DNA from: an uncultured Saprospiraceae bacterium
GTDB lineage: Bacteria; Bacteroidota; Bacteroidia; Chitinophagales; Saprospiraceae
NCBI GenBank assembly: GCA_938045585.1
Contig: CALIAU010000006.1
Location: forward strand, 1 to 64,000
Reading direction: 5' to 3'
DNA length: 64,000 nucleotides
Shown here: positions 1 through 64,000 of the stretch, in pieces
Numbering within the stretch: position 1 is the first letter of the stretch
Layout of the letters: the number at the start of each line of letters is the position of its first letter
Notes under the pieces: generated by a model
What the model saw: the letters and a program-made list of their open reading frames with translations, nothing else
Databases searched by the model: none
Told to the model about the DNA's origin: nothing
Made by a program: the position numbers and the translations under genes

Positions 1-1
1 T

Positions 2-82
2 GTCGGTGGTCTAGGGGCAATCGCAATATTGTTAATCATATACTTATCTGGATCTGATAAAAATTTGATCAGCTTAATGTAA
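2..82 (+). CDS. C-terminal fragment of a membrane protein (truncated by window start)
   Basis: Open frame from base 2: VGGLGAIAILLIIYLSGSDKNLISLM*, hydrophobic helix then stop. Confidence 0.45.
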   Translation, partial: VGGLGAIAILLIIYLSGSDKNLISLM

Positions 83-241
83 CTCATTAAGTGTATTCTT
101 ATCATTGAAGAGATTCCTGAGAAAGACCAATTTCTCTTCACCATATTCAACCTCCCGCATACATCTTCCTCTCCTTGCTATTCGTTGCTTGCAACTACGA
201 ATCCCTATTATACCCCTCGCTTACATCTTCCTCTTCTTCCT

Positions 242-289
242 CTTAGTCTGTTCGTCCGTTAGTCAGTTAGTCTATTCGTCCATTCTTCG
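242..289. repeat. 8-bp-period degenerate tandem array (NTTMGTCN)
   Basis: CTTAGTCT GTTCGTCC GTTAGTCA GTTAGTCT ATTCGTCC ATTCTTCG read in consecutive octamers. Confidence 0.6.
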
Positions 290-334
290 CAAACGTCCTC
301 GCTTTTCCTAGTTCTAACTAAGACCTTTTGTGTG

Positions 335-463
335 ATCCTGCCTGTGTGCGCAAACAGGTGAGGAACACGCAAGGCTTGGTCCAAAGGACCGACCGATCAG
401 GGAGCCTGGAGTACTCCGACCCATTTCTTCAGCGAAGGCTGAAGAAATGGGGCACCCCCAAAG
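335..463 (-). repeat. Structured intergenic element, copy A (several hairpins)
   Basis: Minus strand TTTGGGGGTGCC-[CCATTTCTTCAGC cttc GCTGAAGAAATGG]-GTCGG...AGGCTCCCT...; further hairpins at 378-390 and 341-358; same layout as 60853-60976. Confidence 0.55.
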
Positions 464-586
464 AAGCATTCTCTAATACGCTTAGTATCAAAATGACGAT
501 AACTGAATAAATTTTAACATTTTGTGTAGCCATAAGCGTCTATAATCTAAGCCCCTGTTCCCCGTCTCTTAGTCCTATTTTTTCCC

Positions 587-594
587 TACATTTG
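587..594 (+). promoter_or_regulatory. Bacteroidota-type -7 element TACATTTG upstream of ndk
   Basis: Match to TAnnTTTG 26 nt before the ndk ATG. Confidence 0.45.
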
Positions 595-619
595 CAGCCT
601 AATTATAAAAACTCAGATA

Positions 620-1039
620 ATGTCAGGAAACAGAACATTTACAATGATTAAACCAGATGCAGTAAAGGCTGGTAACATCGGAAATATCCTTCAAATGATG
701 AATGCAGCAGGATTTAGAATTGTTGCAATGAAATACACAAAACTTAGTGCTGAGAAAGCAGGAGAGTTTTATGAGGTACACAAGGAAAGACCCTTCTACG
801 GTGAGCTTGTTGATTTTATGTCTTCAGGTCCAATAGTTGCTGCTGTTCTAGAAAAAGACAACGCTGTGGAGGATTTTAGAAAATTGATTGGAGCTACGAA
901 TCCTGCAGAAGCGGCGGAAGGAACTATTAGAGCAAAGTATGCAACGAGCATTGGAGAAAATGCAGTACATGGAGCAGACTCAGATGAGAATGCAGCACGC
1001 GAGGGTTCATTCCATTTTGCTGGAACAGAAATGTTTTAA
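620..1039 (+). CDS. ndk: Nucleoside diphosphate kinase
   Basis: [11 protein letters not shown] and [22 protein letters not shown] motifs. Confidence 0.97.
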
Positions 1040-1051
1040 GAAAGTTCTTTT

Positions 1052-2050
1052 ATGAACGATATTGAAGAAATAAAAGCCTTACTCGACTATCCGCATAATA
1101 CGGTTATCATTACCCATCGTAATCCAGATGGGGATGCAATAGGGTCTAGCCTTGGCCTGAAACATTTTTTAGAAACGTTTAATCACAATGTAAAATTGAT
1201 TTTGCCAAGTGAATACCCACCGGTATTTCGTTTTCTAAAAAAGGTAGATGATTCTATTGTCTTTGATCTTGTCCCTGATGTGTGTGAAGAGGCAATTAAA
1301 AATGCGAGTCTTATTTTTTGTCTAGATTTTAATTCTTTAGATAGGATTACTAAAATTGCTCCCTTCATATCTGAAGCGAAAGGGAAGAAGTGTCTCATTG
1401 ATCATCATCTAGATCCTGAGCCTTTTGCAGACTTTGTATTTTCGGACCCTACGGCTAGTTCTACTGCTGAGTTAGTGTATCAGTTTATTGCAGATACAGG
1501 TTATGAGAATAAATTGACAGTAGATATGGGTGAGGCACTTTTTGTAGGTCTTATTACGGATACAGGATCGTTCAAATATTCTACAAATCCACGTACCTAT
1601 GCTACCGCTGCAAAGCTAAAAGAAGTGGGAGTGGATGATTATTATATTCAGGATAAAATCTTTAACTCTATGCAAAAAAAGCAACTGGAGTTATTAGGTC
1701 ATTGTCTTGCAAATCGAATGGAAATTATTCCGGAATTTAATGCTGGAATAATCTATTTGACTAAACAGGATTACGCGGACTTTGAAATCTCCCGCGGAGA
1801 TACAGAGGGTATAGTAAACCATATACTAATGATAGAAGGGATAAACATTGCTGCTTTTATTACAGAGCAACCTACTATCGTAAAATTATCATTACGGTCT
1901 AAAGGAGATATCTCAGTGCAAGAAATGGCACGGAATCACTTCAATGGTGGAGGACACAAGAATGCCTCTGGAGGTGCTGCCTATGCGAAACTTGAAGATG
2001 TTATAGATCGATTTAAAAAAGTATTACCAAAATATGTAAAGCATGTATAA
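1052..2050 (+). CDS. DHH-family phosphoesterase (NrnA-like oligoribonuclease/pAp phosphatase)
   Basis: THRNPDGDAIGSSL, LIDHHLDP and GGGHKNASGG motifs. Confidence 0.9.
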   Translation: MNDIEEIKALLDYPHNTVIITHRNPDGDAIGSSLGLKHFLETFNHNVKLILPSEYPPVFRFLKKVDDSIVFDLVPDVCEEAIKNASLIFCLDFNSLDRITKIAPFISEAKGKKCLIDHHLDPEPFADFVFSDPTASSTAELVYQFIADTGYENKLTVDMGEALFVGLITDTGSFKYSTNPRTYATAAKLKEVGVDDYYIQDKIFNSMQKKQLELLGHCLANRMEIIPEFNAGIIYLTKQDYADFEISRGDTEGIVNHILMIEGINIAAFITEQPTIVKLSLRSKGDISVQEMARNHFNGGGHKNASGGAAYAKLEDVIDRFKKVLPKYVKHV

Positions 2051-2948
2051 AAAGATAGTGTTGTTTGTTTGTATCCTTGCAATTGTTGCATGTAAGACTG
2101 GAGGAGATAGTGCTACTACTACGAATGAAAAAATGACGAAGTCAGGATATGCCTACATTGTGCACGCAGACACAGATAATCCTGCACCTAGAATAGGCGA
2201 ACAGATTATATTTGATTTGGATATTATTGATGATACAGGCGCAGTTATTTCTACTATGCGTAATGCACCTACAAGACCAAATGCAATGATTACTGCACCA
2301 AAACCAGGCGAACAAGCAAATCCAGTAATGGATGTACTTCGTATAATGGGAGAGGGAGACAGTCTTTCTGTAATTGTACCAAAGGATTCTTTGCGTGGTC
2401 CAGCACCTGGTTTTGAAAACAGTGCTTTTGTAAAATATCGTATCGCGGCTAAACAGATAATGACAGCGGAGGACTTTAAAGCAATGGTTGATGAAGACAC
2501 GAAAAAGAAAGAGGCAGAGATGGAAGTTGTGAAAGGTCAAGAAAAAGAAAAACTGCAAGAGTACGGTCTTTTCCTAAATGATTTCAAGGCTGGAAAGTAT
2601 GACGGTAAAATGAAAGAAATAGGCGATGGCTTAAAAATGTATCTTATTGAAGAGGGGACAGGTGAAAATATTAAATCAGGTCAATTAGCTGAGATCCATT
2701 ATTTCGGATATCTCATGGGAGGCAGATGTTTTGATAATAGCTACAAGTACGGTAGACCCTACGGTGTCAATGTGGGGAGAAATGCCGTTATTCCTGGATG
2801 GGAAAGAGCCTTACTTGAAATGAAAGAGGGTACAAAGGCGCTTGTTGTTATTCCGCCAGCCCTTGCTTATGGTGAAAAAGGAAGTGGACCCATTCCTGCA
2901 AATTCTACGCTTGCATTCTATATGGATGTAACGGATGTGTATTACTAA
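2043..2948 (+). CDS. FKBP-type peptidyl-prolyl isomerase, lipoprotein
   Basis: Lipobox IVACK; C-terminal FKBP domain (AEIHYFGYLMGG..VIPGWERALLEMKEGTKALVVIPPALAYG). Confidence 0.9.
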   Translation: MYKKIVLFVCILAIVACKTGGDSATTTNEKMTKSGYAYIVHADTDNPAPRIGEQIIFDLDIIDDTGAVISTMRNAPTRPNAMITAPKPGEQANPVMDVLRIMGEGDSLSVIVPKDSLRGPAPGFENSAFVKYRIAAKQIMTAEDFKAMVDEDTKKKEAEMEVVKGQEKEKLQEYGLFLNDFKAGKYDGKMKEIGDGLKMYLIEEGTGENIKSGQLAEIHYFGYLMGGRCFDNSYKYGRPYGVNVGRNAVIPGWERALLEMKEGTKALVVIPPALAYGEKGSGPIPANSTLAFYMDVTDVYY

Positions 2949-2966
2949 TATTTAAAGAAAGAGTGC

Positions 2967-4047
2967 ATGACAGCTGAGCAGCTGAAAGATCTACAGAATA
3001 GACTTGCATTGTTAGGGAGATATCTTTGACGTTGAGAAACGGCAACAAGAGATAGAAGATAAAGAAATGAAAGCTTCAGATCCAGAGTTCTGGAGCAATC
3101 CTAAGCAGGCAGAAATTATCCTGAAAGAAATCAAATTAAGTAAGAAATGGCTTGAAGATTATAATCAAGTAAAGTCTGCTATTGGTGAGGTTGAAGTCTT
3201 TTTTGAATTTCAACAAGCGGGTGAAAGCACAGAAGAGGAGACGCAGGCTGTGTACGAGAAGGCAGTGCATACTATTGAAGATGTTGAGTTTAGATCTACC
3301 CTAGATCAAGAAGAAGACGAACTTTCCGCTATTCTAGAAATAAATGCCGGTGCAGGTGGGACAGAAGCCTGCGATTGGGTAGAAATGCTCTACCGTATGT
3401 ATGTCATGCATGGCGAAAAATCTGACTATAAAGTTTCCGAACTGAATCGGGTAAATGGAGATGTAGCTGGAATGAAGTCTGTGGAGATAGAGTTAAAGGG
3501 CGCTTATGCCTACGGTATGTTGAAAGGAGAAAATGGTGTCCACAGACTAGTGCGTATCAGTCCTTTTAATGCACAGGGGAAGCGGATGACTTCCTTTGCA
3601 TCCGTTTTTGTACATCCCTTAATTGATAATTCGATTGAAGTAGAGGTAAACCCTGCGGATTTAGATTGGGATACATTTAGGGCCAGTGGTGCCGGAGGTC
3701 AACATGTGAATAAAACAGAATCTGCAGTACGTGTAAGACATCTGCCTTCTGGACTCGTCGTAGAGTGCCAGCAAGAGCGTTCACAACATCTAAATAGAGA
3801 GAAAGCAATCACCATGCTGAAGTCGCGTTTGTATGAATTAGAGATTCAGAAGAAGGCGGCAGAGAAAAATAAAATTGAGTCTGGAAAAATGAAAAACGAA
3901 TGGGGTTCACAGATTCGTTCCTATGTTCTGGACGATAGGAGAGTGAAGGACCATAGAACGGGTTTTGAAAATCGGAATACAGATGCGGTACTGAATGGGG
4001 ATTTACACGGATTTCTTAAGGCGTATCTTATGTGGAATGATAAGTAA
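2967..4047 (+). CDS. prfB: Peptide chain release factor 2, programmed +1 frameshift at the in-frame TGA (3027-3029)
   Basis: MTAEQLKDLQNRLALLGRYL-TGA-C; +1 shift gives ..RYLDVEKRQQEIEDKEMKASDPEFW..; SD-like AGGGAGA before TAT CTT TGA C; GGQ motif (GAGGQHVNKTESAVRVRH). Confidence 0.95.
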
Positions 4048-4058
4048 TGGTGACACAA

Positions 4059-4098
4059 TGTGTCACGGTGTCACGGTTTCTTGATGTTTTGGAATCAT
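4059..4098. repeat. 8-bp-period degenerate array, inverted relative to 4297-4336
   Basis: TGTCACGG TGTCACGG TTTCTTGA TGTTTTGG AATCATGG-type octamers; minus strand reads CCGTGACA CCGTGACA. Confidence 0.4.
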
Positions 4099-4296
4099 GG
4101 TTAATATTTCCCGTTCTAATTAAGAAACCAGCCCGTAGTGCGGCAACCAAGAAACCAATCTGAATGCGTAAGCTGGCAGGGCCGCAAAACCGCACTTTTA
4201 TTACAGCACATACTAATCTCTTCATCCCCATGCGCACTAGAGTGCGCTATCCCTTCTTCCCTCCGTCTTATATATTGATTTAGAATGATCCAAGCC

Positions 4297-4336
4297 TTGA
4301 AGTCGCGAAACCGAGAAACCATGAAGCCATGAAACC
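4297..4336. repeat. 8-bp-period degenerate tandem array (NNGAAACC)
   Basis: TTGAAGTC GCGAAACC GAGAAACC ATGAAGCC ATGAAACC in register. Confidence 0.55.
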
Positions 4337-4341
4337 GCATC

Positions 4342-5628
4342 TTACCTCCTTCTTCCTCTACCGCCACCACGGCTGCCGCCATCAGTGCCGCCAGCTGCTC
4401 TGCTTTTTTTTCTGTTAGCAAAAAACTCTTGTTTACGTCTTTGCTTTTCTTTGTTCCATTCCTTTTTCTCTGCAGCAGTCATTGGTTTTTCTGTTTGCGG
4501 AAATGGATTGTCTTTGATAACCCGTATCTTTTGTTTTATCAGTTTTTCCACATCTCTTACGTAGGCATTTTCTTCTGGTTCGCTGATAGAAATAGCTACA
4601 CCTTCTTCACCTGCTCTTCCTGATCGACCAATTCTATGTACATAGGTTTCTGCAACATTTGGAATGTCATAATTGATAACATGTTTTAACTTGTCTATGT
4701 CTATTCCTCTTGCTGCGATATCTGTTGCTACTAGTACTCGGAGGTCGCCGCTCTTGAATTGTTTGAGAGCTTTTTGCCTTTGGTTCTGCGCCTTATCACC
4801 GTGGATTGCCTGTGCTTGAATACCCTGTTTTTTTAGATTTCTGGATATTCTGTCTGCACCGTGTTTCGTTCTAGAGAAGACGAGCACCTGATCCATTGTT
4901 TCGTCTTTCAGTATATGCAAAAGTAGCTTTGACTTATCTGTTCTGTTTGTAAAGTAGACGTATTGTTGGACTGTTTCTGCAGCTGATGAAACTGGGCTTA
5001 CTTCTATCTTAATAGGTCTGTCCAGAATTGTATTCGAAAGTTTGACGATGTTATCAGGCATCGTTGCTGAAAAGAAAAGAGATTGTCTTTTTGTAGGTAG
5101 AAGTTTAAGTAGTTTTTTTATATCGTTTATGAAACCCATGTCAAGCATTCTATCCGCCTCATCTAAGACAAATAATTTAATAGTGTCTAGACTTATAATG
5201 CCTTGAGAAATTAGATCAAGTAGTCTCCCTGGTGTTGCTACCAAGATATGTACACCATTGCGCAGACTGCTTACCTGTTTTCCCTGCTTAACACCTCCAA
5301 AAATAACTGTATGTCGAATCTTAGTATACTTACTATAAGACCTAATGTTATCGTCAATTTGAATAGCTAACTCGCGGGTAGGAGTGACAATGAGTGCACG
5401 CAATTTAACCTTAGCTCCCGGCTGTGATTCCTTTTGATGAATCAATTGTATAATCGGTATAGCAAAGGCAGCTGTTTTACCAGTACCTGTCTGGGCTGAA
5501 CCTAGAATGTCTCTTCGCTTAAGGACAAGCGGAATCGCTTTCTCTTGGATTTCCGTAGGTTCTTTATAATTGATTTGTTTTAATACTCTAAGGATCGGAC
5601 TGATAAGACCTAACTCTTCAAATACCAT
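4342..5628 (-). CDS. DEAD-box RNA helicase (RhlE-like)
   Basis: Q-motif, AQTGTGKTAAF, VLDEADRMLDMGF, SAT, HRIGRSGRAG; RG-rich C-terminus. Confidence 0.95.
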   Translation of the reverse strand: MVFEELGLISPILRVLKQINYKEPTEIQEKAIPLVLKRRDILGSAQTGTGKTAAFAIPIIQLIHQKESQPGAKVKLRALIVTPTRELAIQIDDNIRSYSKYTKIRHTVIFGGVKQGKQVSSLRNGVHILVATPGRLLDLISQGIISLDTIKLFVLDEADRMLDMGFINDIKKLLKLLPTKRQSLFFSATMPDNIVKLSNTILDRPIKIEVSPVSSAAETVQQYVYFTNRTDKSKLLLHILKDETMDQVLVFSRTKHGADRISRNLKKQGIQAQAIHGDKAQNQRQKALKQFKSGDLRVLVATDIAARGIDIDKLKHVINYDIPNVAETYVHRIGRSGRAGEEGVAISISEPEENAYVRDVEKLIKQKIRVIKDNPFPQTEKPMTAAEKKEWNKEKQRRKQEFFANRKKSRAAGGTDGGSRGGGRGRRR

Positions 5629-5748
5629 TTCACACTTTAATTTTGACCGAGATTCATTTCTCGCGGCAAAGATAGCTTTTATTTAATCAGCACGGAATTT
5701 AGACTCTTATAGGTAAATAAGTGACAGCTAACTGGCTGTATAACAAAG

Positions 5749-5773
5749 AAATGGGGCCTGAATGGCCCCATTT
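5749..5773 (-). terminator. Rho-independent-like hairpin downstream of the 5811-8372 gene
   Basis: AAATGGGGCC TGAAT GGCCCCATTT, perfect 10-bp stem. Confidence 0.6.
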
Positions 5774-5810
5774 CTATATTCCAAAAATTAAATTACTAGT
5801 ATGAAATAAA

Positions 5811-8372
5811 CTACTTGGATATTATCACTTTTCCTTTTGCGAGTTTCTGATCAGAAACTATGGCATAATAATACAAGCCATTAGGAAGTCTAGAGATATC
5901 TATATTTTGTTGCTTATCTGAAGTTAATACAACCTGACCAGCAGTATTGAATAAGCTCAGATTGTAATCATCTCCAAACGTTCCATTAGATAATTCGAAG
6001 TGTAGGTAGTCGCTTGCTGGATTTGGATACGCTGTAATACCTTCTAAAGCATCGTAATCTTCTAAGCCAGAAATGATTTCACCATCTACTACCTCATTAA
6101 ATAGGATTAACTCTTGATTCTCCGCAATGTAAAATGAATTTCTGTTTTCATTTAAATCTAATGCCCAACTTAAAACTGTATTTTCTTTAGCTTCAACAGT
6201 GATTTGAAACAAAGCATCTCCAGCTTCAATTTCTTGTGCTGTTGCATCTTCTGGATTCATGAGCACAATGTTTAGCTCCCCATTTTCTGATTGATTAAAG
6301 CTCACTGAGTTCGCAAAATGTCCACTTAGAACTTCTGTAACTTCTAAAGCTGCATTATCAATAGTAAAGCTTATTTCAGCGCCATGTGCTATCATTTCTT
6401 CGCTCACAGAAAAAGGGATCTTTAAGGTTTCACCTGCATTTACTAATTGGTCTGAATACTCCAATCCATTTTCACCAGAGAAGTTATTAGCGCCTAGGAC
6501 TGCAGAGTCATTTACATCTCCTGGCTTTATCGCTATGTACTGTGCTTTAGGTGAAAGAGAGTTCTCAATTGGCTTATCAATAAAGTTCCAAGTCGAACTT
6601 AATTCAGTATCTATTCCGAGAATTACACGCTCGACCAAAACTAAATCTAGGGTAGTCAAACTATTGTTTTCATTTACATCAGCTGCAATAAGTTGTAAGT
6701 CATCCATGAAATTAATCGCTAGGATATGTTGACGCATAATGAAGAGATCTAAAATGTCTAAGCCATTTTGAGGATCATCGGCAAGAAATGGATTCAATAT
6801 ATCATTATCTTCTACTGTTGCGTTTCCGTCCTCGTCTGTAATAATGTCCTGTGTTACTTCTACGTCAGGAACAGGACGTGCTTTTATAGTTTCTACTGTA
6901 ACCAAATTACTGAATGCACCTAAGTCAACTACAATTGTTTGTGTGTATATCCAAAACAATGCGCTTCCTCCGATATCTGAACGTGTAACAGTCCACTGTC
7001 GCCCTAAGGTTAATTCATCAGGTCCTAGGTCAACGAGATAGTCAATGTATTCAGCTGAATAAGAATCAGGTGCATTATAAAAGGATGGCTCCGCATCTAA
7101 TGGATCTACTCCTGAGAATTCTATGAGCTCTTCTGGAGAAATTCTATAATCAGCTATGGCAAGATCGGCTGGCCATTCTACATCGTCTTCTAAACTATGT
7201 CCAGAATCACAATCACCTACAGGTGCTGTTCTTGGCAGCGTATCACAAATAAAATCTGTGTTCGGGGCGTTGTCAATAATTTGGAGGTAGAAAAATGTGT
7301 TGCCAGTTGTCCAATCTAAAATAGTCCAAGTTCTAGAGACCTGAAATGACGTATTACTAATAATGAAGATGTCATCACTATATGTTGTAGCAAGTACTTG
7401 TTCACAATCAAAATCGACAATCGTAGGCATAGCATCTGCAGGATCTATATCGAAAAATTCGACAAGATTTGCAGGGCTTAAGCTATCTGAGTCTGCACCC
7501 AATATTGCTAGTGTTAAGTCAGAAGGCCACTCTATTTTATCTCCTGTTAATGGGGGACAATCAACTTCTCCATCTACATTTATCGTACCCCAACAAGAAT
7601 TATTCATAGGTGTGCTCACATTCGCAGTAAGCGTAGTACCTGCATAAGCAGACCATATGATATTGTCAGGAACAATCTCACCGGAAGCATCAAGAATAGT
7701 TAGGGTATAGTTTTCATCACAGGTGCCTGGTTCCTGATTAAACAACACATCGTCTAATTCGATGAGTACTGGACCATCATCCGTATTTACAGAAATATCG
7801 GTTAAGCATGCAATGGGTGAAAGATCTTGATAAACGACTACATCTGTGAAACCTGTGTTAGTATTCCCTGACTCATCAACAACAGTCAACATGACTGTTA
7901 GATCTTCTTGACCTATGTCCTCACAAGTAAATTCAGAGGGGTCTACAGACAAAGTGATATCACCACAATTATCCCAAGAACCATTGTCAACATCTCCTGC
8001 TGTAATTGTAGCTTCACCATTTTCATCCAAAATTATTGTCAACTCTTGTTCGGTTACAGCGACTGGAGCTGTCTTATCCTCTAATAATGCTATGCTAACA
8101 CAAGTAGAAGTATCTGATCCTACAATAGCGGTGACAGTAATTTCTGTTTCTACATCAAGATCATCGTATCCGAGTTCTGTTATGTCTAATGTTACTTGGT
8201 CATATATGTCAGTAGGTCCTTCTACAAATATGTCTGGTGTTAGTTGCGCAGTACAGTCCCATATAGAAGTGCTGATATTTACCATGCCGTTACAGTTGAC
8301 CTGCGCTAATAAATGTATTTGCATAAAAATTCCTACAAAGAGGAATGCAATGTTTTTGTAAATCTTTTTCAT
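5811..8372 (-). CDS. Secreted multidomain protein with dockerin-like repeats and T9SS C-terminal sorting domain
   Basis: Signal peptide; DILDLFIMRQHILAI..LQLIAADVNENNSLTTLDLVLVERVILG; C-terminal ITAYPNPASDYLHFELSNG...LPNGLYYYAIVSDQKLAKGKVIISK. Confidence 0.85.
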   Translation of the reverse strand: MKKIYKNIAFLFVGIFMQIHLLAQVNCNGMVNISTSIWDCTAQLTPDIFVEGPTDIYDQVTLDITELGYDDLDVETEITVTAIVGSDTSTCVSIALLEDKTAPVAVTEQELTIILDENGEATITAGDVDNGSWDNCGDITLSVDPSEFTCEDIGQEDLTVMLTVVDESGNTNTGFTDVVVYQDLSPIACLTDISVNTDDGPVLIELDDVLFNQEPGTCDENYTLTILDASGEIVPDNIIWSAYAGTTLTANVSTPMNNSCWGTINVDGEVDCPPLTGDKIEWPSDLTLAILGADSDSLSPANLVEFFDIDPADAMPTIVDFDCEQVLATTYSDDIFIISNTSFQVSRTWTILDWTTGNTFFYLQIIDNAPNTDFICDTLPRTAPVGDCDSGHSLEDDVEWPADLAIADYRISPEELIEFSGVDPLDAEPSFYNAPDSYSAEYIDYLVDLGPDELTLGRQWTVTRSDIGGSALFWIYTQTIVVDLGAFSNLVTVETIKARPVPDVEVTQDIITDEDGNATVEDNDILNPFLADDPQNGLDILDLFIMRQHILAINFMDDLQLIAADVNENNSLTTLDLVLVERVILGIDTELSSTWNFIDKPIENSLSPKAQYIAIKPGDVNDSAVLGANNFSGENGLEYSDQLVNAGETLKIPFSVSEEMIAHGAEISFTIDNAALEVTEVLSGHFANSVSFNQSENGELNIVLMNPEDATAQEIEAGDALFQITVEAKENTVLSWALDLNENRNSFYIAENQELILFNEVVDGEIISGLEDYDALEGITAYPNPASDYLHFELSNGTFGDDYNLSLFNTAGQVVLTSDKQQNIDISRLPNGLYYYAIVSDQKLAKGKVIISK

Positions 8373-8412
8373 GTTTTTGTTTTAAAGTAAATAAATGAAT
8401 ACAATGATATAG

Positions 8413-9825
8413 TTAGTTGCCAAATAGATATCTGAAGCTAGCATTCAGACCTATTTGATGATTTCTACTTGAATATATGTGTGTTGTCTGAGTAATTGAA
8501 TTTGTATTATATCTTAAGTAAGGATATATGCTAAACTGTATATGCTTGATTTGGTAGCCTAGTGAAAGCCCACCCTGAATACCTAAGCCATGTCTGTTTA
8601 CGTAAGGATGCGTGTCCTCTTTTTCAAATTTAGTGAAGCTTAGATTTTCATCGAAGTAGTATCCAGAATGACTTGCCCAGATGTTATACATAAGCCCCAT
8701 TGTGCTTCCAATGCTAAACCTGTCTAATTGATACAAACGTTTACCAATGTGTAAGCTGAGGTCTACCTGCTTATGGCGTCTATGCCAAAGGAAATTAGTT
8801 GAACTTGTGTTCGTCTTTGTAAGACTCCCAGGAACTAGGGTTTGACTGCCATCAGGGTTTATTATAATGCTTTCTGTTCCTGGAATTTCTGTCTCAGTTA
8901 TTTCTACAGAGTTGGAGCTGAGAGAACTATAATAAGAACTATAATTTAATCCAGTTGAAATGGACCATCCAGTTCTATGAAGGAATCCTAGTTCGAAAGC
9001 AGTGTTAAATCCTATTTTGTCTTTCTCACTATTCAAGACTGCATCATCTAAAATTTCGGTACCATTGTTTAAGGTATTCGAACTTAAATTATGGTTGATG
9101 CCACTAGAGATTTGAATAAAACTTACCCAGTTTTTAGGTTTTGTAGGTAGTATGGTAGTGGGGGTAGGTTTATCGTTTTTAATTATGCTTAGAGAGCCTA
9201 GTAAAGTAGGGAGCATGGAAAGCTTTTTTAAACTTAACTGCTGATGTGTTCCTTCTCCATTTTTCTCGTTATTTGTTTTTAAGTTTTGTGTGTTTTCCTT
9301 TAGCTCTTTCGTTTCATTTTTTTCTTTGCCAGTTTGTGTAATTGCTCTATGGAAAGCTTTTGGAATTGAATTTTCATTCGTCAGATTCATGGCCGCAGCC
9401 TGTGTTAGAGCACTCGTGTAATTGTTGGGGTTGAATGAGTTGTTAAGGCTAGTTTCTGGCTTTCTTACACTTTGAGCACTTTTTATGTCAGATTCATTTA
9501 TAGCTGCTGTATGATTACTATTCGCGTTTGAGAAGATATTTTTTGTCTCATCATTCTCATTAATAACTTCTTGATCCACTGTCGCTGCGCTAGGAATAAT
9601 AGCTGTATTGAGTGATTTCTTGCTCATAAAGCTTCCAAGAAAGAAACCAGCTAAGAGTACTGCCGAGAAGAAAAATACAAATGGGAGCCAGCCCCTTCTT
9701 TTCTTTTTTTGTTCCGGCAATTGTTCTGAAATATCCGACCATAGTGCTTCTGTGTTTAGATCAAAGTCTAAATTTTCCGCTAGGTGCTTGAATTGCTTTT
9801 CTTTGTTATTTAAATCGTTTGACAT
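8413..9825 (-). CDS. Candidate anti-sigma-like membrane protein with C-terminal outer-membrane beta-barrel domain
   Basis: KKKRRGW + single TM near residues 45-66, N/K/E-rich linker, amphipathic beta-strand repeats to terminal RYLFGN; directly downstream of ECF sigma gene. Confidence 0.7.
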   Translation of the reverse strand: MSNDLNNKEKQFKHLAENLDFDLNTEALWSDISEQLPEQKKKRRGWLPFVFFFSAVLLAGFFLGSFMSKKSLNTAIIPSAATVDQEVINENDETKNIFSNANSNHTAAINESDIKSAQSVRKPETSLNNSFNPNNYTSALTQAAAMNLTNENSIPKAFHRAITQTGKEKNETKELKENTQNLKTNNEKNGEGTHQQLSLKKLSMLPTLLGSLSIIKNDKPTPTTILPTKPKNWVSFIQISSGINHNLSSNTLNNGTEILDDAVLNSEKDKIGFNTAFELGFLHRTGWSISTGLNYSSYYSSLSSNSVEITETEIPGTESIIINPDGSQTLVPGSLTKTNTSSTNFLWHRRHKQVDLSLHIGKRLYQLDRFSIGSTMGLMYNIWASHSGYYFDENLSFTKFEKEDTHPYVNRHGLGIQGGLSLGYQIKHIQFSIYPYLRYNTNSITQTTHIYSSRNHQIGLNASFRYLFGN

Positions 9826-9842
9826 AAGCTAAATCTTTTTGA

Positions 9843-10427
9843 TTAATTAAACCCTAATGAGAGTTTGTTATTAATCGCTTCCTTTTTTTTATTGTGTATT
9901 ACACGTAATCTATCTTCTTCAAATTTGTCGTTTATCATTTTTCGGCCTCGCGAGACTAAGGCGCGAGAGGTACCTTCTTTTATATTTAAAACATACCCTA
10001 TCTCTTTGTGACTGTAGCCCTCTATTAAAAACATGTTTAAGGCAATTCTATACTTAGGCGCTAAGTCATTCATAAAACGTAACACATCTTGACTCTCTAA
10101 AGCATATTCTGCTTCAGCCGTTTTTGAGGGTTCATATGTTTCTTCAATATTAAATACCATGTGTTTTTTTTCATTTCGTATAGACTGCAGGCATTTATAT
10201 ACTGTTATGCGTGCTATCCAAGCTTTAAATTTCCCCTGCTCTTCGTAATCTTTTATATGCATGAGGATGTGTAACATGGCCTCCTGCAAACAATCCTTCG
10301 ATTTTGTTTCTGTATTAATATATCTTCTGCATACTGCAAATAAGTACTTAGAGTATTGCTCGACAAAAGCTTTCTGTGCTTTTCTATCGTTTATCTTACA
10401 GCCTTCTATGATTTCTCGTTCCTGCAC
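9843..10427 (-). CDS. ECF-type RNA polymerase sigma-70 factor
   Basis: Region 2 (DCLQEAMLHILMHIKDYEEQGKFKAWIARIT) and region 4 (GYSHKEIGYVLNIKEGTSRALVSRGRK). Confidence 0.93.
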   Translation of the reverse strand: MQEREIIEGCKINDRKAQKAFVEQYSKYLFAVCRRYINTETKSKDCLQEAMLHILMHIKDYEEQGKFKAWIARITVYKCLQSIRNEKKHMVFNIEETYEPSKTAEAEYALESQDVLRFMNDLAPKYRIALNMFLIEGYSHKEIGYVLNIKEGTSRALVSRGRKMINDKFEEDRLRVIHNKKKEAINNKLSLGFN

Positions 10428-10435
10428 CTATTTGT

Positions 10436-12121
10436 TTAATTTGCCTTGCATAGGATAATTCCCTCAATGGGAAAGTTCCCTGCAGCCGCTGGAGTAATCG
10501 TTTGCATCCAGGCTTCGCCTGAAAAAGTTATTCTAATCCAGCCATCATTAGTTTCTTCGTAATGACTTACAAATGCTTCTTCTATACCACAACCCTGTGT
10601 TGAATTCTCACAATTAATGGCATATCCATTTGCTCCAAAATTTAAATCGTCAATCTTTATATTTAATTCTTCTACATTATATGGTCCTATATCCGTGCCC
10701 TTTACAATTAGTTTCAACGCATCATCTTGGGCAGTTAAGAAAGTCTTACCATCTTCTTTGTCAAAGCTAAATGCCTTATAGAGTTTCTTATCATTCCGAA
10801 TTTTTATGAAACTATATCCGTCTTCATGTTCCTGACAATTACTCAGGTAGCTTAGCTCTGCTGCAATTTCAGTAGTCCAAGAAAATGAAGGACCTGAAGT
10901 ACCATCTTTAATATTATAGGCAGACACTTCAAATGCATTGTTGCAGATGCTTAACCAAGTGTCTATTTGAGTATCATTAAATGGGTAAATAAAATTGCCA
11001 TTGTTTACAAAGATGCTTATAGCTGGTTCAGAACTAAGCTCACCATCGCATTGTAATACAGACGTATTTAAATTATAAAAAGCATTGTCCGTATTTTGAA
11101 TAGTGAAACTTAAGTCATTGACATGATCTTCTGTACTTGCATAATTCAAGGTTCTTAATTCTTTATTACAAGGATCTAATACCTTATAGTCAAGATCACT
11201 CATTGCAGGTACAACGGAGAAAAATTTTCCACCTAAGCTCGTGTACGTTGTAGTCGTATAATCCGAACTATTCCAGGCATGTTTCTGATAGGAGAGTGGT
11301 GCGCTCTCTAAGAATAATTCGCCTTCTGTAAAAATTCCATCTTGATATTCTGCAAGCATGTAATATCCACTGTGCATCAAAGAAACTTGCCCATTAATCA
11401 AGTCATCAATAAAAAGCCAGGCACTTCTATCTGGATCAAATTGAAATAATCCCAGTCTATTTGTATTGTTCCCTTCAAAGCGCAGGAATGCAGGTTCATC
11501 CTCTGCAATTTCCAAAACATTTCCTGCATTGTCGTCTAAGGCAAAATAAAATCTATCGATTGGCTGTAAAGCAAGTAAGTCATTGTTTATATATCCAAAT
11601 TCTCCAAGCTGTTTATCATATTTTCCTTCGCTTAAGTCTCTTATAGATAAATTAGCTGAGCCACTGTGTGATACTCCTGAACTGTTGTTAATTTGTTTGA
11701 ATTCAATCGAACTAAAACTTGTCAGACTTAATGCATTGTCTAATATGAGGTCTTTAGATTGTAGCTCAGGAAATAAGTGCAAATCCAGCAGATTAATGTC
11801 ATTTTCGATTAGAAGTAGGGAAGCAAATGCTTTAAACAATCCATCTTGTTCTATACTGAGATACTGGCCTCGTTTATTCACAAGCTCAACCTGCTCTAAA
11901 AAGTATGATTTTAGCTGGGTTTTTAAATTACCACCCATAATCAGTGAGTAGTCATTTACTAAATTTCCATCTGCGTCATTGACCTTTCCTGTTATCTCAG
12001 TAGTAATAATAATTTGAGGCTCCTCTGTGCTATTCGAATTATCTATTACTTCTTCAAAGTCTGCGTGACAGGCTACCAGTGAGAAAAGACAAAAAAGGAA
12101 TATGATATTTTTAAAATTCAT
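10436..12121 (-). CDS. Large lipoprotein of unknown function (ORF open to 12220; start set at MNFKNIIFLFCLFSLVAC)
   Basis: Lipobox LFSLVAC; ITGKVNDADGNLVNDYSL carboxypeptidase-regulatory-like N-terminus; 8 bp before the sigma start. Confidence 0.7.
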   Translation of the reverse strand: MNFKNIIFLFCLFSLVACHADFEEVIDNSNSTEEPQIIITTEITGKVNDADGNLVNDYSLIMGGNLKTQLKSYFLEQVELVNKRGQYLSIEQDGLFKAFASLLLIENDINLLDLHLFPELQSKDLILDNALSLTSFSSIEFKQINNSSGVSHSGSANLSIRDLSEGKYDKQLGEFGYINNDLLALQPIDRFYFALDDNAGNVLEIAEDEPAFLRFEGNNTNRLGLFQFDPDRSAWLFIDDLINGQVSLMHSGYYMLAEYQDGIFTEGELFLESAPLSYQKHAWNSSDYTTTTYTSLGGKFFSVVPAMSDLDYKVLDPCNKELRTLNYASTEDHVNDLSFTIQNTDNAFYNLNTSVLQCDGELSSEPAISIFVNNGNFIYPFNDTQIDTWLSICNNAFEVSAYNIKDGTSGPSFSWTTEIAAELSYLSNCQEHEDGYSFIKIRNDKKLYKAFSFDKEDGKTFLTAQDDALKLIVKGTDIGPYNVEELNIKIDDLNFGANGYAINCENSTQGCGIEEAFVSHYEETNDGWIRITFSGEAWMQTITPAAAGNFPIEGIILCKAN

Positions 12122-12351
12122 GCTTGTTATCCGTTTACTATACATCACCAGTTTGTTGCAATACGTTGCAGAGGACAATGATTTTTTTTGAGATGTTAGG
12201 TCTGTTTTTGCCATTTTCAAAACAACATCTGTTCCTAAATGTTTGATTGTAAATACCTTGCGTAGGTTGTATGAAGCTATTGATTAGATAGAATTACAGT
12301 TACTCAATAAATCTACAGATAATTATAATGTATTTAAGGTTAAAAGTGGAG

Positions 12352-13137
12352 CTATGCCGGTAGTACGATATCTAATGACTTATCTAAAATCCTACACGCA
12401 TCTTCATAACCGTAGACATATTTATTTTCAAAGCTAGGTTTTTCAAATGCTAAAGGGGAGCCAAGGAGGCGATGGGATGCAATAATCACTTTTTTCTTGC
12501 TTTTAATATTCACCACACGTTGTTTGGGTAAATATTTCTTGACATAGGCTATGCGTGCAATAAATGTGTAGTCAAAGCATTTATTTTCTAGATAGCTAAA
12601 TTCTGGTTCGTTGTCAGCAAAGCCGCCATCTAGATATTTCTTTTGGTTAATTATACGATCCTTAAAAAATGGTAGTCGCGCACTAGCTAAGATATGTGCT
12701 ACTAATTGCCCTTCTGGAATCTGATCCAAGGAAGGATACTCCAATTGTTGATCAGAAATATTATACAGTGCAATGACCAGTTCTACAGATTTACTGCGAA
12801 TCAAAGCTTCATCTAAATAACTATGCAATATGTTTTCTAATGGGCTAGGATCTATGCCACCAGTTATAAACTCTTTAAGAAGGCCTAGGGTATAGGTTCT
12901 TGTATTTTGTTTTACATTCTTAAAGAGTTCCTTCTTAGTAAACTCTAACCATATTTCTTTTGCTTCTAAGGGAGTATACTGTAATAGGAGACAGGCATTT
13001 AAAGCACCTATGGAACAAGCAGAAATAGATAGGGTATTTTCAAGAAATCCTGCCTGCCGCAAGGCTTCTGCTACCCCAATTTGGTACATCCCACGTGTTC
13101 CACCTCCTGTTAAAATTAATTTAGTTCGAATCGACAT
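12352..13137 (-). CDS. Patatin-like phospholipase
   Basis: GGGTRGMYQIGVAEAL oxyanion motif, SACSIGALNACLL nucleophile elbow (GxSxG-like, here ACSIG), DGGFADNEP (DGG). Confidence 0.88.
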   Translation of the reverse strand: MSIRTKLILTGGGTRGMYQIGVAEALRQAGFLENTLSISACSIGALNACLLLQYTPLEAKEIWLEFTKKELFKNVKQNTRTYTLGLLKEFITGGIDPSPLENILHSYLDEALIRSKSVELVIALYNISDQQLEYPSLDQIPEGQLVAHILASARLPFFKDRIINQKKYLDGGFADNEPEFSYLENKCFDYTFIARIAYVKKYLPKQRVVNIKSKKKVIIASHRLLGSPLAFEKPSFENKYVYGYEDACRILDKSLDIVLPA

Positions 13138-13326
13138 ATCTATGCTAGAAACGTTTTTATCCTTGAAAAAGCACTCAAATAGCCGGATTTAATTAGAATT
13201 ACATGGAATAGGTTCGAAAAAGGCCTAAAAACTAAAAATTTCATCGCGTTCAGGCATCAAAATCTTTATTTTAAGAATATATAGAATCAAGTGGGCAATA
13301 TAAACTGTTTACACAATTGTAATAAA

Positions 13327-14376
13327 ATGAAAAATTTGTTTCGATTTAAATATATAATGACTTTAGTATTAGGCATTGCCTTGCTTAGTTCTTGCCAAAG
13401 AGATAATCTGGATGAAGCGATTGCAGGCATTGATCCAAATGTTGATGATAATCAGTTTGAGCTTGTTGATGTAACAGGACAGCTAGAGATTAATAATAAT
13501 GGAATTGTAAGCAAGTTTTATGCTTACATTACAAGCTGTACAGTGGAAGATTTTTATTTACACACCCTCGTGTTTGCAGATGATTTTAGATTTGAGAATA
13601 ATTTAGTAGTACCCTCAGGCACTCGCAGTCAATTGTATTGGACGAGTTTTGATAGCCTACAAGCTGGTACATTTCAGGCCTATAGCGGATTTATGGGTTC
13701 TACCGGCAATGAGTCAAAAGAACATTTTGTAATTGAAATAAGCCAAATAGAAGGTGTGGGAGTAGTCGATTCAGAGCAAACTAAGTTTACAGGTATATTT
13801 TATCCGAATCCAGTATACAATCCATTGACATCATTTAATACCAGTTATGAGTTTTCTGATCTGTCCAAGGTGGCGTGTGAATTTGATGATATAGAGCCAA
13901 GTATTTTGGTCTTACCAGATGGCGAGATGACTGATTGGGCGATAGGAAGATCTCAGTTTTTTGTTGATGGTGATACAATTATGTATTCCTCTGTAATGCA
14001 ATATTGTGATACTGAAGAAACTTCCATAGAACCATTGGAGGCATTTTTACATATTGGACATGGAGTGACAAACTATAATGAAGGACCAATTTCCTTAGCT
14101 ATAGGCGGAGAATTTCTGATATACTTTAGAGTAACTGAAATTCCTAAAGCAAACGACGTTATTGAGGCGAGTCTTTTTCCAGTCAATGAGGAATTATTTC
14201 TAAACTACAACAGCAACTATCTACAAGAAAATGGGATTGCTATAGATCTAAATGTGTCGCTATCAGATGAGGAACGATTCGTAGCTAATTTCTCAGTTAA
14301 TGAAGACTCTTCAGGTAGCAGCGATTTTTCAAATATTATGGTAACGATAAATACAAGAATTCAAACTTGTAATTAA
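13327..14376 (+). CDS. Lipoprotein of unknown function (ORF opens at 13291)
   Basis: MKNLFRFKYIMTLVLGIALLSSCQRDN signal peptide/lipobox; 11 bp before sigma gene. Confidence 0.7.
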   Translation: MKNLFRFKYIMTLVLGIALLSSCQRDNLDEAIAGIDPNVDDNQFELVDVTGQLEINNNGIVSKFYAYITSCTVEDFYLHTLVFADDFRFENNLVVPSGTRSQLYWTSFDSLQAGTFQAYSGFMGSTGNESKEHFVIEISQIEGVGVVDSEQTKFTGIFYPNPVYNPLTSFNTSYEFSDLSKVACEFDDIEPSILVLPDGEMTDWAIGRSQFFVDGDTIMYSSVMQYCDTEETSIEPLEAFLHIGHGVTNYNEGPISLAIGGEFLIYFRVTEIPKANDVIEASLFPVNEELFLNYNSNYLQENGIAIDLNVSLSDEERFVANFSVNEDSSGSSDFSNIMVTINTRIQTCN

Positions 14377-14387
14377 GAGAAGCATAC

Positions 14388-14930
14388 ATGAACCAACTCA
14401 AAATTATACATGGTTGTATGAATAAGGACAGAAAGTGTCAGCACCTTTTGTATGCGCAGTATGCAGGATGGGCAGCCACGATATGTAGAAGATATGTATA
14501 TGATAGAGAAAAGGCACAAGAGGCTATGCAAGATGGTTTTTTGCGTGTGCTGAATAATATAGAGCAGTTCGATATGGAGAAGGGAAGCTTAAAGCAATGG
14601 ATGGCAAGAATATTTATTAATTGCTCATTGAAAATTACAAAGAAAGAGGCGTTTAATAATTCATTTAGCTCTTTAGATGATATGGATAGAGATCCTAAGG
14701 ATCCAGATGAATTTTATAACATGGATGCAGAAGGTATACTACATTTTTTGAGAGGAATGCCTACCGGATATAAAACTGTGTTCAATATGTCTGTAATAGA
14801 TGGTTATTCACATAAAGAGATAGCGAAAACACTTAATATTTCTGAAATCACTTCACGTTCACAATTATTTAAGGCCAAGAATTGGCTAAAGAAAAATGTG
14901 GACGTCAAAGAAATTCAATCAAGAATGTAA
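14388..14930 (+). CDS. ECF-type RNA polymerase sigma-70 factor (paralogue of 9843-10427)
   Basis: ICRRYVYDREKAQEAMQDGFLRVLNNI and YKTVFNMSVIDGYSHKEIAKTLNISEITSRSQLFKAK. Confidence 0.93.
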   Translation: MNQLKIIHGCMNKDRKCQHLLYAQYAGWAATICRRYVYDREKAQEAMQDGFLRVLNNIEQFDMEKGSLKQWMARIFINCSLKITKKEAFNNSFSSLDDMDRDPKDPDEFYNMDAEGILHFLRGMPTGYKTVFNMSVIDGYSHKEIAKTLNISEITSRSQLFKAKNWLKKNVDVKEIQSRM

Positions 14931-14931
14931 C

Positions 14932-16413
14932 ATGGGAAAAAGAGAAGATTATATAAAAGACACCCTCCTAGGTTATGAAACTCCAGTAGATATTCCATCT
15001 ACTTGGAACGACCTGGAAAAATTATTAGATAAACCTAATAAAAAGAAAAGGCCGTTTTGGTTCTACTTAATCGGAGCACTGAGCCTTGCAGGTATTGCAC
15101 TCTCTATTTACTGGGTGAATATGGAACAATCTCCCATTGCAGTGATTGCTGAAGCAGTAACAGAGGAAGTGGCAGTGAACAAAGTGGAGATACAAGAAGC
15201 AATGAATGCGGAGGTGCTGACAACTTCTGTAGATTTGAACAAATCAAAGGAAGTAACAGGAATTAGTTTGGGCCAAGAAACAGCAGAAGTTTTACTTAAG
15301 AATACTATAGAAGAAGAAACGAAGGCGAGTCAGAGTTTACAGGAACAAAAGTATTTGACATCCAGTCAAATGAAGGTAGCTAAGACCATTAAGCCTATTA
15401 GCAAGGGTGGATTAAATAATGCAAATACCTTACAGATTAATCCAACCATAGAAACCAGAAAGAAATCTGATGTTTTGTCAAATGGTAATATAAAAAAGCA
15501 AGAGACTCCGGCTAGCTCATCTGTACATCTTATTTCAAAATTACAACTACTTCCTAGAGTAATATCTCGACTTAAGAGTTTAAATGTATTCGACACTAAA
15601 AATCAAAGGTCTCCTAATATAGCTGCATTGCATATGCCTTTAGAAGAATCAGTTGTTCCGCTTAGATCAAGTTCAGGACTACTACTAACAGTAGAGGGAG
15701 GTCTGACAAAGCATAGTCTGCTATTTGGAGAAGAAGAATTGACGGATAGCCAGAGTGTTTTGGCTGATGTTAGATTGTCTAATAATAAAACCCTAGGAGA
15801 AGAGGCAGAATTAGAATTTATTGCTGGTTATAATCTTGGAATGGCATTGTCCTATTCACTTAAAAATGGAATTACGTTTGGAACGGGATTACATTATAAT
15901 TCCTTTCATTCAAAATTGGTAGGAGAGTATAATCAAACGGAAGATCTTTTAGATACCATTCCTACTATTGTTTTTAATAATTCAGAAGGCTTATCTGTGG
16001 CAGACTTTAGTGTCACAGAATCTATTGCAAGAAGTCCTAGATCACTTACACATTATAATAAAATCAACACACTGCATGTACCGCTTAATGTGGGATATAA
16101 TTTTAGACGTAAGGGCTTTCAATTGATAAGTACTCTTGGGATAGGAATAAATATGATAGCAAGCGCGCAGGGTAGATATTTTATAAATGCAAATTCAGTT
16201 GCTGATATTTCTAACGAACAACCCTATAAGCAAAATGCACTGCTCTATTCTATGCAGGCAGAATTAGGAATACACAAACGTCTATCTAATGATTTTAATA
16301 TATATGCGGGAGTGAAAGCTGGAAAGTATTTAAGTGATATTGGAACGGAAGCGTTTTCAAATTCTAATCTTAAATATGCATCACTGAACCTTGGAATAAG
16401 CCATAATTTTTAG
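14932..16413 (+). CDS. Candidate anti-sigma-like membrane protein with C-terminal beta-barrel (paralogue of 8413-9825; ORF opens at 14896)
   Basis: KKKRPFW + TM, long linker, barrel-like strands ending NLGISHNF. Confidence 0.7.
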   Translation: MGKREDYIKDTLLGYETPVDIPSTWNDLEKLLDKPNKKKRPFWFYLIGALSLAGIALSIYWVNMEQSPIAVIAEAVTEEVAVNKVEIQEAMNAEVLTTSVDLNKSKEVTGISLGQETAEVLLKNTIEEETKASQSLQEQKYLTSSQMKVAKTIKPISKGGLNNANTLQINPTIETRKKSDVLSNGNIKKQETPASSSVHLISKLQLLPRVISRLKSLNVFDTKNQRSPNIAALHMPLEESVVPLRSSSGLLLTVEGGLTKHSLLFGEEELTDSQSVLADVRLSNNKTLGEEAELEFIAGYNLGMALSYSLKNGITFGTGLHYNSFHSKLVGEYNQTEDLLDTIPTIVFNNSEGLSVADFSVTESIARSPRSLTHYNKINTLHVPLNVGYNFRRKGFQLISTLGIGINMIASAQGRYFINANSVADISNEQPYKQNALLYSMQAELGIHKRLSNDFNIYAGVKAGKYLSDIGTEAFSNSNLKYASLNLGISHNF

Positions 16414-16441
16414 AAATAATTACTAATCAAATTTATATAAC

Positions 16442-17683
16442 ATGAAATATGTAAACTTTTTTCTCTGTATCATTTTAGCGCTTTTTTTAGCGAGCTGTGG
16501 AACTGATACAATTAGTGAATCAGATGAAGATCGAAACTTATTGGATTCTAGTATCTCATTTGATGGCAGCGGAATAGCTGGCGGAGGAGCTGGTGGATCA
16601 GGAAGTAGTGGATCAAGCAGCGGAGAGAGTACAAGCGAATCAGACCCTGGTGGTCAGCAAGGGGGAGAATCTGGATTGATTACTGCTGGAGAGTGGAATG
16701 ATTTAGAAAATTGGGATTATTGGAAAGAACTAAATGAAAGGGAAGAATTCTCGGACAAAGCAGCCTATTGGGAATTCTACACAAACAATCGTATCTCCGT
16801 AGAACTGAGATATAATGGAAGTCCGGTGGTGGATGCAGCACTTGCATTGGAAAGAAATGGTTTTACACATTGGGAAACAAGAACAGACAATGCTGGTAAA
16901 GCAGAGTTGTGGATTGGTCTATATGAATACACCGACAATGTTGATCTCTCTCAATATTCTTTATCTGTGAATGGAATAGAAACTGATGCAAACTTAACAT
17001 TTTTCGAGCAGGGAGTGAATGTTATTAATATTGATCAAACTATAAATCGAACGGATGTAGTAGAATTAGCATTTATAGTAGATGCTACAGGCTCGATGTC
17101 AGATGAGTTAGAATTTCTAAAATCAGATCTTACGGATGTTATACAAAAAGTAGAAGATGAGAATTCAAATTTAGAAATTTCTACCGCAAGTGTGTTTTAT
17201 AGAGATCAAGGGGATGAATACCTAGTGCGACAGTCAGATTTTACTTCTAGTTTAACAGCCACGCAATTGTTTATAGAGACGCAAGTTGCAGGAGGAGGAG
17301 GTGACTTTCCAGAAGCTGTACATACAGGCTTAGAAACAGCTATCAGTAACTTAGCTTGGTCCGAATTTGCTAAAACGCGTATTGCATTTTTGTTACTTGA
17401 TGCACCTCCCCATCACCAAGCAAATGTTATTGGAAACTTACAAGGATCTATTGCTGAAGCTGCCAAAAAGGGAATTAAAGTAATTCCTATAACTGCGAGC
17501 GGAATTGATAAACAAACTGAATTCTTAATGCGATTCTTTTCTATTAGTACAAATAGTACCTATACATTTATAACGAATCATAGTGGGATCGGAAACGACC
17601 ATATCGAACCTAGCATAGGTGAATTCGATGTAGAATTTTTAAATGAATTAATGGTAAGGCTTATAAAAGAATATTCTGAATAA
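16442..17683 (+). CDS. VWA-domain lipoprotein
   Basis: LFLASCG lipobox; Gly/Ser-rich linker; VELAFIVDATGSMSDELEFLKSDL MIDAS-like motif. Confidence 0.88.
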   Translation: MKYVNFFLCIILALFLASCGTDTISESDEDRNLLDSSISFDGSGIAGGGAGGSGSSGSSSGESTSESDPGGQQGGESGLITAGEWNDLENWDYWKELNEREEFSDKAAYWEFYTNNRISVELRYNGSPVVDAALALERNGFTHWETRTDNAGKAELWIGLYEYTDNVDLSQYSLSVNGIETDANLTFFEQGVNVINIDQTINRTDVVELAFIVDATGSMSDELEFLKSDLTDVIQKVEDENSNLEISTASVFYRDQGDEYLVRQSDFTSSLTATQLFIETQVAGGGGDFPEAVHTGLETAISNLAWSEFAKTRIAFLLLDAPPHHQANVIGNLQGSIAEAAKKGIKVIPITASGIDKQTEFLMRFFSISTNSTYTFITNHSGIGNDHIEPSIGEFDVEFLNELMVRLIKEYSE

Positions 17684-17710
17684 AGAAATATTTGTTTTAA
17701 AGTAGTATGT

Positions 17711-17750
17711 AGAATAGCTCTGGAGAATATATTTTCTTCAGAGCTATTCT
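17711..17750. terminator. Terminator hairpin between convergent genes
   Basis: AGAATAGCTCTGGAGAA..TTCTTCAGAGCTATTCT followed by TTTT. Confidence 0.75.
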
Positions 17751-17765
17751 TTTAAGCTGAGATGA

Positions 17766-20700
17766 TTAGAACTCTCCCTTAATGTAAGGTCCACCTAGGT
17801 CAACAATAGTATCTGCAATTCGGCTAATTTCCTTTTTGATAAATTTAAGTTGACTTGAAGCTTCCTGTAATTCATCTGTGACAATTGCCATGGATTTTTT
17901 ATGCGTATCTGTTGGACCATATGTAGAATTATTTAGTCCTAAAGAAAGAGCAAAAAGACGTTCGCCTATCAATGGACGTGTTTTTTCACCTGGCTTTAAT
18001 TTACTTGGACTACCATTTACAAATTTTGTAAGTGTGTTCACTTTATTTGTCAACGCAACTATATCCTGTGTTATTTTTTCTGTATTTGCTGCTGTTTGAT
18101 CCTGTGCAGTACGTAGTAGCGTTACTTTGTTTTCTAACTGGCCAACTTCAGAAAAGATGGCAGATGCCATTCTATTTGTCTCATCATACGTTTTCCAAAA
18201 CGCGCTCACTTCCGCCATGGGTGCTCCGCTTAGCGTGCTCTTATTTAGCTGCTTCACATTAAAATATTCTTGTTCAGAAAGAGAAGTACGTTGCCCGTTT
18301 TCAATTTTAACGAGTTGAACAGAATATTTTCCAGGGGCAGCAAGAAATCCTTTTGCCCATGTATTTGGCTTGCTACTATTCACAACTGAACTAATAGGAT
18401 ATCTTAAATCCCATGCAGTTCTATGTATTCCCTTTTTATTTTTAGCAGGAATCTGACGTACGATTTCATCCGCCTCATTTCGAATTAATAAGGCTAGTTG
18501 TGTACCCATTTCATTTTCTTCATTATCTAAGGCATCCCAACCTGCAAATGGTATGTTTTGATTCTTCATCTCTTTTTCCTTCTCTTGACGCAATTCTTTT
18601 TGCGTTTTAAAATCCTCTTTTACATAGTAGCTCAGCAGGGCACCAAAAGGTGGGTTTTCTGCGATATAATGTTGCGAACCCTGTGAACCAGCACCCTTGC
18701 CAAATCCTAAGTGTGAACGTTCAATATACCACCACGCATCACGCACAGGAAATAAGGCAGCTTCCTTATTTACAAGATCTGATGACATATGTCGAAGAGC
18801 AGAAAAGTCATCGAGGATATAAATGCTCCGCCCGAAAGAGGCAGCAACTAAATCATTTTCACGTCTATGTATTTTTAAATCTCTAAAAGAAATTGTAGGC
18901 AATCCACCTTTTAATTGGGTCCAGGATGCACCACCATTCTGTGTTACATAAATACCAAATTCAGTACCAATAAATATCAAATTCTGATCAACATGATCTT
19001 GTACTATTCGCCAAATGATATTGTCCTTTGGTAAATTTGCACTTATTGATTTCCAAGTTTTTCCCTTATCCGATGTTTTAAATAGGAAGGGCCTAAAATC
19101 ACCTTCTTTATGATTGTCCATTGCCATGTAAGCCACGTTAGCATCAAATAAATCTGCCTTAATGTCATTAATGTAGGCGCGTGCTGGTACACCACTTAAG
19201 CGGGAGGCTTCTGTTTTTCTCCAAGTCTTGCCATTGTCTTCTGTAATTTGAATAAGACCATCATCTGTGCCTACATACAAGAGATCACGCTGCACAGGAG
19301 ATTCGTCGACCATAGTTATGGTGTTATAATTAGACATAGCATACACATCCCAAGGATTATCTATGCTTTGTTGTCTTCCCATTATCGGTAAGGCAAATCT
19401 ATTCTCATTTCGGGTAAGGTCTTCTGAAAGGGCTGTCCAACTATCTCCTCTATTATCTGAGCGCCATAATCGTTGTGATCCAAAGTAGATCTGTTTAGGA
19501 TCATGTGGGCTGACTAGGATAGGGGCATCCCAATTAAAACGTTCATAGGGTTCGTCAGCGGCAGGCTGAGGTTGAATGTCCATTACCTCACCAGTTGCCA
19601 TGTCTAACCTGGAAAGCGTACCCTGTTGTCTTTGTGCATATACTATATTTGGATTACCGGGTTCCGTTGCTGGCTGATGTCCATCCCAGTTAAGTACAAC
19701 TTTCCAGTCTGAATTTTGGATTCCCTGAATATTGTCAGTACGAGACGGTCCTCCTTCTGTACTGTTATCTTGCGTTCCTCCGTACACGTTATAAAATGGC
19801 TCAGCATCGTCAATTGCGATGTCATAGAATTGGGTAATAGGTAAGTTTTCAATGTATCTCCAATTTTCACACAGGTCAAAAGTCTCATAAATACCACCGT
19901 CTGATCCTAATAATAAATAATCAGGATCACTCAACTTGAAGTTAATGGAATGATTGTCCCCATGCTTATTTTTTTCATTCATTCTTCTAAAGGTCTTGCC
20001 ACCGTCATCAGAAATCTGCGCATTGTTATCCATCAAATATAGTCGGTCGTAATTATGTGGGCAAGCATACAGCTCTTGATAGTAATGCGGCCCTGTTCCT
20101 CCCGTAATGGCATCAGATTGCTTCTTCCATGTCATACCACCATCCATACTTTTGTACAAACCACCTTTTCTCAGATCTTCCTCTACGGCTGCATAGATGA
20201 CATCAGGTTTTTGTGGTGATAAGCATAATCCTATTTTTCCCAAGTGTGACTTGGGAAGTCCGTTGCTTAGTTTATGCCATGTTTCTCCACCATCTGTACT
20301 TTTATGTAAGCCTGACCCAGGCCCTCCACCCATATAGGCAGCGACGGTTCTATGTCTATCCCAACTAGCGCAATATAGAACATCAGGATTTCTAGGGTCC
20401 ATGATTATTTCTGTTGCACCTGTCCATTGATTATTGCCTAATGTTTGTTTCCAGTTTTTTCCTCCATCTACTGATTTATAAATTCCTCTTTCTCCACCAC
20501 TAGACCAAAGTGGTCCTTGTGAGGCAACCCAGATTATATTTGAATTTTGTGGGTGTACAAGAATTTCAGCAATATGTTGAGATTGTTTAAGTCCCATGTT
20601 TTCCCAACTCATTCCTCCATCTGTACTTTTGTAAACACCATCTCCCCAACTAACGTGCCTGCCACCTACATTTTCTCCTGTGCCCAACCAGATAGTACTT

Positions 20701-21008
20701 GTATTGTTTGGATCTATTGTAATGCAGCCTGTGGAGTACACACTTTGATCTTCAAAGATAGGAGTCCAGGTAACACCAGCATTCACAGTTTTCCAAACGT
20801 TACCAGAACCTACTGCAACATACCAGAGGCTTTCATCATTTGGGTCAATTGCAATATCAGCAATTCTTCCAGACATAAAGGCAGGGCCTATACTTCTGAA
20901 TTTTAATCCAGCCAGACTTTCTGCAGGATCTTCTTTTTTTGTTTGTGCATTCAAGCAAATTGAAGAGCTCAGAAGAATTAAGAGGACATAAAAGAAGTTC
21001 TGTTTCAT
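17766..21008 (-). CDS. Secreted sortilin/VPS10-like BNR-repeat beta-propeller protein
   Basis: Signal peptide; many SxDGGxxW repeats (KSTDGGMSWENMG, KSVDGGKNWKQ, KSTDGGETWHKL). Confidence 0.87.
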   Translation of the reverse strand: MKQNFFYVLLILLSSSICLNAQTKKEDPAESLAGLKFRSIGPAFMSGRIADIAIDPNDESLWYVAVGSGNVWKTVNAGVTWTPIFEDQSVYSTGCITIDPNNTSTIWLGTGENVGGRHVSWGDGVYKSTDGGMSWENMGLKQSQHIAEILVHPQNSNIIWVASQGPLWSSGGERGIYKSVDGGKNWKQTLGNNQWTGATEIIMDPRNPDVLYCASWDRHRTVAAYMGGGPGSGLHKSTDGGETWHKLSNGLPKSHLGKIGLCLSPQKPDVIYAAVEEDLRKGGLYKSMDGGMTWKKQSDAITGGTGPHYYQELYACPHNYDRLYLMDNNAQISDDGGKTFRRMNEKNKHGDNHSINFKLSDPDYLLLGSDGGIYETFDLCENWRYIENLPITQFYDIAIDDAEPFYNVYGGTQDNSTEGGPSRTDNIQGIQNSDWKVVLNWDGHQPATEPGNPNIVYAQRQQGTLSRLDMATGEVMDIQPQPAADEPYERFNWDAPILVSPHDPKQIYFGSQRLWRSDNRGDSWTALSEDLTRNENRFALPIMGRQQSIDNPWDVYAMSNYNTITMVDESPVQRDLLYVGTDDGLIQITEDNGKTWRKTEASRLSGVPARAYINDIKADLFDANVAYMAMDNHKEGDFRPFLFKTSDKGKTWKSISANLPKDNIIWRIVQDHVDQNLIFIGTEFGIYVTQNGGASWTQLKGGLPTISFRDLKIHRRENDLVAASFGRSIYILDDFSALRHMSSDLVNKEAALFPVRDAWWYIERSHLGFGKGAGSQGSQHYIAENPPFGALLSYYVKEDFKTQKELRQEKEKEMKNQNIPFAGWDALDNEENEMGTQLALLIRNEADEIVRQIPAKNKKGIHRTAWDLRYPISSVVNSSKPNTWAKGFLAAPGKYSVQLVKIENGQRTSLSEQEYFNVKQLNKSTLSGAPMAEVSAFWKTYDETNRMASAIFSEVGQLENKVTLLRTAQDQTAANTEKITQDIVALTNKVNTLTKFVNGSPSKLKPGEKTRPLIGERLFALSLGLNNSTYGPTDTHKKSMAIVTDELQEASSQLKFIKKEISRIADTIVDLGGPYIKGEF

Positions 21009-21033
21009 AAGTGAATATTTGAAGAGTTATTTT

Positions 21034-24000
21034 TTAGTTTTTGATCTTAATAAAATCCTGTATCTCGTTGCGTATGAGTTCGTTTAAGATTTTAATTTCT
21101 TTTGTTTTTATGTTTTCATACGCAGCAAGTTGTACATCGATTTTACTGCTTATTTCATCATAGACTGCATGCATAGATTCGGTAGGAGGCGCATCACTAA
21201 TCTGAGCTAAAGAATTCAAGTGTGCTAACTTATTTGTTAGTCGAATTGGGAAATTAAGTGGGTCTTGTCGACTTCTGTTTTTAGTCTGATACAGTTCTTT
21301 TTCGATTACACTAAGTGTAGAATCAATCTCATTTATCTTTGCTACTATGGCCTCGCTCTTATGCATTTCTTTGAAGTCAGCCATTTGTTTTTTTAAGTCC
21401 CGCATCTCTATGATTGATTCGTGTGCCTCCGTTACCTTAGTGTTTACGGATTGGATGAAGCTGTATTGTTTTGCTAAATCATTGTCGCTAAAGCTTACGC
21501 GAGGGTCTTTCATAATCTGGAAGGATTGCGATTGATTTTCTCCATTTATATTTAAATGAACCTGGTACGTTCCTGGAACTACTTTAGGTCCAGCCATGGA
21601 ACCCCACCACATCACCATGCCTTCAAAGGAGCTAGCACTTTCTTCGCGCATATTCCAGTTGAAAACATTGGCTCCCTTCTCTAATTCTAGTTTTTTGTTT
21701 TTCTTTTTAGCGTAATTGGAATAGCTATTTAAAGTGTCACCAGACATGCTTAGATACACAAGTTCTACACTGTCTGTTTTCTCTTCGTAATTGTGTAAGT
21801 AGAAATGGGTGTTGACTCCGCCTGGATGGTTCATTCCAGCCCCTTTGACGTTCTTGTTTTGACTGCCTCCCATGCGGTAAGAATCATTGGGAGTAAATAG
21901 ATGATTTTTTTGAAGACGATTCATTTCTGCTTCTTCTCTGATGGTTTTTAATTCATCAATTATCCACAAACCTCTTCCCTGTGTCGCAGCAATTAAATTG
22001 TCATTCTTGATGGCCAAATCTGTTATAGGCACAATAGGTAAATTACGTTGCATGCTTTTCCAATAACTACCATCGTTGTCAGAATAATACATGCCAGTTT
22101 CTGTGCCAGCATATAACATACCTTCTTGCTCTGGATCTACACGCACAGCCCGTGTGAAATGTTCGCTGTCAATACCATTAGTGATTTTTGTCCAACTTGC
22201 ACCATAATTTTCTGTTTTATAAATGTAGGGTTTAAAGTCTCCTGCCTTGTATAATGTGCCAGCTATATAACAAGAACCTTTTTTATGAGGATTAGGCTCA
22301 ATACAATTAATCATTAACCACTTTGGAATATCCTGCGGAGTAACATTGTCCCAGTTCTTACCTCCATCTTTAGTGAGATGTATTAATCCATCATCTGAGC
22401 CAACCCAGATATGGCCTTCTTCAATAGGGGATTCTGCAGCTGCAAAAATGGTGCAATAATATTCCACACCTGTGTTGTCCTGAGTGATAGGACCACCTGA
22501 TGATTTAAGTTTGGTAGAGTCATTGCGCGTTAGGTCAGGACTTATAATATCCCAACTTTGACCCTCGTCCGTACTCATGTGCAAATGATTCGAAGCAACG
22601 TACAGCTTTTTTGCATCATGCTTAGAAAAGAATATAGGAAAGTTCCATTGGAATCTGTATTTCATTCCTTCTGCACCATAGCCCATTGGATTATCTGGCC
22701 ACACATTTATAGCCCTTACCTGTTTCGTACTGTGGTCGAGACGTGTCAAGAAGCCACCATAACTGCCGCCATATACAATATCATCGTTTGTAGGATCAAC
22801 TGCTATATGTGCTGATTCACCACCAGCGGAACGCTCCCAATCTGATTCTCCAATGGAAGAACCATCTGTTCTATGTGCAATTCGGATAGTGCTATTATCT
22901 TGTTGCGCAGCATAGACACGATATGGAAAATGATTGTCCGTTGTTACTCTATAAAATTGCGCCGTGGGTTGATTGTGGTAGGTAGTCCAAGTTTCTCCAC
23001 CATCATACGTAACTTGAGCACCTCCGTCATCTCCAATTATCATACGTTTTGGATTACTCGGAGAAATCCAAAGGTCATGATGGTCACCATGTGGTGCTCT
23101 AGCTGAAGTAAAACTTTTTCCTCCATCCTTTGACTTATGGTAAGATACATTGACGACGTAGACTACATCCTCATCCTGTGTGTCGGCATATAGTCTTGTA
23201 TAATACCAAGCACGTTGACGCAATGACCTATCCGAATTGACTTTTTTCCATGTGTCTCCACCGTCATCAGATCGAAAAAGTCCTCCATCTGCGTTCTCTA
23301 TGAGTGCCCATACTCGGTCTGGATTTGCGGGAGAGATTGTCACACCACTAATTCCCCAAGTACCAGTCGGTAAACCTTTGTTTGCACTTATATTTGTCCA
23401 AGTTTCACCAGAGTCCGTACTTTTCCAGAGGGCAGAACCATCTCCTCCACTAGAGAGGCTATACGGATTCCTACGTATGGTCCAGGTAGTAGCAAAAAGA
23501 ATGCGCGGATTAGTGGGGTCAAAGCTTAGGTCCACAGCTCCAGAGGAAGCATTCGCAAATAAGACTTTTTTCCAAGTATCTCCACCATTTGTACTTTTGT
23601 AGACACCTCGTTCTGTATCATCTGCAAATAAATTTCCCATGACAGCAGCATAGACAATATCTGGATTGTTTGGATCAATGCGCAGTCTAGAAATATGTCG
23701 TGATTTTGTGAGCCCCTTACTTGTCCAAGTCTTTCCAGCATCTTCTGACTTCCAAACACCATACCCGTGTGACACATTCCCTCTTACCGTTTTTTCGCCA
23801 CCACCTACATAGATGACATTATTATCGGATTTGGATACTTCAATAGATCCTATAGACCCACCAAAGAAGCCATCAGAAATATTATCCCAAGATCTTCCGC
23901 CATCTTCTGTTTTCCATATACCACCACCTGTCGATCCAAAATAGAACAGGTTAGGCTTTTCATCAATTCCGGTGACAGCACAAGATCGACCACCTCTATA

Positions 24001-24120
24001 GGGTCCCAGTTCACGCCATTCGACCTTGGTGAGATGCTCAGAATTATTTGTGTTGATTTGAGTAAATGCAAAAATGCAATTGCATAATATTAGGAGAGAT
24101 GTAATGAGTATGTTTTTCAT
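21034..24120 (-). CDS. Secreted sortilin/VPS10-like BNR-repeat beta-propeller protein (paralogue of adjacent gene)
   Basis: KTEDGGRSWDNIS, KSEDAGKTWTSKG, KSTNGGDTWKK repeats; signal peptide. Confidence 0.87.
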   Translation of the reverse strand: MKNILITSLLILCNCIFAFTQINTNNSEHLTKVEWRELGPYRGGRSCAVTGIDEKPNLFYFGSTGGGIWKTEDGGRSWDNISDGFFGGSIGSIEVSKSDNNVIYVGGGEKTVRGNVSHGYGVWKSEDAGKTWTSKGLTKSRHISRLRIDPNNPDIVYAAVMGNLFADDTERGVYKSTNGGDTWKKVLFANASSGAVDLSFDPTNPRILFATTWTIRRNPYSLSSGGDGSALWKSTDSGETWTNISANKGLPTGTWGISGVTISPANPDRVWALIENADGGLFRSDDGGDTWKKVNSDRSLRQRAWYYTRLYADTQDEDVVYVVNVSYHKSKDGGKSFTSARAPHGDHHDLWISPSNPKRMIIGDDGGAQVTYDGGETWTTYHNQPTAQFYRVTTDNHFPYRVYAAQQDNSTIRIAHRTDGSSIGESDWERSAGGESAHIAVDPTNDDIVYGGSYGGFLTRLDHSTKQVRAINVWPDNPMGYGAEGMKYRFQWNFPIFFSKHDAKKLYVASNHLHMSTDEGQSWDIISPDLTRNDSTKLKSSGGPITQDNTGVEYYCTIFAAAESPIEEGHIWVGSDDGLIHLTKDGGKNWDNVTPQDIPKWLMINCIEPNPHKKGSCYIAGTLYKAGDFKPYIYKTENYGASWTKITNGIDSEHFTRAVRVDPEQEGMLYAGTETGMYYSDNDGSYWKSMQRNLPIVPITDLAIKNDNLIAATQGRGLWIIDELKTIREEAEMNRLQKNHLFTPNDSYRMGGSQNKNVKGAGMNHPGGVNTHFYLHNYEEKTDSVELVYLSMSGDTLNSYSNYAKKKNKKLELEKGANVFNWNMREESASSFEGMVMWWGSMAGPKVVPGTYQVHLNINGENQSQSFQIMKDPRVSFSDNDLAKQYSFIQSVNTKVTEAHESIIEMRDLKKQMADFKEMHKSEAIVAKINEIDSTLSVIEKELYQTKNRSRQDPLNFPIRLTNKLAHLNSLAQISDAPPTESMHAVYDEISSKIDVQLAAYENIKTKEIKILNELIRNEIQDFIKIKN

Positions 24121-24431
24121 AGCTTGAGATTCTTCCTGAAAATAGAAAAGATATCCAAAAGATTCTAAGGCTAGACGACTTGATTAGCTAGGTATTTGAA
24201 AGTAAGTAGGAGCTGGGATATAGAAGATATTGACTTAGCTGAATTTAAAAGGAAATTAGGAGTAACATCGAAAGAAAAGCTTGTTTAAAGGGTGAAATAT
24301 GCTGACAAAATCGGTTATTTTTTAATTTATTGATTATTTCTACTGATTAATGTTAATAATACCGAATTTTCTTACATAACTATTATATTTAATATCAAGA
24401 CATTAATTAACTAACTAACATCTTAAGAATT

Positions 24432-25058
24432 ATGGGTAAATACATAGTAGAATTTATTGGGACTTTCTTTCTAGTGCTTACAATTGTATGCACAGTAAAT
24501 GGTGGGGTAGCCATGGCACCCTTAGCCATAGGTTCTATGCTTATGGTAATGATTTATGCTGGTGGGCACATTTCTGGTGCACATTACAATCCTGCAGTTA
24601 CTCTCTCAGTATTTATGAGAGGAAAAGTAGCTGGATCTGATGTGCCGGGATATGTCATAGCACAATTAGCAGGTGGTGCAATCGCAGCATTGATCGCTAC
24701 TAAATTATTAGGTTTTACAGCTGCAGAAGCTCCAAGTGATATGAATATGGCAGCAGGAATCACTGCTGAAATTTTGGGAACCTTTGCACTTTGTTGGGTA
24801 ATACTTCACACGGCTACTACAAAAAGCACAGCTGGCAATTCATATTATGGATTGGCTATTGGTTTTACTGTATTAGCATGTGCGTGGGGATTAGGTAGTT
24901 TTTCTGGAGGTGCATTTAATCCAGCTGTTGGCTTAGGTGCTTTAACTGCCGGCATGACTACAGTTACAAATCTAGGAGGCATTATTGTAGCAAACCTAAT
25001 AGGAGGTGCTTTAGCAGCAATTCTATTTAAGGTAGTTTACGATACATCGGAAGACTAA
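24432..25058 (+). CDS. Aquaporin / MIP-family channel
   Basis: Two NPA motifs (HYNPAVTLSVF, FNPAVGLG); hydrophobic helices. Confidence 0.95.
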   Translation: MGKYIVEFIGTFFLVLTIVCTVNGGVAMAPLAIGSMLMVMIYAGGHISGAHYNPAVTLSVFMRGKVAGSDVPGYVIAQLAGGAIAALIATKLLGFTAAEAPSDMNMAAGITAEILGTFALCWVILHTATTKSTAGNSYYGLAIGFTVLACAWGLGSFSGGAFNPAVGLGALTAGMTTVTNLGGIIVANLIGGALAAILFKVVYDTSED

Positions 25059-25077
25059 ACGATTCAGAATAAAAAAA

Positions 25078-25108
25078 GCCGCAACGATTATTGTTGCGGC
25101 TTTTTTTT
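25078..25108. terminator. Bidirectional Rho-independent terminator
   Basis: AAAAAAA-GCCGCAAC-gattatt-GTTGCGGC-TTTTTTTT. Confidence 0.92.
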
Positions 25109-25120
25109 AATTGTTTTTAT

Positions 25121-26005
25121 CTAATCGAAGATGAATGCTGCACTAAATACTGGGATTGCCCCATCAGTTGTTCCGATTGCTCCAACGTCGAAAACTGCAT
25201 TTTTAGTCATTATCCTTATGTTGAGAGTCCCAAAGGTTGCTGTATTATCATTAAAAGCAATGTCGCTAATATCTGCAATGAATACTTCCCCCACTAAGGA
25301 TATTTTATTTGAAAGTCTCCCCATTCCAGCAATTTGAAATACAGGTAAATCAGCAAAGCCACCTTCTGAAGCATAAGGGATTCCCACTCCTGCCGTTAAG
25401 TTATTATTTTTATTTCCAAAGGTCACATTGGTGTATGCGGCACCTCCAAATCCAGTTGGATCCTGTAGTGAAAATCCAGCAAAAGTTCCAACACCAAAGT
25501 GAATCAATTCATTACTAGAGTGAAAGGTCAACTTTGGATTTACAAAAAATACAGGAACTCTTCCATTAAATAAGCTTACCGTTTCAAATCCACCGCTTAT
25601 GCTAAAATTATCTGAGACGCCATAGGCAAAGAAGTTTCCTACAATCATAATGTTTTGATAATAGGCTTCCCCCTTTTTTAATCCAATGGCAGATTCTCCC
25701 AAATAGTATTTTGAATACAATGGATTGTCAAAATCGAAAATCCTTGCACTGTTCGTCAAGTCATAGGTTATAACTTCTTCTGTTAAGGAACGATCAATCG
25801 TAATAACTCCTGTTCCTTGCACATCCAGAGAAATTTCACTATTATTTATACTGTTTATTGTGCCTTTGTAGCTCGTCCCATCTTGCATTTCTATGCGAAC
25901 AAAATCTCCTGCTTTAGGATTCTTTTGTGTTTGAGCAAACGCGTTGCTTAACCCTAAAAGCATACATATGCTTACTATAAAAAATGATTTTTTAAGTTGA
26001 TACAT
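25121..26005 (-). CDS. Exported protein of unknown function, probable beta-barrel (ORF opens at 26080)
   Basis: MYQLKKSFFIVSICMLLGLSNAFAQ signal peptide; strand-rich C-terminal half. Confidence 0.65.
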   Translation of the reverse strand: MYQLKKSFFIVSICMLLGLSNAFAQTQKNPKAGDFVRIEMQDGTSYKGTINSINNSEISLDVQGTGVITIDRSLTEEVITYDLTNSARIFDFDNPLYSKYYLGESAIGLKKGEAYYQNIMIVGNFFAYGVSDNFSISGGFETVSLFNGRVPVFFVNPKLTFHSSNELIHFGVGTFAGFSLQDPTGFGGAAYTNVTFGNKNNNLTAGVGIPYASEGGFADLPVFQIAGMGRLSNKISLVGEVFIADISDIAFNDNTATFGTLNIRIMTKNAVFDVGAIGTTDGAIPVFSAAFIFD

Positions 26006-26292
26006 CTTATTGGTTTTGATTTGTTTGAAAAAGCTGTTGTAAGTAAAATTCCCATCTCTAAATTGATTAATATTTTTCATAATCGATGTAATTTGAAAAG
26101 ATTAATAGGTTATTCAATAACTCAAATCTATTGCTTGTGGAAGCACAATATTGACATTATTTGTAAAACGCATAAGTCATTTACTACTGAATAGATATTT
26201 AATTCAATTTATCTTTGAATATATCATGTAATGTAAATTGACAACAATTGTATTTTACAATATGTAAACTACATCTGCATAATGTCTCAAAA

Positions 26293-27084
26293 TCATACAC
26301 CTTTAATATTTTGAACAAAGGTCTTTGAAGCCTCAGCTAATCCATGTATGCTATCCAAATGTCGAATGAACGCACTACCAATAATAGCTCCGTTCGCCTG
26401 AGCAGCAGCTTTGTCAAAACTTGCTTTATCATGAATGCCAAAACCAATTAAGCGCGGCGTATCAGGAGCAAGTTCTTCCACTCTTTTAAAATAACTAAGC
26501 TGAGTATCTTCGATATCGCTCTTAGAGCCAGTAATGCTAGAGCTGGAAATTATATACAGAAAATCGCTGCTTAATTCAGCAGCCTCGCGTATGCGTGCGT
26601 CGGAGGTTTTGGGAGTTACCAGAAAGCTAATCCCAAGATTATATTTTTCAAACTGATTTTTTAATTGACTCGCATATTCGTCTAAAGGAAGGTCAGGTAT
26701 GATCAATCCATCCACACCCGCAGCACTTGCATCCATGAAAAACTTCTCAATACCATATTGAATGAGTTGGTTGTAATATCCCATAAGGATAAGTGGGATA
26801 TCGCAAGTTTCTCTAAGCTGTGTTATTTGTTCAAACAGTAAGGATAAATGCATTCCGTTTTTCAAGGCAATTTTACTACTTGCCTGAATCGTTTCTCCAT
26901 CTGCCAAAGGATCCGAGTAGGGCATACCTATTTCCACTAGGTCTACACCCGCCTCATATAAGGCGGGAACAATTTCTAGTAAGGAATCTAATCTTGGATG
27001 TCCTGCCGTAAAGTATATGTTTAAAACTGATTCTTTCTTCTTCTTAAAAAGTGCTTGTATTCTATTCATCGGCAAATCTGTCAA
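26293..27084 (-). CDS. trpA: Tryptophan synthase alpha subunit
   Basis: LVEIGMPYSDPLADG, GVDGLIIPDLPLDE; last in trp operon. Confidence 0.97.
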   Translation of the reverse strand: MTDLPMNRIQALFKKKKESVLNIYFTAGHPRLDSLLEIVPALYEAGVDLVEIGMPYSDPLADGETIQASSKIALKNGMHLSLLFEQITQLRETCDIPLILMGYYNQLIQYGIEKFFMDASAAGVDGLIIPDLPLDEYASQLKNQFEKYNLGISFLVTPKTSDARIREAAELSSDFLYIISSSSITGSKSDIEDTQLSYFKRVEELAPDTPRLIGFGIHDKASFDKAAAQANGAIIGSAFIRHLDSIHGLAEASKTFVQNIKGV

Positions 27085-28268
27085 AAATTAAAATGTGATT
27101 TATAAGTAGGTAAATCTTTGTCTCCTCTTCCAGATACATTCACCACAACTATACTCTTAGGCTCAATATCCATTTTATCTAATATGGAAAATGCATGTGC
27201 AGTTTCTAAGGCAGGGATAATTCCTTCTGTTCGGGTAAGCATCAGAGCTGCATCTAATGCTTCTTCATCTGTTACAGGAAATACCTCGGCGCGATTACTA
27301 TCTATAAGATGGGCATGCAAGGGACCAATGCCTGGATAATCTAAACCTGCTGAAATAGAGTAGGGTTCTATTATTTGTCCATCTTCTGTTTGCATTAACA
27401 AGGTGCGTGCTCCGTGAATGATGCCCTCACTTCCCAAAATACTTGTTGCTGCAGAATGTCCAGTATCTATTCCTTTTCCAGCGGCTTCTGCTAAATAGAA
27501 TTGCACATCGGCATTATTTAAGAAGTGGTAAAAAGCGCCTGCGGCATTACTTCCTCCCCCCACACAAGCTAGTATGTAGTCAGGATAATTTCTTCCTGTT
27601 TGCTCTTCTAATTGAATTTTCATTTCAGCACTAATAACCGATTGGAATTTAGCAACCATGTCTGGATATGGGTGGGGACCTACCACAGAACCAATAATAT
27701 AATGTGTGTCTTCTGGATTATTAATCCAATCTCGGATAGCTTCATTTGTTGCATCCTTTAAAGTTTGACTACCACTTAAGGCTGGTCGAACTTCTGCACC
27801 TAACATTTTCATACGCGAAACATTAGCTGCTTGTCGTTCTATATCTATGGCACCCATATAGACAATGCAATCTATACCCATCAGTGCGCATACTGTTGCT
27901 GTAGCTACACCATGTTGCCCAGCACCCGTCTCTGCAATAATTCTCTTCTTATTGAGTTCTTTTGCTAGGAGTATCTGGCCAATGGTATTGTTTATTTTGT
28001 GTGAACCTGTATGGTTTAAGTCTTCGCGTTTTAAATATATGTTTGCATTATATTTTTTACTTAAGTTTTCTGCAAAGTAAAGGGGAGAGGGCCTCCCAAC
28101 ATAATCTTTTAGTAGTTGATCAAAATCTTTCTTGAAGCTCTCGGAATTAGAAATTCGAACATAGTTTTTTTGAAGTTCGTCAATATTGTGGTGCAACATT
28201 TCAGGAATGTAGGCACCTCCAAATTTCCCATAAAATCCGTTTTCATCAATTGTATATTTAGAAGCCAT
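27081..28268 (-). CDS. trpB: Tryptophan synthase beta subunit
   Basis: LKREDLNHTGSHKINN, AETGAGQHGVATA, CVGGGSNAAG. Confidence 0.98.
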   Translation of the reverse strand: MASKYTIDENGFYGKFGGAYIPEMLHHNIDELQKNYVRISNSESFKKDFDQLLKDYVGRPSPLYFAENLSKKYNANIYLKREDLNHTGSHKINNTIGQILLAKELNKKRIIAETGAGQHGVATATVCALMGIDCIVYMGAIDIERQAANVSRMKMLGAEVRPALSGSQTLKDATNEAIRDWINNPEDTHYIIGSVVGPHPYPDMVAKFQSVISAEMKIQLEEQTGRNYPDYILACVGGGSNAAGAFYHFLNNADVQFYLAEAAGKGIDTGHSAATSILGSEGIIHGARTLLMQTEDGQIIEPYSISAGLDYPGIGPLHAHLIDSNRAEVFPVTDEEALDAALMLTRTEGIIPALETAHAFSILDKMDIEPKSIVVVNVSGRGDKDLPTYKSHFNF

Positions 28269-28730
28269 CTATACTAATTTTTTGAGTGCTAAAATGGAAC
28301 CAAAATGCAAGCCTTCATGTACATTATTAAATTCCATAGCGTCTTCGCAGGAAGAAAGTGTAACACCAAAACTTGTTGTATATTCTTGGTAATTTTGGTA
28401 TTTGTTTTGCGCTAGGTTTTCTTCAAATGCGTCCACTGAACTTAACAGCCTTCTCTTAATATTATTAATTTCTTCCTCACTTACAACTCCTTGCGGTTTG
28501 GAACCTTTTTTATATGCCATGACCTCTTCAGGGCTCGCCTCTATGTCTACCCCAGATAATTTATTTACCAAAAGTTGCTGAGTCACTAACATATGCGCTA
28601 CATTCCAAATGATGTTGTTATTAAAACCAGTAGGAATTGTATTCAGTTGCTCAGTGCTTAATCCTTCAATCGTGTTGAGTGTGTTTTTACGTACCTGTCT
28701 TAGATAGTTTACTGTCTTTGAGGATGCCAT
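28269..28730 (-). CDS. DinB-superfamily (DUF664-like) protein inside trp operon
   Basis: Four-helix DinB-like pattern with WNVAHMLVTQQLL and C-terminal NNVHEGLHFGSI. Confidence 0.75.
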   Translation of the reverse strand: MASSKTVNYLRQVRKNTLNTIEGLSTEQLNTIPTGFNNNIIWNVAHMLVTQQLLVNKLSGVDIEASPEEVMAYKKGSKPQGVVSEEEINNIKRRLLSSVDAFEENLAQNKYQNYQEYTTSFGVTLSSCEDAMEFNNVHEGLHFGSILALKKLV

Positions 28731-29319
28731 GTTTAAATTGTTTTAGTTTATTAACGTCTTTTATTCCCGCTTCAAGTTCAAATCTACTGTTAAGATCAAC
28801 TCCTATGAATTTGGGATGTGAAATTTCATGTATAGCAGGAATATCTTCAATGGAGATACCTCCACTTAGAATAAACTCTGTTTCCAAATTATAATTATTG
28901 AGCACAGACCAATCGAATTTATTTCCACTCCCGCCATATGCCTTAGTAAACGTATCAAATAAAAAATACTTACTAGTAGCTGTAAACTGTTTACAAATGT
29001 TAAAATCAAAAGATTCATGCACACCGAATACTTTGATGATGGGTGCAATTGCTGATGCTGCGGTGCAGTAGTCAGGAGTTTCATCTCCATGAAGTTGAAT
29101 GAAGTCTAAGCGATGTTCTTGAACAATGTCCTTTAATCTAGAAATTGGACAGTTTACGAAAACACCTACCCGTTTAAAATTATCTTTTTTAAGATGTATT
29201 ACAGATTGTAAAAATCGTTTAGAAGGAGGATAAAAATTAAAACCTATCATGGCAAAATCCAATGTAGAGATATCTTCTAAATTCTCTTTTGATACAATGC
29301 CACAGACTTTTACTATCAT
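28687..29319 (-). CDS. trpF: Phosphoribosylanthranilate isomerase
   Basis: MIVKVCGI, DFIQLHGDE, ILSGGISIEDI; overlaps DinB-like gene by 44 nt. Confidence 0.93.
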   Translation of the reverse strand: MIVKVCGIVSKENLEDISTLDFAMIGFNFYPPSKRFLQSVIHLKKDNFKRVGVFVNCPISRLKDIVQEHRLDFIQLHGDETPDYCTAASAIAPIIKVFGVHESFDFNICKQFTATSKYFLFDTFTKAYGGSGNKFDWSVLNNYNLETEFILSGGISIEDIPAIHEISHPKFIGVDLNSRFELEAGIKDVNKLKQFKHGILKDSKLSKTGT

Positions 29320-30098
29320 CCTTTAACTTGATCTATAAGTTCTTTTAAAATATTGCCTGGCTCATCAGACCCCATAAAATGTTCACCAATTAAGAAGCCA
29401 TGAAACCCTCTTTCTTTTAGTTTTCTGATGGTGTCTGCATCACTAATGCCACTTTCACTTATTAGTTTTCTGTCTTTTGGTAAATCTGGATAAAGATTAT
29501 AAGAATGCATTGGGTCCGTTTTGAATTCCTTCAAATCGCGATTATTTACTCCAATGATGTCTACATTATCTGTTAGTTTTTTCAACTGTTCCAAATTGTG
29601 GATTTCCATTACGACCTCTAAGTTCAGTTCTTTTGCAAATCTAGCCAGATCGCTCAATTCACTTTTACTTAATATTTCGGCTATTAATAAAATTGCGTCA
29701 GCGCCAATGGATTTTGCTTCTAAGATTTGATACGTATCTACTATAAATTCCTTCCGTAGAATGGGGATGGAAATGTTATTTCTAGCATCTAGTATATCTT
29801 TCTCATGTCCAGCAAAGAAGTTTTTATCCGTTAGGATTGAGATACCTGCTGCTCCATTATCTTGATAATTATTAGTTATCTGTATTGGGTTTGCATCTAG
29901 ATTGATATTATGCTTTGATGGAGATTTTCGTTTAAATTCAGCAATTATTCCAGGCGATTTTTTGACTAGACTTTCAGCAAGTGAAACTGTTTCTCTTTCA
30001 AAGAATAATCGAGTAACTAATTCTGATTCTTTAATGAAGTTTTTTCGGTATTCAACTTCATTGATTTTGTGGCGTACAATGTTTTCTAAAATGTTCAT
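29316..30098 (-). CDS. trpC: Indole-3-glycerol phosphate synthase
   Basis: IIAEFKRKSPSK, ILRKEFIVDTYQI, IGVNNRDLKEF. Confidence 0.97.
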   Translation of the reverse strand: MNILENIVRHKINEVEYRKNFIKESELVTRLFFERETVSLAESLVKKSPGIIAEFKRKSPSKHNINLDANPIQITNNYQDNGAAGISILTDKNFFAGHEKDILDARNNISIPILRKEFIVDTYQILEAKSIGADAILLIAEILSKSELSDLARFAKELNLEVVMEIHNLEQLKKLTDNVDIIGVNNRDLKEFKTDPMHSYNLYPDLPKDRKLISESGISDADTIRKLKERGFHGFLIGEHFMGSDEPGNILKELIDQVKG

Positions 30099-31114
30099 TA
30101 ATTTTTTGATTGTTTTCTCGAAGCAGACATAGCAATAAGACTGTCTAAGGTCCTTTTTGCTGCACCTGACTCGATTGTTTCCTTGGATTGTTGATACAGA
30201 TGGGTTAAATCTGTATTTGGTTCATACAAAGATAAGGCTATTGCAGCATTTGCTGCTACTACTTTAACATGTTCTTGGGGACAGGTATTATTTAAAACAT
30301 TTAGAAATATCTGAGCTGCCTGTTCTATTGTGTTTCCACCAAAAATAGACGCAGGATGTAGACTATTTGTAGAGAATGAATCCGCTGAAATCATAAATTC
30401 TCCTTCCTTTTTTATAATCTTACTAGTGCCTGTAAGTGAGACCTCATCATATCCTTCCAGGTCATATATGATAGTATAGTCTTTTTCCGTGTCCTGAAAT
30501 AAGTGACTATAAAGACGTTGTAATTTTAGACTGAAGACACCTACAGATTGTTTCTTTGGTTGGACAGGATTTACCAAAGGACCTAACATATTGAAAAAGG
30601 TTTTAACACCCATTTGTCGTCTAATTGGAGCTACAAATTTCATAGCTGGATGAAATAAGGGAGCATGTAAAAAACATAGATTGCAATTATCTAATTCTCT
30701 CTGAAGTTCTGATCCATCATTTGTAAAAACATATCCTAAGTGCTCTAATACATTAGAGGAACCACAAACAGAAGAGACACCATAATTTCCATGCTTAGTA
30801 ACCTTAATTCCCATGGACGCTAAGACAAAGGAAGTAAGTGTGGATATGTTAAAGGTGTTTTTTCCATCACCACCAGTACCACATAAGTCTATAGAGTCTG
30901 AATTATCAAGTATGGGTCTTTTTGCAAGATCTAGCAGTGCTTCTCTAAACCCCGCAAGTTCTTCTACTGTGATGGAACGCATTTGGAAAACACTTATAAA
31001 ACTTGCTACTTGAAATTCGTTGTATTTGCCATCTGATATATTCTTGAGTATTTCCTTTGCTTCAGATTTGCTTAACTTCTTGTGTTTAAACAAATGATTT
31101 AGTATCTCTTTCAT
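30098..31114 (-). CDS. trpD: Anthranilate phosphoribosyltransferase
   Basis: DLCGTGGDGKNTFNIST, KHGNYGVSSVCGSSNVLE. Confidence 0.97.
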   Translation of the reverse strand: MKEILNHLFKHKKLSKSEAKEILKNISDGKYNEFQVASFISVFQMRSITVEELAGFREALLDLAKRPILDNSDSIDLCGTGGDGKNTFNISTLTSFVLASMGIKVTKHGNYGVSSVCGSSNVLEHLGYVFTNDGSELQRELDNCNLCFLHAPLFHPAMKFVAPIRRQMGVKTFFNMLGPLVNPVQPKKQSVGVFSLKLQRLYSHLFQDTEKDYTIIYDLEGYDEVSLTGTSKIIKKEGEFMISADSFSTNSLHPASIFGGNTIEQAAQIFLNVLNNTCPQEHVKVVAANAAIALSLYEPNTDLTHLYQQSKETIESGAAKRTLDSLIAMSASRKQSKN

Positions 31115-31116
31115 CT

Positions 31117-31689
31117 TTACAGGCTTAAAAAGTTTTTGATCATTGTTCGTCCGTCCGGTGTAAGTATAGATTCAGGGTGAAATTGTACCCCGTATATTTC
31201 AAATTTCTTGTGATCAGCTGACATGATTTCTTGATTGGAATCATAGCTCGTAACTTGTAGATCTTTGCTCAGACTATCCTTGTCTATTACCCAAGAATGG
31301 TATCTACCTGCTACAAACTCTTGCTCAATATCCTTAAAAATTACTGATGAACTTTCAGTTTGTTTCATGGTAGTCGCCATACCATGAAACACTCTGTCTA
31401 GATTCTTTAAGGTACAGTTATACACTTCACCTATTGCTTGCAAACCCAAACAGACTCCAAATATTTTCTTTGTTGGACCATATGTTTTGATGAGATCTTT
31501 TAGAATCCCTGCTTCATCAGGTAGGCCAGGGCCAGGAGACAAGATGATTGATTCATATTTATCGATATCTGCTAATGCAATGTCTGTATTCCTAAAGACT
31601 TCTATTTTTTGATCCAATATTTCCTCAACAATCTGAACCAGGTTGTAGGTAAAGGAGTCGTAATTGTCTAGTATAAGTACTTCTTTCAT
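31117..31689 (-). CDS. trpG: Anthranilate synthase component II (glutamine amidotransferase)
   Basis: LDNYDSFTYNLVQ, SPGPGLPDEAG, GVCLGLQAIGE, GVQFHPESILTPDG. Confidence 0.97.
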   Translation of the reverse strand: MKEVLILDNYDSFTYNLVQIVEEILDQKIEVFRNTDIALADIDKYESIILSPGPGLPDEAGILKDLIKTYGPTKKIFGVCLGLQAIGEVYNCTLKNLDRVFHGMATTMKQTESSSVIFKDIEQEFVAGRYHSWVIDKDSLSKDLQVTSYDSNQEIMSADHKKFEIYGVQFHPESILTPDGRTMIKNFLSL

Positions 31690-31691
31690 AA

Positions 31692-33071
31692 TTACTTTTC
31701 TGCATTTTGAAGGGCCTTCGTGAGTGCTCCCAATTTATTTTTTACCTCTTGTAATTCACTTTCTTCTTTAGAGTCAATTACTATCCCAGCACCTGCTTGC
31801 CAATGCAGGGTATTCTGTGTGCTTAAAAAGGAACGAATGATGATAGCATGGTTTATCTCTCCTTCAAATGAAATTAAACCAATAGCACCACCATAGAATC
31901 CGCGTTTATGTGGTTCTAGTGTATCAATTATTTCCATAGCTCTGTACTTAGGCGCGCCACTTAGTGTGCCTGCTGGGAAAGTGTCAGCAAAAATTTGAAA
32001 ATTGTTTGCGCCCGGATTTACCTCTCCTTTTACCTTTGATGTTAGGTGCATTACATGGCTAAATCGCTGTATTTCTTTATAACTTTCAACACGGACTTGG
32101 GTACAGTTGCGACTTAGGTCATTTCTTGCCAAATCTACAAGCATCACATGCTCTGCATTTTCTTTGGGGTCATCAATAAGCTGCTGTGCATACCGAATGT
32201 CTTCTTCCTCATTTCCTGTTTTTGGAACCGTTCCTGCTATAGGGTGAATCTCAGCTTTATTGTCTTGGATAATGATTTGAGCTTCTGGGGATGAACCAAA
32301 TAGTCTATAGTATGAATAGTCAAAGTAAAATAGGTAAGGACTTGGGTTTACTGATCGTAATGACCTATATACATTGAACTCATCTCCAGTGAATTTTTGC
32401 ATATAACGTCGAGAAAGAACTACTTGAAAGACATCACCTCTTTGGCAATGCTTTTTTGCCTGTGTAACAGTAGCCATATATTCCTCATCTGTGGAAGTAG
32501 AATCTGTTTTGCCTATGAGCTTAAAGCCAAATTCACTATAATCTTGGCGATAAAGGATTTGTTCTATTGCATCCATTGAACTTGCTTCTCCTTCAGGAAT
32601 ATTTTCAAGTATAGTAAGTGTTTCGTAGAAATGGTCAAAGGCTATTACATACCGATAGAGATCATACTTAAGACTAGGCGTTTCTACATGTGATTCAGAA
32701 TGCAAATGGATTGTTTCAAAATATTGAATAGAATCATAATTGCTATAGCCAAACAAGCCATTAAATGAAGCTTTAATACTGGAGTCTGAGAATTCTATTG
32801 AAGATTGAAAATCCTGTATTTGTTTTGAAATGTTGCCTTTTAGCGAAGTTTCAGTTTTTTTATTTCCCGCATAACTACTAAAGCTATTCTGATGCACTTG
32901 AAGACCAGCAATCGGATCAAAACAAATAAAAGAATGACTGTTCTCCATACTTGAATAGTCAGAACTCTCTAATAATAATACTTGAGAATATTGCTCTCTT
33001 ATTTTTAGGAATAAACCCACAGGAGTAAAGAGGTCAGCTAAATATTCTTTTGTTATCGTATGTATTTTCAT
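31692..33071 (-). CDS. trpE: Anthranilate synthase component I
   Basis: Chorismate-binding domain: IAGTVPKTGNEEED, MLVDLARNDLSR, GTLSGAPKYRAMEIID. Confidence 0.97.
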   Translation of the reverse strand: MKIHTITKEYLADLFTPVGLFLKIREQYSQVLLLESSDYSSMENSHSFICFDPIAGLQVHQNSFSSYAGNKKTETSLKGNISKQIQDFQSSIEFSDSSIKASFNGLFGYSNYDSIQYFETIHLHSESHVETPSLKYDLYRYVIAFDHFYETLTILENIPEGEASSMDAIEQILYRQDYSEFGFKLIGKTDSTSTDEEYMATVTQAKKHCQRGDVFQVVLSRRYMQKFTGDEFNVYRSLRSVNPSPYLFYFDYSYYRLFGSSPEAQIIIQDNKAEIHPIAGTVPKTGNEEEDIRYAQQLIDDPKENAEHVMLVDLARNDLSRNCTQVRVESYKEIQRFSHVMHLTSKVKGEVNPGANNFQIFADTFPAGTLSGAPKYRAMEIIDTLEPHKRGFYGGAIGLISFEGEINHAIIIRSFLSTQNTLHWQAGAGIVIDSKEESELQEVKNKLGALTKALQNAEK

Positions 33072-33081
33072 GATATTAGTC

Positions 33082-33120
33082 TAAAATAAAAAGCGGCTTG
33101 TTGAAGTTCAACAAGCCGCT
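33082..33120 (-). terminator. trp attenuator terminator (3:4 hairpin + U-rich tract)
   Basis: Minus strand AGCGGCTTGTTGAA-C-TTCAACAAGCCGCT-TTTTATTTT, perfect 14-bp arms; 11 nt before trpE ATG. Confidence 0.9.
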
Positions 33121-33150
33121 GTATATGTTATGTGCACACAGAAATTGCTT

Positions 33151-33210
33151 CTAAACTTCTTTTAGAGTTTTAGAAAGCCACCACCATGTATTATTTGTAT
33201 TCAAAATCAT
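33151..33210 (-). CDS. trpL: trp leader peptide MILNTNNTWWWLSKTLKEV (three consecutive Trp codons)
   Basis: ATG ATT TTG AAT ACA AAT AAT ACA TGG TGG TGG CTT TCT AAA ACT CTA AAA GAA GTT TAG, directly upstream of attenuator and trpE. Confidence 0.9.
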   Translation of the reverse strand: MILNTNNTWWWLSKTLKEV

Positions 33211-33214
33211 GTGT

Positions 33215-33222
33215 CAAATATA
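33215..33222 (-). promoter_or_regulatory. -7 element TATATTTG, likely trp operon promoter
   Basis: Matches TAnnTTTG 4 nt upstream of leader ATG; no clear -33 TTTG found. Confidence 0.5.
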
Positions 33223-33274
33223 ATAGCTTTTTTTTAAAATCCACTTTTGACTCGGTTTTTTTAAATGTAGTTTT

Positions 33275-36200
33275 TTAATCGTTGTTCTTTTTTGGAAAGC
33301 CAGGGAGTTTATTTTTTAGTTTGTCTTTTAATTTGTCTAATTCTCCCGTTTGATCTCCAAGCACATCTTTTACCTTATCTTCTAATTTTGTTGCAAGTGT
33401 GTCTTTTACGACTGCGACTACCTTTGTTTTAACTTTAGCTTTGATGGTGTCTTTTGCAACTTGGACAGCCTTGTCTGCCTTTTTTTCAGCCTGGGCAATG
33501 AGCGAATCGCGTTTACTTTCAATGATATGCGTTACAGAGTCCTTCACAACATTTATTTTTTCATTGGCTTTATCCTGATATTCTCTTTTTTTGTCTTCTA
33601 TGACATTTGTTACGATGTCTTTAGTTGTTTCTGTCAAACTTTTACCTCCTGCACCTGTAGGTACAACTTTGAACTTTGGATTTTTAATGGTTCCAGTAAT
33701 ACTAACGTCTAGATAGATGAAATCTCCAACATCAAGATTTACGCCTAATTTGCCAGCTTCCTTTTCTAAGAAGCCAATACCTGCATCACTGAGGGTTCCT
33801 ACTGTAGAGTTATTAAATCTACTTCTTGGGATTTCTAATTGAGCGACATAGTCGATATCAGAGTCAAATTTTTGAGTACCTCCAATGCGCATTTTGATAT
33901 CATCCATCATATAGTCATGCGCTTTTAGAACTACTCCGCCGTCTGCTATTTCAAACCAATTCTTGGTGTTTTCAAGATTGATTTGTTTTAGCTTTTCAAC
34001 ACCCAGTTTATTAGCCAGGTCGGTAACAGGAGTGTAACCAGATAATTTACTATTTAGAGTTTCTAAAAATCCAGAAGCAGAAATCGTATTGTAATCCAGT
34101 TCAAAACCATTTTTAAGATTGCCAGACATAACAAGGGTAGAGTTGAATACACCTTCAATAAATTCTGCTACAGGGGCCATAACTCTAAAAGATGCGAGAT
34201 TTTTAAAAGTTTCTTGAAAGTTGAATTTACTAAGCTCATATTTAAAACTAAATGCAGGGCTTTCGCTCACACTATCATAAAATCCTTCAAAATTGATATC
34301 GCCACCCATTGCCTTGGAAGTACTGTTAACTAAACTGGCAATACCATTTTTTACTAAGAGATCGGAATTGAAACTCTCTATTTTAGTATTACTATATAAG
34401 ACCTCATCCGCCTTGATGTCCATGTCGATATTGTAAAGTTGCGGAATACGCAAGGCTTCAGATTTTGCAGATTCATCTTCAGTAATAAATTTGTTAACAT
34501 CAAACTTCTTAGTATATATATCCAAGTTCCCATACAATGAATCATTCTTGCTTACATGATTATAAGCATTTCTTAAATTCCCCTTTGCCTGTATACTTGA
34601 TCCTTCGACTAGAACATTAGATTTTTGAATTTCTAGATTATTAGCAGCTAAAATTCCCTCTGCCTGAAAGTTTTTGATATCGTAACCTAAGTATTGTATT
34701 GTTTTAACCTCACTTGTAAATTTAAGCTTACTCTTATCAATTAAGTTTTGATCAATTTCAGTTGGAGAACTGGTAGTGCTCTTATCATCTGCATGCATTA
34801 ACTCGTCAAGATCTAATAGAGTTGATGTATGGGTAATATGCCCTGAAATATTGTTCTTTGAAGTTAGAATAGCTAGAGGGTTTTTTACATTTCCACTAAT
34901 AGTATAATCACTTGAACCCATTTTTCCTTCAAGAGTATTGACGTTAAGATTTTGCGGTGTAGAGTTAATATTAAAGTTGGAAAGAACAAGATCATTTCCT
35001 TCTTTGTAATCCACAGTCAGTCCATCAGACTGAAGTGTCATATCAAAGGTTAATGCTTCGTAGTTTTCTGTCTCAATATCAGATTGTCTTCCTTTAAAAG
35101 TGAGATCAGATAAAACAGAACCTGTCATTGAATTTACGTTCTCTATAGGAAGGATCTCGCTAAGCTTATTTAAGTTGAGATTACCATTGAGGACAACATC
35201 ATAGAGAGGATCTGTCATCACATTGGAATATTTAAATCTCCCATCAATTTCCTCTCCAGCTATATTCATTTTTAGATTATCAAGATTAATTTCTAAATCA
35301 TCCCAGTTTTTATCGTCTGCCCGTATGCTTAGGTCAGTATAAATATTTTGAATGGGTTCAGAAAAGTTTGCGTTTTTCACATAGCCATTTTCCACTATGA
35401 TCTTACTGTTAATCATTGGCAGAGTAGTATCTGAATACCTTCCTTTAATTTTCGCTTCAATAGAGGCATTTCCTTTGGTATCCAATCCAGCTAAATCCTT
35501 TTTTAAGTCCAAGGGTATAATGGAAAGGAAATCTCCAAATTCCCCCTTGTCAGAAGTAATTTCTAAATCCATGTTTATGTCCTCATCTTTTAATTGGACA
35601 TAGCCCTCCGTATTTATTTTTAGATTTTCTAGACGGATGTCATTGTTTGAAATTGTATAGCTATTTGTTGTATTGTCAATTTCTAAATCGAGGCTTCCTT
35701 TCGTCTGAACCTTATTTAGATATGGAAAATTATTTTTGCTAATACTTAATGATTGAATATCTGATTCAGTACTTAGTTTGAATACATCTTGGGTAAAATC
35801 GCCCTTTCCGGTGTGTCTAATGCCCTGAGCCGAAATTTCAGTGTCATTTTGACGATCTTGAAATAGTAGATTTACATCTTGTAACGAATAATTTTTTAAT
35901 TCTAAGGTATAAGCCGAACTTTCATCTGTTTCAGTTCTATTCCAAATCTCGTAATTGTAATTACCTGTTTTGTCTACTATTACATGTACATCTCCTTCTT
36001 CGAGAGATATTGAATTTATTTTATACGGATTTTCTTCTTGAATAAAAGACATAAAATCCATATCCACAACCAAACGATCTGCTTTTAATAAGAGTCCATT
36101 GTCAAATGATGCATCATTATGTACCTCGGGAGAATGAATAGTAATAGCTACGTCCGGAAAGGATTTAATAAAAGAAAGGTCTAGGTCCGCAAAGTCCACT

Positions 36201-36334
36201 TCCGCATTTAAATTCTTATTTAATGCGTCTTTAACAGCGCCTACCAGTTCGCCTTTGTATACAAAGGGCAGGAGTATTAATGCTACTACCAGAGCAAATA
36301 TAAATAAGAGCACTATTCGTAATATTTTTTTCAT
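33275..36334 (-). CDS. AsmA-family protein
   Basis: N-terminal TM, AsmA-like opening (NKNLNAEVDFADLDLSFIKSFPDVAITI), repeated strand architecture, charged coiled C-terminus. Confidence 0.85.
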   Translation of the reverse strand: MKKILRIVLLFIFALVVALILLPFVYKGELVGAVKDALNKNLNAEVDFADLDLSFIKSFPDVAITIHSPEVHNDASFDNGLLLKADRLVVDMDFMSFIQEENPYKINSISLEEGDVHVIVDKTGNYNYEIWNRTETDESSAYTLELKNYSLQDVNLLFQDRQNDTEISAQGIRHTGKGDFTQDVFKLSTESDIQSLSISKNNFPYLNKVQTKGSLDLEIDNTTNSYTISNNDIRLENLKINTEGYVQLKDEDINMDLEITSDKGEFGDFLSIIPLDLKKDLAGLDTKGNASIEAKIKGRYSDTTLPMINSKIIVENGYVKNANFSEPIQNIYTDLSIRADDKNWDDLEINLDNLKMNIAGEEIDGRFKYSNVMTDPLYDVVLNGNLNLNKLSEILPIENVNSMTGSVLSDLTFKGRQSDIETENYEALTFDMTLQSDGLTVDYKEGNDLVLSNFNINSTPQNLNVNTLEGKMGSSDYTISGNVKNPLAILTSKNNISGHITHTSTLLDLDELMHADDKSTTSSPTEIDQNLIDKSKLKFTSEVKTIQYLGYDIKNFQAEGILAANNLEIQKSNVLVEGSSIQAKGNLRNAYNHVSKNDSLYGNLDIYTKKFDVNKFITEDESAKSEALRIPQLYNIDMDIKADEVLYSNTKIESFNSDLLVKNGIASLVNSTSKAMGGDINFEGFYDSVSESPAFSFKYELSKFNFQETFKNLASFRVMAPVAEFIEGVFNSTLVMSGNLKNGFELDYNTISASGFLETLNSKLSGYTPVTDLANKLGVEKLKQINLENTKNWFEIADGGVVLKAHDYMMDDIKMRIGGTQKFDSDIDYVAQLEIPRSRFNNSTVGTLSDAGIGFLEKEAGKLGVNLDVGDFIYLDVSITGTIKNPKFKVVPTGAGGKSLTETTKDIVTNVIEDKKREYQDKANEKINVVKDSVTHIIESKRDSLIAQAEKKADKAVQVAKDTIKAKVKTKVVAVVKDTLATKLEDKVKDVLGDQTGELDKLKDKLKNKLPGFPKKNND

Positions 36335-36429
36335 CTTAGTTGTATTTCTAGATAAAGGACGAAAACATTGACTAGATTCTCAGTTTTTAATGATTTCTTA
36401 ACTTCATGCAAATATCGCATCTTTCTTAT

Positions 36430-38142
36430 ATGTCAGATAACGCAATACTTAAAATAAATGGTCTTAAGACATTCTTTCACACGGATGAAGGGATTGTTAA
36501 GGCAGTTGATGACATAGATCTATATATTAACGCAGGGGAGACCCTTGGTGTTGTGGGCGAATCTGGATCTGGTAAATCTGTGACATCTTTATCCATTATG
36601 GGCTTATTGCCTGCAAAAACTGCAGTTATAGAAGCAGGGGAAATCTTGTATAAGGAAGAAGATACTTTTGTTGATCTAAGCAAGTTAAGTCAAAATGCTT
36701 ACACAAAATATAGGGGAAGACATATCGCTATGATATTCCAAGAACCTATGACTAGTCTAAACCCATCTATGCGATGTGGTGACCAGGTGGATGAAGCAAT
36801 CTTGTTGCATAGGACTAAAGATCCTTCAGAAGCAAAAAGTATAACGCTTCAACTATTTAAAAGAGTCAAACTTCCAGAACCAGAACGGATTTATAACGCC
36901 TACCCCCATCAATTATCAGGAGGCCAGATTCAACGCGTTATGATTGCAATGGCAATTTCTTGTCGCCCAAGTTTGCTTATTGCAGATGAGCCGACTACAG
37001 CATTAGATGTTACGGTTCAAAAGGAAGTGATTGAATTATTGAAAGAAATTCAAGAAGAGTATGGCATGGCTATTTTATTTATATCCCATGATTTGGGGGT
37101 TATATCGGAGATAGCAGATAGGGTCGTTGTTATGCAAAAGGGAAAGGTGGTAGAAACAGGCACAGTAAACTCGATATTTAAGAAGGCAGAACATCCGTAT
37201 ACAAGAGGACTTATCGCATGCAGGCCGCCGCTTGATTTCAAGATGAGCAGATTACCTACAGTTGGTAATTTCTTAGATGACACTGACTTGAGTTTTGAGT
37301 CATTTAGAAAAAATCATAGCGTAAGAAAGAATGGCAAATTACACGGTGAGACCATCATGCAAGTCAAGAATCTTTCTACGTGGTATCCCAAAAAGCGAGA
37401 CTTTTTTGGCAGAACAACTGAACACGTAAAAGCTCTACAAGATGTTAGTTTCGAGGTAAGAAAAGGAGAGTGCTTAGGACTAGTTGGTGAAAGTGGTTCT
37501 GGGAAATCAACGCTAAGTAAAACTATTATGCGTTTAGAAAAAGCGCACAGTGGAGCCGTTATTTATAAAGGAGAAAATGTTCTTGCATACGATAGAAAAA
37601 GCTTGCGAGCTCTCAGGAAATCTTTACAGATTATTTTTCAAGATCCTTATTCAAGTTTAAATCCGAGGTTGACTGTAGGCTATGCAATTTCAGAACCTAT
37701 GTTAGTGCATAAGCTCGTCAAAAATAAAGCAGAAGCAAAAGCTAAAACGATTGACTTACTTGAAACGGTAGGTCTAGAGGCTAGGCATTTCGATAGATAT
37801 CCGCACGAATTTTCTGGAGGCCAAAGACAACGTATTGTTATAGCCCGTGCCTTGGCATTAGAACCTGAATTTCTCATTTGTGATGAATGTGTTTCTGCTT
37901 TAGATGTTTCCGTACAGGCTCAAATAATAAATCTGTTACTGGAATTAAAAGAGAAACTAGGGCTATCTTATATCTTTATTTCCCACGATTTGGCGGTAGT
38001 TCAATTCATTTCTGACAGGATAATGGTCATGAAAGAGGGTAAAATAGTAGAATCTGCAGATGCAAGAAAGATTATCCAAGACCCTCAAACCGCTTATACA
38101 AAGAAACTATTAGCCTCGATTCCGGGAAAAATTAGTTCTTAA
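36430..38142 (+). CDS. Dual-ATPase peptide/dipeptide ABC transporter ATP-binding protein (YejF/GsiA-like)
   Basis: Two Walker A (GESGSGKS x2), two LSGGQ-like signatures (QLSGGQIQRV, EFSGGQRQRI). Confidence 0.95.
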   Translation: MSDNAILKINGLKTFFHTDEGIVKAVDDIDLYINAGETLGVVGESGSGKSVTSLSIMGLLPAKTAVIEAGEILYKEEDTFVDLSKLSQNAYTKYRGRHIAMIFQEPMTSLNPSMRCGDQVDEAILLHRTKDPSEAKSITLQLFKRVKLPEPERIYNAYPHQLSGGQIQRVMIAMAISCRPSLLIADEPTTALDVTVQKEVIELLKEIQEEYGMAILFISHDLGVISEIADRVVVMQKGKVVETGTVNSIFKKAEHPYTRGLIACRPPLDFKMSRLPTVGNFLDDTDLSFESFRKNHSVRKNGKLHGETIMQVKNLSTWYPKKRDFFGRTTEHVKALQDVSFEVRKGECLGLVGESGSGKSTLSKTIMRLEKAHSGAVIYKGENVLAYDRKSLRALRKSLQIIFQDPYSSLNPRLTVGYAISEPMLVHKLVKNKAEAKAKTIDLLETVGLEARHFDRYPHEFSGGQRQRIVIARALALEPEFLICDECVSALDVSVQAQIINLLLELKEKLGLSYIFISHDLAVVQFISDRIMVMKEGKIVESADARKIIQDPQTAYTKKLLASIPGKISS

Positions 38143-38229
38143 ATAATTTTTTTAACAAAAGTGTAACTATTTTGACATTAGCTGCGTTTTAAAAGTATAA
38201 TCATTTAGAATACTAAATTTAACCAGGTA

Positions 38230-38442
38230 ATGCAAGACAAACTCATACGCAAGATTATATTTATTTTGGGCACTTCCAGTCTTTTATGTTTTATCTATCT
38301 CCAGTTCAATCTTCAATCAACTGATGTAACAGCCTTAGCGGAAGCGAATGTAGCTGATATTGCCAGTGTTTCGCCAGAGATAGACCTTTTAAAGTTTTGT
38401 CTGGAGAAACTCAGGTATATGATTACTGCAAATTTCGCATAG
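38230..38442 (+). CDS. Small membrane protein of unknown function (70 aa)
   Basis: N-terminal TM IIFILGTSSLLCFIYL; 3' end overlaps fmt 3' end. Confidence 0.45.
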   Translation: MQDKLIRKIIFILGTSSLLCFIYLQFNLQSTDVTALAEANVADIASVSPEIDLLKFCLEKLRYMITANFA

Positions 38443-39373
38443 GATCAATCCTATCAGATTGGAAGTCATACCCATTCAGTAATTCTTTAATATTCATCTT
38501 CTTTTTGCCTTCTTGTTGTATTTCATGAATATGAACATACCCGTCAACCGTACTTATACATAAATAGGATTTATTATCAGTATAAATTTCACCTGCTGTC
38601 CTTTCTACTCCATCAATATATGGACGAGAAGCAAAGATTTTATGCACCTTTCCATCGATAGAACACCAAGCTGAAGGGAATGGGTTTAAACCTCTTATTT
38701 TATTATAGACCCTGTAGGTCTCCATATTAAAATCAAGCTGACAGTTTGCTCTATTTAGCTTAGGTGCTTTGCTTACCTCACCCTCGGGTTGTGGACGCAA
38801 TCTGAGATTTCCTGACTCAATCATGCGCACCGTCTCAATGATAACTTGAGCACCTATAGATTTTAGCTTACTATAGACGCTTCCAAGGGTGTCATGTGGA
38901 TGTATAGCAGTCCGACGCTGTAATAACATGTCTCCTGTGTCTATGGCATGCTTTAACTTGAAAGAAGTAACACCAGTTTCTCTTTCGCCATTGATAACTG
39001 CCCAGTGGATGGGTGCTGCCCCTCTATACTTAGGCAAAAGTGATCCATGCAAATTATAGGTCCCCATAGGAGGCATATTCCAAACTACTTCAGGAAGCAT
39101 TCTAAAAGCCACAATCACCTGTAAATCAGCCTCCAAAGATTTGAGTTCCTTTAGGAACTCTTTGTTCTTTAAATTAGTTGGTTGAAGTATGTTGAGATTG
39201 TTTTCTAGGGCATATTTCTTAACATCCGACATAATAAGCTGTTTTCTTCCGCGTCCACCATATTTATCCGGTGCAGTGACGACTCCAACAATATCATATT
39301 TGTTTTCAACGAGCATTTGTAATGAAGAAACAGCGAAGTCAGGTGTACCTAAAAAGATAATTTTCAGTCTCAT
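38423..39373 (-). CDS. fmt: Methionyl-tRNA formyltransferase
   Basis: IIFLGTPDFAVSSL, NLHGSLLPKYRGAAPIHWAVINGE. Confidence 0.97.
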   Translation of the reverse strand: MRLKIIFLGTPDFAVSSLQMLVENKYDIVGVVTAPDKYGGRGRKQLIMSDVKKYALENNLNILQPTNLKNKEFLKELKSLEADLQVIVAFRMLPEVVWNMPPMGTYNLHGSLLPKYRGAAPIHWAVINGERETGVTSFKLKHAIDTGDMLLQRRTAIHPHDTLGSVYSKLKSIGAQVIIETVRMIESGNLRLRPQPEGEVSKAPKLNRANCQLDFNMETYRVYNKIRGLNPFPSAWCSIDGKVHKIFASRPYIDGVERTAGEIYTDNKSYLCISTVDGYVHIHEIQQEGKKKMNIKELLNGYDFQSDRIDPMRNLQ

Positions 39374-39448
39374 ATATATGAGGGGATTTATTAATCTATT
39401 ATTGTATTAAACTTGAATTATTTATTTTTACAGAGTAAAGTTAAGATT

Positions 39449-41050
39449 ATGAAAAACTTATTAGCTGCATTTTTTACCTGTCTTATTTCTTTAGGGCTTT
39501 CTGGCCAAACATTGACTATTGATGGCTATGCTTATGAGTCCGGAAATAGAGGATACTTAAATGCGACTCAAATTGTAATATTTGATGCCGAAAAAGAAAC
39601 TGTTCTTTGTGAAACTCTATCTGATTTAGATGGTCATTTTGAGTGCGAAGTTCCGGTTGGAAGAAAATATATTCTTACTGCCTATAAGGAAATGTTCGAA
39701 GACAAGGAATTTGATGTAGATAATAAGAGGATGTTGAAGGAGGGTAAACTCTTTGTAAAACTAGAAATGCAAAGAGCACCAGGTTATATTTTTGAAATTA
39801 CTCTTGCTGAGGCTCGTGATCATGACAGCATTGTTGTGGATGCCATTAAGGGGGCAGATATTGAAGTGTATAATAATACGACCGATAAGATGGAGTTGTC
39901 TCTAGAGGAACATGGAGCTCCTAATTTCAGAGCAAACTTAATCAAGGGAAATCATTACACAGTGTTAATTAGAAAGGAAGGGTTTTTTACAAAAAGAATG
40001 GAAGCCTTTGTAGATATAGAAGGCTGTATTTTATGTTTTGATGGAATTGGAGATGTACGTCCTGATGTAACGGATAACCTAACAGAAGGAAATTCAAATG
40101 GAGTCCTACTAGCAAATGTTGAAATGGAACCTGTGTATTTGGGAAGAGAGATGCAGTTTAGAAATATATTGTACGAATATACCAGTGCAGAATTAACTGA
40201 GGAAGCCAAAAAAGGACTTGATAATCTCATTGTTTTAATTCGAGACAATCCGAATCTAACCATTGAATTAGGAAGTCATACGGATTCCAGAGGGAGACAA
40301 GAAGCGAATATGGCCCTATCCATTAAAAGAGCTCAGTCAGCTGTAAATTACATATTGGAAAATAGCGATATACCAAAATCATCCATTATATCTAGAGGTT
40401 ACGGAGAAACTGACCTTCTCAATAAATGTACTTCGTTTGTAGAATGCACGGAAGCTGAGCACGCAAGAAACAGAAGGACTGAGATAAAAATCTTAGGTAT
40501 TAACCCAAGCGTTAAAGTACCATCTCTTGCAGACGAAAAGAAAAAGGAAAAAGAAGCTGAGTTAATTGAGCAGCTACTTAATCAAGAGCAGGTAAGGATT
40601 CCAGACTTAGATGAAGAAGTTGTAGAAGAAGAATTGGAAGAAGCCCCAAAAGAAGAAGATGCGCGTTTTGTAGGTACAGTTGGAGCTAATGCTCTGAAGA
40701 ACAAGCTAAAAGAAAATAAGAGCGCTCCAGATGAAGAGCCAGTGATGGAGAAGGAAGTAATGGAGGAGGAAGAGGTGATGGAAGTTGAAGAAGTAATGGA
40801 ACAAAAATCTTTTGAATCTAGAATCGTTATTCATCAGTCAAAAAAGAGCATATCTGAGAATAATTTGTTTGCAGACAAATTTCAAGATTTAGAATTGTAT
40901 AAGATGCGTAATGGTGACTACCTCTATACCATTGGAAGTTTCGACAAGGAAAGAGATGCTGTGAAGTATTTAATGGGTACCGTTAAAAAGGATTTCCCAG
41001 ATGCTTATATAGTAAACTTCAGAGAAGGGATTCTAGAATCAGAATTATAA
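39449..41050 (+). CDS. OmpA-family protein with acidic linker and SPOR-like C-terminus
   Basis: NLTIELGSHTDSRGRQEANMALSIKRAQSAVNYI; C-terminal GDYLYTIGSFDKERDAVKYL; ORF opens at 39413. Confidence 0.87.
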   Translation: MKNLLAAFFTCLISLGLSGQTLTIDGYAYESGNRGYLNATQIVIFDAEKETVLCETLSDLDGHFECEVPVGRKYILTAYKEMFEDKEFDVDNKRMLKEGKLFVKLEMQRAPGYIFEITLAEARDHDSIVVDAIKGADIEVYNNTTDKMELSLEEHGAPNFRANLIKGNHYTVLIRKEGFFTKRMEAFVDIEGCILCFDGIGDVRPDVTDNLTEGNSNGVLLANVEMEPVYLGREMQFRNILYEYTSAELTEEAKKGLDNLIVLIRDNPNLTIELGSHTDSRGRQEANMALSIKRAQSAVNYILENSDIPKSSIISRGYGETDLLNKCTSFVECTEAEHARNRRTEIKILGINPSVKVPSLADEKKKEKEAELIEQLLNQEQVRIPDLDEEVVEEELEEAPKEEDARFVGTVGANALKNKLKENKSAPDEEPVMEKEVMEEEEVMEVEEVMEQKSFESRIVIHQSKKSISENNLFADKFQDLELYKMRNGDYLYTIGSFDKERDAVKYLMGTVKKDFPDAYIVNFREGILESEL

Positions 41051-41659
41051 AAAATATCTGTGCTTTGATTGCTTTTTCTGATTGAGTGGAATAGTGACAT
41101 GAAATAGAGTGAAATCTAAGGGAGTAGGTCGCGGAGCAATTTTAAAACTCAGGTCATCATCAATGTCGAAATCAAGTAGGTGTGCATCTACAAATGCTTC
41201 CGTTATAGCAAGTAGATGGACAATACCAAAGCCAATCCAGAGATAGTCTTTTTCTTTTCGAACAAAATCTCGCGTTGGCTTTATAACTTGCGGATCAGTT
41301 ATGCCTCGATATTCAGTAATCGTTTCGTTGAGCAAACCTAGATATGCCGAGTTTAATTCATTCCAATAGTTTGTTCTATTAATTGCAAAATAGAGTATAG
41401 TGCCTTCTGCGGCCAGAACTATAGGGACTTTCCAATATCTCTTATTGTAAAATTGACCTGCAGAAGGAAATATTAATCCTGCAAGAGCTGCTTTGCCTGG
41501 TTTACCTTTGAATACAGAGAATAGACCAAACCTATTTTCTTTTGTTGCTTCATATAATGAATCACTAAAAATACCAGTTGAGTCCAATTCAGTTTGGCCC
41601 ATACATTGCTTACTTGAGAAGAAGAACAGTATTAATATGACCAAGAGCTGTATACGCAT
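41045..41659 (-). CDS. DUF5683-type membrane protein
   Basis: FGLFSVFKGKPGKAALAGLIFPSAGQFYNKRYWKVPIV, commonly adjacent to parAB in Bacteroidota. Confidence 0.8.
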   Translation of the reverse strand: MRIQLLVILILFFFSSKQCMGQTELDSTGIFSDSLYEATKENRFGLFSVFKGKPGKAALAGLIFPSAGQFYNKRYWKVPIVLAAEGTILYFAINRTNYWNELNSAYLGLLNETITEYRGITDPQVIKPTRDFVRKEKDYLWIGFGIVHLLAITEAFVDAHLLDFDIDDDLSFKIAPRPTPLDFTLFHVTIPLNQKKQSKHRYFL

Positions 41660-41689
41660 TAATATCTAAACGAAATTATTTCCAATATG

Positions 41690-42598
41690 TTAGAAATATC
41701 CAAGACTTTCTAGAATGGCATTAAATTCATCATCGTTTTTAAATTGGATTCTAAACTTACCTTTACCGCTTGCACTTCTGTCAATTACAACCTTTGAACC
41801 TATGTGAGCGCTCAGTTGATCTTGAATTTTAATAATTTGCGCATCAACGTGTTTTGGGGTTTTACTCTGCTTACTGGTCTTTTTGGAGCTGTTATAAGAT
41901 CGAATTAATTCTTCTGCCTTCCTAACAGATAATTCTTTGTTTACAATTTCTTTGAATACAGATAGTTGTAAATCAATCTTCTCTATGCCAGCAATCGCTC
42001 TTGCATGTCCCATAGAAATGCTGTTATTTTTCAGAGCATTCTGAATGCTCATAGGTAGTTTAAGTAGACGTACATAATTGCTGATTGTACTTCTTTCTTT
42101 ACCAATACGTTGGGATAAATCCTTATGCGTGATGTCAAACTCTTCAAGTAGTCTGTGATAACTAATTGCTATCTCAACAGGGTTAAGATCACTCCTTTGA
42201 ATGTTTTCTACCAAGGCCATCTCTAAGAGTGTTTGATCATCTGCTAAACGTACGTAGACAGGAACCTGTGTCAAACCTGCTTTCTTCGATGCTCTAAACC
42301 TGCGTTCTCCAGAGATGATTTCAAACTTATTGTCTTCTATTTTTCGAACCGTGATAGGTTGGATGAGTCCATACGTTTCGATCGATTGAACAAGTTCATC
42401 TAGTTCTTGTGGATCAAAATGTTTGCGGGGCTGGTCTTTATTTGCAACAATGTTCTTAATAGGCAATTCAATAACCGAGGTGCTAATGTCTTTTATTATT
42501 TTTTCCTTTTGTTTCTTACTTACCGGTTTTTCGTTATTGTCGATTCCTTTAAGCAAAGCTCTCAGTCCTTTTCCTAGATCGTTTTTTTGTTTGCTCAT
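41690..42598 (-). CDS. parB: Chromosome partitioning protein ParB
   Basis: PIKNIVANKDQPRKHFDPQELDELVQSI, ISGERRFRASK, HTH. Confidence 0.96.
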   Translation of the reverse strand: MSKQKNDLGKGLRALLKGIDNNEKPVSKKQKEKIIKDISTSVIELPIKNIVANKDQPRKHFDPQELDELVQSIETYGLIQPITVRKIEDNKFEIISGERRFRASKKAGLTQVPVYVRLADDQTLLEMALVENIQRSDLNPVEIAISYHRLLEEFDITHKDLSQRIGKERSTISNYVRLLKLPMSIQNALKNNSISMGHARAIAGIEKIDLQLSVFKEIVNKELSVRKAEELIRSYNSSKKTSKQSKTPKHVDAQIIKIQDQLSAHIGSKVVIDRSASGKGKFRIQFKNDDEFNAILESLGYF

Positions 42599-42599
42599 A

Positions 42600-43421
42600 T
42601 TATTTATTTGCTGCGGTCTTAGATTTAATAGTTTTGACGTTCAAGTGTTCAATCTCGTCGTCATTATTTTGGAGAAACTCATATGCTAGATTTAGAAAAT
42701 TCGTAGCTCCCTTACTTGATATATCATAGAGAAGAATAGGTTTTCCAGTGCTAGGAGCTTCTCCTATTTTAGAATTTCTATGAATTATTGTTTCAAAAAT
42801 GGGATCGGTGAGAATCTCTTTAATAGTTTCTACAACCATATTGGCCATGCGTAATCGTTTGTCATACATAGAAAGTACAATACCTTCTACCTTAAGATTT
42901 GCATTTAACTCTGACTGTACTAATGAAATAGTATTTTTTAATTTCCCTAAACCTTCAAGAGAATAGATTTCACATTGTGCTGGAACGATCACTGAGTCAG
43001 CAGAAGTTAATGCGTTCAAAGTCAAAATTCCTAAAGAGGGGAGACAGTCTATAAAGATATAGTCATAATTATCTCTAATTTGGTTTATGATCTTACTCAG
43101 TACAAATTCTCGATCTTCTTTTTGAACTAGCTCAATCTCAGCTCCAACTAATTCAACAGTTGAAGGTATAAGATCCAGATTTGTAGATACCTCTTTGATT
43201 AAAACGTCTGCAATGGATCTATCTCCAGTAATCAAATCATATAACTCCCCATCAATATCTCCTTCTTTATGTCCAAGTCCTGATGAGGCATTCCCCTGTG
43301 GGTCTGCATCAATAATAAGAACCTGCTTATTGAGTAAACCAAGTGCAGCAGCTAAGTTTACCGCTGTGGTTGTTTTTCCAACTCCTCCTTTCTGATTTGC
43401 TATTGCTACTACCTTACCCAT
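42600..43421 (-). CDS. parA: Chromosome partitioning ATPase ParA/Soj
   Basis: IANQKGGVGKTTTAVNLAAAL, DADPQGNASSGLG. Confidence 0.97.
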   Translation of the reverse strand: MGKVVAIANQKGGVGKTTTAVNLAAALGLLNKQVLIIDADPQGNASSGLGHKEGDIDGELYDLITGDRSIADVLIKEVSTNLDLIPSTVELVGAEIELVQKEDREFVLSKIINQIRDNYDYIFIDCLPSLGILTLNALTSADSVIVPAQCEIYSLEGLGKLKNTISLVQSELNANLKVEGIVLSMYDKRLRMANMVVETIKEILTDPIFETIIHRNSKIGEAPSTGKPILLYDISSKGATNFLNLAYEFLQNNDDEIEHLNVKTIKSKTAANK

Positions 43422-44101
43422 TAAAACTTTTGTTCTTCTGAAATGTCCATGAATATGATTTCTTTATTTTCTGCTTCAAACGCGCTTATAATTTCCGCTT
43501 TATTTACCTCTATCCATCCAAACGTATCATAGTGACAAGCTATAATTTTATTGCATTCTATAAAGTCGGAGGCAATCAAAGCATCCTTATAATCCATGGT
43601 GAAATTATCACCAAGACAGAGAATTGCAAAATCTAATTTTTGACTTGTTTTTGGAATTAATTGCATATCCATAGTTAGAGCAGTATCTCCTGAAAAGTAG
43701 AACGTAGCCTCTTTATTTGAAATTACAAATCCAACTGGGTTTCCTGCATAGGAACCATCTGGAAACGAGCTTGAGTGTATCGCATTTACTAGTTTAACTC
43801 TACCGAAATCAAAGTCCCAATTACCACCAGGATTCATAGGGTGACCTTCAATCCCTTTTTCCTTGTACCACATTACTATCTCGTAATTAGATATAATTTT
43901 TGCACCTGTGTTTTTGCAAATTGCTTCTGCATCAAGTATATGATCTTGATGGCCATGTGATAGTAATACATAATCTGCTTGCAGGCTTTTCAGGTCTATA
44001 TGAGAGGCTTGCTCATTTGCACTGATAAATGGGTCTATAATGAGCGTTTTCCCCGCTGTACTGACCTGAAAACAAGAATGGCCTAGATATTTGATTTTCA
44101 T
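43421..44101 (-). CDS. MBL-fold metal-dependent hydrolase (UPF0173-like)
   Basis: LGHSCFQV, LLSHGHQDHILDA, FSGDTALTMDM. Confidence 0.9.
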   Translation of the reverse strand: MKIKYLGHSCFQVSTAGKTLIIDPFISANEQASHIDLKSLQADYVLLSHGHQDHILDAEAICKNTGAKIISNYEIVMWYKEKGIEGHPMNPGGNWDFDFGRVKLVNAIHSSSFPDGSYAGNPVGFVISNKEATFYFSGDTALTMDMQLIPKTSQKLDFAILCLGDNFTMDYKDALIASDFIECNKIIACHYDTFGWIEVNKAEIISAFEAENKEIIFMDISEEQKF

Positions 44102-44175
44102 AGCTACTTTATAGTGTAAAAATAGCTATTTACATTTAAAAAGGATTTAATATAGACATATCATAAATAAAAAGA

Positions 44176-44201
44176 CCGCTGGCAGCAAATGCTACCAACG
44201 G
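44176..44201 (-). terminator. Strand-specific terminator for the 44227-48675 gene
   Basis: Minus strand CCGTTGGTAGC atttG CTGCCAGCGG then TCTTTTTATTT; G.U pairs only work on minus strand. Confidence 0.75.
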
Positions 44202-44226
44202 CTTCCAACAATCACACAATAAATCT

Positions 44227-47200
44227 TTATTCCTTATTGAGGATAATTTTTTTAGTGCTTACTTCTCTCGACTCTGTGTCTATTAATCGAATAAAGTACA
44301 CACCATCTTGCAGTTCTGATATGGAAATTTCTCTTTTGCTATCAGAATTTGCAGTAAATGTCTTAACAAGTTTACCAGCGGTATTATATATTTCAGCGTT
44401 GATATCAAAGCGTTCTTTAGCACTAATATTAATCGCTCCAACAGAAGGGTTAGGGTAGATGTCAAATTTATTACTAACATTCGAAACCAATTCAATTGGA
44501 CTATTCTCAGATCTAGACTCTATATGATCATCTCCTATGATGAGAGAGCCTCCTGTAATACTCAAGCAATAATCTTCAATTTCACCACTACCTTCACTAT
44601 CACAAGCAGATGTGGCATAACTGCCCAAATGCATTACTAAACGCATCGTTACATCTCCGTTCCATATATTGTAAGGGAGTGAGAGAGTCCCTGCGATGTT
44701 GCCAATAGCAGCACCATAGGCAACAAATTCTCCACTATCGATAAAGTCTCCATCCATATTATAATCAATATACACATGCCAGAATGCATTAAGATTACCC
44801 AATGAATATTGTGGGCTTAACCTAAGATCATAAGAACCACCTGCTTCGACTGGGATACAGGTATTTGTAAAGTCCGCATAACCACCATTGTTGCCAGAAG
44901 TATTTGTATACGTGTCAATCATAACTTCGTTTATCCAACCTTGCTGTGATTCCAAACCTAGTGGGTCACAAATACTTTCTTCTACTGTTACTTTAAAAGA
45001 ACAGCTTGCAGTATTCCCACAACAATCATATGCAGTGTATGCAACAGTGGTAGTTCCGTTAGGGAAGTATGAACCATTTGCAGGTCCTGCAGTTTGATTA
45101 ATCGAGTTACAACTAGGAATTTCCATGATGTACTCGAGAGCCTTGTAATAATATTGATCATTCCATTGACCATTACTTAATAACTCTACATAATCTTGGT
45201 TTCCATTAAAGTTATTTGGTTGACCTGGATACCAGTTAGTGTAATTCAATGGTTCTCCACAAGAAGCCCAAGTAAACTGACCCTCATCCCAAGCATCATT
45301 TAAGCCTATATAGGCAGCTGATATTGGTAGTTGATTAGCCAGATATGCATTTTCTGATGGACTATCGATACAGGCTAGATAACCACCATTTGCAGAACAT
45401 ACACTTTGTGCTGATTCCCATGTATCTGGTTCTAATGAACAATAGTAACTCGATCCATTATAACTTCCCATGTAAATAAATCCTGGTATATAAGATCCAC
45501 CGCCGTTAGAACTACAGCAAGAATTTAATTCAGGATCTTGCCATGACACATTCATGCCTGAACCACCATTATCATTCGATACCGTTATATCACTAGGACA
45601 CCATAACTCTACAGCACCTTCTACTGTAAGTTTGAAGTTACAAGTCGCTGTGTTGCCACAGGCATCCGTAGCTTGATATCCAATCCAATGGACGCCTTCA
45701 GGAAGGCTGCTGTTTAAGTCTGGTCCTGAAGTTTGATTTATTGTCAAACAAGGAAGTTCCATGATGAATTCTAGCTTTTTAGAAGCATATTGATCATTCC
45801 ACTGTCCATTGTTTAACATCTCTACATGATCTTGTTGATCAAGATAGTCATTCGGTTGACCCGGGTACCAGTTTGTGTAACCCATTGGTTCTCCTGAGCT
45901 CCAAGTAAAATTACCCTCTTGACTTGCATCGCTTAGACCAATATAGGCAGACTGTAAGGTTAATATATTTGCAAGAAATGCATTTTCACCTGCACTTCCT
46001 ATACTGGCTAAATATCCCCCGTTTGCAGAACAAACATTACTAGCAGTTGACCATGTTGCAGGACTTGTTGAACAATAATAGCTAGATCCATTATAACTTC
46101 CCATGTAAATAAAACCTGGAATATATCCAGCACTATTACAAGATGGACAGTCAGACCAATACGTTGGCTCTAATGGAAGACTGCTAATATCATCATTACA
46201 ACTAACTGTAAGGTCTGGTGGACAAGTAATTTCTAAATTACCACTCGCTTCCACAACAACACTAAACCAGCAAGTACTCGCATTTCCACAGGCATCATAA
46301 GCTGTATAAATCACTTCTGTAGTTCCAACTGGGAATGTAGAACCAGAAGTATAATTTGAACTTACATGGTCAATTCCACACTCATCTGTTGCTATAGGCT
46401 CTATCCAAGTTGCAATGTTCCCGGATGTAACCCAAATGTCATCAGGGCAATCCCAAAATACAGGAGCTGTACTGTCTTTTAAATCAATTATCTGATCACA
46501 TGTAGAGCTTAAACTTGCATCAGAAGGATCTGTGGCTTTCCATGTTCTTTTTATTTTTTTCTGTCCGAAGCAAGGACCAGAACTTATTATTGCGTCTGAA
46601 AATGTAATTATTGGCTCTCCACATCCATCGTCACTTGAGCCAGAGGCATAGCCCATATTACTTGGTCCGGTTGGTGTACCAGGGCAGCTTACAATATTGG
46701 ATGGGCAGTAGATGTCGGGAGGAGAAGTACAACAATTGTCCGTCACGTTTACGGTAAACGAACAAGTACTTTCATTTCCACAAGCATCAGTAGCTGTATA
46801 TGTCACTACAGTTTCTCCCGCAGGAAACATATCTCCGCTTGCATGCGTAGATGTTAGACTCGTTAACTCACAGTTATCAGTCACGACAGGAGCGGACCAT
46901 GTGGCTGGCATTTCACATTCGCCATCCTGACTTATGTATATGTCAGATGGGCAACTACCAAATACAGGACCTAGTACGTCTCTTACATTAATTATCTGAT
47001 CGCAAGTGGATACAAGCGATGGGTTTTCTGAATCAGTAGCAGTCCATACTCTCTTTATTTTTATCTCACCATCACATGGACCAGTAGAAAGAATAGTGTC
47101 TTCATAACTTACTATGGGGGCACCACAACTTGCACTTCCTGGTTCTGCAGTTGCTTCACCTGTATCTGTAGTCATTTGTCCTCCTGTAAAATCACATTCG

Positions 47201-48675
47201 TCAGAAAGTAAACTACATCCAATAGGTTCGTACGCATCGCCATTTGCATCAACAAATCCTATGAATTCACCCGTATTGCAATCTTCTTGTGCAAAGAATA
47301 AATTGCTAGTAGGGTTGTCCAGTAGATAACTATCTAAGTCATTACAACCAATTGCCTCAATATCTTCAAGTAATTGATTTACACCAGTGGACAAGTTGAT
47401 TGTATATAAACCCGTTGAACTACAATAGTAACCAATCTCTTCACAGTCTTCAATCGCTAATCCTTGCGCAACTCCTGCCAATGGAGCAATAGTTTCTAGA
47501 ATATTTCCATTAATATCAAATCGGATAAGCTCATTGGTTCCACTAATCCAAATCTGATTCATACCTAAGAAAATGATATCTCTTGCAAGAGATATATCAG
47601 CATTAAACAAGAGAGTGGCATTTCCAGTAGCTGCATCAATTTCAAACACATTATTATCATTGGACACAGCGTATACATCTCCAAGTGGGGTTACATCTAA
47701 TCCTATTATTGTTGAAGAAGTATTTGTAGGACCAATTAATGTAAATGTTTCAGCGGCAAAATCTCCTACGTAATAATTTTTATTTGTACCTACAAAATAG
47801 AACTCATCTTTGTCTAATGGGTTTACAGCAATTGTATAGGTATTCGGAAGGGTAGGAAAGACTTTTGATACCATCATTCCTGTCGCTATATCATATTGGA
47901 ATATAGTTTTTGATGCTTGGCTAATACCTATTAAACCACTGATAATATTGTCCTCATAGCATGTGCCACAAGATTCTGATATATACTCTGAGGGACATAT
48001 ATCAAAGTTCGGCGGACAAGTTAATACTGGAGGCTCGGTACAACATTCGCCAGTTACAGTTACATCAAATGAGCAACTATTCACATTGCCACAGGCGTCC
48101 GTAACTGTAAAGGTTACAGTGGTAGTTCCTTCTGGGAATTCGTCACCACTGGAGTAGTTTGAGGTCATGCTGGCTACTTCACAGTTATCTGCAGGAACGG
48201 GGTCTACCCATTCTACAATAGCACTGCAGTCTTCACTAAGATCCACAACGATGTCTTCTGGACATTCCCATACGCTAGGCACCTCCACATCTTCAAGTAG
48301 GATAATTTGGGTACACTCAGCAAATAGCCAAGGGTTTGAGTTGTTTGGGTATTCGGCAAACCAAATACGCTTAATCAATGTCTGGCCTGTACATGGACCC
48401 TCTGACATCAGAAGGTCGGTATAGGTAACAACTGGATCTTCGCAGTCACTGTCTCCCGCAACAGCAGTTGCATATCCGGTATGATCTGGATTTGTATTGT
48501 CTCCAGGACATCCAAAATAATTTGAAGGACAGGTAATTACTGGGGAAGTATTACACTCAACACAAGCATCTTTGTCTACATTCGCAGAGATGTTTGGAAT
48601 AGAGAGTAACAGAAATAATAATGTGGCTATAACAAGGTTTGGATACTTTGCTTGACCTAAAGTTAGTTTATTCAT
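44227..48675 (-). CDS. Giant T9SS-secreted protein: HYR-type modules, two C-type-lectin-like domains, GEVED-like domain
   Basis: Repeated VTYTATDACGNESTCSFTVNV; two copies of PGFIYMGSYNGSSYYCS...GQPN...GQWNDQY; C-terminal FDIYPNPSVGAINISAKE...LQDGVYFIRLIDTESREVSTKKIILNKE. Confidence 0.88.
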   Translation of the reverse strand: MNKLTLGQAKYPNLVIATLLFLLLSIPNISANVDKDACVECNTSPVITCPSNYFGCPGDNTNPDHTGYATAVAGDSDCEDPVVTYTDLLMSEGPCTGQTLIKRIWFAEYPNNSNPWLFAECTQIILLEDVEVPSVWECPEDIVVDLSEDCSAIVEWVDPVPADNCEVASMTSNYSSGDEFPEGTTTVTFTVTDACGNVNSCSFDVTVTGECCTEPPVLTCPPNFDICPSEYISESCGTCYEDNIISGLIGISQASKTIFQYDIATGMMVSKVFPTLPNTYTIAVNPLDKDEFYFVGTNKNYYVGDFAAETFTLIGPTNTSSTIIGLDVTPLGDVYAVSNDNNVFEIDAATGNATLLFNADISLARDIIFLGMNQIWISGTNELIRFDINGNILETIAPLAGVAQGLAIEDCEEIGYYCSSTGLYTINLSTGVNQLLEDIEAIGCNDLDSYLLDNPTSNLFFAQEDCNTGEFIGFVDANGDAYEPIGCSLLSDECDFTGGQMTTDTGEATAEPGSASCGAPIVSYEDTILSTGPCDGEIKIKRVWTATDSENPSLVSTCDQIINVRDVLGPVFGSCPSDIYISQDGECEMPATWSAPVVTDNCELTSLTSTHASGDMFPAGETVVTYTATDACGNESTCSFTVNVTDNCCTSPPDIYCPSNIVSCPGTPTGPSNMGYASGSSDDGCGEPIITFSDAIISSGPCFGQKKIKRTWKATDPSDASLSSTCDQIIDLKDSTAPVFWDCPDDIWVTSGNIATWIEPIATDECGIDHVSSNYTSGSTFPVGTTEVIYTAYDACGNASTCWFSVVVEASGNLEITCPPDLTVSCNDDISSLPLEPTYWSDCPSCNSAGYIPGFIYMGSYNGSSYYCSTSPATWSTASNVCSANGGYLASIGSAGENAFLANILTLQSAYIGLSDASQEGNFTWSSGEPMGYTNWYPGQPNDYLDQQDHVEMLNNGQWNDQYASKKLEFIMELPCLTINQTSGPDLNSSLPEGVHWIGYQATDACGNTATCNFKLTVEGAVELWCPSDITVSNDNGGSGMNVSWQDPELNSCCSSNGGGSYIPGFIYMGSYNGSSYYCSLEPDTWESAQSVCSANGGYLACIDSPSENAYLANQLPISAAYIGLNDAWDEGQFTWASCGEPLNYTNWYPGQPNNFNGNQDYVELLSNGQWNDQYYYKALEYIMEIPSCNSINQTAGPANGSYFPNGTTTVAYTAYDCCGNTASCSFKVTVEESICDPLGLESQQGWINEVMIDTYTNTSGNNGGYADFTNTCIPVEAGGSYDLRLSPQYSLGNLNAFWHVYIDYNMDGDFIDSGEFVAYGAAIGNIAGTLSLPYNIWNGDVTMRLVMHLGSYATSACDSEGSGEIEDYCLSITGGSLIIGDDHIESRSENSPIELVSNVSNKFDIYPNPSVGAINISAKERFDINAEIYNTAGKLVKTFTANSDSKREISISELQDGVYFIRLIDTESREVSTKKIILNKE

Positions 48676-48829
48676 TGTTTTTATTTGTGCATCAAATAGT
48701 ATAGGTACATCCTACACCTGTGTGTATTGTTGCAAAAAAAATGAATGGATCAGCAAAAGTGAATTGAGTGAATTGTAAATTGGTTGTCACAAATATAGCT
48801 TAAAAAGCAGTTCTTACAATAATATTTTA

Positions 48830-50473
48830 ATGTTAAATTTTTCTAAAAGTTGTATTCAAAACCCGAGGATAGCAGCATATGTGTCTGTTAATCATGATAT
48901 TATATATGTTTTTTTCTTATTAATTATTTTGTTTTCTTGCAAAAATGATAGTCAATCGGAAGAATACAAGGTACTTCGCTATAATCAAGCGAATAATATT
49001 ACTTCTTTGGACCCAGCCTTTGCTAAATCGCAAAACAACATGTGGGCAGTAAATCAAATCTATGATGGCTTACTGAGTCTCAATGCATCTTTGGATCTCG
49101 TTCCTCGTTTAGCTAAATCATGGCGTTTTTCCGCTGACAGAAAACAAATAACTTTTCTACTAGATACCTCATATAAATTTCATGATGACCCCTGTTTTGA
49201 AGGGAAGCCTAGATATTTGAAAGCAGATGATGTTGTATACAGTTTTAATAGAATCATAGATAAAGACACGAATTCGCCAGGTTCTTGGATATTTAATGGC
49301 ACTGTTGCTGATGAAAATCCTTTTTTAGCTGTAAATGATAGCACCTTTGTATTACGGCTGCAAAAACCATTTCTGCCTATACTTGGCATTTTGACAATGC
49401 AATATTGTTCTATTGTGCCGGAAGAAGCAGTCTTAAGCTATGGCAACCAATTTAGATCGCATCCTGTAGGAACTGGTCCTTTTAAGTTTAAAACATGGAA
49501 AGAGAATCAGGGCTTGTACCTGCTTAAAAACGAAGATTATCCTAATAACCCGGGCGATATAGATGGTATAAAAGTCAGCTTTATTCCAGATAAGAAAATT
49601 GCATATTATGAATTGTTAAATAACAATCTGGATTTATTATCTGGAATTGAGTCATCCTATGCGAGCGAACTTTTAGATAAGGAGGGCAGGCTATTGGATA
49701 GGCATGCAGATGTATTTACTTTAAACAATGCGCCCTTTCTAAACACAGAATATATTGGTATTAACATGGAATTAGCTAAGAATTCCATTTTAGGTACAAA
49801 AGATTTTAGGAAGGCACTCAATTTTGCTATCAATAGAAAAGAACTCTTAGCTAGTTTAAAGAATAACATTGGAAGTCCGGCAGATGCTGGATTTGTTCCC
49901 AAAGGACTGCCAGTCCATAATCCAGAAAAAGTACGTGGATATTCATTTAATCAAGATTCTGCTTTGTATTATTTGAAAAAATCCAACTATTTTGAAGATA
50001 AAGAGCTCATTACTGTACATACAAATAATGAATACATTGACGTGATCACGTACGTAGCAAAGAGTTGGGAAAATATGGGTATACAAGTCAAGATAGAGCT
50101 TATGGAACCCTCCATTCTACGACAGGGTATGCGCAATGAATCTATCGCTATGTTTCGTGCATCTTGGATCGCTGATTATCCTGATGCTGAAAGTTTTCTC
50201 TGTATGTATTACAGCAAGAATCCACCTCCCCCGAATTACACCCGCTTTAGAAATGATACCTTTGATAAACTCTACGAAGCAGCCTTGTCAGAGACAGATC
50301 TATCCAAACGATATGCTTTATATTGGCAAATGGACAGGATACTAATAGACGAGGCACCCATTATCTTTTTATACTACGATGAAACAGCGGTCTTCGTTAG
50401 GAATCGCATTGAAAACTTAAATACAAATGCACTCAACATGCTAGACGCAAGAGGTGTGCATATCGCTGATTAG
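48830..50473 (+). CDS. ABC transporter substrate-binding lipoprotein, peptide family (SBP_bac_5)
   Basis: LFSCKND lipobox; LDPAFAKSQNNMWAVNQIYDGLL, FRKALNFAINRKELL. Confidence 0.92.
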   Translation: MLNFSKSCIQNPRIAAYVSVNHDIIYVFFLLIILFSCKNDSQSEEYKVLRYNQANNITSLDPAFAKSQNNMWAVNQIYDGLLSLNASLDLVPRLAKSWRFSADRKQITFLLDTSYKFHDDPCFEGKPRYLKADDVVYSFNRIIDKDTNSPGSWIFNGTVADENPFLAVNDSTFVLRLQKPFLPILGILTMQYCSIVPEEAVLSYGNQFRSHPVGTGPFKFKTWKENQGLYLLKNEDYPNNPGDIDGIKVSFIPDKKIAYYELLNNNLDLLSGIESSYASELLDKEGRLLDRHADVFTLNNAPFLNTEYIGINMELAKNSILGTKDFRKALNFAINRKELLASLKNNIGSPADAGFVPKGLPVHNPEKVRGYSFNQDSALYYLKKSNYFEDKELITVHTNNEYIDVITYVAKSWENMGIQVKIELMEPSILRQGMRNESIAMFRASWIADYPDAESFLCMYYSKNPPPPNYTRFRNDTFDKLYEAALSETDLSKRYALYWQMDRILIDEAPIIFLYYDETAVFVRNRIENLNTNALNMLDARGVHIAD

Positions 50474-51480
50474 TGTAAGTCTCCAATCTTTATTGCTGTC
50501 GTGTTTAACTGAATTGTATTACCAGGATTCGTCATCAAGGATACACTCGGTGGATCAAACTGCCAAACATTTCCATTAGGAAAATCGGAAAGCCCCAAAA
50601 TGACTTTGCGCAAAGCAACAACATCTATACCTGAAATTTTATCATCTTGATTTACATCAGCTGCAATAAGCTTATAATCTTCATCAAGTAGGGTAAGTCC
50701 CAAAATATGTCGAACCATTAAAGTAATATCAATTGTAGAAACACCGCTTAAAGGGTCTGAAGTCTTATCAAAGTACAAGGTAGGAGTCGTAAGATTAGGA
50801 TATGCTGCAAATATTTCTTCAACGGTTAAATAGGTAGACAAATTTATATTTGTTGCAGCATTCGCATTCCCTGCATTTCCAATCTTTGTTGTGATTCCAG
50901 CTAAGCCTGCATTTGTCGCTGCATTCACCACATTTAAATTGAAAGCAGTCGTAGGTTGGTCCATATCTTCCTCCTCACCAGTTGCTCCTGTCGCTATGAT
51001 AGCTTCTTCCACTGAAAACAAGTTTGGTGCAACTGTAACCTCCCCATCAGGGCCAATAACATAGTATGAGGGCGTCCCAAAAAATGGACCAAAATCCCCA
51101 GAAGTAAATAACGCTTGCGCAGCAAATCCACCGCCATCCAATCCTGCTCCAGGAAATGTTAAGCCATGGTTTTCTTTAAACATGGCAACATCGGCATTAC
51201 TATCCCAATCTTTATTTGAAAGCTCCATAAACTGAACATCATATTGTCCTTCACCCCAATCCACATATTTTTCTTGCACAGAAGGAGCAACAGCATTGCA
51301 AGGAGGGCAGGTAACAAAAAAGATTTTAATGACTACCGTTGTGCCTTGATCCAAATAATCTTCGTACAGGGTATGGCTGACACCCTCAGTGTCTGTGATG
51401 GTAAAATCTGGTGCTAATTGAGCAGATACGCTGATAGTGAGAACAATAGATAGGCACAGAGTGTTGATTAGATGCTTCAT
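50470..51480 (-). CDS. Secreted thioredoxin-fold protein fused to dockerin-like C-terminal repeats
   Basis: APDFTITDTEGVSHTLYEDYL..FFVTCPPCNAVAPSVQ; TIDITLMVRHILGLTLLDEDYKLIAADVNQDDKISGIDVVALRKVILG. Confidence 0.85.
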   Translation of the reverse strand: MKHLINTLCLSIVLTISVSAQLAPDFTITDTEGVSHTLYEDYLDQGTTVVIKIFFVTCPPCNAVAPSVQEKYVDWGEGQYDVQFMELSNKDWDSNADVAMFKENHGLTFPGAGLDGGGFAAQALFTSGDFGPFFGTPSYYVIGPDGEVTVAPNLFSVEEAIIATGATGEEEDMDQPTTAFNLNVVNAATNAGLAGITTKIGNAGNANAATNINLSTYLTVEEIFAAYPNLTTPTLYFDKTSDPLSGVSTIDITLMVRHILGLTLLDEDYKLIAADVNQDDKISGIDVVALRKVILGLSDFPNGNVWQFDPPSVSLMTNPGNTIQLNTTAIKIGDLH

Positions 51481-51538
51481 AATCAGATTAGTTTTAACTT
51501 TATAAAGTTATGCATTTTAAATTTTCAATCCAACGCAT

Positions 51539-52267
51539 TTGAAGAAAACGTCGCCACTCGTCATTCTAGAAGATCTGGGCTACATAGAGTACCAGAGTGC
51601 CTGGAATTATCAAACGCAAGTACATGAATCAATAAGAGAGTGCAAAATGAGTGCCATACGAGCTGGAAAGGCCTATATAGCTGACCATAAACTCTTGTTT
51701 TGTGAGCACAATTCTGTTTTTACACTGGGTAAAACGGCTAAAATGGATCATCTGCTGAGTACAGAATCCGAACTGAAACACCAAGGAGTACAAACAATAA
51801 AAATTAATAGAGGAGGAGATATTACCTATCACGGACCAGGACAATTGACTGTTTATCCCATTTTTGACCTAGATTTTTTCTTTCATGATGTGCACAAATA
51901 TGTACGCTTATTAGAAGAAGTTGTAATACAGGTTCTCAATAAATATGGCTTGGCTGGAGTAAGGTTGGAAGGATTTACCGGAGTCTGGCTAGAGGATAAG
52001 CTAGGGCAGAGGAAAATTTGTGCAATCGGTGTGCATCTGAGTAGATGGGTAACTATGCATGGGCTTGCACTAAATGTAAACACAGAATTGGATTATTTCA
52101 AACAGATAGTGCCCTGTGGTATTAAAGAAAAGAATAAGTCAGTAACTTCTATTGCAAAAGAACTTGGAAGGCCTATAGATATGTTAGAACTCAAGCAATT
52201 TGTTGCAGAAGAGTTCAAAAACGTATTCGCTATTGCATATAAAAATGAAAAAGGAGATACAAACTGA
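51539..52267 (+). CDS. lipB: Lipoyl(octanoyl) transferase, TTG start
   Basis: RGGDITYHGPGQLTVYPIFDL, KICAIGVHLSRWVTMHGLALNV; start codon TTG at 51539. Confidence 0.95.
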   Translation: MKKTSPLVILEDLGYIEYQSAWNYQTQVHESIRECKMSAIRAGKAYIADHKLLFCEHNSVFTLGKTAKMDHLLSTESELKHQGVQTIKINRGGDITYHGPGQLTVYPIFDLDFFFHDVHKYVRLLEEVVIQVLNKYGLAGVRLEGFTGVWLEDKLGQRKICAIGVHLSRWVTMHGLALNVNTELDYFKQIVPCGIKEKNKSVTSIAKELGRPIDMLELKQFVAEEFKNVFAIAYKNEKGDTN

Positions 52268-52309
52268 TTATGCCGCATCTCCTTTTTTGATTTTTCTCGT
52301 ATTGAGTTC

Positions 52310-54175
52310 TTAATTCTTTATAACCGAAATTTCAACACGTCTATTTAGTCGACGACCATCTTTCGTGTCATTGCTTGCAATTGGATCTACTTCGCCTCTT
52401 CCAATGTATTGTAATCTACTTGCATCTATTCCTCTTTTTATCATCAGTTCATATACTCTTTTAGCACGACGTTCGGAGAGTCTTTGGTTATAGCTCGCAG
52501 TACCTCTATTATCCGTATAACCACTGATCAAGAAAACTGTTGTTGGATAGCCTTTTGCAAATGCAACTGCTTCATCAATTTTGATGGATGAGTTATCTGT
52601 TATGGCATCACTATCCGTTACAAATTTAATTTCACGCATAGTAAAGTTTATAGATCGTATCGCCTCAATATCTGGAGTTGCTATGACTACCTTCTTTTTT
52701 GGTTCAGGAGGACAGCCCCCGTTTATTGCCACGCCTGGAATCTTAGGACAACTATCTGCTGAATCCATTATGCCATCTCCATCAGTGTCAGGACATCCAT
52801 AGATGACTCCCGGAATACTAGGGCATCGATCAGCTCTGTCTTCTACACCATCTCCATCTGAATCTGGGCAACCAAACACTTTACCAAATACATTTGGGCA
52901 ACCATCCAAATCATCAATGACCCCATCGCCATCTGTGTCTACGTCTTTACATCCCTGATTTTCTACCTTGCCATATTCTTCTGGACATTTATCCTTAGCA
53001 TCTATAATTCCATCTCCATCAGTGTCAGGACAGCCTCCATACTGGGCTAGACCCTTAGTGTCAGGGCAAATATCTTCCTTATCAATGACCCCATCTCCAT
53101 CAGTGTCAGGACAGCCAGAAAAGGTTTTTGATCCAAACTCATCAGGACAATTGTCTCTACTGTCTGTTATCCCATCACCATCTGCATCGGGACATCCATC
53201 TAGTTCGCGTACACCAGGTATAAGAGGGCAGACATCATCTCTGTCTTTGATCCCATCTCCATCTGTGTCTGGATCACCACCTAAGCGGACTCCTAAGCGA
53301 AGCAGTCCAAATTGATAAGAATCATTATTATTTCTATCATCATTTGAATTCGTTGCCCAATACATACCATCTAACCAATCAGTTGTTGGTAGAACGGATC
53401 GCATTTCTAAGTCAAGATAAAATCGTTGGGATAAATCATATCGTAGACCTATACCGTAAGGAAATACAAGATGTGGAGCTTGAAATTCCTCTTGGTCTCT
53501 AACTATTTGATTAAAAATAGGTGATCCTGCATCCACTGCGTCCATGCCATTGTAATCAATTGTTGGGTCGGTATATGCTAAAGCAAGCCCAAGTGTAAAA
53601 TAAGGAGAAAGTATCTTTTTGAATTTCTCTATAGGTCTTAATTCACCATCAATATCTACACGCATTAAACGACCATCCCTACGAACATACCGCCCTTCAA
53701 GCAGTCCTTCTTTAATTTTTTCTTCATCCCAATCTCCCCATCGTTTTGCTCCTCTTGGTTCCCATTCTACATCAATTGAAAGTTCATGTAAGGGGGATTC
53801 CATTTTCCATCCTCTAGGGTGGTGGCAATTATTATTAAGATCCATATCATTTATATCTGAACAAGGACCAGTTAGATCATTATCATCACCAGACATGTTA
53901 CTACCAAAGTAATTTAGTCTAAAGGCAAAATTTGGATTGAGGTGGTATTTTAAATTCAACCCGTAACTCGGTTCAGCTTTGGCAAATAAGGATTCTCCAT
54001 GTCTTGCCCAAGAATGTGTATCGGTACCACTATTAGATAAACCTCCGTGAATGCCAATGTCCCACTTATTTCCAATTTGTATATCATAAGAAGATCGTTC
54101 TTCTACAATTATTTGGGCGGAAGTTGTTACAATTGTAAATACGCAAAATACGTACAGTAAAATTATTCGATACAT
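52310..54175 (-). CDS. Outer-membrane protein with thrombospondin type 3 repeats and C-terminal OmpA domain
   Basis: Repeated DTDGDGIxDxxDxCP; GYTDNRGTASYNQRLSERRAKRVYELMIKRGID. Confidence 0.93.
   Translation of the reverse strand: MYRIILLYVFCVFTIVTTSAQIIVEERSSYDIQIGNKWDIGIHGGLSNSGTDTHSWARHGESLFAKAEPSYGLNLKYHLNPNFAFRLNYFGSNMSGDDNDLTGPCSDINDMDLNNNCHHPRGWKMESPLHELSIDVEWEPRGAKRWGDWDEEKIKEGLLEGRYVRRDGRLMRVDIDGELRPIEKFKKILSPYFTLGLALAYTDPTIDYNGMDAVDAGSPIFNQIVRDQEEFQAPHLVFPYGIGLRYDLSQRFYLDLEMRSVLPTTDWLDGMYWATNSNDDRNNNDSYQFGLLRLGVRLGGDPDTDGDGIKDRDDVCPLIPGVRELDGCPDADGDGITDSRDNCPDEFGSKTFSGCPDTDGDGVIDKEDICPDTKGLAQYGGCPDTDGDGIIDAKDKCPEEYGKVENQGCKDVDTDGDGVIDDLDGCPNVFGKVFGCPDSDGDGVEDRADRCPSIPGVIYGCPDTDGDGIMDSADSCPKIPGVAINGGCPPEPKKKVVIATPDIEAIRSINFTMREIKFVTDSDAITDNSSIKIDEAVAFAKGYPTTVFLISGYTDNRGTASYNQRLSERRAKRVYELMIKRGIDASRLQYIGRGEVDPIASNDTKDGRRLNRRVEISVIKN
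52770..53285. repeat. Coding tandem repeat encoding TSP3 calcium-binding motifs
   Basis: Recurrent ccatctccatcAGTgtcaggaca units in-frame in the 52310-54175 gene. Confidence 0.8.
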
Positions 54176-54330
54176 AGCTGTTTGCTTGAATGTTTTAAAT
54201 AGTTCTAAAAGGAATTAACCAACTCGTTGAATTGGGTGCTTGTTGAATGGATAGTACTGTCATATATTATAAAATATAATATATATTCATCAATAATACG
54301 AGAAATGATCGTAATTCACCTATGAATTAA

Positions 54331-55095
54331 CTATTTATTTCGTCCACTCCTGTGGATCATATTTGAATTGGCCTGTTGTGTACCCATCATTAGGATGTCC
54401 TGAACGACAACATGGCTCGGTCGGCTAGCAGCAAAATAGATGGCTTCTGCAACATCTCTTGAGGTCAGTGGATTAAAGTCGTTGTAGATCTTTGCCTTTT
54501 CTTCATTGCCATCAAAACGCACCTTTGCGAACTCAGTTTCTTCTACATGGCCTGGCGCAATTTGACTCACCTTAATATTATACTTATGAAGGTCTATCCG
54601 TAATGCGCGTGTAAGAGAATCTACTGCATGCTTAGTTGCACAGTACACATTTCCATTTGGATATTCTTCTTTACCTGCAGTGGAACAAATATTAATGATG
54701 TGACCAAACTGTGCTTTTACCATAGATGGACTCACTAAGCGTGTCATGTACAAGAGTCCTTTTAAATTGGTGTCTATCATCTCATCCCAATGCGCAATCT
54801 TACCCTCGTGTATGGGATCGTAACCTTTTGCCTTCCCTGCATTATTGAGTAGTACATCTATAGGCCTATCTTTTATTTTTTCATATGCAGCCTCGCACTC
54901 TTCAAAGGAACGGACATCAAAACTTAGACAATCTACCTCTATGCCATACGCAGTACTCAAATCCTTTGCTAACTTCTCTAATCGCTCTTGGCGCCTGCCG
55001 GTAAGTATTAGATTGTAATTGTGTTTGGCAAATTCTATCGCACTCGCTTTGCCAATCCCTGATGTTGCACCTGTGATTAATATTGTCTTGTTCAT
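54331..55095 (-). CDS. Short-chain dehydrogenase/reductase (YdfG-like)
   Basis: ITGATSGIGKASAIEFA, LLNNAGKAKG, YCATKHAVDSLT. Confidence 0.95.
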   Translation of the reverse strand: MNKTILITGATSGIGKASAIEFAKHNYNLILTGRRQERLEKLAKDLSTAYGIEVDCLSFDVRSFEECEAAYEKIKDRPIDVLLNNAGKAKGYDPIHEGKIAHWDEMIDTNLKGLLYMTRLVSPSMVKAQFGHIINICSTAGKEEYPNGNVYCATKHAVDSLTRALRIDLHKYNIKVSQIAPGHVEETEFAKVRFDGNEEKAKIYNDFNPLTSRDVAEAIYFAASRPSHVVVQDILMMGTQQANSNMIHRSGRNK

Positions 55096-55100
55096 AGTGC

Positions 55101-56459
55101 TTATAAGGAGTTGATGATAGTTTCGAATTCTTTTTTAAATCCTGCGTACTCTGCAGTGGCTGGTCCATTAAAGCCTGTATGTATTTTTTGTATCCTATTG
55201 TTCTTGTCAATGAAAAGTAAGGTAGGATATGAAATGATCTCATTTAACTGAGGGAATTTTTCCGAAGTCTCTTTCTTATTATAATAACCACCATAAAGAA
55301 CAGGATAGGGGATACGCATCTTCTCTTTATATCTGTCAATCACAGCAAATGCTTTTTCTTCTTCTCGATACCGTTCAAATGCTATTGCTATCACTTCCAG
55401 ATCAGTAGGTTTATTTGCAGCTAAATATTCAGTCAAAAATTTAGACTCATCTCTACAGTTGGGACACCAGGTGCCAATGATTTGAACTAACTTATTCTTT
55501 CCTTTAAATTCTGGATCACTTAGACTTACTTGCTTACCCTTGGTATCTTTAAAACTGAAATTAAAAGGCTCATCCTTTACGGCCTGCGTAAGATTGTACG
55601 GATCTTCCAAAGTGTAACTATCATCTTTTACAGCCTGCCAATTAGATTTATAATGCTTGCCAGAATAAAAGGTACCTAGAGTCTTGCCATCTTCAAAGAC
55701 CTTTCCTTCAAATAAAAAAGCATGTGATCCATCAAAACAGGATAGATTAAACTTGTCTCCATACATGCTTCCATCCAAATATCTATAATCTCCTGTTTCT
55801 GTTTGAAATGTGCCAGAAACTTTATTTCCATCCGTTTCAAATACGCCTAGAGCGGGATATGCATCCTCCGGTTTGTCAAAATCAAAATCACATTTCCATC
55901 TTCCAGCGATATCTTGCGTGGGCTTATCTGGCTTTAATGGGAATCTATGATCTGTCCCGTGAAAGGCAATGAAGGGAATAGAGTAGTCCTCTTTGTAGTT
56001 AACATACCAAGCACCTTCTAAGATGTTTTCTTCATACAGCGCTTTAATATACGTGTCATATACAGGGAAATGTATCATCAGCGTATCACGGCCTGTTTTC
56101 TTGTTACGGCCGAAGCTGACATCATCTACCTTTATACGTTCAGAATCATTATGTATGACTATGTGGAACTCGTCTTTTGTGTCATAAATCACCTCAAAAT
56201 TGAAAGGCAGCTCTTTGTAGTTAAACGCTTTGTCAATTTCTTCCTCACCTGTAGCTACAGAAGAATGGGGTTTATCTAACTTGAGTATACCGCGCCAAAT
56301 ACCTGGTGGAATACTGGAATATGTATTTTCAAAAGAAATACATTGGAGGCTACTTAGTGCACATAGTACAATAAAGCCCCATAGTTTAACTTGATTTTTC
56401 TCCAATGAAATGATCTTCTTTATATTTAAATAAAACATTAAACGAAGTAAGGCTTCCAT
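55101..56459 (-). CDS. TlpA-like thioredoxin-domain lipoprotein
   Basis: C-terminal IIGTWCPNCRDESKFL; N-terminal LCALSSLQC lipobox; start codon uncertain. Confidence 0.85.
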   Translation of the reverse strand: MEALLRLMFYLNIKKIISLEKNQVKLWGFIVLCALSSLQCISFENTYSSIPPGIWRGILKLDKPHSSVATGEEEIDKAFNYKELPFNFEVIYDTKDEFHIVIHNDSERIKVDDVSFGRNKKTGRDTLMIHFPVYDTYIKALYEENILEGAWYVNYKEDYSIPFIAFHGTDHRFPLKPDKPTQDIAGRWKCDFDFDKPEDAYPALGVFETDGNKVSGTFQTETGDYRYLDGSMYGDKFNLSCFDGSHAFLFEGKVFEDGKTLGTFYSGKHYKSNWQAVKDDSYTLEDPYNLTQAVKDEPFNFSFKDTKGKQVSLSDPEFKGKNKLVQIIGTWCPNCRDESKFLTEYLAANKPTDLEVIAIAFERYREEEKAFAVIDRYKEKMRIPYPVLYGGYYNKKETSEKFPQLNEIISYPTLLFIDKNNRIQKIHTGFNGPATAEYAGFKKEFETIINSL

Positions 56460-56925
56460 AAATACGCGTAATGTATTGTTGTAAGTTTACTTTTTCTTCG
56501 TCTGACAAATTTTTACTGCTATTAATGCGTTGCTCCATCACTCGTAATCTATCTCTGACCATCACAATTTTATGAAAGAAGGTGTCAATGGGAATTTCCT
56601 TTTCTTTCATGCTTGCATCTTGCGGTTTTAGTATCAAAGAACCGCCATCCCATTTATCACCGAGTTCGACTACCTGAGTAATGTCACTCCATGCACTAAG
56701 TATCTTTATCAAAGATTCTTCTGCAGCATTGAAAGACACTACTTCAGTGCTTGGTATAGATTCTATAACTTCCCAAGCAGTGTAGCTTTTACCTACATGC
56801 TTTAGGCCATGCAGTATAAAGCAAACCTGATAGGCAGCTTGCTCGATTTTTATAATAACACCATCACCATACGCAGGATGGTTTACACGGCTTCCGATTC
56901 CGTGTATAGATACTTGATCACTCAT
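56386..56925 (-). CDS. Conserved hypothetical protein, tudor/CarD-like N-terminal region
   Basis: GIGSRVNHPAYGDGVIIKIEQAAYQVCFILHGLKHV resembles UvrD/CarD-type tudor segment. Confidence 0.5.
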   Translation of the reverse strand: MSDQVSIHGIGSRVNHPAYGDGVIIKIEQAAYQVCFILHGLKHVGKSYTAWEVIESIPSTEVVSFNAAEESLIKILSAWSDITQVVELGDKWDGGSLILKPQDASMKEKEIPIDTFFHKIVMVRDRLRVMEQRINSSKNLSDEEKVNLQQYITRIYGSLTSFNVLFKYKEDHFIGEKSS

Positions 56926-57045
56926 CTTCTATGATTTATTATATTTTAAAATACTTAATTTTTCAGAAGTATGTATAAGAACGTATTTCACACTACTTGG
57001 TTTTTGGGTCTTCTATTTTTTTTTTCATAGAATCGCTTAATTCAG

Positions 57046-58362
57046 TTACTTAAGCTCTGCATAATTATCATCCCAATTCTTAACCTTAGGACTTCCTAAT
57101 TTCCCAACAGCCTTTCCAACTAGCATAGCTACTGTCGCATCTCCAGTTACATTAATAACCGTTCTGCACATATCCAAGGGTCTATCCACTGCAAAAATCA
57201 AAGCAAGACCAACTGCCAACATCTCTTTTGGAAATCCAATAGCTTCTAAAACAATTACCAGCATTACCATGCCTGCACCCGGGACTGCAGCGGATCCTAT
57301 AGAAGCGAGTAGAGCTGTAAGCACGATGGTTAACTGGTCGCCAAAGCTAAGATCATAGTCTAAAGCTTGACAAATAAACACCGCTGCAACGGCTTGATAC
57401 AAACTGGTACCATCCATATTGATTGTGGCACCCACTGGACAAACAAAACTAGTAACCTCTTTCTCTACTCCTAGATGTTCTTCTACACGTTCCATAGTAA
57501 CAGGCAAAGTGGCTGCACTTGAACTCGTTGAGAATGCAAGGAGTTGTGCAGGACTGATTCCGCGTAAGAAAAAACTAGGTGATTTTCCTGTGAAGAAGAA
57601 TACAATAGTAAGGTAAAATACTATCATTAAACCAAGGCCTATGACTACAGTCAAGGCATACCAGGCTAAGGCTTTGAATATATCAGGATTCGTAGTTTCT
57701 ACTATTATGGAAGCGAGTAGAGCGAATACCGCATAGGGAGCGATTAACATAATGAGATCCACCATTTTAAGAATGACCTCATTCAGCCCATCAAAAAAGT
57801 CTACAAGGGGCTTCGCTTTTTTATCACCTATTAGGAGCATTGAAATACCAAATATCACTGTGAAAAATATCACTTGTAACATATTTCTATTGTTTCCCGC
57901 TGCTGCGAAAAAGTTTTGGGGGACCATGTCTACTAAAAACTGCAGTGGTCCTTTAGATTTTTGATTCTGAGCATTATTCACCCTTGTTTCTGCATCTGAA
58001 GCATAGGCCTTAGAGAGCTCTTCTAAGGTTTCTTGTCCTATCAAGTTCCCAGGCTGAATAATATTCACTAAAGTAAGACCAATCGTAATCGCGATAACGG
58101 TAGTAAGAATGTATGTTATGATGGTACGCCCGCCAATGCGTGAGAATTTTGAAATATCTTTTAGGTCGGAAATACCCTTAATGAGTGATGCAATAATAAG
58201 TGGCATTGCTATCAATTTCAGCAAATTGATGAAGATTGTACCTATCGGTTTTATCCAATCCACTACAAATGATTTGCCTCCAAATTGAGAAATAAGCAGA
58301 CCGAATAGAATTCCACCGATCATCCCCATAAGAATCTGCCAGTGCAGTGCGAGTTTACGCAT
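57046..58362 (-). CDS. Dicarboxylate/amino acid:cation symporter (DAACS family)
   Basis: SSSAATLPVTM, PVGATINMDGTSLYQAVAAVFICQ. Confidence 0.95.
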   Translation of the reverse strand: MRKLALHWQILMGMIGGILFGLLISQFGGKSFVVDWIKPIGTIFINLLKLIAMPLIIASLIKGISDLKDISKFSRIGGRTIITYILTTVIAITIGLTLVNIIQPGNLIGQETLEELSKAYASDAETRVNNAQNQKSKGPLQFLVDMVPQNFFAAAGNNRNMLQVIFFTVIFGISMLLIGDKKAKPLVDFFDGLNEVILKMVDLIMLIAPYAVFALLASIIVETTNPDIFKALAWYALTVVIGLGLMIVFYLTIVFFFTGKSPSFFLRGISPAQLLAFSTSSSAATLPVTMERVEEHLGVEKEVTSFVCPVGATINMDGTSLYQAVAAVFICQALDYDLSFGDQLTIVLTALLASIGSAAVPGAGMVMLVIVLEAIGFPKEMLAVGLALIFAVDRPLDMCRTVINVTGDATVAMLVGKAVGKLGSPKVKNWDDNYAELK

Positions 58363-58427
58363 ATGTGTTTTTATTGAAAAATTAAGATACCAAATTGTTT
58401 GTCATCTGGTACTGAATTCATAGTATT

Positions 58428-59096
58428 TTACACAGATTTTGTTGCTCGTATTATCTCCTTTTTGTGAGCGGGTCCTGGTAGACTTTCCAGTGTATAACCT
58501 ATCGCTTTAAGCATCCTCTTAAACCTACCTTGCGCACAGTAGGTTACAAGCTGTCCATGGCTTACAAGTTGCTTATAAAGTGGTTTGTGTATATCTTCTT
58601 CCCAGAGGGGTGCTTGGGTACTAGGGGCAAAGGCATCATAATAGATAAGATCATAGGGACCCTTATGTGAGAATTCTTGGATGGCAATGGGATGCTTCAA
58701 TATTTTAAAATGCTCTGAAATATGTTGAAAACTGTTCCATTCCACCCCATGCATTTTTTCAAGGAGTGGTTTATGCCCAAGTACACTATGAAAATTCAGT
58801 TTGTCAGTTAATTCTTTTTTAAGCGGGTGGAGCTCTACCGTGACATATTCTATATCCATCCCTAAACGCTGCGCTTCTATTGCTGTTAGAAATGCATTTA
58901 GACCGGTGCCAAAGCCCATTTCAAAAATACGTAGCCTTCGCTTACCCTGTAAATAGTTGTGATATAGACCTGCTGAGATAAATACTGTTATCGATTCTTC
59001 AATTGCACCAAATTTAGAATGGTAGCTCGCACTATACCGCTCTGAAAAGACACTGTCCGATCCATCGTTCGTAGGAATGATTTCCAGTGGTGCCAA
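58428..59096 (-). CDS. mnmD: tRNA (5-methylaminomethyl-2-thiouridine) methyltransferase, MnmD type
   Basis: FEMGFGTGLNAFLTAIEA, DLIYYDAFAPSTQAPLWEE, YCAQGRFKRMLKAIGY. Confidence 0.9.
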   Translation of the reverse strand: MAPLEIIPTNDGSDSVFSERYSASYHSKFGAIEESITVFISAGLYHNYLQGKRRLRIFEMGFGTGLNAFLTAIEAQRLGMDIEYVTVELHPLKKELTDKLNFHSVLGHKPLLEKMHGVEWNSFQHISEHFKILKHPIAIQEFSHKGPYDLIYYDAFAPSTQAPLWEEDIHKPLYKQLVSHGQLVTYCAQGRFKRMLKAIGYTLESLPGPAHKKEIIRATKSV

Positions 59097-59103
59097 TATG
59101 AAT

Positions 59104-59439
59104 TTAGTTTAAAATATCTTCCGTATCTGAGATTGAAATATCTAGATGTGAGTTGTCATAAATCGCTTCTCCTTTGCGAATGATGATAAGCTGCGGGGAT
59201 TCATGATGTACCGAAAATTTGTTTGCTATCTCATTAGAGATGGCGCGATAAGCTAATAAATCCAAATAATAGAAGTCTACTTGAGATGTATCTATGCTCC
59301 ACGCACTATCCAGACGCATACGCGCTGCAGTACTGATAGGACAGGTGGTACTATGCTTAAATAAGACGATATCTTTCTTAAATGAATCCGCAACAATGGT
59401 TTCTAATTGTTGCATTTTTGTGAGGGCAATCCAGTTCAA
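59104..59439 (-). CDS. ytxJ: YtxJ-type (bacillithiol system) thioredoxin-fold protein
   Basis: FKHSTTCPISTAARMRLD; DLLAYRAISNEIANKFSVHHESPQLIII. Confidence 0.85.
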   Translation of the reverse strand: MNWIALTKMQQLETIVADSFKKDIVLFKHSTTCPISTAARMRLDSAWSIDTSQVDFYYLDLLAYRAISNEIANKFSVHHESPQLIIIRKGEAIYDNSHLDISISDTEDILN

Positions 59440-59443
59440 ATTC

Positions 59444-59590
59444 TTACTTACTAATTGGTAAAGTAAAACTGATTGGAGCCTTTAAGTCATATGGACATCC
59501 ATATCCCTTTTTGCCACACGAACTTAATGTACTTAGTAGTATAAGAAGTACAAAGCTCTTTGCTAATGTCTTAATTATTCTATTTTTCAT
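59444..59590 (-). CDS. Small lipoprotein (48 aa) not in the ORF track
   Basis: MKNRIIKTLAKSFVLLILLSTLSSCGKKGYGCPYDLKAPISFTLPISK*; signal peptide + lipobox LSSC; 4 nt before ytxJ start. Confidence 0.7.
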   Translation of the reverse strand: MKNRIIKTLAKSFVLLILLSTLSSCGKKGYGCPYDLKAPISFTLPISK

Positions 59591-59808
59591 TTTCTAGGTT
59601 GTTATTATCAGGAATCAAACGTAATGAAATTCCTTATTATTATTCTCTATTCAAGTTTAAATACAGCTTTATGACGCAATTAACGCCTAAAGCCACAATA
59701 TGTTCACAATTATTTAACCGAAATTAATGCAATTGTCGTTCCATTCACTAAAATCTGGCGTATTTGCTCTATAAGGCAGCATTTCTATGGTTTAAAGTCC
59801 AGTTTTTT

Positions 59809-59816
59809 TAGATTTG
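59809..59816 (+). promoter_or_regulatory. -7 element TAGATTTG upstream of pdhB
   Basis: TAnnTTTG match 16 nt before ATG. Confidence 0.45.
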
Positions 59817-59832
59817 CATTCAAATTGTGACT

Positions 59833-60819
59833 ATGTCAAGAATAATAAACTTAAGAGACGCTTTAGGAGAAGCTTTAGATGAGGAAATGGCTCGTGATGA
59901 AAAGGTATTCCTTATGGGAGAGGAAGTAGCAGAATATAACGGAGCTTATAAGGTAAGTAAAGGACTATTAGATAAATACGGTGAAAAACGTGTTATAGAT
60001 ACACCTATTGCTGAGCTTGGATTTGCTGGCATAGGGGTAGGAGCTGCCATGAATGGTCTCAGACCTATTGTAGAGTTTATGACATGGAACTTTGCAGTCC
60101 TTGCCTTTGACCAAATAGTCAATAATGCCGCAAAAACACTATCGCAAAGTGCTGGCCAATTTAATTGTCCGATCGTGTTTAGAGGACCCTCAGGTGCTGC
60201 TGGGCAATTGGCACAACAGCATTCACAGACCTTTGAATCTTGGTTAGCAAACTGCCCAGGATTAAAAGTGATCTCTTGTATAGAACCCGCTGATGCCAAA
60301 GGCTTGCTTAAGTCTGCTATACGCGATGATGACCCTATTTGTTTGATGGAAAGCGAACAACTTTATGGATACAAAGGAGATGTTCCAGAAGGAGATATTC
60401 TAGTACCTATAGGTAAGGCGCGTGTAAGAAGAGAAGGAACTGATGTCACAATTGTTTCTTTTAATAAAATGATTCTTGTTGCAGAAAAGGCAGCAGATGA
60501 GTTAGCAAAGGAAGGTATCTCAGCAGAAGTAATTGATTTAAGAACGATACGTCCTCTCGACCACGAAACCTTAGTAAAGTCAGTACAAAAGACGAACAGA
60601 ATGGTTGTCGTTGATGAGTCTTGGCCTTTTGCAGGAGTCTCAGCAGAGATAGCCTATGAAATCCAGAAATACGCATTCGATTATTTAGATGCACCCGTAA
60701 CCAGAATTAATTCAGCAGATACAAGTCTGCCTTATGCCCAAGTATTTGTAGACGAGTATTTGCCAAACCCAGAACGTGTTATCAAAGCCGTAAAGGAGGT
60801 AACGTACATGAATTCCTAA
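59833..60819 (+). CDS. pdhB: Pyruvate dehydrogenase E1 component, beta subunit
   Basis: EVAEYNGAYKVSKGLLDKYGEKRVIDTPIAELGFAGIGVGAAM. Confidence 0.95.
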   Translation: MSRIINLRDALGEALDEEMARDEKVFLMGEEVAEYNGAYKVSKGLLDKYGEKRVIDTPIAELGFAGIGVGAAMNGLRPIVEFMTWNFAVLAFDQIVNNAAKTLSQSAGQFNCPIVFRGPSGAAGQLAQQHSQTFESWLANCPGLKVISCIEPADAKGLLKSAIRDDDPICLMESEQLYGYKGDVPEGDILVPIGKARVRREGTDVTIVSFNKMILVAEKAADELAKEGISAEVIDLRTIRPLDHETLVKSVQKTNRMVVVDESWPFAGVSAEIAYEIQKYAFDYLDAPVTRINSADTSLPYAQVFVDEYLPNPERVIKAVKEVTYMNS

Positions 60820-60852
60820 GCGAACTAACAATTTCTAGCACATCGTAATAAT

Positions 60853-60976
60853 TTGTTGGGCGTGCCTCCATGCTATGGAGTCGGGCCATGCAGGGGTTCC
60901 GTCGCAGCAGGCTGCGACAGCACTATCTTAGCTACCTGCGTAGCACAGATAGGCTCCCTTACTGTCCCTCACGCAG
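60853..60976 (+). repeat. Structured intergenic element, copy B (three hairpins)
   Basis: TTTGTTGGGCGTGC-[CTCCATgctATGGAG]-TCGGGCC; GTCGCAGC ag GCTGCGAC; CTATCTtaGCTACctgcGTAGCacAGATAG; TCCCTTACTGTCCCTCACGCAG. Confidence 0.7.
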
Positions 60977-61089
60977 TCAGTTTTCTTCAATGATTATTTT
61001 TCCTACACATTAAAGGCGTATACACGCAGGGAGCCTACAAAAGAATGAGATAAGCATAACTTCTGTCGGAATGCGAACATTAATTATGA

Positions 61090-61108
61090 TAGACAGACTT
61101 GTCTACCT
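61090..61108 (+). promoter_or_regulatory. Putative TetR operator 1 (upstream of tetR)
   Basis: ATAGACAGACTTGTCTACC; shares TAGACAGACTWGTC with site at 61708-61731. Confidence 0.6.
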
Positions 61109-61135
61109 ATTTAATTTCATTTACCTTTGTTCTAG

Positions 61136-61693
61136 ATGAAAATAGGCGTACAAGAAAATATAATTCAAACAGCATCTGATCTATTCTATCGGAATGGATA
61201 TAATTCAACAGGTATAAATGAGATTATTGAAAAAGCAGGTATTGCCAAAGCAACTCTCTATAACCATTTCAAATCAAAGGATGAACTGTGCATTGCTTAT
61301 CTAAAACACATGAATTCTATTTTTTTAAATAATATAGAAACGTATTGCTTAGCTAAGAAAAAAGGGAAATCCCAAGTACTAGCCATTTTTGATTTTCTTA
61401 AAGAATTTTATCTAGATAAAGATTTTAATGGTTGTTGGTGCATCAAGACAATTGCAGAGTTACCTAAAAATAATACTTTAATAAGAAACGAAATCCAAAG
61501 TCAAAAAAAACAATTCATTGATTTTATTAAAACACTTGTCCATTCTAATTTAAAATTGAAATCTAAGAAAAGCTATAGTGCATTAACACGTCAAATATAC
61601 TTATTGTACGAAGGAGCAGTGGGAGAAAGTCACTTACATCAAGAAGAATGGCCTATTCTGGAAGCAAAAAATATATGTTCTAAAATAATCTAA
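61136..61693 (+). CDS. TetR-family transcriptional regulator
   Basis: N-terminal [48 protein letters not shown]. Confidence 0.95.
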
Positions 61694-61707
61694 ATTTTTT
61701 ATTCATC

Positions 61708-61731
61708 AGTAGACTGACTAGTCTGTCTACT
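61708..61731 (+). promoter_or_regulatory. Putative TetR operator 2 (upstream of SDR gene)
   Basis: Near-perfect palindrome AGTAGACTGACTAGTCTGTCTACT. Confidence 0.65.
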
Positions 61732-61746
61732 ACAATTCATTATAAT

Positions 61747-62493
61747 ATGTCAGAATTTAATAACAAAGTTGCAATCATTATTGGAGGTACCAGTGGAATA
61801 GGAAAAGCCACTGCAAAACAATTACTTAATCAAGGCGCTACAGTACATGTAGTAGGTAGAAGTATTGAGAAAATTGAAGAGGCTCCAAATCTCATTAAGC
61901 ATAGAGTTGATATAACCGATACAGAACAAGTGAATTCACTTATTGGTCAGATTAAGGGAATGTCTAATGTTGATTTTCTTGTAAATGCATCTGGAATCTT
62001 TGGCCCTAAACCATTTCTGGAGCACACACAAGATGATTACGATTCATATCTAGACTTGAATAGAGGCTTTTTCTTTTTAACGCAGGCAACTGCAAATGCC
62101 ATGAAAAACAGTGGAGGAGGATCTATCGTAAATGTGGGTTCTATGTGGGCTAAACAAGCAGTTAAAGCTACTCCTTCTTCTGCGTATTCAATGCAAAAAG
62201 CTGGTTTGCACTCTCTTACTCAGCATCTTGCTATGGAATTAGCAGATCATAAAATTCGCGTAAATGCAGTATCACCGGCAGTTGTGAATACGCCTGTCTA
62301 TCATGGAGTATTTGGAGGTAAGTCTGAAGCAGAAACAGCCTTACAAGGATTTCATGAATTTCATCCAATAGGAAGAATAGGTACACCTGAAGATATAGCA
62401 AATAGTATTCTATTCTTACTCTCGGATAGGAGTTCTTGGGTTACTGGAGCTATCTGGGATACAGATGGTGGTGTAATCGCTGGAAGAAATTAA
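61747..62493 (+). CDS. SDR-family oxidoreductase
   Basis: [41 protein letters not shown]. Confidence 0.94.
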
Positions 62494-62510
62494 AGGATAG
62501 TTAGTTTGCC

Positions 62511-62550
62511 TATGATGGAAGTTTTACTGCAGAGTAAATCTTCCATCATA
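62511..62550. terminator. Long inverted repeat between convergent genes
   Basis: TATGATGGAAG T TTTACT GCAG AGTAAA T CTTCCATCATA. Confidence 0.6.
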
Positions 62551-62617
62551 ATTTGTCCTTATCCTCTGTACACTTTGTATACGTTCCTTTTCTCTGTTTT
62601 AGGAAAATATCACGCAT

Positions 62618-63715
62618 CTATACATTAAATCTAAAATGCATGATGTCTCCATCCGTCACTATATATTCTTTCCCTTCCACTGCCATTTTTCCTGCATCTT
62701 TAACAGCACTTTCTGAACCTAGGCTAACATAATCATTGTATTTGATTACCTCAGCGCGGATAAAGCCTTTTTCAAAATCAGTATGAATTACTCCAGCCGC
62801 TTGTGGTGCAGTAGAACCATTAATAACAGTCCATGCACGTACTTCTTTTTCGCCCGCTGTAAAATAGGTGATAAGATTAAGAAGGGCATAGGCAGCACGC
62901 GTTACACGGAAGACTCCAGGTTCTTTGAGCCCCATCTCTTGTACAAATTCTAATTTTTCTTCTAGTGTTTCTAGTTCTGCAATATCTGCTTCTATAGCGG
63001 CACTAATCCGAATGGTCTCCGCGTTTTCATCTTTGACTAAGTCTTCAAACTTCTTGGTGAACGCATTACCATCCACCACTGAGTTTTCATCTACATTGCA
63101 TATGTACAGGATGGGTTTGTCTGTTAATAAAAAGAGTTGTTTGAAGAACGGAGCATCTTCCTTTGTACGTTCTATTGATCGTGCTGGCTTACCCTGTTCT
63201 AAGTGCGCCATAATTGCCTCGGTCAATTCTACATTCCGAAGGTCTTCTTTATTATTAGTCTTAGCTGCCTTTTTATATTTTTCTAATCGCTTTTCTAATC
63301 CATCCAGATCCTTCAGGATAAGTTCAGTATCGATGATTTCCTTATCTCGCACTGGGTCTACTGAACCATCTACATGTACTACGTTATCATCTTGGAAGCA
63401 ACGCACAACATGTAAGATGGCATCTACCTCACGAATATTGGAAAGGAATTGGTTTCCGAGTCCTTCTCCCTTACTAGCCCCCTTAATTAGACCAGCAATA
63501 TCTACTATTTCGACAGTGGTAGGTTGCACCTTCTGAGGATTCACAATCTCAGCTAATGTATCTAGACGTTCATCTGGAACCGTGATAATCCCTACGTTGG
63601 GATCCTTGGTTGCAAACGGATAATTCGCTGCGAGTGCCTTTGCAGAGGTAAGCGCATTAAAGAGGGTGGATTTTCCTACATTGGGTAAACCTACGATGCC
63701 ACATTGTAAAGCCAT
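62618..63715 (-). CDS. ychF: Redox-regulated ATPase YchF (Obg family)
   Basis: GIVGLPNVGKSTLFNALT, DIAGLIKGASKGEGLGNQFLSNIREVDAI. Confidence 0.97.
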   Translation of the reverse strand: MALQCGIVGLPNVGKSTLFNALTSAKALAANYPFATKDPNVGIITVPDERLDTLAEIVNPQKVQPTTVEIVDIAGLIKGASKGEGLGNQFLSNIREVDAILHVVRCFQDDNVVHVDGSVDPVRDKEIIDTELILKDLDGLEKRLEKYKKAAKTNNKEDLRNVELTEAIMAHLEQGKPARSIERTKEDAPFFKQLFLLTDKPILYICNVDENSVVDGNAFTKKFEDLVKDENAETIRISAAIEADIAELETLEEKLEFVQEMGLKEPGVFRVTRAAYALLNLITYFTAGEKEVRAWTVINGSTAPQAAGVIHTDFEKGFIRAEVIKYNDYVSLGSESAVKDAGKMAVEGKEYIVTDGDIMHFRFNV

Positions 63716-63860
63716 AAAATTCTAAGTTTGAGGCGGCAAAGATAGTCAAGTATGACAAATAATGATATTCTAATCTAATAAGCTGTAAATCAACGTGGAA
63801 TAATAAAATTATTTGCCAATTTCCCTTCATTTTCTCATCTCTTTGCTAATTTGAATCCAT

Positions 63861-64000
63861 ATGAAAAATAAAAAGTTAGTTCTTCAGAAAAGACCCGTAG
63901 GCATGCCGAGTGAAGATTGCTGGGACTTGCAAGAAGATGTACTACAGGAGCTTCAAGACGGCGAACTCCTAATTGAAAATCATTATGTCTCTCTAGACCC
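63861..64000 (+). CDS. N-terminus of NADP-dependent medium-chain oxidoreductase (CurA/LTB4DH-like), truncated by window end
   Basis: MKNKKLVLQKRPVGMPSEDCWDLQEDVLQELQDGELLIENHYVSLDP (..VSLDP typical of this family). Confidence 0.7.
   Translation, partial: MKNKKLVLQKRPVGMPSEDCWDLQEDVLQELQDGELLIENHYVSLD

Follow-up and report, generated by a model that had tools for sequence, protein, structure and literature searches.

A probable Reo/Dma-type anti-sigma factor with a predicted outer-membrane barrel, its 15 ECF-linked copies in one Saprospiraceae genome and its lipoprotein cassette

An anti-sigma factor of P. vulgatus was predicted to cross the periplasm and to end in an outer-membrane barrel at its C-terminus, and its loss activates the adjacent sigma factor (Evans 2022, PMC9308784). 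BcpT induces the P. vulgatus regulon, and cell envelope stress was the proposed signal (PMC9308784). In a 2026 P. vulgatus study, Reo was presented as reaching across all five compartments and as a likely sensor of outer-membrane stress, and the regulon of the Reo-linked sigma factor included NigD surface lipoproteins (PMC13114119). The Dma proteins are laid out as an N-terminal sigma-binding domain, a transmembrane (TM) helix, a long disordered tether and a C-terminal barrel (Pardue 2026, PMC13088901). The dma deletion phenotype needs the sigma factor, and the anti-sigma loss de-represses it (PMC13088901).

Here, we analysed a DNA stretch of 64,000 nucleotides from an uncultured Saprospiraceae bacterium, called the window below. 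The open reading frame 8413-9825 on its minus strand is uninterrupted from ATG to stop and encodes a product of 470 aa (P0001). By every feature examined, the protein is very probably of the Reo/Dma kind, being likened by the described layout and not by sequence. The left-hand locus reads as follows.

5811-8372 (-): secreted protein with cohesin-/dockerin-like stretches and a type IX secretion (T9SS) C-terminal tail (Pfam, orthologs)
8413-9825 (-): probable Reo/Dma-type trans-envelope anti-sigma factor, 470 aa (ORF, AlphaFold2 model, PDB fold search, family survey)
8425-9141 (-): its predicted C-terminal 8-stranded outer-membrane barrel, aa 229-467 (AlphaFold2, Foldseek, paralog profile match of 98.2%)
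9142-9627 (-): its predicted disordered periplasmic tether, aa 67-228 (pLDDT <50 over 60-228; 15-19% identity to orthologs)
9628-9690 (-): its predicted inner-membrane helix, aa 46-66, N-in by the positive-inside rule (hydrophobicity, AlphaFold2)
9691-9825 (-): its N-terminal domain, aa 1-45, predicted cytoplasmic and proposed as the sigma-binding segment (conservation, AlphaFold2)
9843-10427 (-): ECF sigma factor, 194 aa, GTG start (PF04542 6.7e-13, PF08281 2.7e-11)
10436-12121 (-): cassette lipoprotein, 561 aa from the ATG at 12121, lipobox LVAC (all-beta AlphaFold2 model)
12161-12170 (-): candidate ECF-type -35 box TGCAACGTAT, 40-49 bp upstream of the lipoprotein ATG, with a putative promoter function

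An earlier note on this DNA had picked out EALWSDISEQLPEQ, KKKRRGW, an N/K/E/T-rich stretch and a terminal RYLFGN, and every one of them is found in the 470-aa frame. It had also called one strong TM preceded by KKKRR, and residues 49-67 (Kyte-Doolittle mean of 2.24) are indeed the sole hydrophobic stretch above the threshold. Five K/R lie among the 13 residues leading up to the helix start and two among the 12 that follow it, so the positive-inside rule places the N-terminus inside. The N-terminal domain of 45 residues carries the conserved E9/K13/T25/W29 and ends on its C-side with KKKRR. AlphaFold2, run on an alignment of only 6 sequences (P0001 plus five Saprospiraceae relatives), gave helices at 4-17, 25-34 and 47-65, a pLDDT below 50 over residues 60-228 and long beta strands over 233-467 with a block pLDDT of ~60-94. 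The whole-chain mean pLDDT is 58.9 because the tether is disordered.

The strands counted with their turns are eight, with short turns at 284-286, 368-369 and 427-428 on one face and long loops on the opposite one. This modelled topology would be normal for a barrel with both ends in the periplasm, as in OmpA. The top Foldseek matches in the PDB are outer-membrane barrels, namely porins, OmpT, OmpA, NspA, OmpX, OmpW, FadL and autotransporter barrels. Normalised by target, the TM-score is highest for the 8-stranded OmpA (0.73-0.74) and NspA (0.73). Between the barrel of 8-10 strands that the earlier note expected and the soluble beta fold that it feared, the AlphaFold2 and Foldseek results point to the former, an 8-stranded OmpA-like outer-membrane barrel. 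The single chain that the note described, crossing from cytoplasm to outer membrane by way of the inner membrane and the periplasm, is supported as an architecture, by prediction.

Identity to the orthologs of four Saprospiraceae genomes is 33-57% in the N-terminus, 24-51% in the barrel and 15-19% in the tether. The layout is beyond chance, with the N-terminus and the barrel conserved, the tether free and the whole recurring in the genome. Pfam and NCBIfam gave no real match for the protein. Weak matches to SLC52, DUF3050 and MakE were confined to the low-complexity region of the TM and tether and were rejected. A PDB sequence search with the ortholog profile likewise returned weak matches, the best being ESKIMO 1 (E 0.0015), which we read as low-complexity chance.

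Could the helix be the export signal, cleaved or not, of an ordinary outer-membrane barrel, with the ECF gene beside it only incidentally? PF13568-type barrels are widespread in Bacteroidota and the paralogs match PF13568 or PF13505; at E 0.01, PF13568 is found in 7 and PF13505 in 8 of 19 family members. However, the helix comes after 45 residues that include conserved positions, KK follows it and the ECF linkage is near universal, making the export signal highly improbable. A cleaved signal peptide, the other worry of the earlier note, is unlikely at the level of prediction because the 45 residues before the helix are predicted to form two helices and carry a conserved T-x3-W motif, neither of which such a peptide should have or keep.

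Computation shows, for 8413-9825, the gene order and the layout, the predicted fold, the conservation, the linkage to an ECF gene and a common promoter-like box. Reo (regulator of EcfO; B. fragilis, P. vulgatus) similarly has an adjacent ECF gene and one chain from the cytoplasm to an outer-membrane barrel. The sigma output in the Reo system includes surface lipoproteins (PMC9308784, PMC13114119) and is to this extent comparable with the present cassette, although those lipoproteins are NigD whereas the cassette lipoprotein matched no NigD model in Pfam. Dma1/Dma2 with Das1/Das2 of B. thetaiotaomicron share the four-part layout and the adjacent ECF sigma factor (PMC13088901). B. thetaiotaomicron has three Dma proteins and the present genome 15 such proteins. 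The Das sigma factors are ECF21, whereas ECF 9843-10427 gave only general ECF matches in NCBIfam and is compared by these, not by group. The dma2 operon partner is BT_1557 of unknown function, whereas the partners here are a lipoprotein and a T9SS-secreted protein.

Two more distant systems each share one aspect. In FecI/FecR/FecA, an outer-membrane signal reaches an ECF sigma factor via an inner-membrane anti-sigma factor, as proposed for 8413-9825. There, the 22-stranded TonB-dependent receptor FecA and the anti-sigma FecR are separate proteins, whereas here one chain ends in an 8-stranded barrel, and Pfam gave neither a FecR nor a TonB-receptor match for it. OmpA has the same 8-stranded barrel fold (TM-score of 0.73-0.74 by target length) but its N-terminus does not reach the inner membrane and cytoplasm as that of 8413-9825 is predicted to do. 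Pfam matched no C-terminal OmpA peptidoglycan-binding domain in the present protein, whose C-terminal part is the barrel.

That the chain could inform sigma of the outer-membrane state is a plausible suggestion, though no longer a new one, because it is the published model for Reo and Dma. The sensor kind is hence already described from gut Bacteroides, and added here are its spread in Saprospiraceae, its copy number, a conserved lipoprotein cassette and a candidate promoter box. A little-studied sensor type, known from Reo and the three Dma proteins of B. thetaiotaomicron, is thereby placed in environmental Bacteroidota with 15 copies in a genome. Moreover, the lipoprotein partner and the candidate box make the sensing input and the switched genes of such proteins testable.

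In all likelihood, one chain reaching from the cytoplasm to the outer-membrane barrel holds the ECF sigma factor until the outer membrane is disturbed. We infer where in the membranes it sits, that it binds sigma, how it lets go, what the signal is and that the cassette is autoregulated. The ~45 N-terminal residues would bind, in the cytoplasm, the sigma factor encoded just upstream, the one helix would anchor the protein in the inner membrane and the disordered tether of ~160 residues would cross the periplasm. The OmpA-like barrel would be inserted via the usual barrel-assembly route with its loops outside the outer membrane. As long as the barrel is properly assembled and unligated, residues 1-45 would keep hold of the sigma factor. 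A perturbation of the barrel by a ligand, outer-membrane stress or failed assembly would inactivate the anti-sigma factor, most likely by proteolysis in the tether or the membrane segment, and the freed sigma factor would transcribe its own cassette including the upstream lipoprotein.

A disordered chain of ~160 residues has a contour length of ~58 nm, exceeding the usual periplasm width. With such slack, a small barrel movement alone would not shift the N-terminus, so proteolysis or failed assembly is favoured as the release. In an alternative scheme, the barrel of the trans-envelope anti-sigma factor would be just an anchor and mechanical reference, and the tether would sense the periplasmic width or the peptidoglycan state as an entropic spring. 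All 15 paralogs have a tether long enough for the periplasm (~115-215 aa), and a worm-like-chain estimate for 162 residues yields ~4-12 pN at a span of 18-28 nm, the persistence lengths and spans being assumed. However, the better conservation of the barrel than of the tether (24-51% versus 15-19%) marks the barrel as the specific part, and the tether length varies widely among the paralogs. We regard the spring as quite improbable.

The genome has 40 Sigma70_r2 matches, and reading, in fetched stretches, the gene downstream of each found the layout of 8413-9825 behind 15 of them. The 15 proteins are 435-522 aa long and overlap or almost touch their ECF genes, and two of these ECF/anti-sigma pairs lie inside the window. 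In the whole genome, a family profile gave 15 full-length matches, all ECF-linked, and no further full-length copy; built from ECF-linked members, it therefore shows that unlinked copies are absent and is not an independent discovery. By hhalign, the P0001 orthologs matched the pooled paralogs at 98.2% over the barrel and 98.3% over the N-terminus, as against <4% for unrelated window proteins, while some single paralogs taken alone match the orthologs weakly. The neighbouring ECF is presumably the cognate sigma factor of each anti-sigma factor. A mirror-tree comparison of ECF and N-terminal-domain distances over 14 own-genome pairs correlated weakly (r = 0.21, p = 0.10) and was therefore left out of the support.

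In other Bacteroidota genomes, 18 matching loci (L087-L106) were collected, one of them spurious (L098) and two genes doubly represented (L087/L100, L090/L101). An ECF gene comes directly before the matching gene in 16 of the 17 credible loci, L095 being the exception. In several of these proteins the C-terminal part is shorter, and they may be anti-sigma factors of the ordinary sort that share the N-terminal domain. Elsewhere, short ECF partners at L062 (G000 C20:14470-14880) and L042, of 174 and 119 aa, have the N-terminal motif and a TM without a barrel, so the sigma-binding segment seems joined to other C-terminal parts as well. In the family member at L041:4473-5888 (+), the TM at 94-112 is preceded by two W-x-x-L-like segments, as if the sigma-binding segment were doubled.

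The left-hand cassette is ordered as lipoprotein, ECF, anti-sigma factor and T9SS-secreted cohesin/dockerin protein. The lipoprotein gene stops 8 bp before the ECF gene, and the adjacency of ECF and anti-sigma genes reported earlier is borne out by a gap of 17 bp between the ECF stop and the anti-sigma ATG. The secreted protein gene follows 40 bp after the anti-sigma stop as the conserved fourth gene. The orthologs of 8413-9825 come from named Saprospiraceae, and the four-gene order is repeated at their loci L079, L081, L082 and L083 in several genera. The contig-end locus L080 retains the last two genes, and the fourth-gene proteins of the ortholog loci are all homologous. A fold search with the lipoprotein model returned weak multi-domain pilin/adhesin-like matches at low TM-scores, from which no identity was drawn.

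Homologous lipoproteins stand directly upstream of the ECF in 5 of the 15 pairs. The lipoprotein family is found in 27 of the 41 Saprospiraceae genomes searched. The residues after its lipobox cysteine are often QKDN, RKDD or QRDN, which we take to resemble the Bacteroidetes lipoprotein export signal. A surface location of the cassette lipoproteins is a guess since it leans on this resemblance in sequence, and the left-hand one (C-HADFEE) is a poorer fit.

The lipoprotein might act as a co-sensor by binding the barrel or threading through it, as RcsF does with OmpA in enterobacteria, its presence or loss being the signal. The family profile finds exactly five members in the genome, each directly upstream of an ECF/anti-sigma pair. 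Among 30 lipoprotein loci, which include two of the present genome and two of the ortholog set, 19 are immediately followed by an ECF, and all 17 of these with enough sequence have a Reo/Dma-type N-terminus next after it. However, the other 11 have no ECF within the fetched flank and several carry the promoter-like box, so a regulon product fits better than a partner; also, the lipoproteins of Reo, NigD, are regulon products (PMC13114119). The co-sensor is thus possible but doubtful.

A broader and unlikely proposal is that Saprospiraceae multiplied a three-part surface-sensing cassette of lipoprotein, ECF and barrel anti-sigma factor that evolves as a unit, with the lipoprotein as the ligand or assembly reporter of the barrel. 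If true, a single genome, with ~15 insulated pairs in each cell, would be able to read out many different outer-membrane conditions.

Of the 36 cassette-type lipoprotein genes, 12 have the pattern TGYARCGWWT in the 150 bp before them, whereas 300 simulated sets gave 0.10 on average and 2 at most. It was formed on the orthologs of the window and widened after three paralogs had been seen, which leaves seven fully independent cases (L120, L122, L127, L130, L132, L135 and L140). Four of the seven (L120, L132, L135 and L140) have no ECF in the fetched flank, which at L132 is 349 bp only. A box at lipoprotein genes without an ECF fits the lipoproteins as members of the regulon.

The earlier note had labelled 8413-9825 as the left copy, rightly, as a second pair lies on the plus strand.

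13324-14376 (+): lipoprotein (LSSC-QRDNLDE) upstream of the right-hand ECF, with a putative start codon in an ORF that opens at 13291
14388-14930 (+): right-hand ECF sigma factor (PF08281 5e-13, PF04542 1.7e-12)
14932-16413 (+): right-hand Reo/Dma-type barrel protein (PF13568 4.5e-5, sub-threshold; N-terminus and TM; family profile E 6e-108, the protein itself being among the profile's members)

The start at 14932 is the first in-frame ATG past the ECF coding end. The right-hand lipoprotein has no sequence relation to the left-hand one. In a sister genome, the orthologs of both pairs are on one contig and divergent as in the window.

Between the two divergent pairs lies a patatin-like gene at 12352-13137 (-), with GGGTRG and GxSxG-like motifs seen by eye, and the same set including this gene occurs in the sister species (L079:1387-2193). 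A von Willebrand A-domain lipoprotein (PF25106, 2.1e-9) is encoded at 16442-17683 (+), 28 bp past the right-hand anti-sigma gene, and may be an output of the right-hand pair. Further along, 44227-48675 (-) encodes a secreted protein of 1482 aa with repeated CPSN/CPED-type segments and, by eye, two C-type-lectin-like stretches.

Follow-up and report, generated by a model that had tools for sequence, protein, structure and literature searches.

The trp operon of this uncultured Saprospiraceae bacterium is very probably controlled by a ribosome-mediated transcription attenuator, judging by the sequence of its leader and by models of how the RNA folds. The element lies on the minus strand upstream of trpE, in the window that we analysed (a stretch of DNA of 64,000 nucleotides). 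It combines a short ORF carrying three tandem Trp codons with an intrinsic terminator and a set of mutually exclusive helices (Table 1). Comparable leaders are conserved in related genomes, and the alternative helices covary.

Organisation of the trp leader

The leader ORF has 19 codons, from an ATG at 33210 to a TAG stop (33153-33151) that falls inside region 2, and its ATG is 139 nt upstream of trpE. The preliminary description had proposed this ORF, its three TGG codons, the position of its stop and the pairing of region 1 with 33157-33150; reading the sequence gave the same coordinates, and folding returned the same 1:2 helix. Duplex folding also reproduced the proposed antiterminator between regions 2 and 3, which has 13 pairs with one bulged G and two G.U pairs (-11.2 kcal/mol). 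Region 3 runs from the apical part of the 5' arm of the terminator through the loop to the second nucleotide of the 3' arm. The terminator had been described as a perfect stem of 14 bp, but folding gives 13 bp and a loop of 3 nt, as 14 bp would leave a loop of a single nucleotide. Energy-based folding, a check proposed at that stage, showed that the leader is more stable than its dinucleotide shuffles (z = -4.4, with 0 of 200 as good), and gave z = -7.5 for the terminator.

The operon downstream is complete, in the order trpEGDCF-(DinB)-BA. The score of trpE sits under the curated cut-off of its NCBIfam model. A gene of the DinB superfamily is located between trpF and trpB, within the operon, and overlaps the end of trpF.

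Table 1. Features of the trp leader and operon in the window.
Feature	Positions	Strand	Basis or remark
-7 promoter box of Bacteroidota type, TATATTTG (TAnnTTTG)	33215..33222	-	Sequence; transcription start predicted
Leader peptide ORF, MILNTNNTWWWLSKTLKEV then stop	33151..33210	-	Sequence; orthologous leaders in relatives
(TGG)3, three tandem Trp codons, proposed sensor	33178..33186	-	Sequence
Region 1, TCTAAAACT	33166..33174	-	Fold; partner AGTTTAGA at 33157-33150
Region 2, GAAGTTTAGAAGC	33147..33159	-	Partner of either region 1 or region 3; antiterminator pairing covaries
Region 3, GCTTGTTGAACTTC, antiterminator partner	33103..33116	-	Duplex folding
Intrinsic terminator, stem 33120-33092 and tail TTTTATTTT	33083..33120	-	Folding
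trpE (anthranilate synthase component I)	31692..33071	-	NCBIfam TIGR00564, E 2.8e-129, 432 bits
Operon remainder after trpE	26293..31689	-	NCBIfam and Pfam
trpG	31117-31689	-	NCBIfam/Pfam
trpD	30098-31114	-	NCBIfam/Pfam
trpC	29316-30098	-	NCBIfam/Pfam
trpF	28687-29319	-	NCBIfam/Pfam
DinB-family gene (PF12867)	28269-28730	-	NCBIfam/Pfam
trpB	27081-28268	-	NCBIfam/Pfam
trpA	26293-27084	-	NCBIfam/Pfam

Predicted mechanism

From these parts we infer a start site, a ribosome stall, the kinetics that follow, a termination event, and a response to Trp. Transcription would start beside the leader ATG. With little charged Trp-tRNA, the ribosome would stall on the three Trp codons and cover region 1. 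Region 2 would then pair with the emerging region 3 before the 3' arm of the terminator is made, and with the antiterminator formed RNA polymerase would read through into trpE. When Trp-tRNA is ample, the ribosome would reach the stop codon and cover region 2, and the terminator would form. Without translation, the 1:2 helix would form, and the terminator too.

We modelled these states by constrained folding of the RNA present before the 3' arm of the terminator emerges, assuming a ribosome footprint of 15 nt on each side of the P-site. A modelled ribosome at W9, W10 or W11 gives 12.5 expected antiterminator pairs, and one at the stop codon gives none. In the absence of a ribosome the 1:2 helix prevails, with 7.8 pairs against 2.0 for the antiterminator. 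These predictions follow the switch expected of the overlapping 1:2, 2:3 and 3:4 helices that had been interpreted as an attenuator. In the complete RNA at equilibrium the terminator is preferred in every case, and the switch would therefore need kinetic trapping, as in classical attenuators.

Conservation across relatives

We searched for TrpE in the window's own genome and in 60 relatives, and retained 36 genomes with an orthologous trpE (including two with fragmentary ones). Two genomes, G028 and G010, were left out because the contig or the match stops short of the leader. All 34 readable genomes of the GTDB order, the window's included, have a leader that contains two or more Trp codons in a row and is followed by a terminator; one of these leaders, L017, was counted with a TTG start.

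The covariance model R1, built from 33 leaders of the order, the window's own among them, has one strong match in the 4.3-Mb genome, which is the window leader (96 bits; the next full-length match has 31 bits). At an E-value of 0.001 it has matches in 187 of 299 genomes from the order; false matches, such as those to a terminator alone, are part of this number. Beyond the order, it also detects leaders of trpE in further families of the class. Outside the class, 8 of the 10 inspected matches precede trp genes, namely trpE in seven cases (protein identity to the window's TrpE 35-39%) and a trpB-like gene in one, and all eight leaders have three or four tandem Trp codons; the matches L107 and L113 have no trp genes downstream. 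Across 72 distinct leaders, counted only if they had two consecutive TGG codons, the number of consecutive Trp codons is exactly three in 64, four in 3, and two in 5. The comparison of trpE leaders suggested in the preliminary description thus shows Trp codons kept in frame across the order, the class, and beyond. Not all of the phylum shares the element, since the upstream sequence read at L003 and L004, two of the three loci from a TrpE contig scan, contains no Trp leader.

Some leaders stand in other genetic contexts. The leader of L114 (genome G690, outside the class), MKIQLSNNNNWWWWYF, has four Trp codons and a terminator, and precedes a TrpB-like gene that is only 32% identical to the window's TrpB. 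At L126 (G394, same class) a leader with three Trp codons and a terminator is ahead of a trpD-trpF unit. Leaders with His codons—HHIHHH, HIHHHH and HHHHH in L117, L118 and L121 (G035, G278 and G032), respectively—are followed by a terminator and by hisG, which we identified by reading the translated sequence. They use both CAT and CAC, and their layout matches that of the trp leader. HisG (PF01634) was not found in the window's own genome, whose completeness is rated at 98%; the search was positive in 13 of 14 control genomes. This points to a possible His auxotrophy or a gap in the assembly.

Codons or RNA motif

The Trp run could also be read as an RNA element: a plain terminator with a conserved UGGUGG motif bound by a protein or ligand, TRAP-like or as a riboswitch, in which translation would be irrelevant. 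The window aligns end to end (33174-33082), at 31.2 bits, with the trpB motif of Firmicutes and Fusobacteria (RF04312), which its authors present as a riboswitch candidate (PMC11109978). As described there, that motif has a hairpin whose right shoulder can serve as antiterminator, followed by a terminator, which is also the arrangement in the window. Yet the match is below the cut-off of 59 bits, and the motif occurs in other phyla; we rejected this identity. The passages of PMC11109978 consulted here describe no leader peptide for RF04312; the motif might itself be a Trp-leader attenuator.

Other observations count against a bound motif. The Trp codons are in frame with the start and stop codons, and where relatives interrupt the run they do so by whole codons (WRWW, WWLW, WAWWW). 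Together with the His leaders, which occupy the same place before hisG and use both of their codons, these frame-keeping variants argue for codons over an RNA motif. The TRAP gene (mtrB, PF02081) was not found in the genome, with a positive control in B. subtilis. We thus consider a bound UGGUGG motif very unlikely. The T-box identity was rejected as well, as the covariance model RF00230 has no match in the genome and its controls were positive. The earlier view that neither TRAP nor T-box logic is needed agrees with these searches. The gene of TrpR (PF01371) was not found in the genome either, whereas the E. coli control was positive.

Covariation of the alternative helices

The alignment of the leaders folds with RNAalifold into the terminator only, because the competing helices are mutually exclusive. 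We therefore used an alignment-free swap test, which pairs region 2 in silico with the terminators of all other species (43 leaders after clustering at 75% identity). Pairs of region 2 with its own terminator are 5.1 kcal/mol more stable than the means of rows and columns predict (z = -10.5, n = 43). For the window, no terminator suits region 2 better than its own (rank 1 of 43). The test gives z = -5.9 for the 1:2 helix and z = -10.2 for the outer stem around the Trp codons, which is the stem in Rfam's model. All these z-values are upper bounds, as relatedness remains in the permutation, and the control combinations, made under the same relatedness, give the scale (|z| of 2.0-2.4). Region 2 against the 5' arm of the terminator alone does not stand out (z = -1.5); since this arm hardly varies, the value does not count against the pairing.

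Column counts in alignment A1 can be compared with the same structure slid by 1-3 columns. For the antiterminator, 73% of the cells are paired, against at most 49% when slid, and the covariation score is 0.236, against at most 0.116; the structure was taken from the same alignment, which somewhat favours it. Double changes affect 11 of 17 pairs, with no excess over shuffles. In the terminator, relatives show double changes at 10 of the 12 consensus pairs. Covariation, for which compensatory changes had been proposed as a check, is thus found in the 1:2, antiterminator and terminator helices.

These data also bear on whether the leader peptide acts mainly on the translation of trpE, by re-initiation or through Rho, instead of on intrinsic termination. 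Only 20 nt separate the end of the terminator stem from the trpE ATG, which would suit such a role. Nevertheless, nearly every relative has a strong stem with a T tract, and the antiterminator covaries with the terminator, making this explanation highly improbable. Finally, a chance short ORF next to a terminator of the upstream AsmA-like gene (33275-36334, same strand, ending 64 nt ahead of the leader ATG) is the least credible reading and can practically be set aside: a short ORF that has three tandem Trp codons and a terminator close by is present at one place in the window and at none in 200 simulated Markov-1 sequences of 64 kb (genome-wide chance was gauged from the covariance model scan and these simulated windows), and conservation with covariation across the order and beyond contradicts it.

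A possibly leaderless leader mRNA

The attenuator may have a further peculiarity at its 5' end. Most of the 72 distinct leaders have a comparable -7 box, of the consensus TAnnTTTG named in PMC9723704, at 4-27 nt ahead of the leader ATG. The gap is 4 nt in the window, L006, L007 and L034, and 5 nt in L018; it is about 16-27 nt in most of the remaining leaders with a recognisable box. The short gaps of L081 and L068 are probably artefacts, because the most upstream ATG was chosen and an internal ATG lies at the usual distance. If transcription starts at the usual distance from the -7 box, the leader mRNA of the window may be leaderless. Tentatively, and at a likelihood that we place a little short of even, the attenuator of the window's genus and of a few relatives runs from a leaderless mRNA, with the peptide starting at or next to the first transcribed base. 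The regulating ribosome would then have to load as a leaderless initiation complex, in contrast with most relatives, where the 5' UTR would span roughly 10-20 nt. In F. psychrophilum 5.5% of the mRNAs are leaderless (PMC9723704), and in B. thetaiotaomicron about 3.7% of the 5' UTRs are shorter than 10 nt (PMC7366714). The leaderless state being uncommon, this would be a mildly unusual feature.

Relation to known trp leaders

The leader in the trp attenuator of E. coli (trpL) carries two tandem Trp codons and has its stop codon in region 2; the 1:2, 2:3 and 3:4 helices exclude one another, and the terminator has a U-tract. The window shares this layout, but it has three Trp codons instead of two, and its genome has no detectable TrpR. 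Its antiterminator crosses the terminator loop into the 3' arm, and its leader is possibly leaderless.

Among the closest described systems is Bacteroid-trp (RF01692), which was reported from Bacteroidetes as an RNA with a probable cis-regulatory, non-switch role (Weinberg et al. 2010, PMC2864571) and is labelled by Rfam as the Bacteroidete tryptophan peptide leader RNA. It has been likened to the trp leader of E. coli and is also conserved ahead of the trp operon of F. psychrophilum (PMC6414381, 2019), a species in which there are strong clues for leader-peptide attenuation ahead of amino-acid operons (PMC9723704). The position upstream of trp genes in Bacteroidetes, the leader with Trp codons, and the conserved GGCUUGU start of the terminator are all present in the window. 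Furthermore, three of the trpE leaders that R1, built only from the window's order, detects in the other families pass the Rfam cut-off. However, the RF01692 model breaks off within the terminator and includes the outer stem but not the 2:3 antiterminator. In the window this outer stem, around the Trp codons, has only -4.2 kcal/mol (rank 27 of 43), a weakness that counts against the attenuator reading.

With RF01692 the window reaches 29.8 bits, below the gathering cut-off of 49 bits, and we therefore class it as a divergent relative, not as a member by score. The cut-off is missed by 13 of the 14 order-level loci tested; L008, from the same GTDB family as the window, just passes it (49.2 bits). 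Among loci from other families of the class, three of six are easily above it.

This kind of leader is thus already known in Bacteroidetes, and the novelty of the window is only that of a divergent member. Most members in the window's order escape Rfam's Bacteroid-trp model. Our analysis also provides covariation evidence for the antiterminator, the helix by which such leaders are true attenuators. For biology at large, a textbook mechanism is confirmed, not changed. For the phylum, these results suggest that leader-peptide attenuation is a widespread mechanism of trp control.
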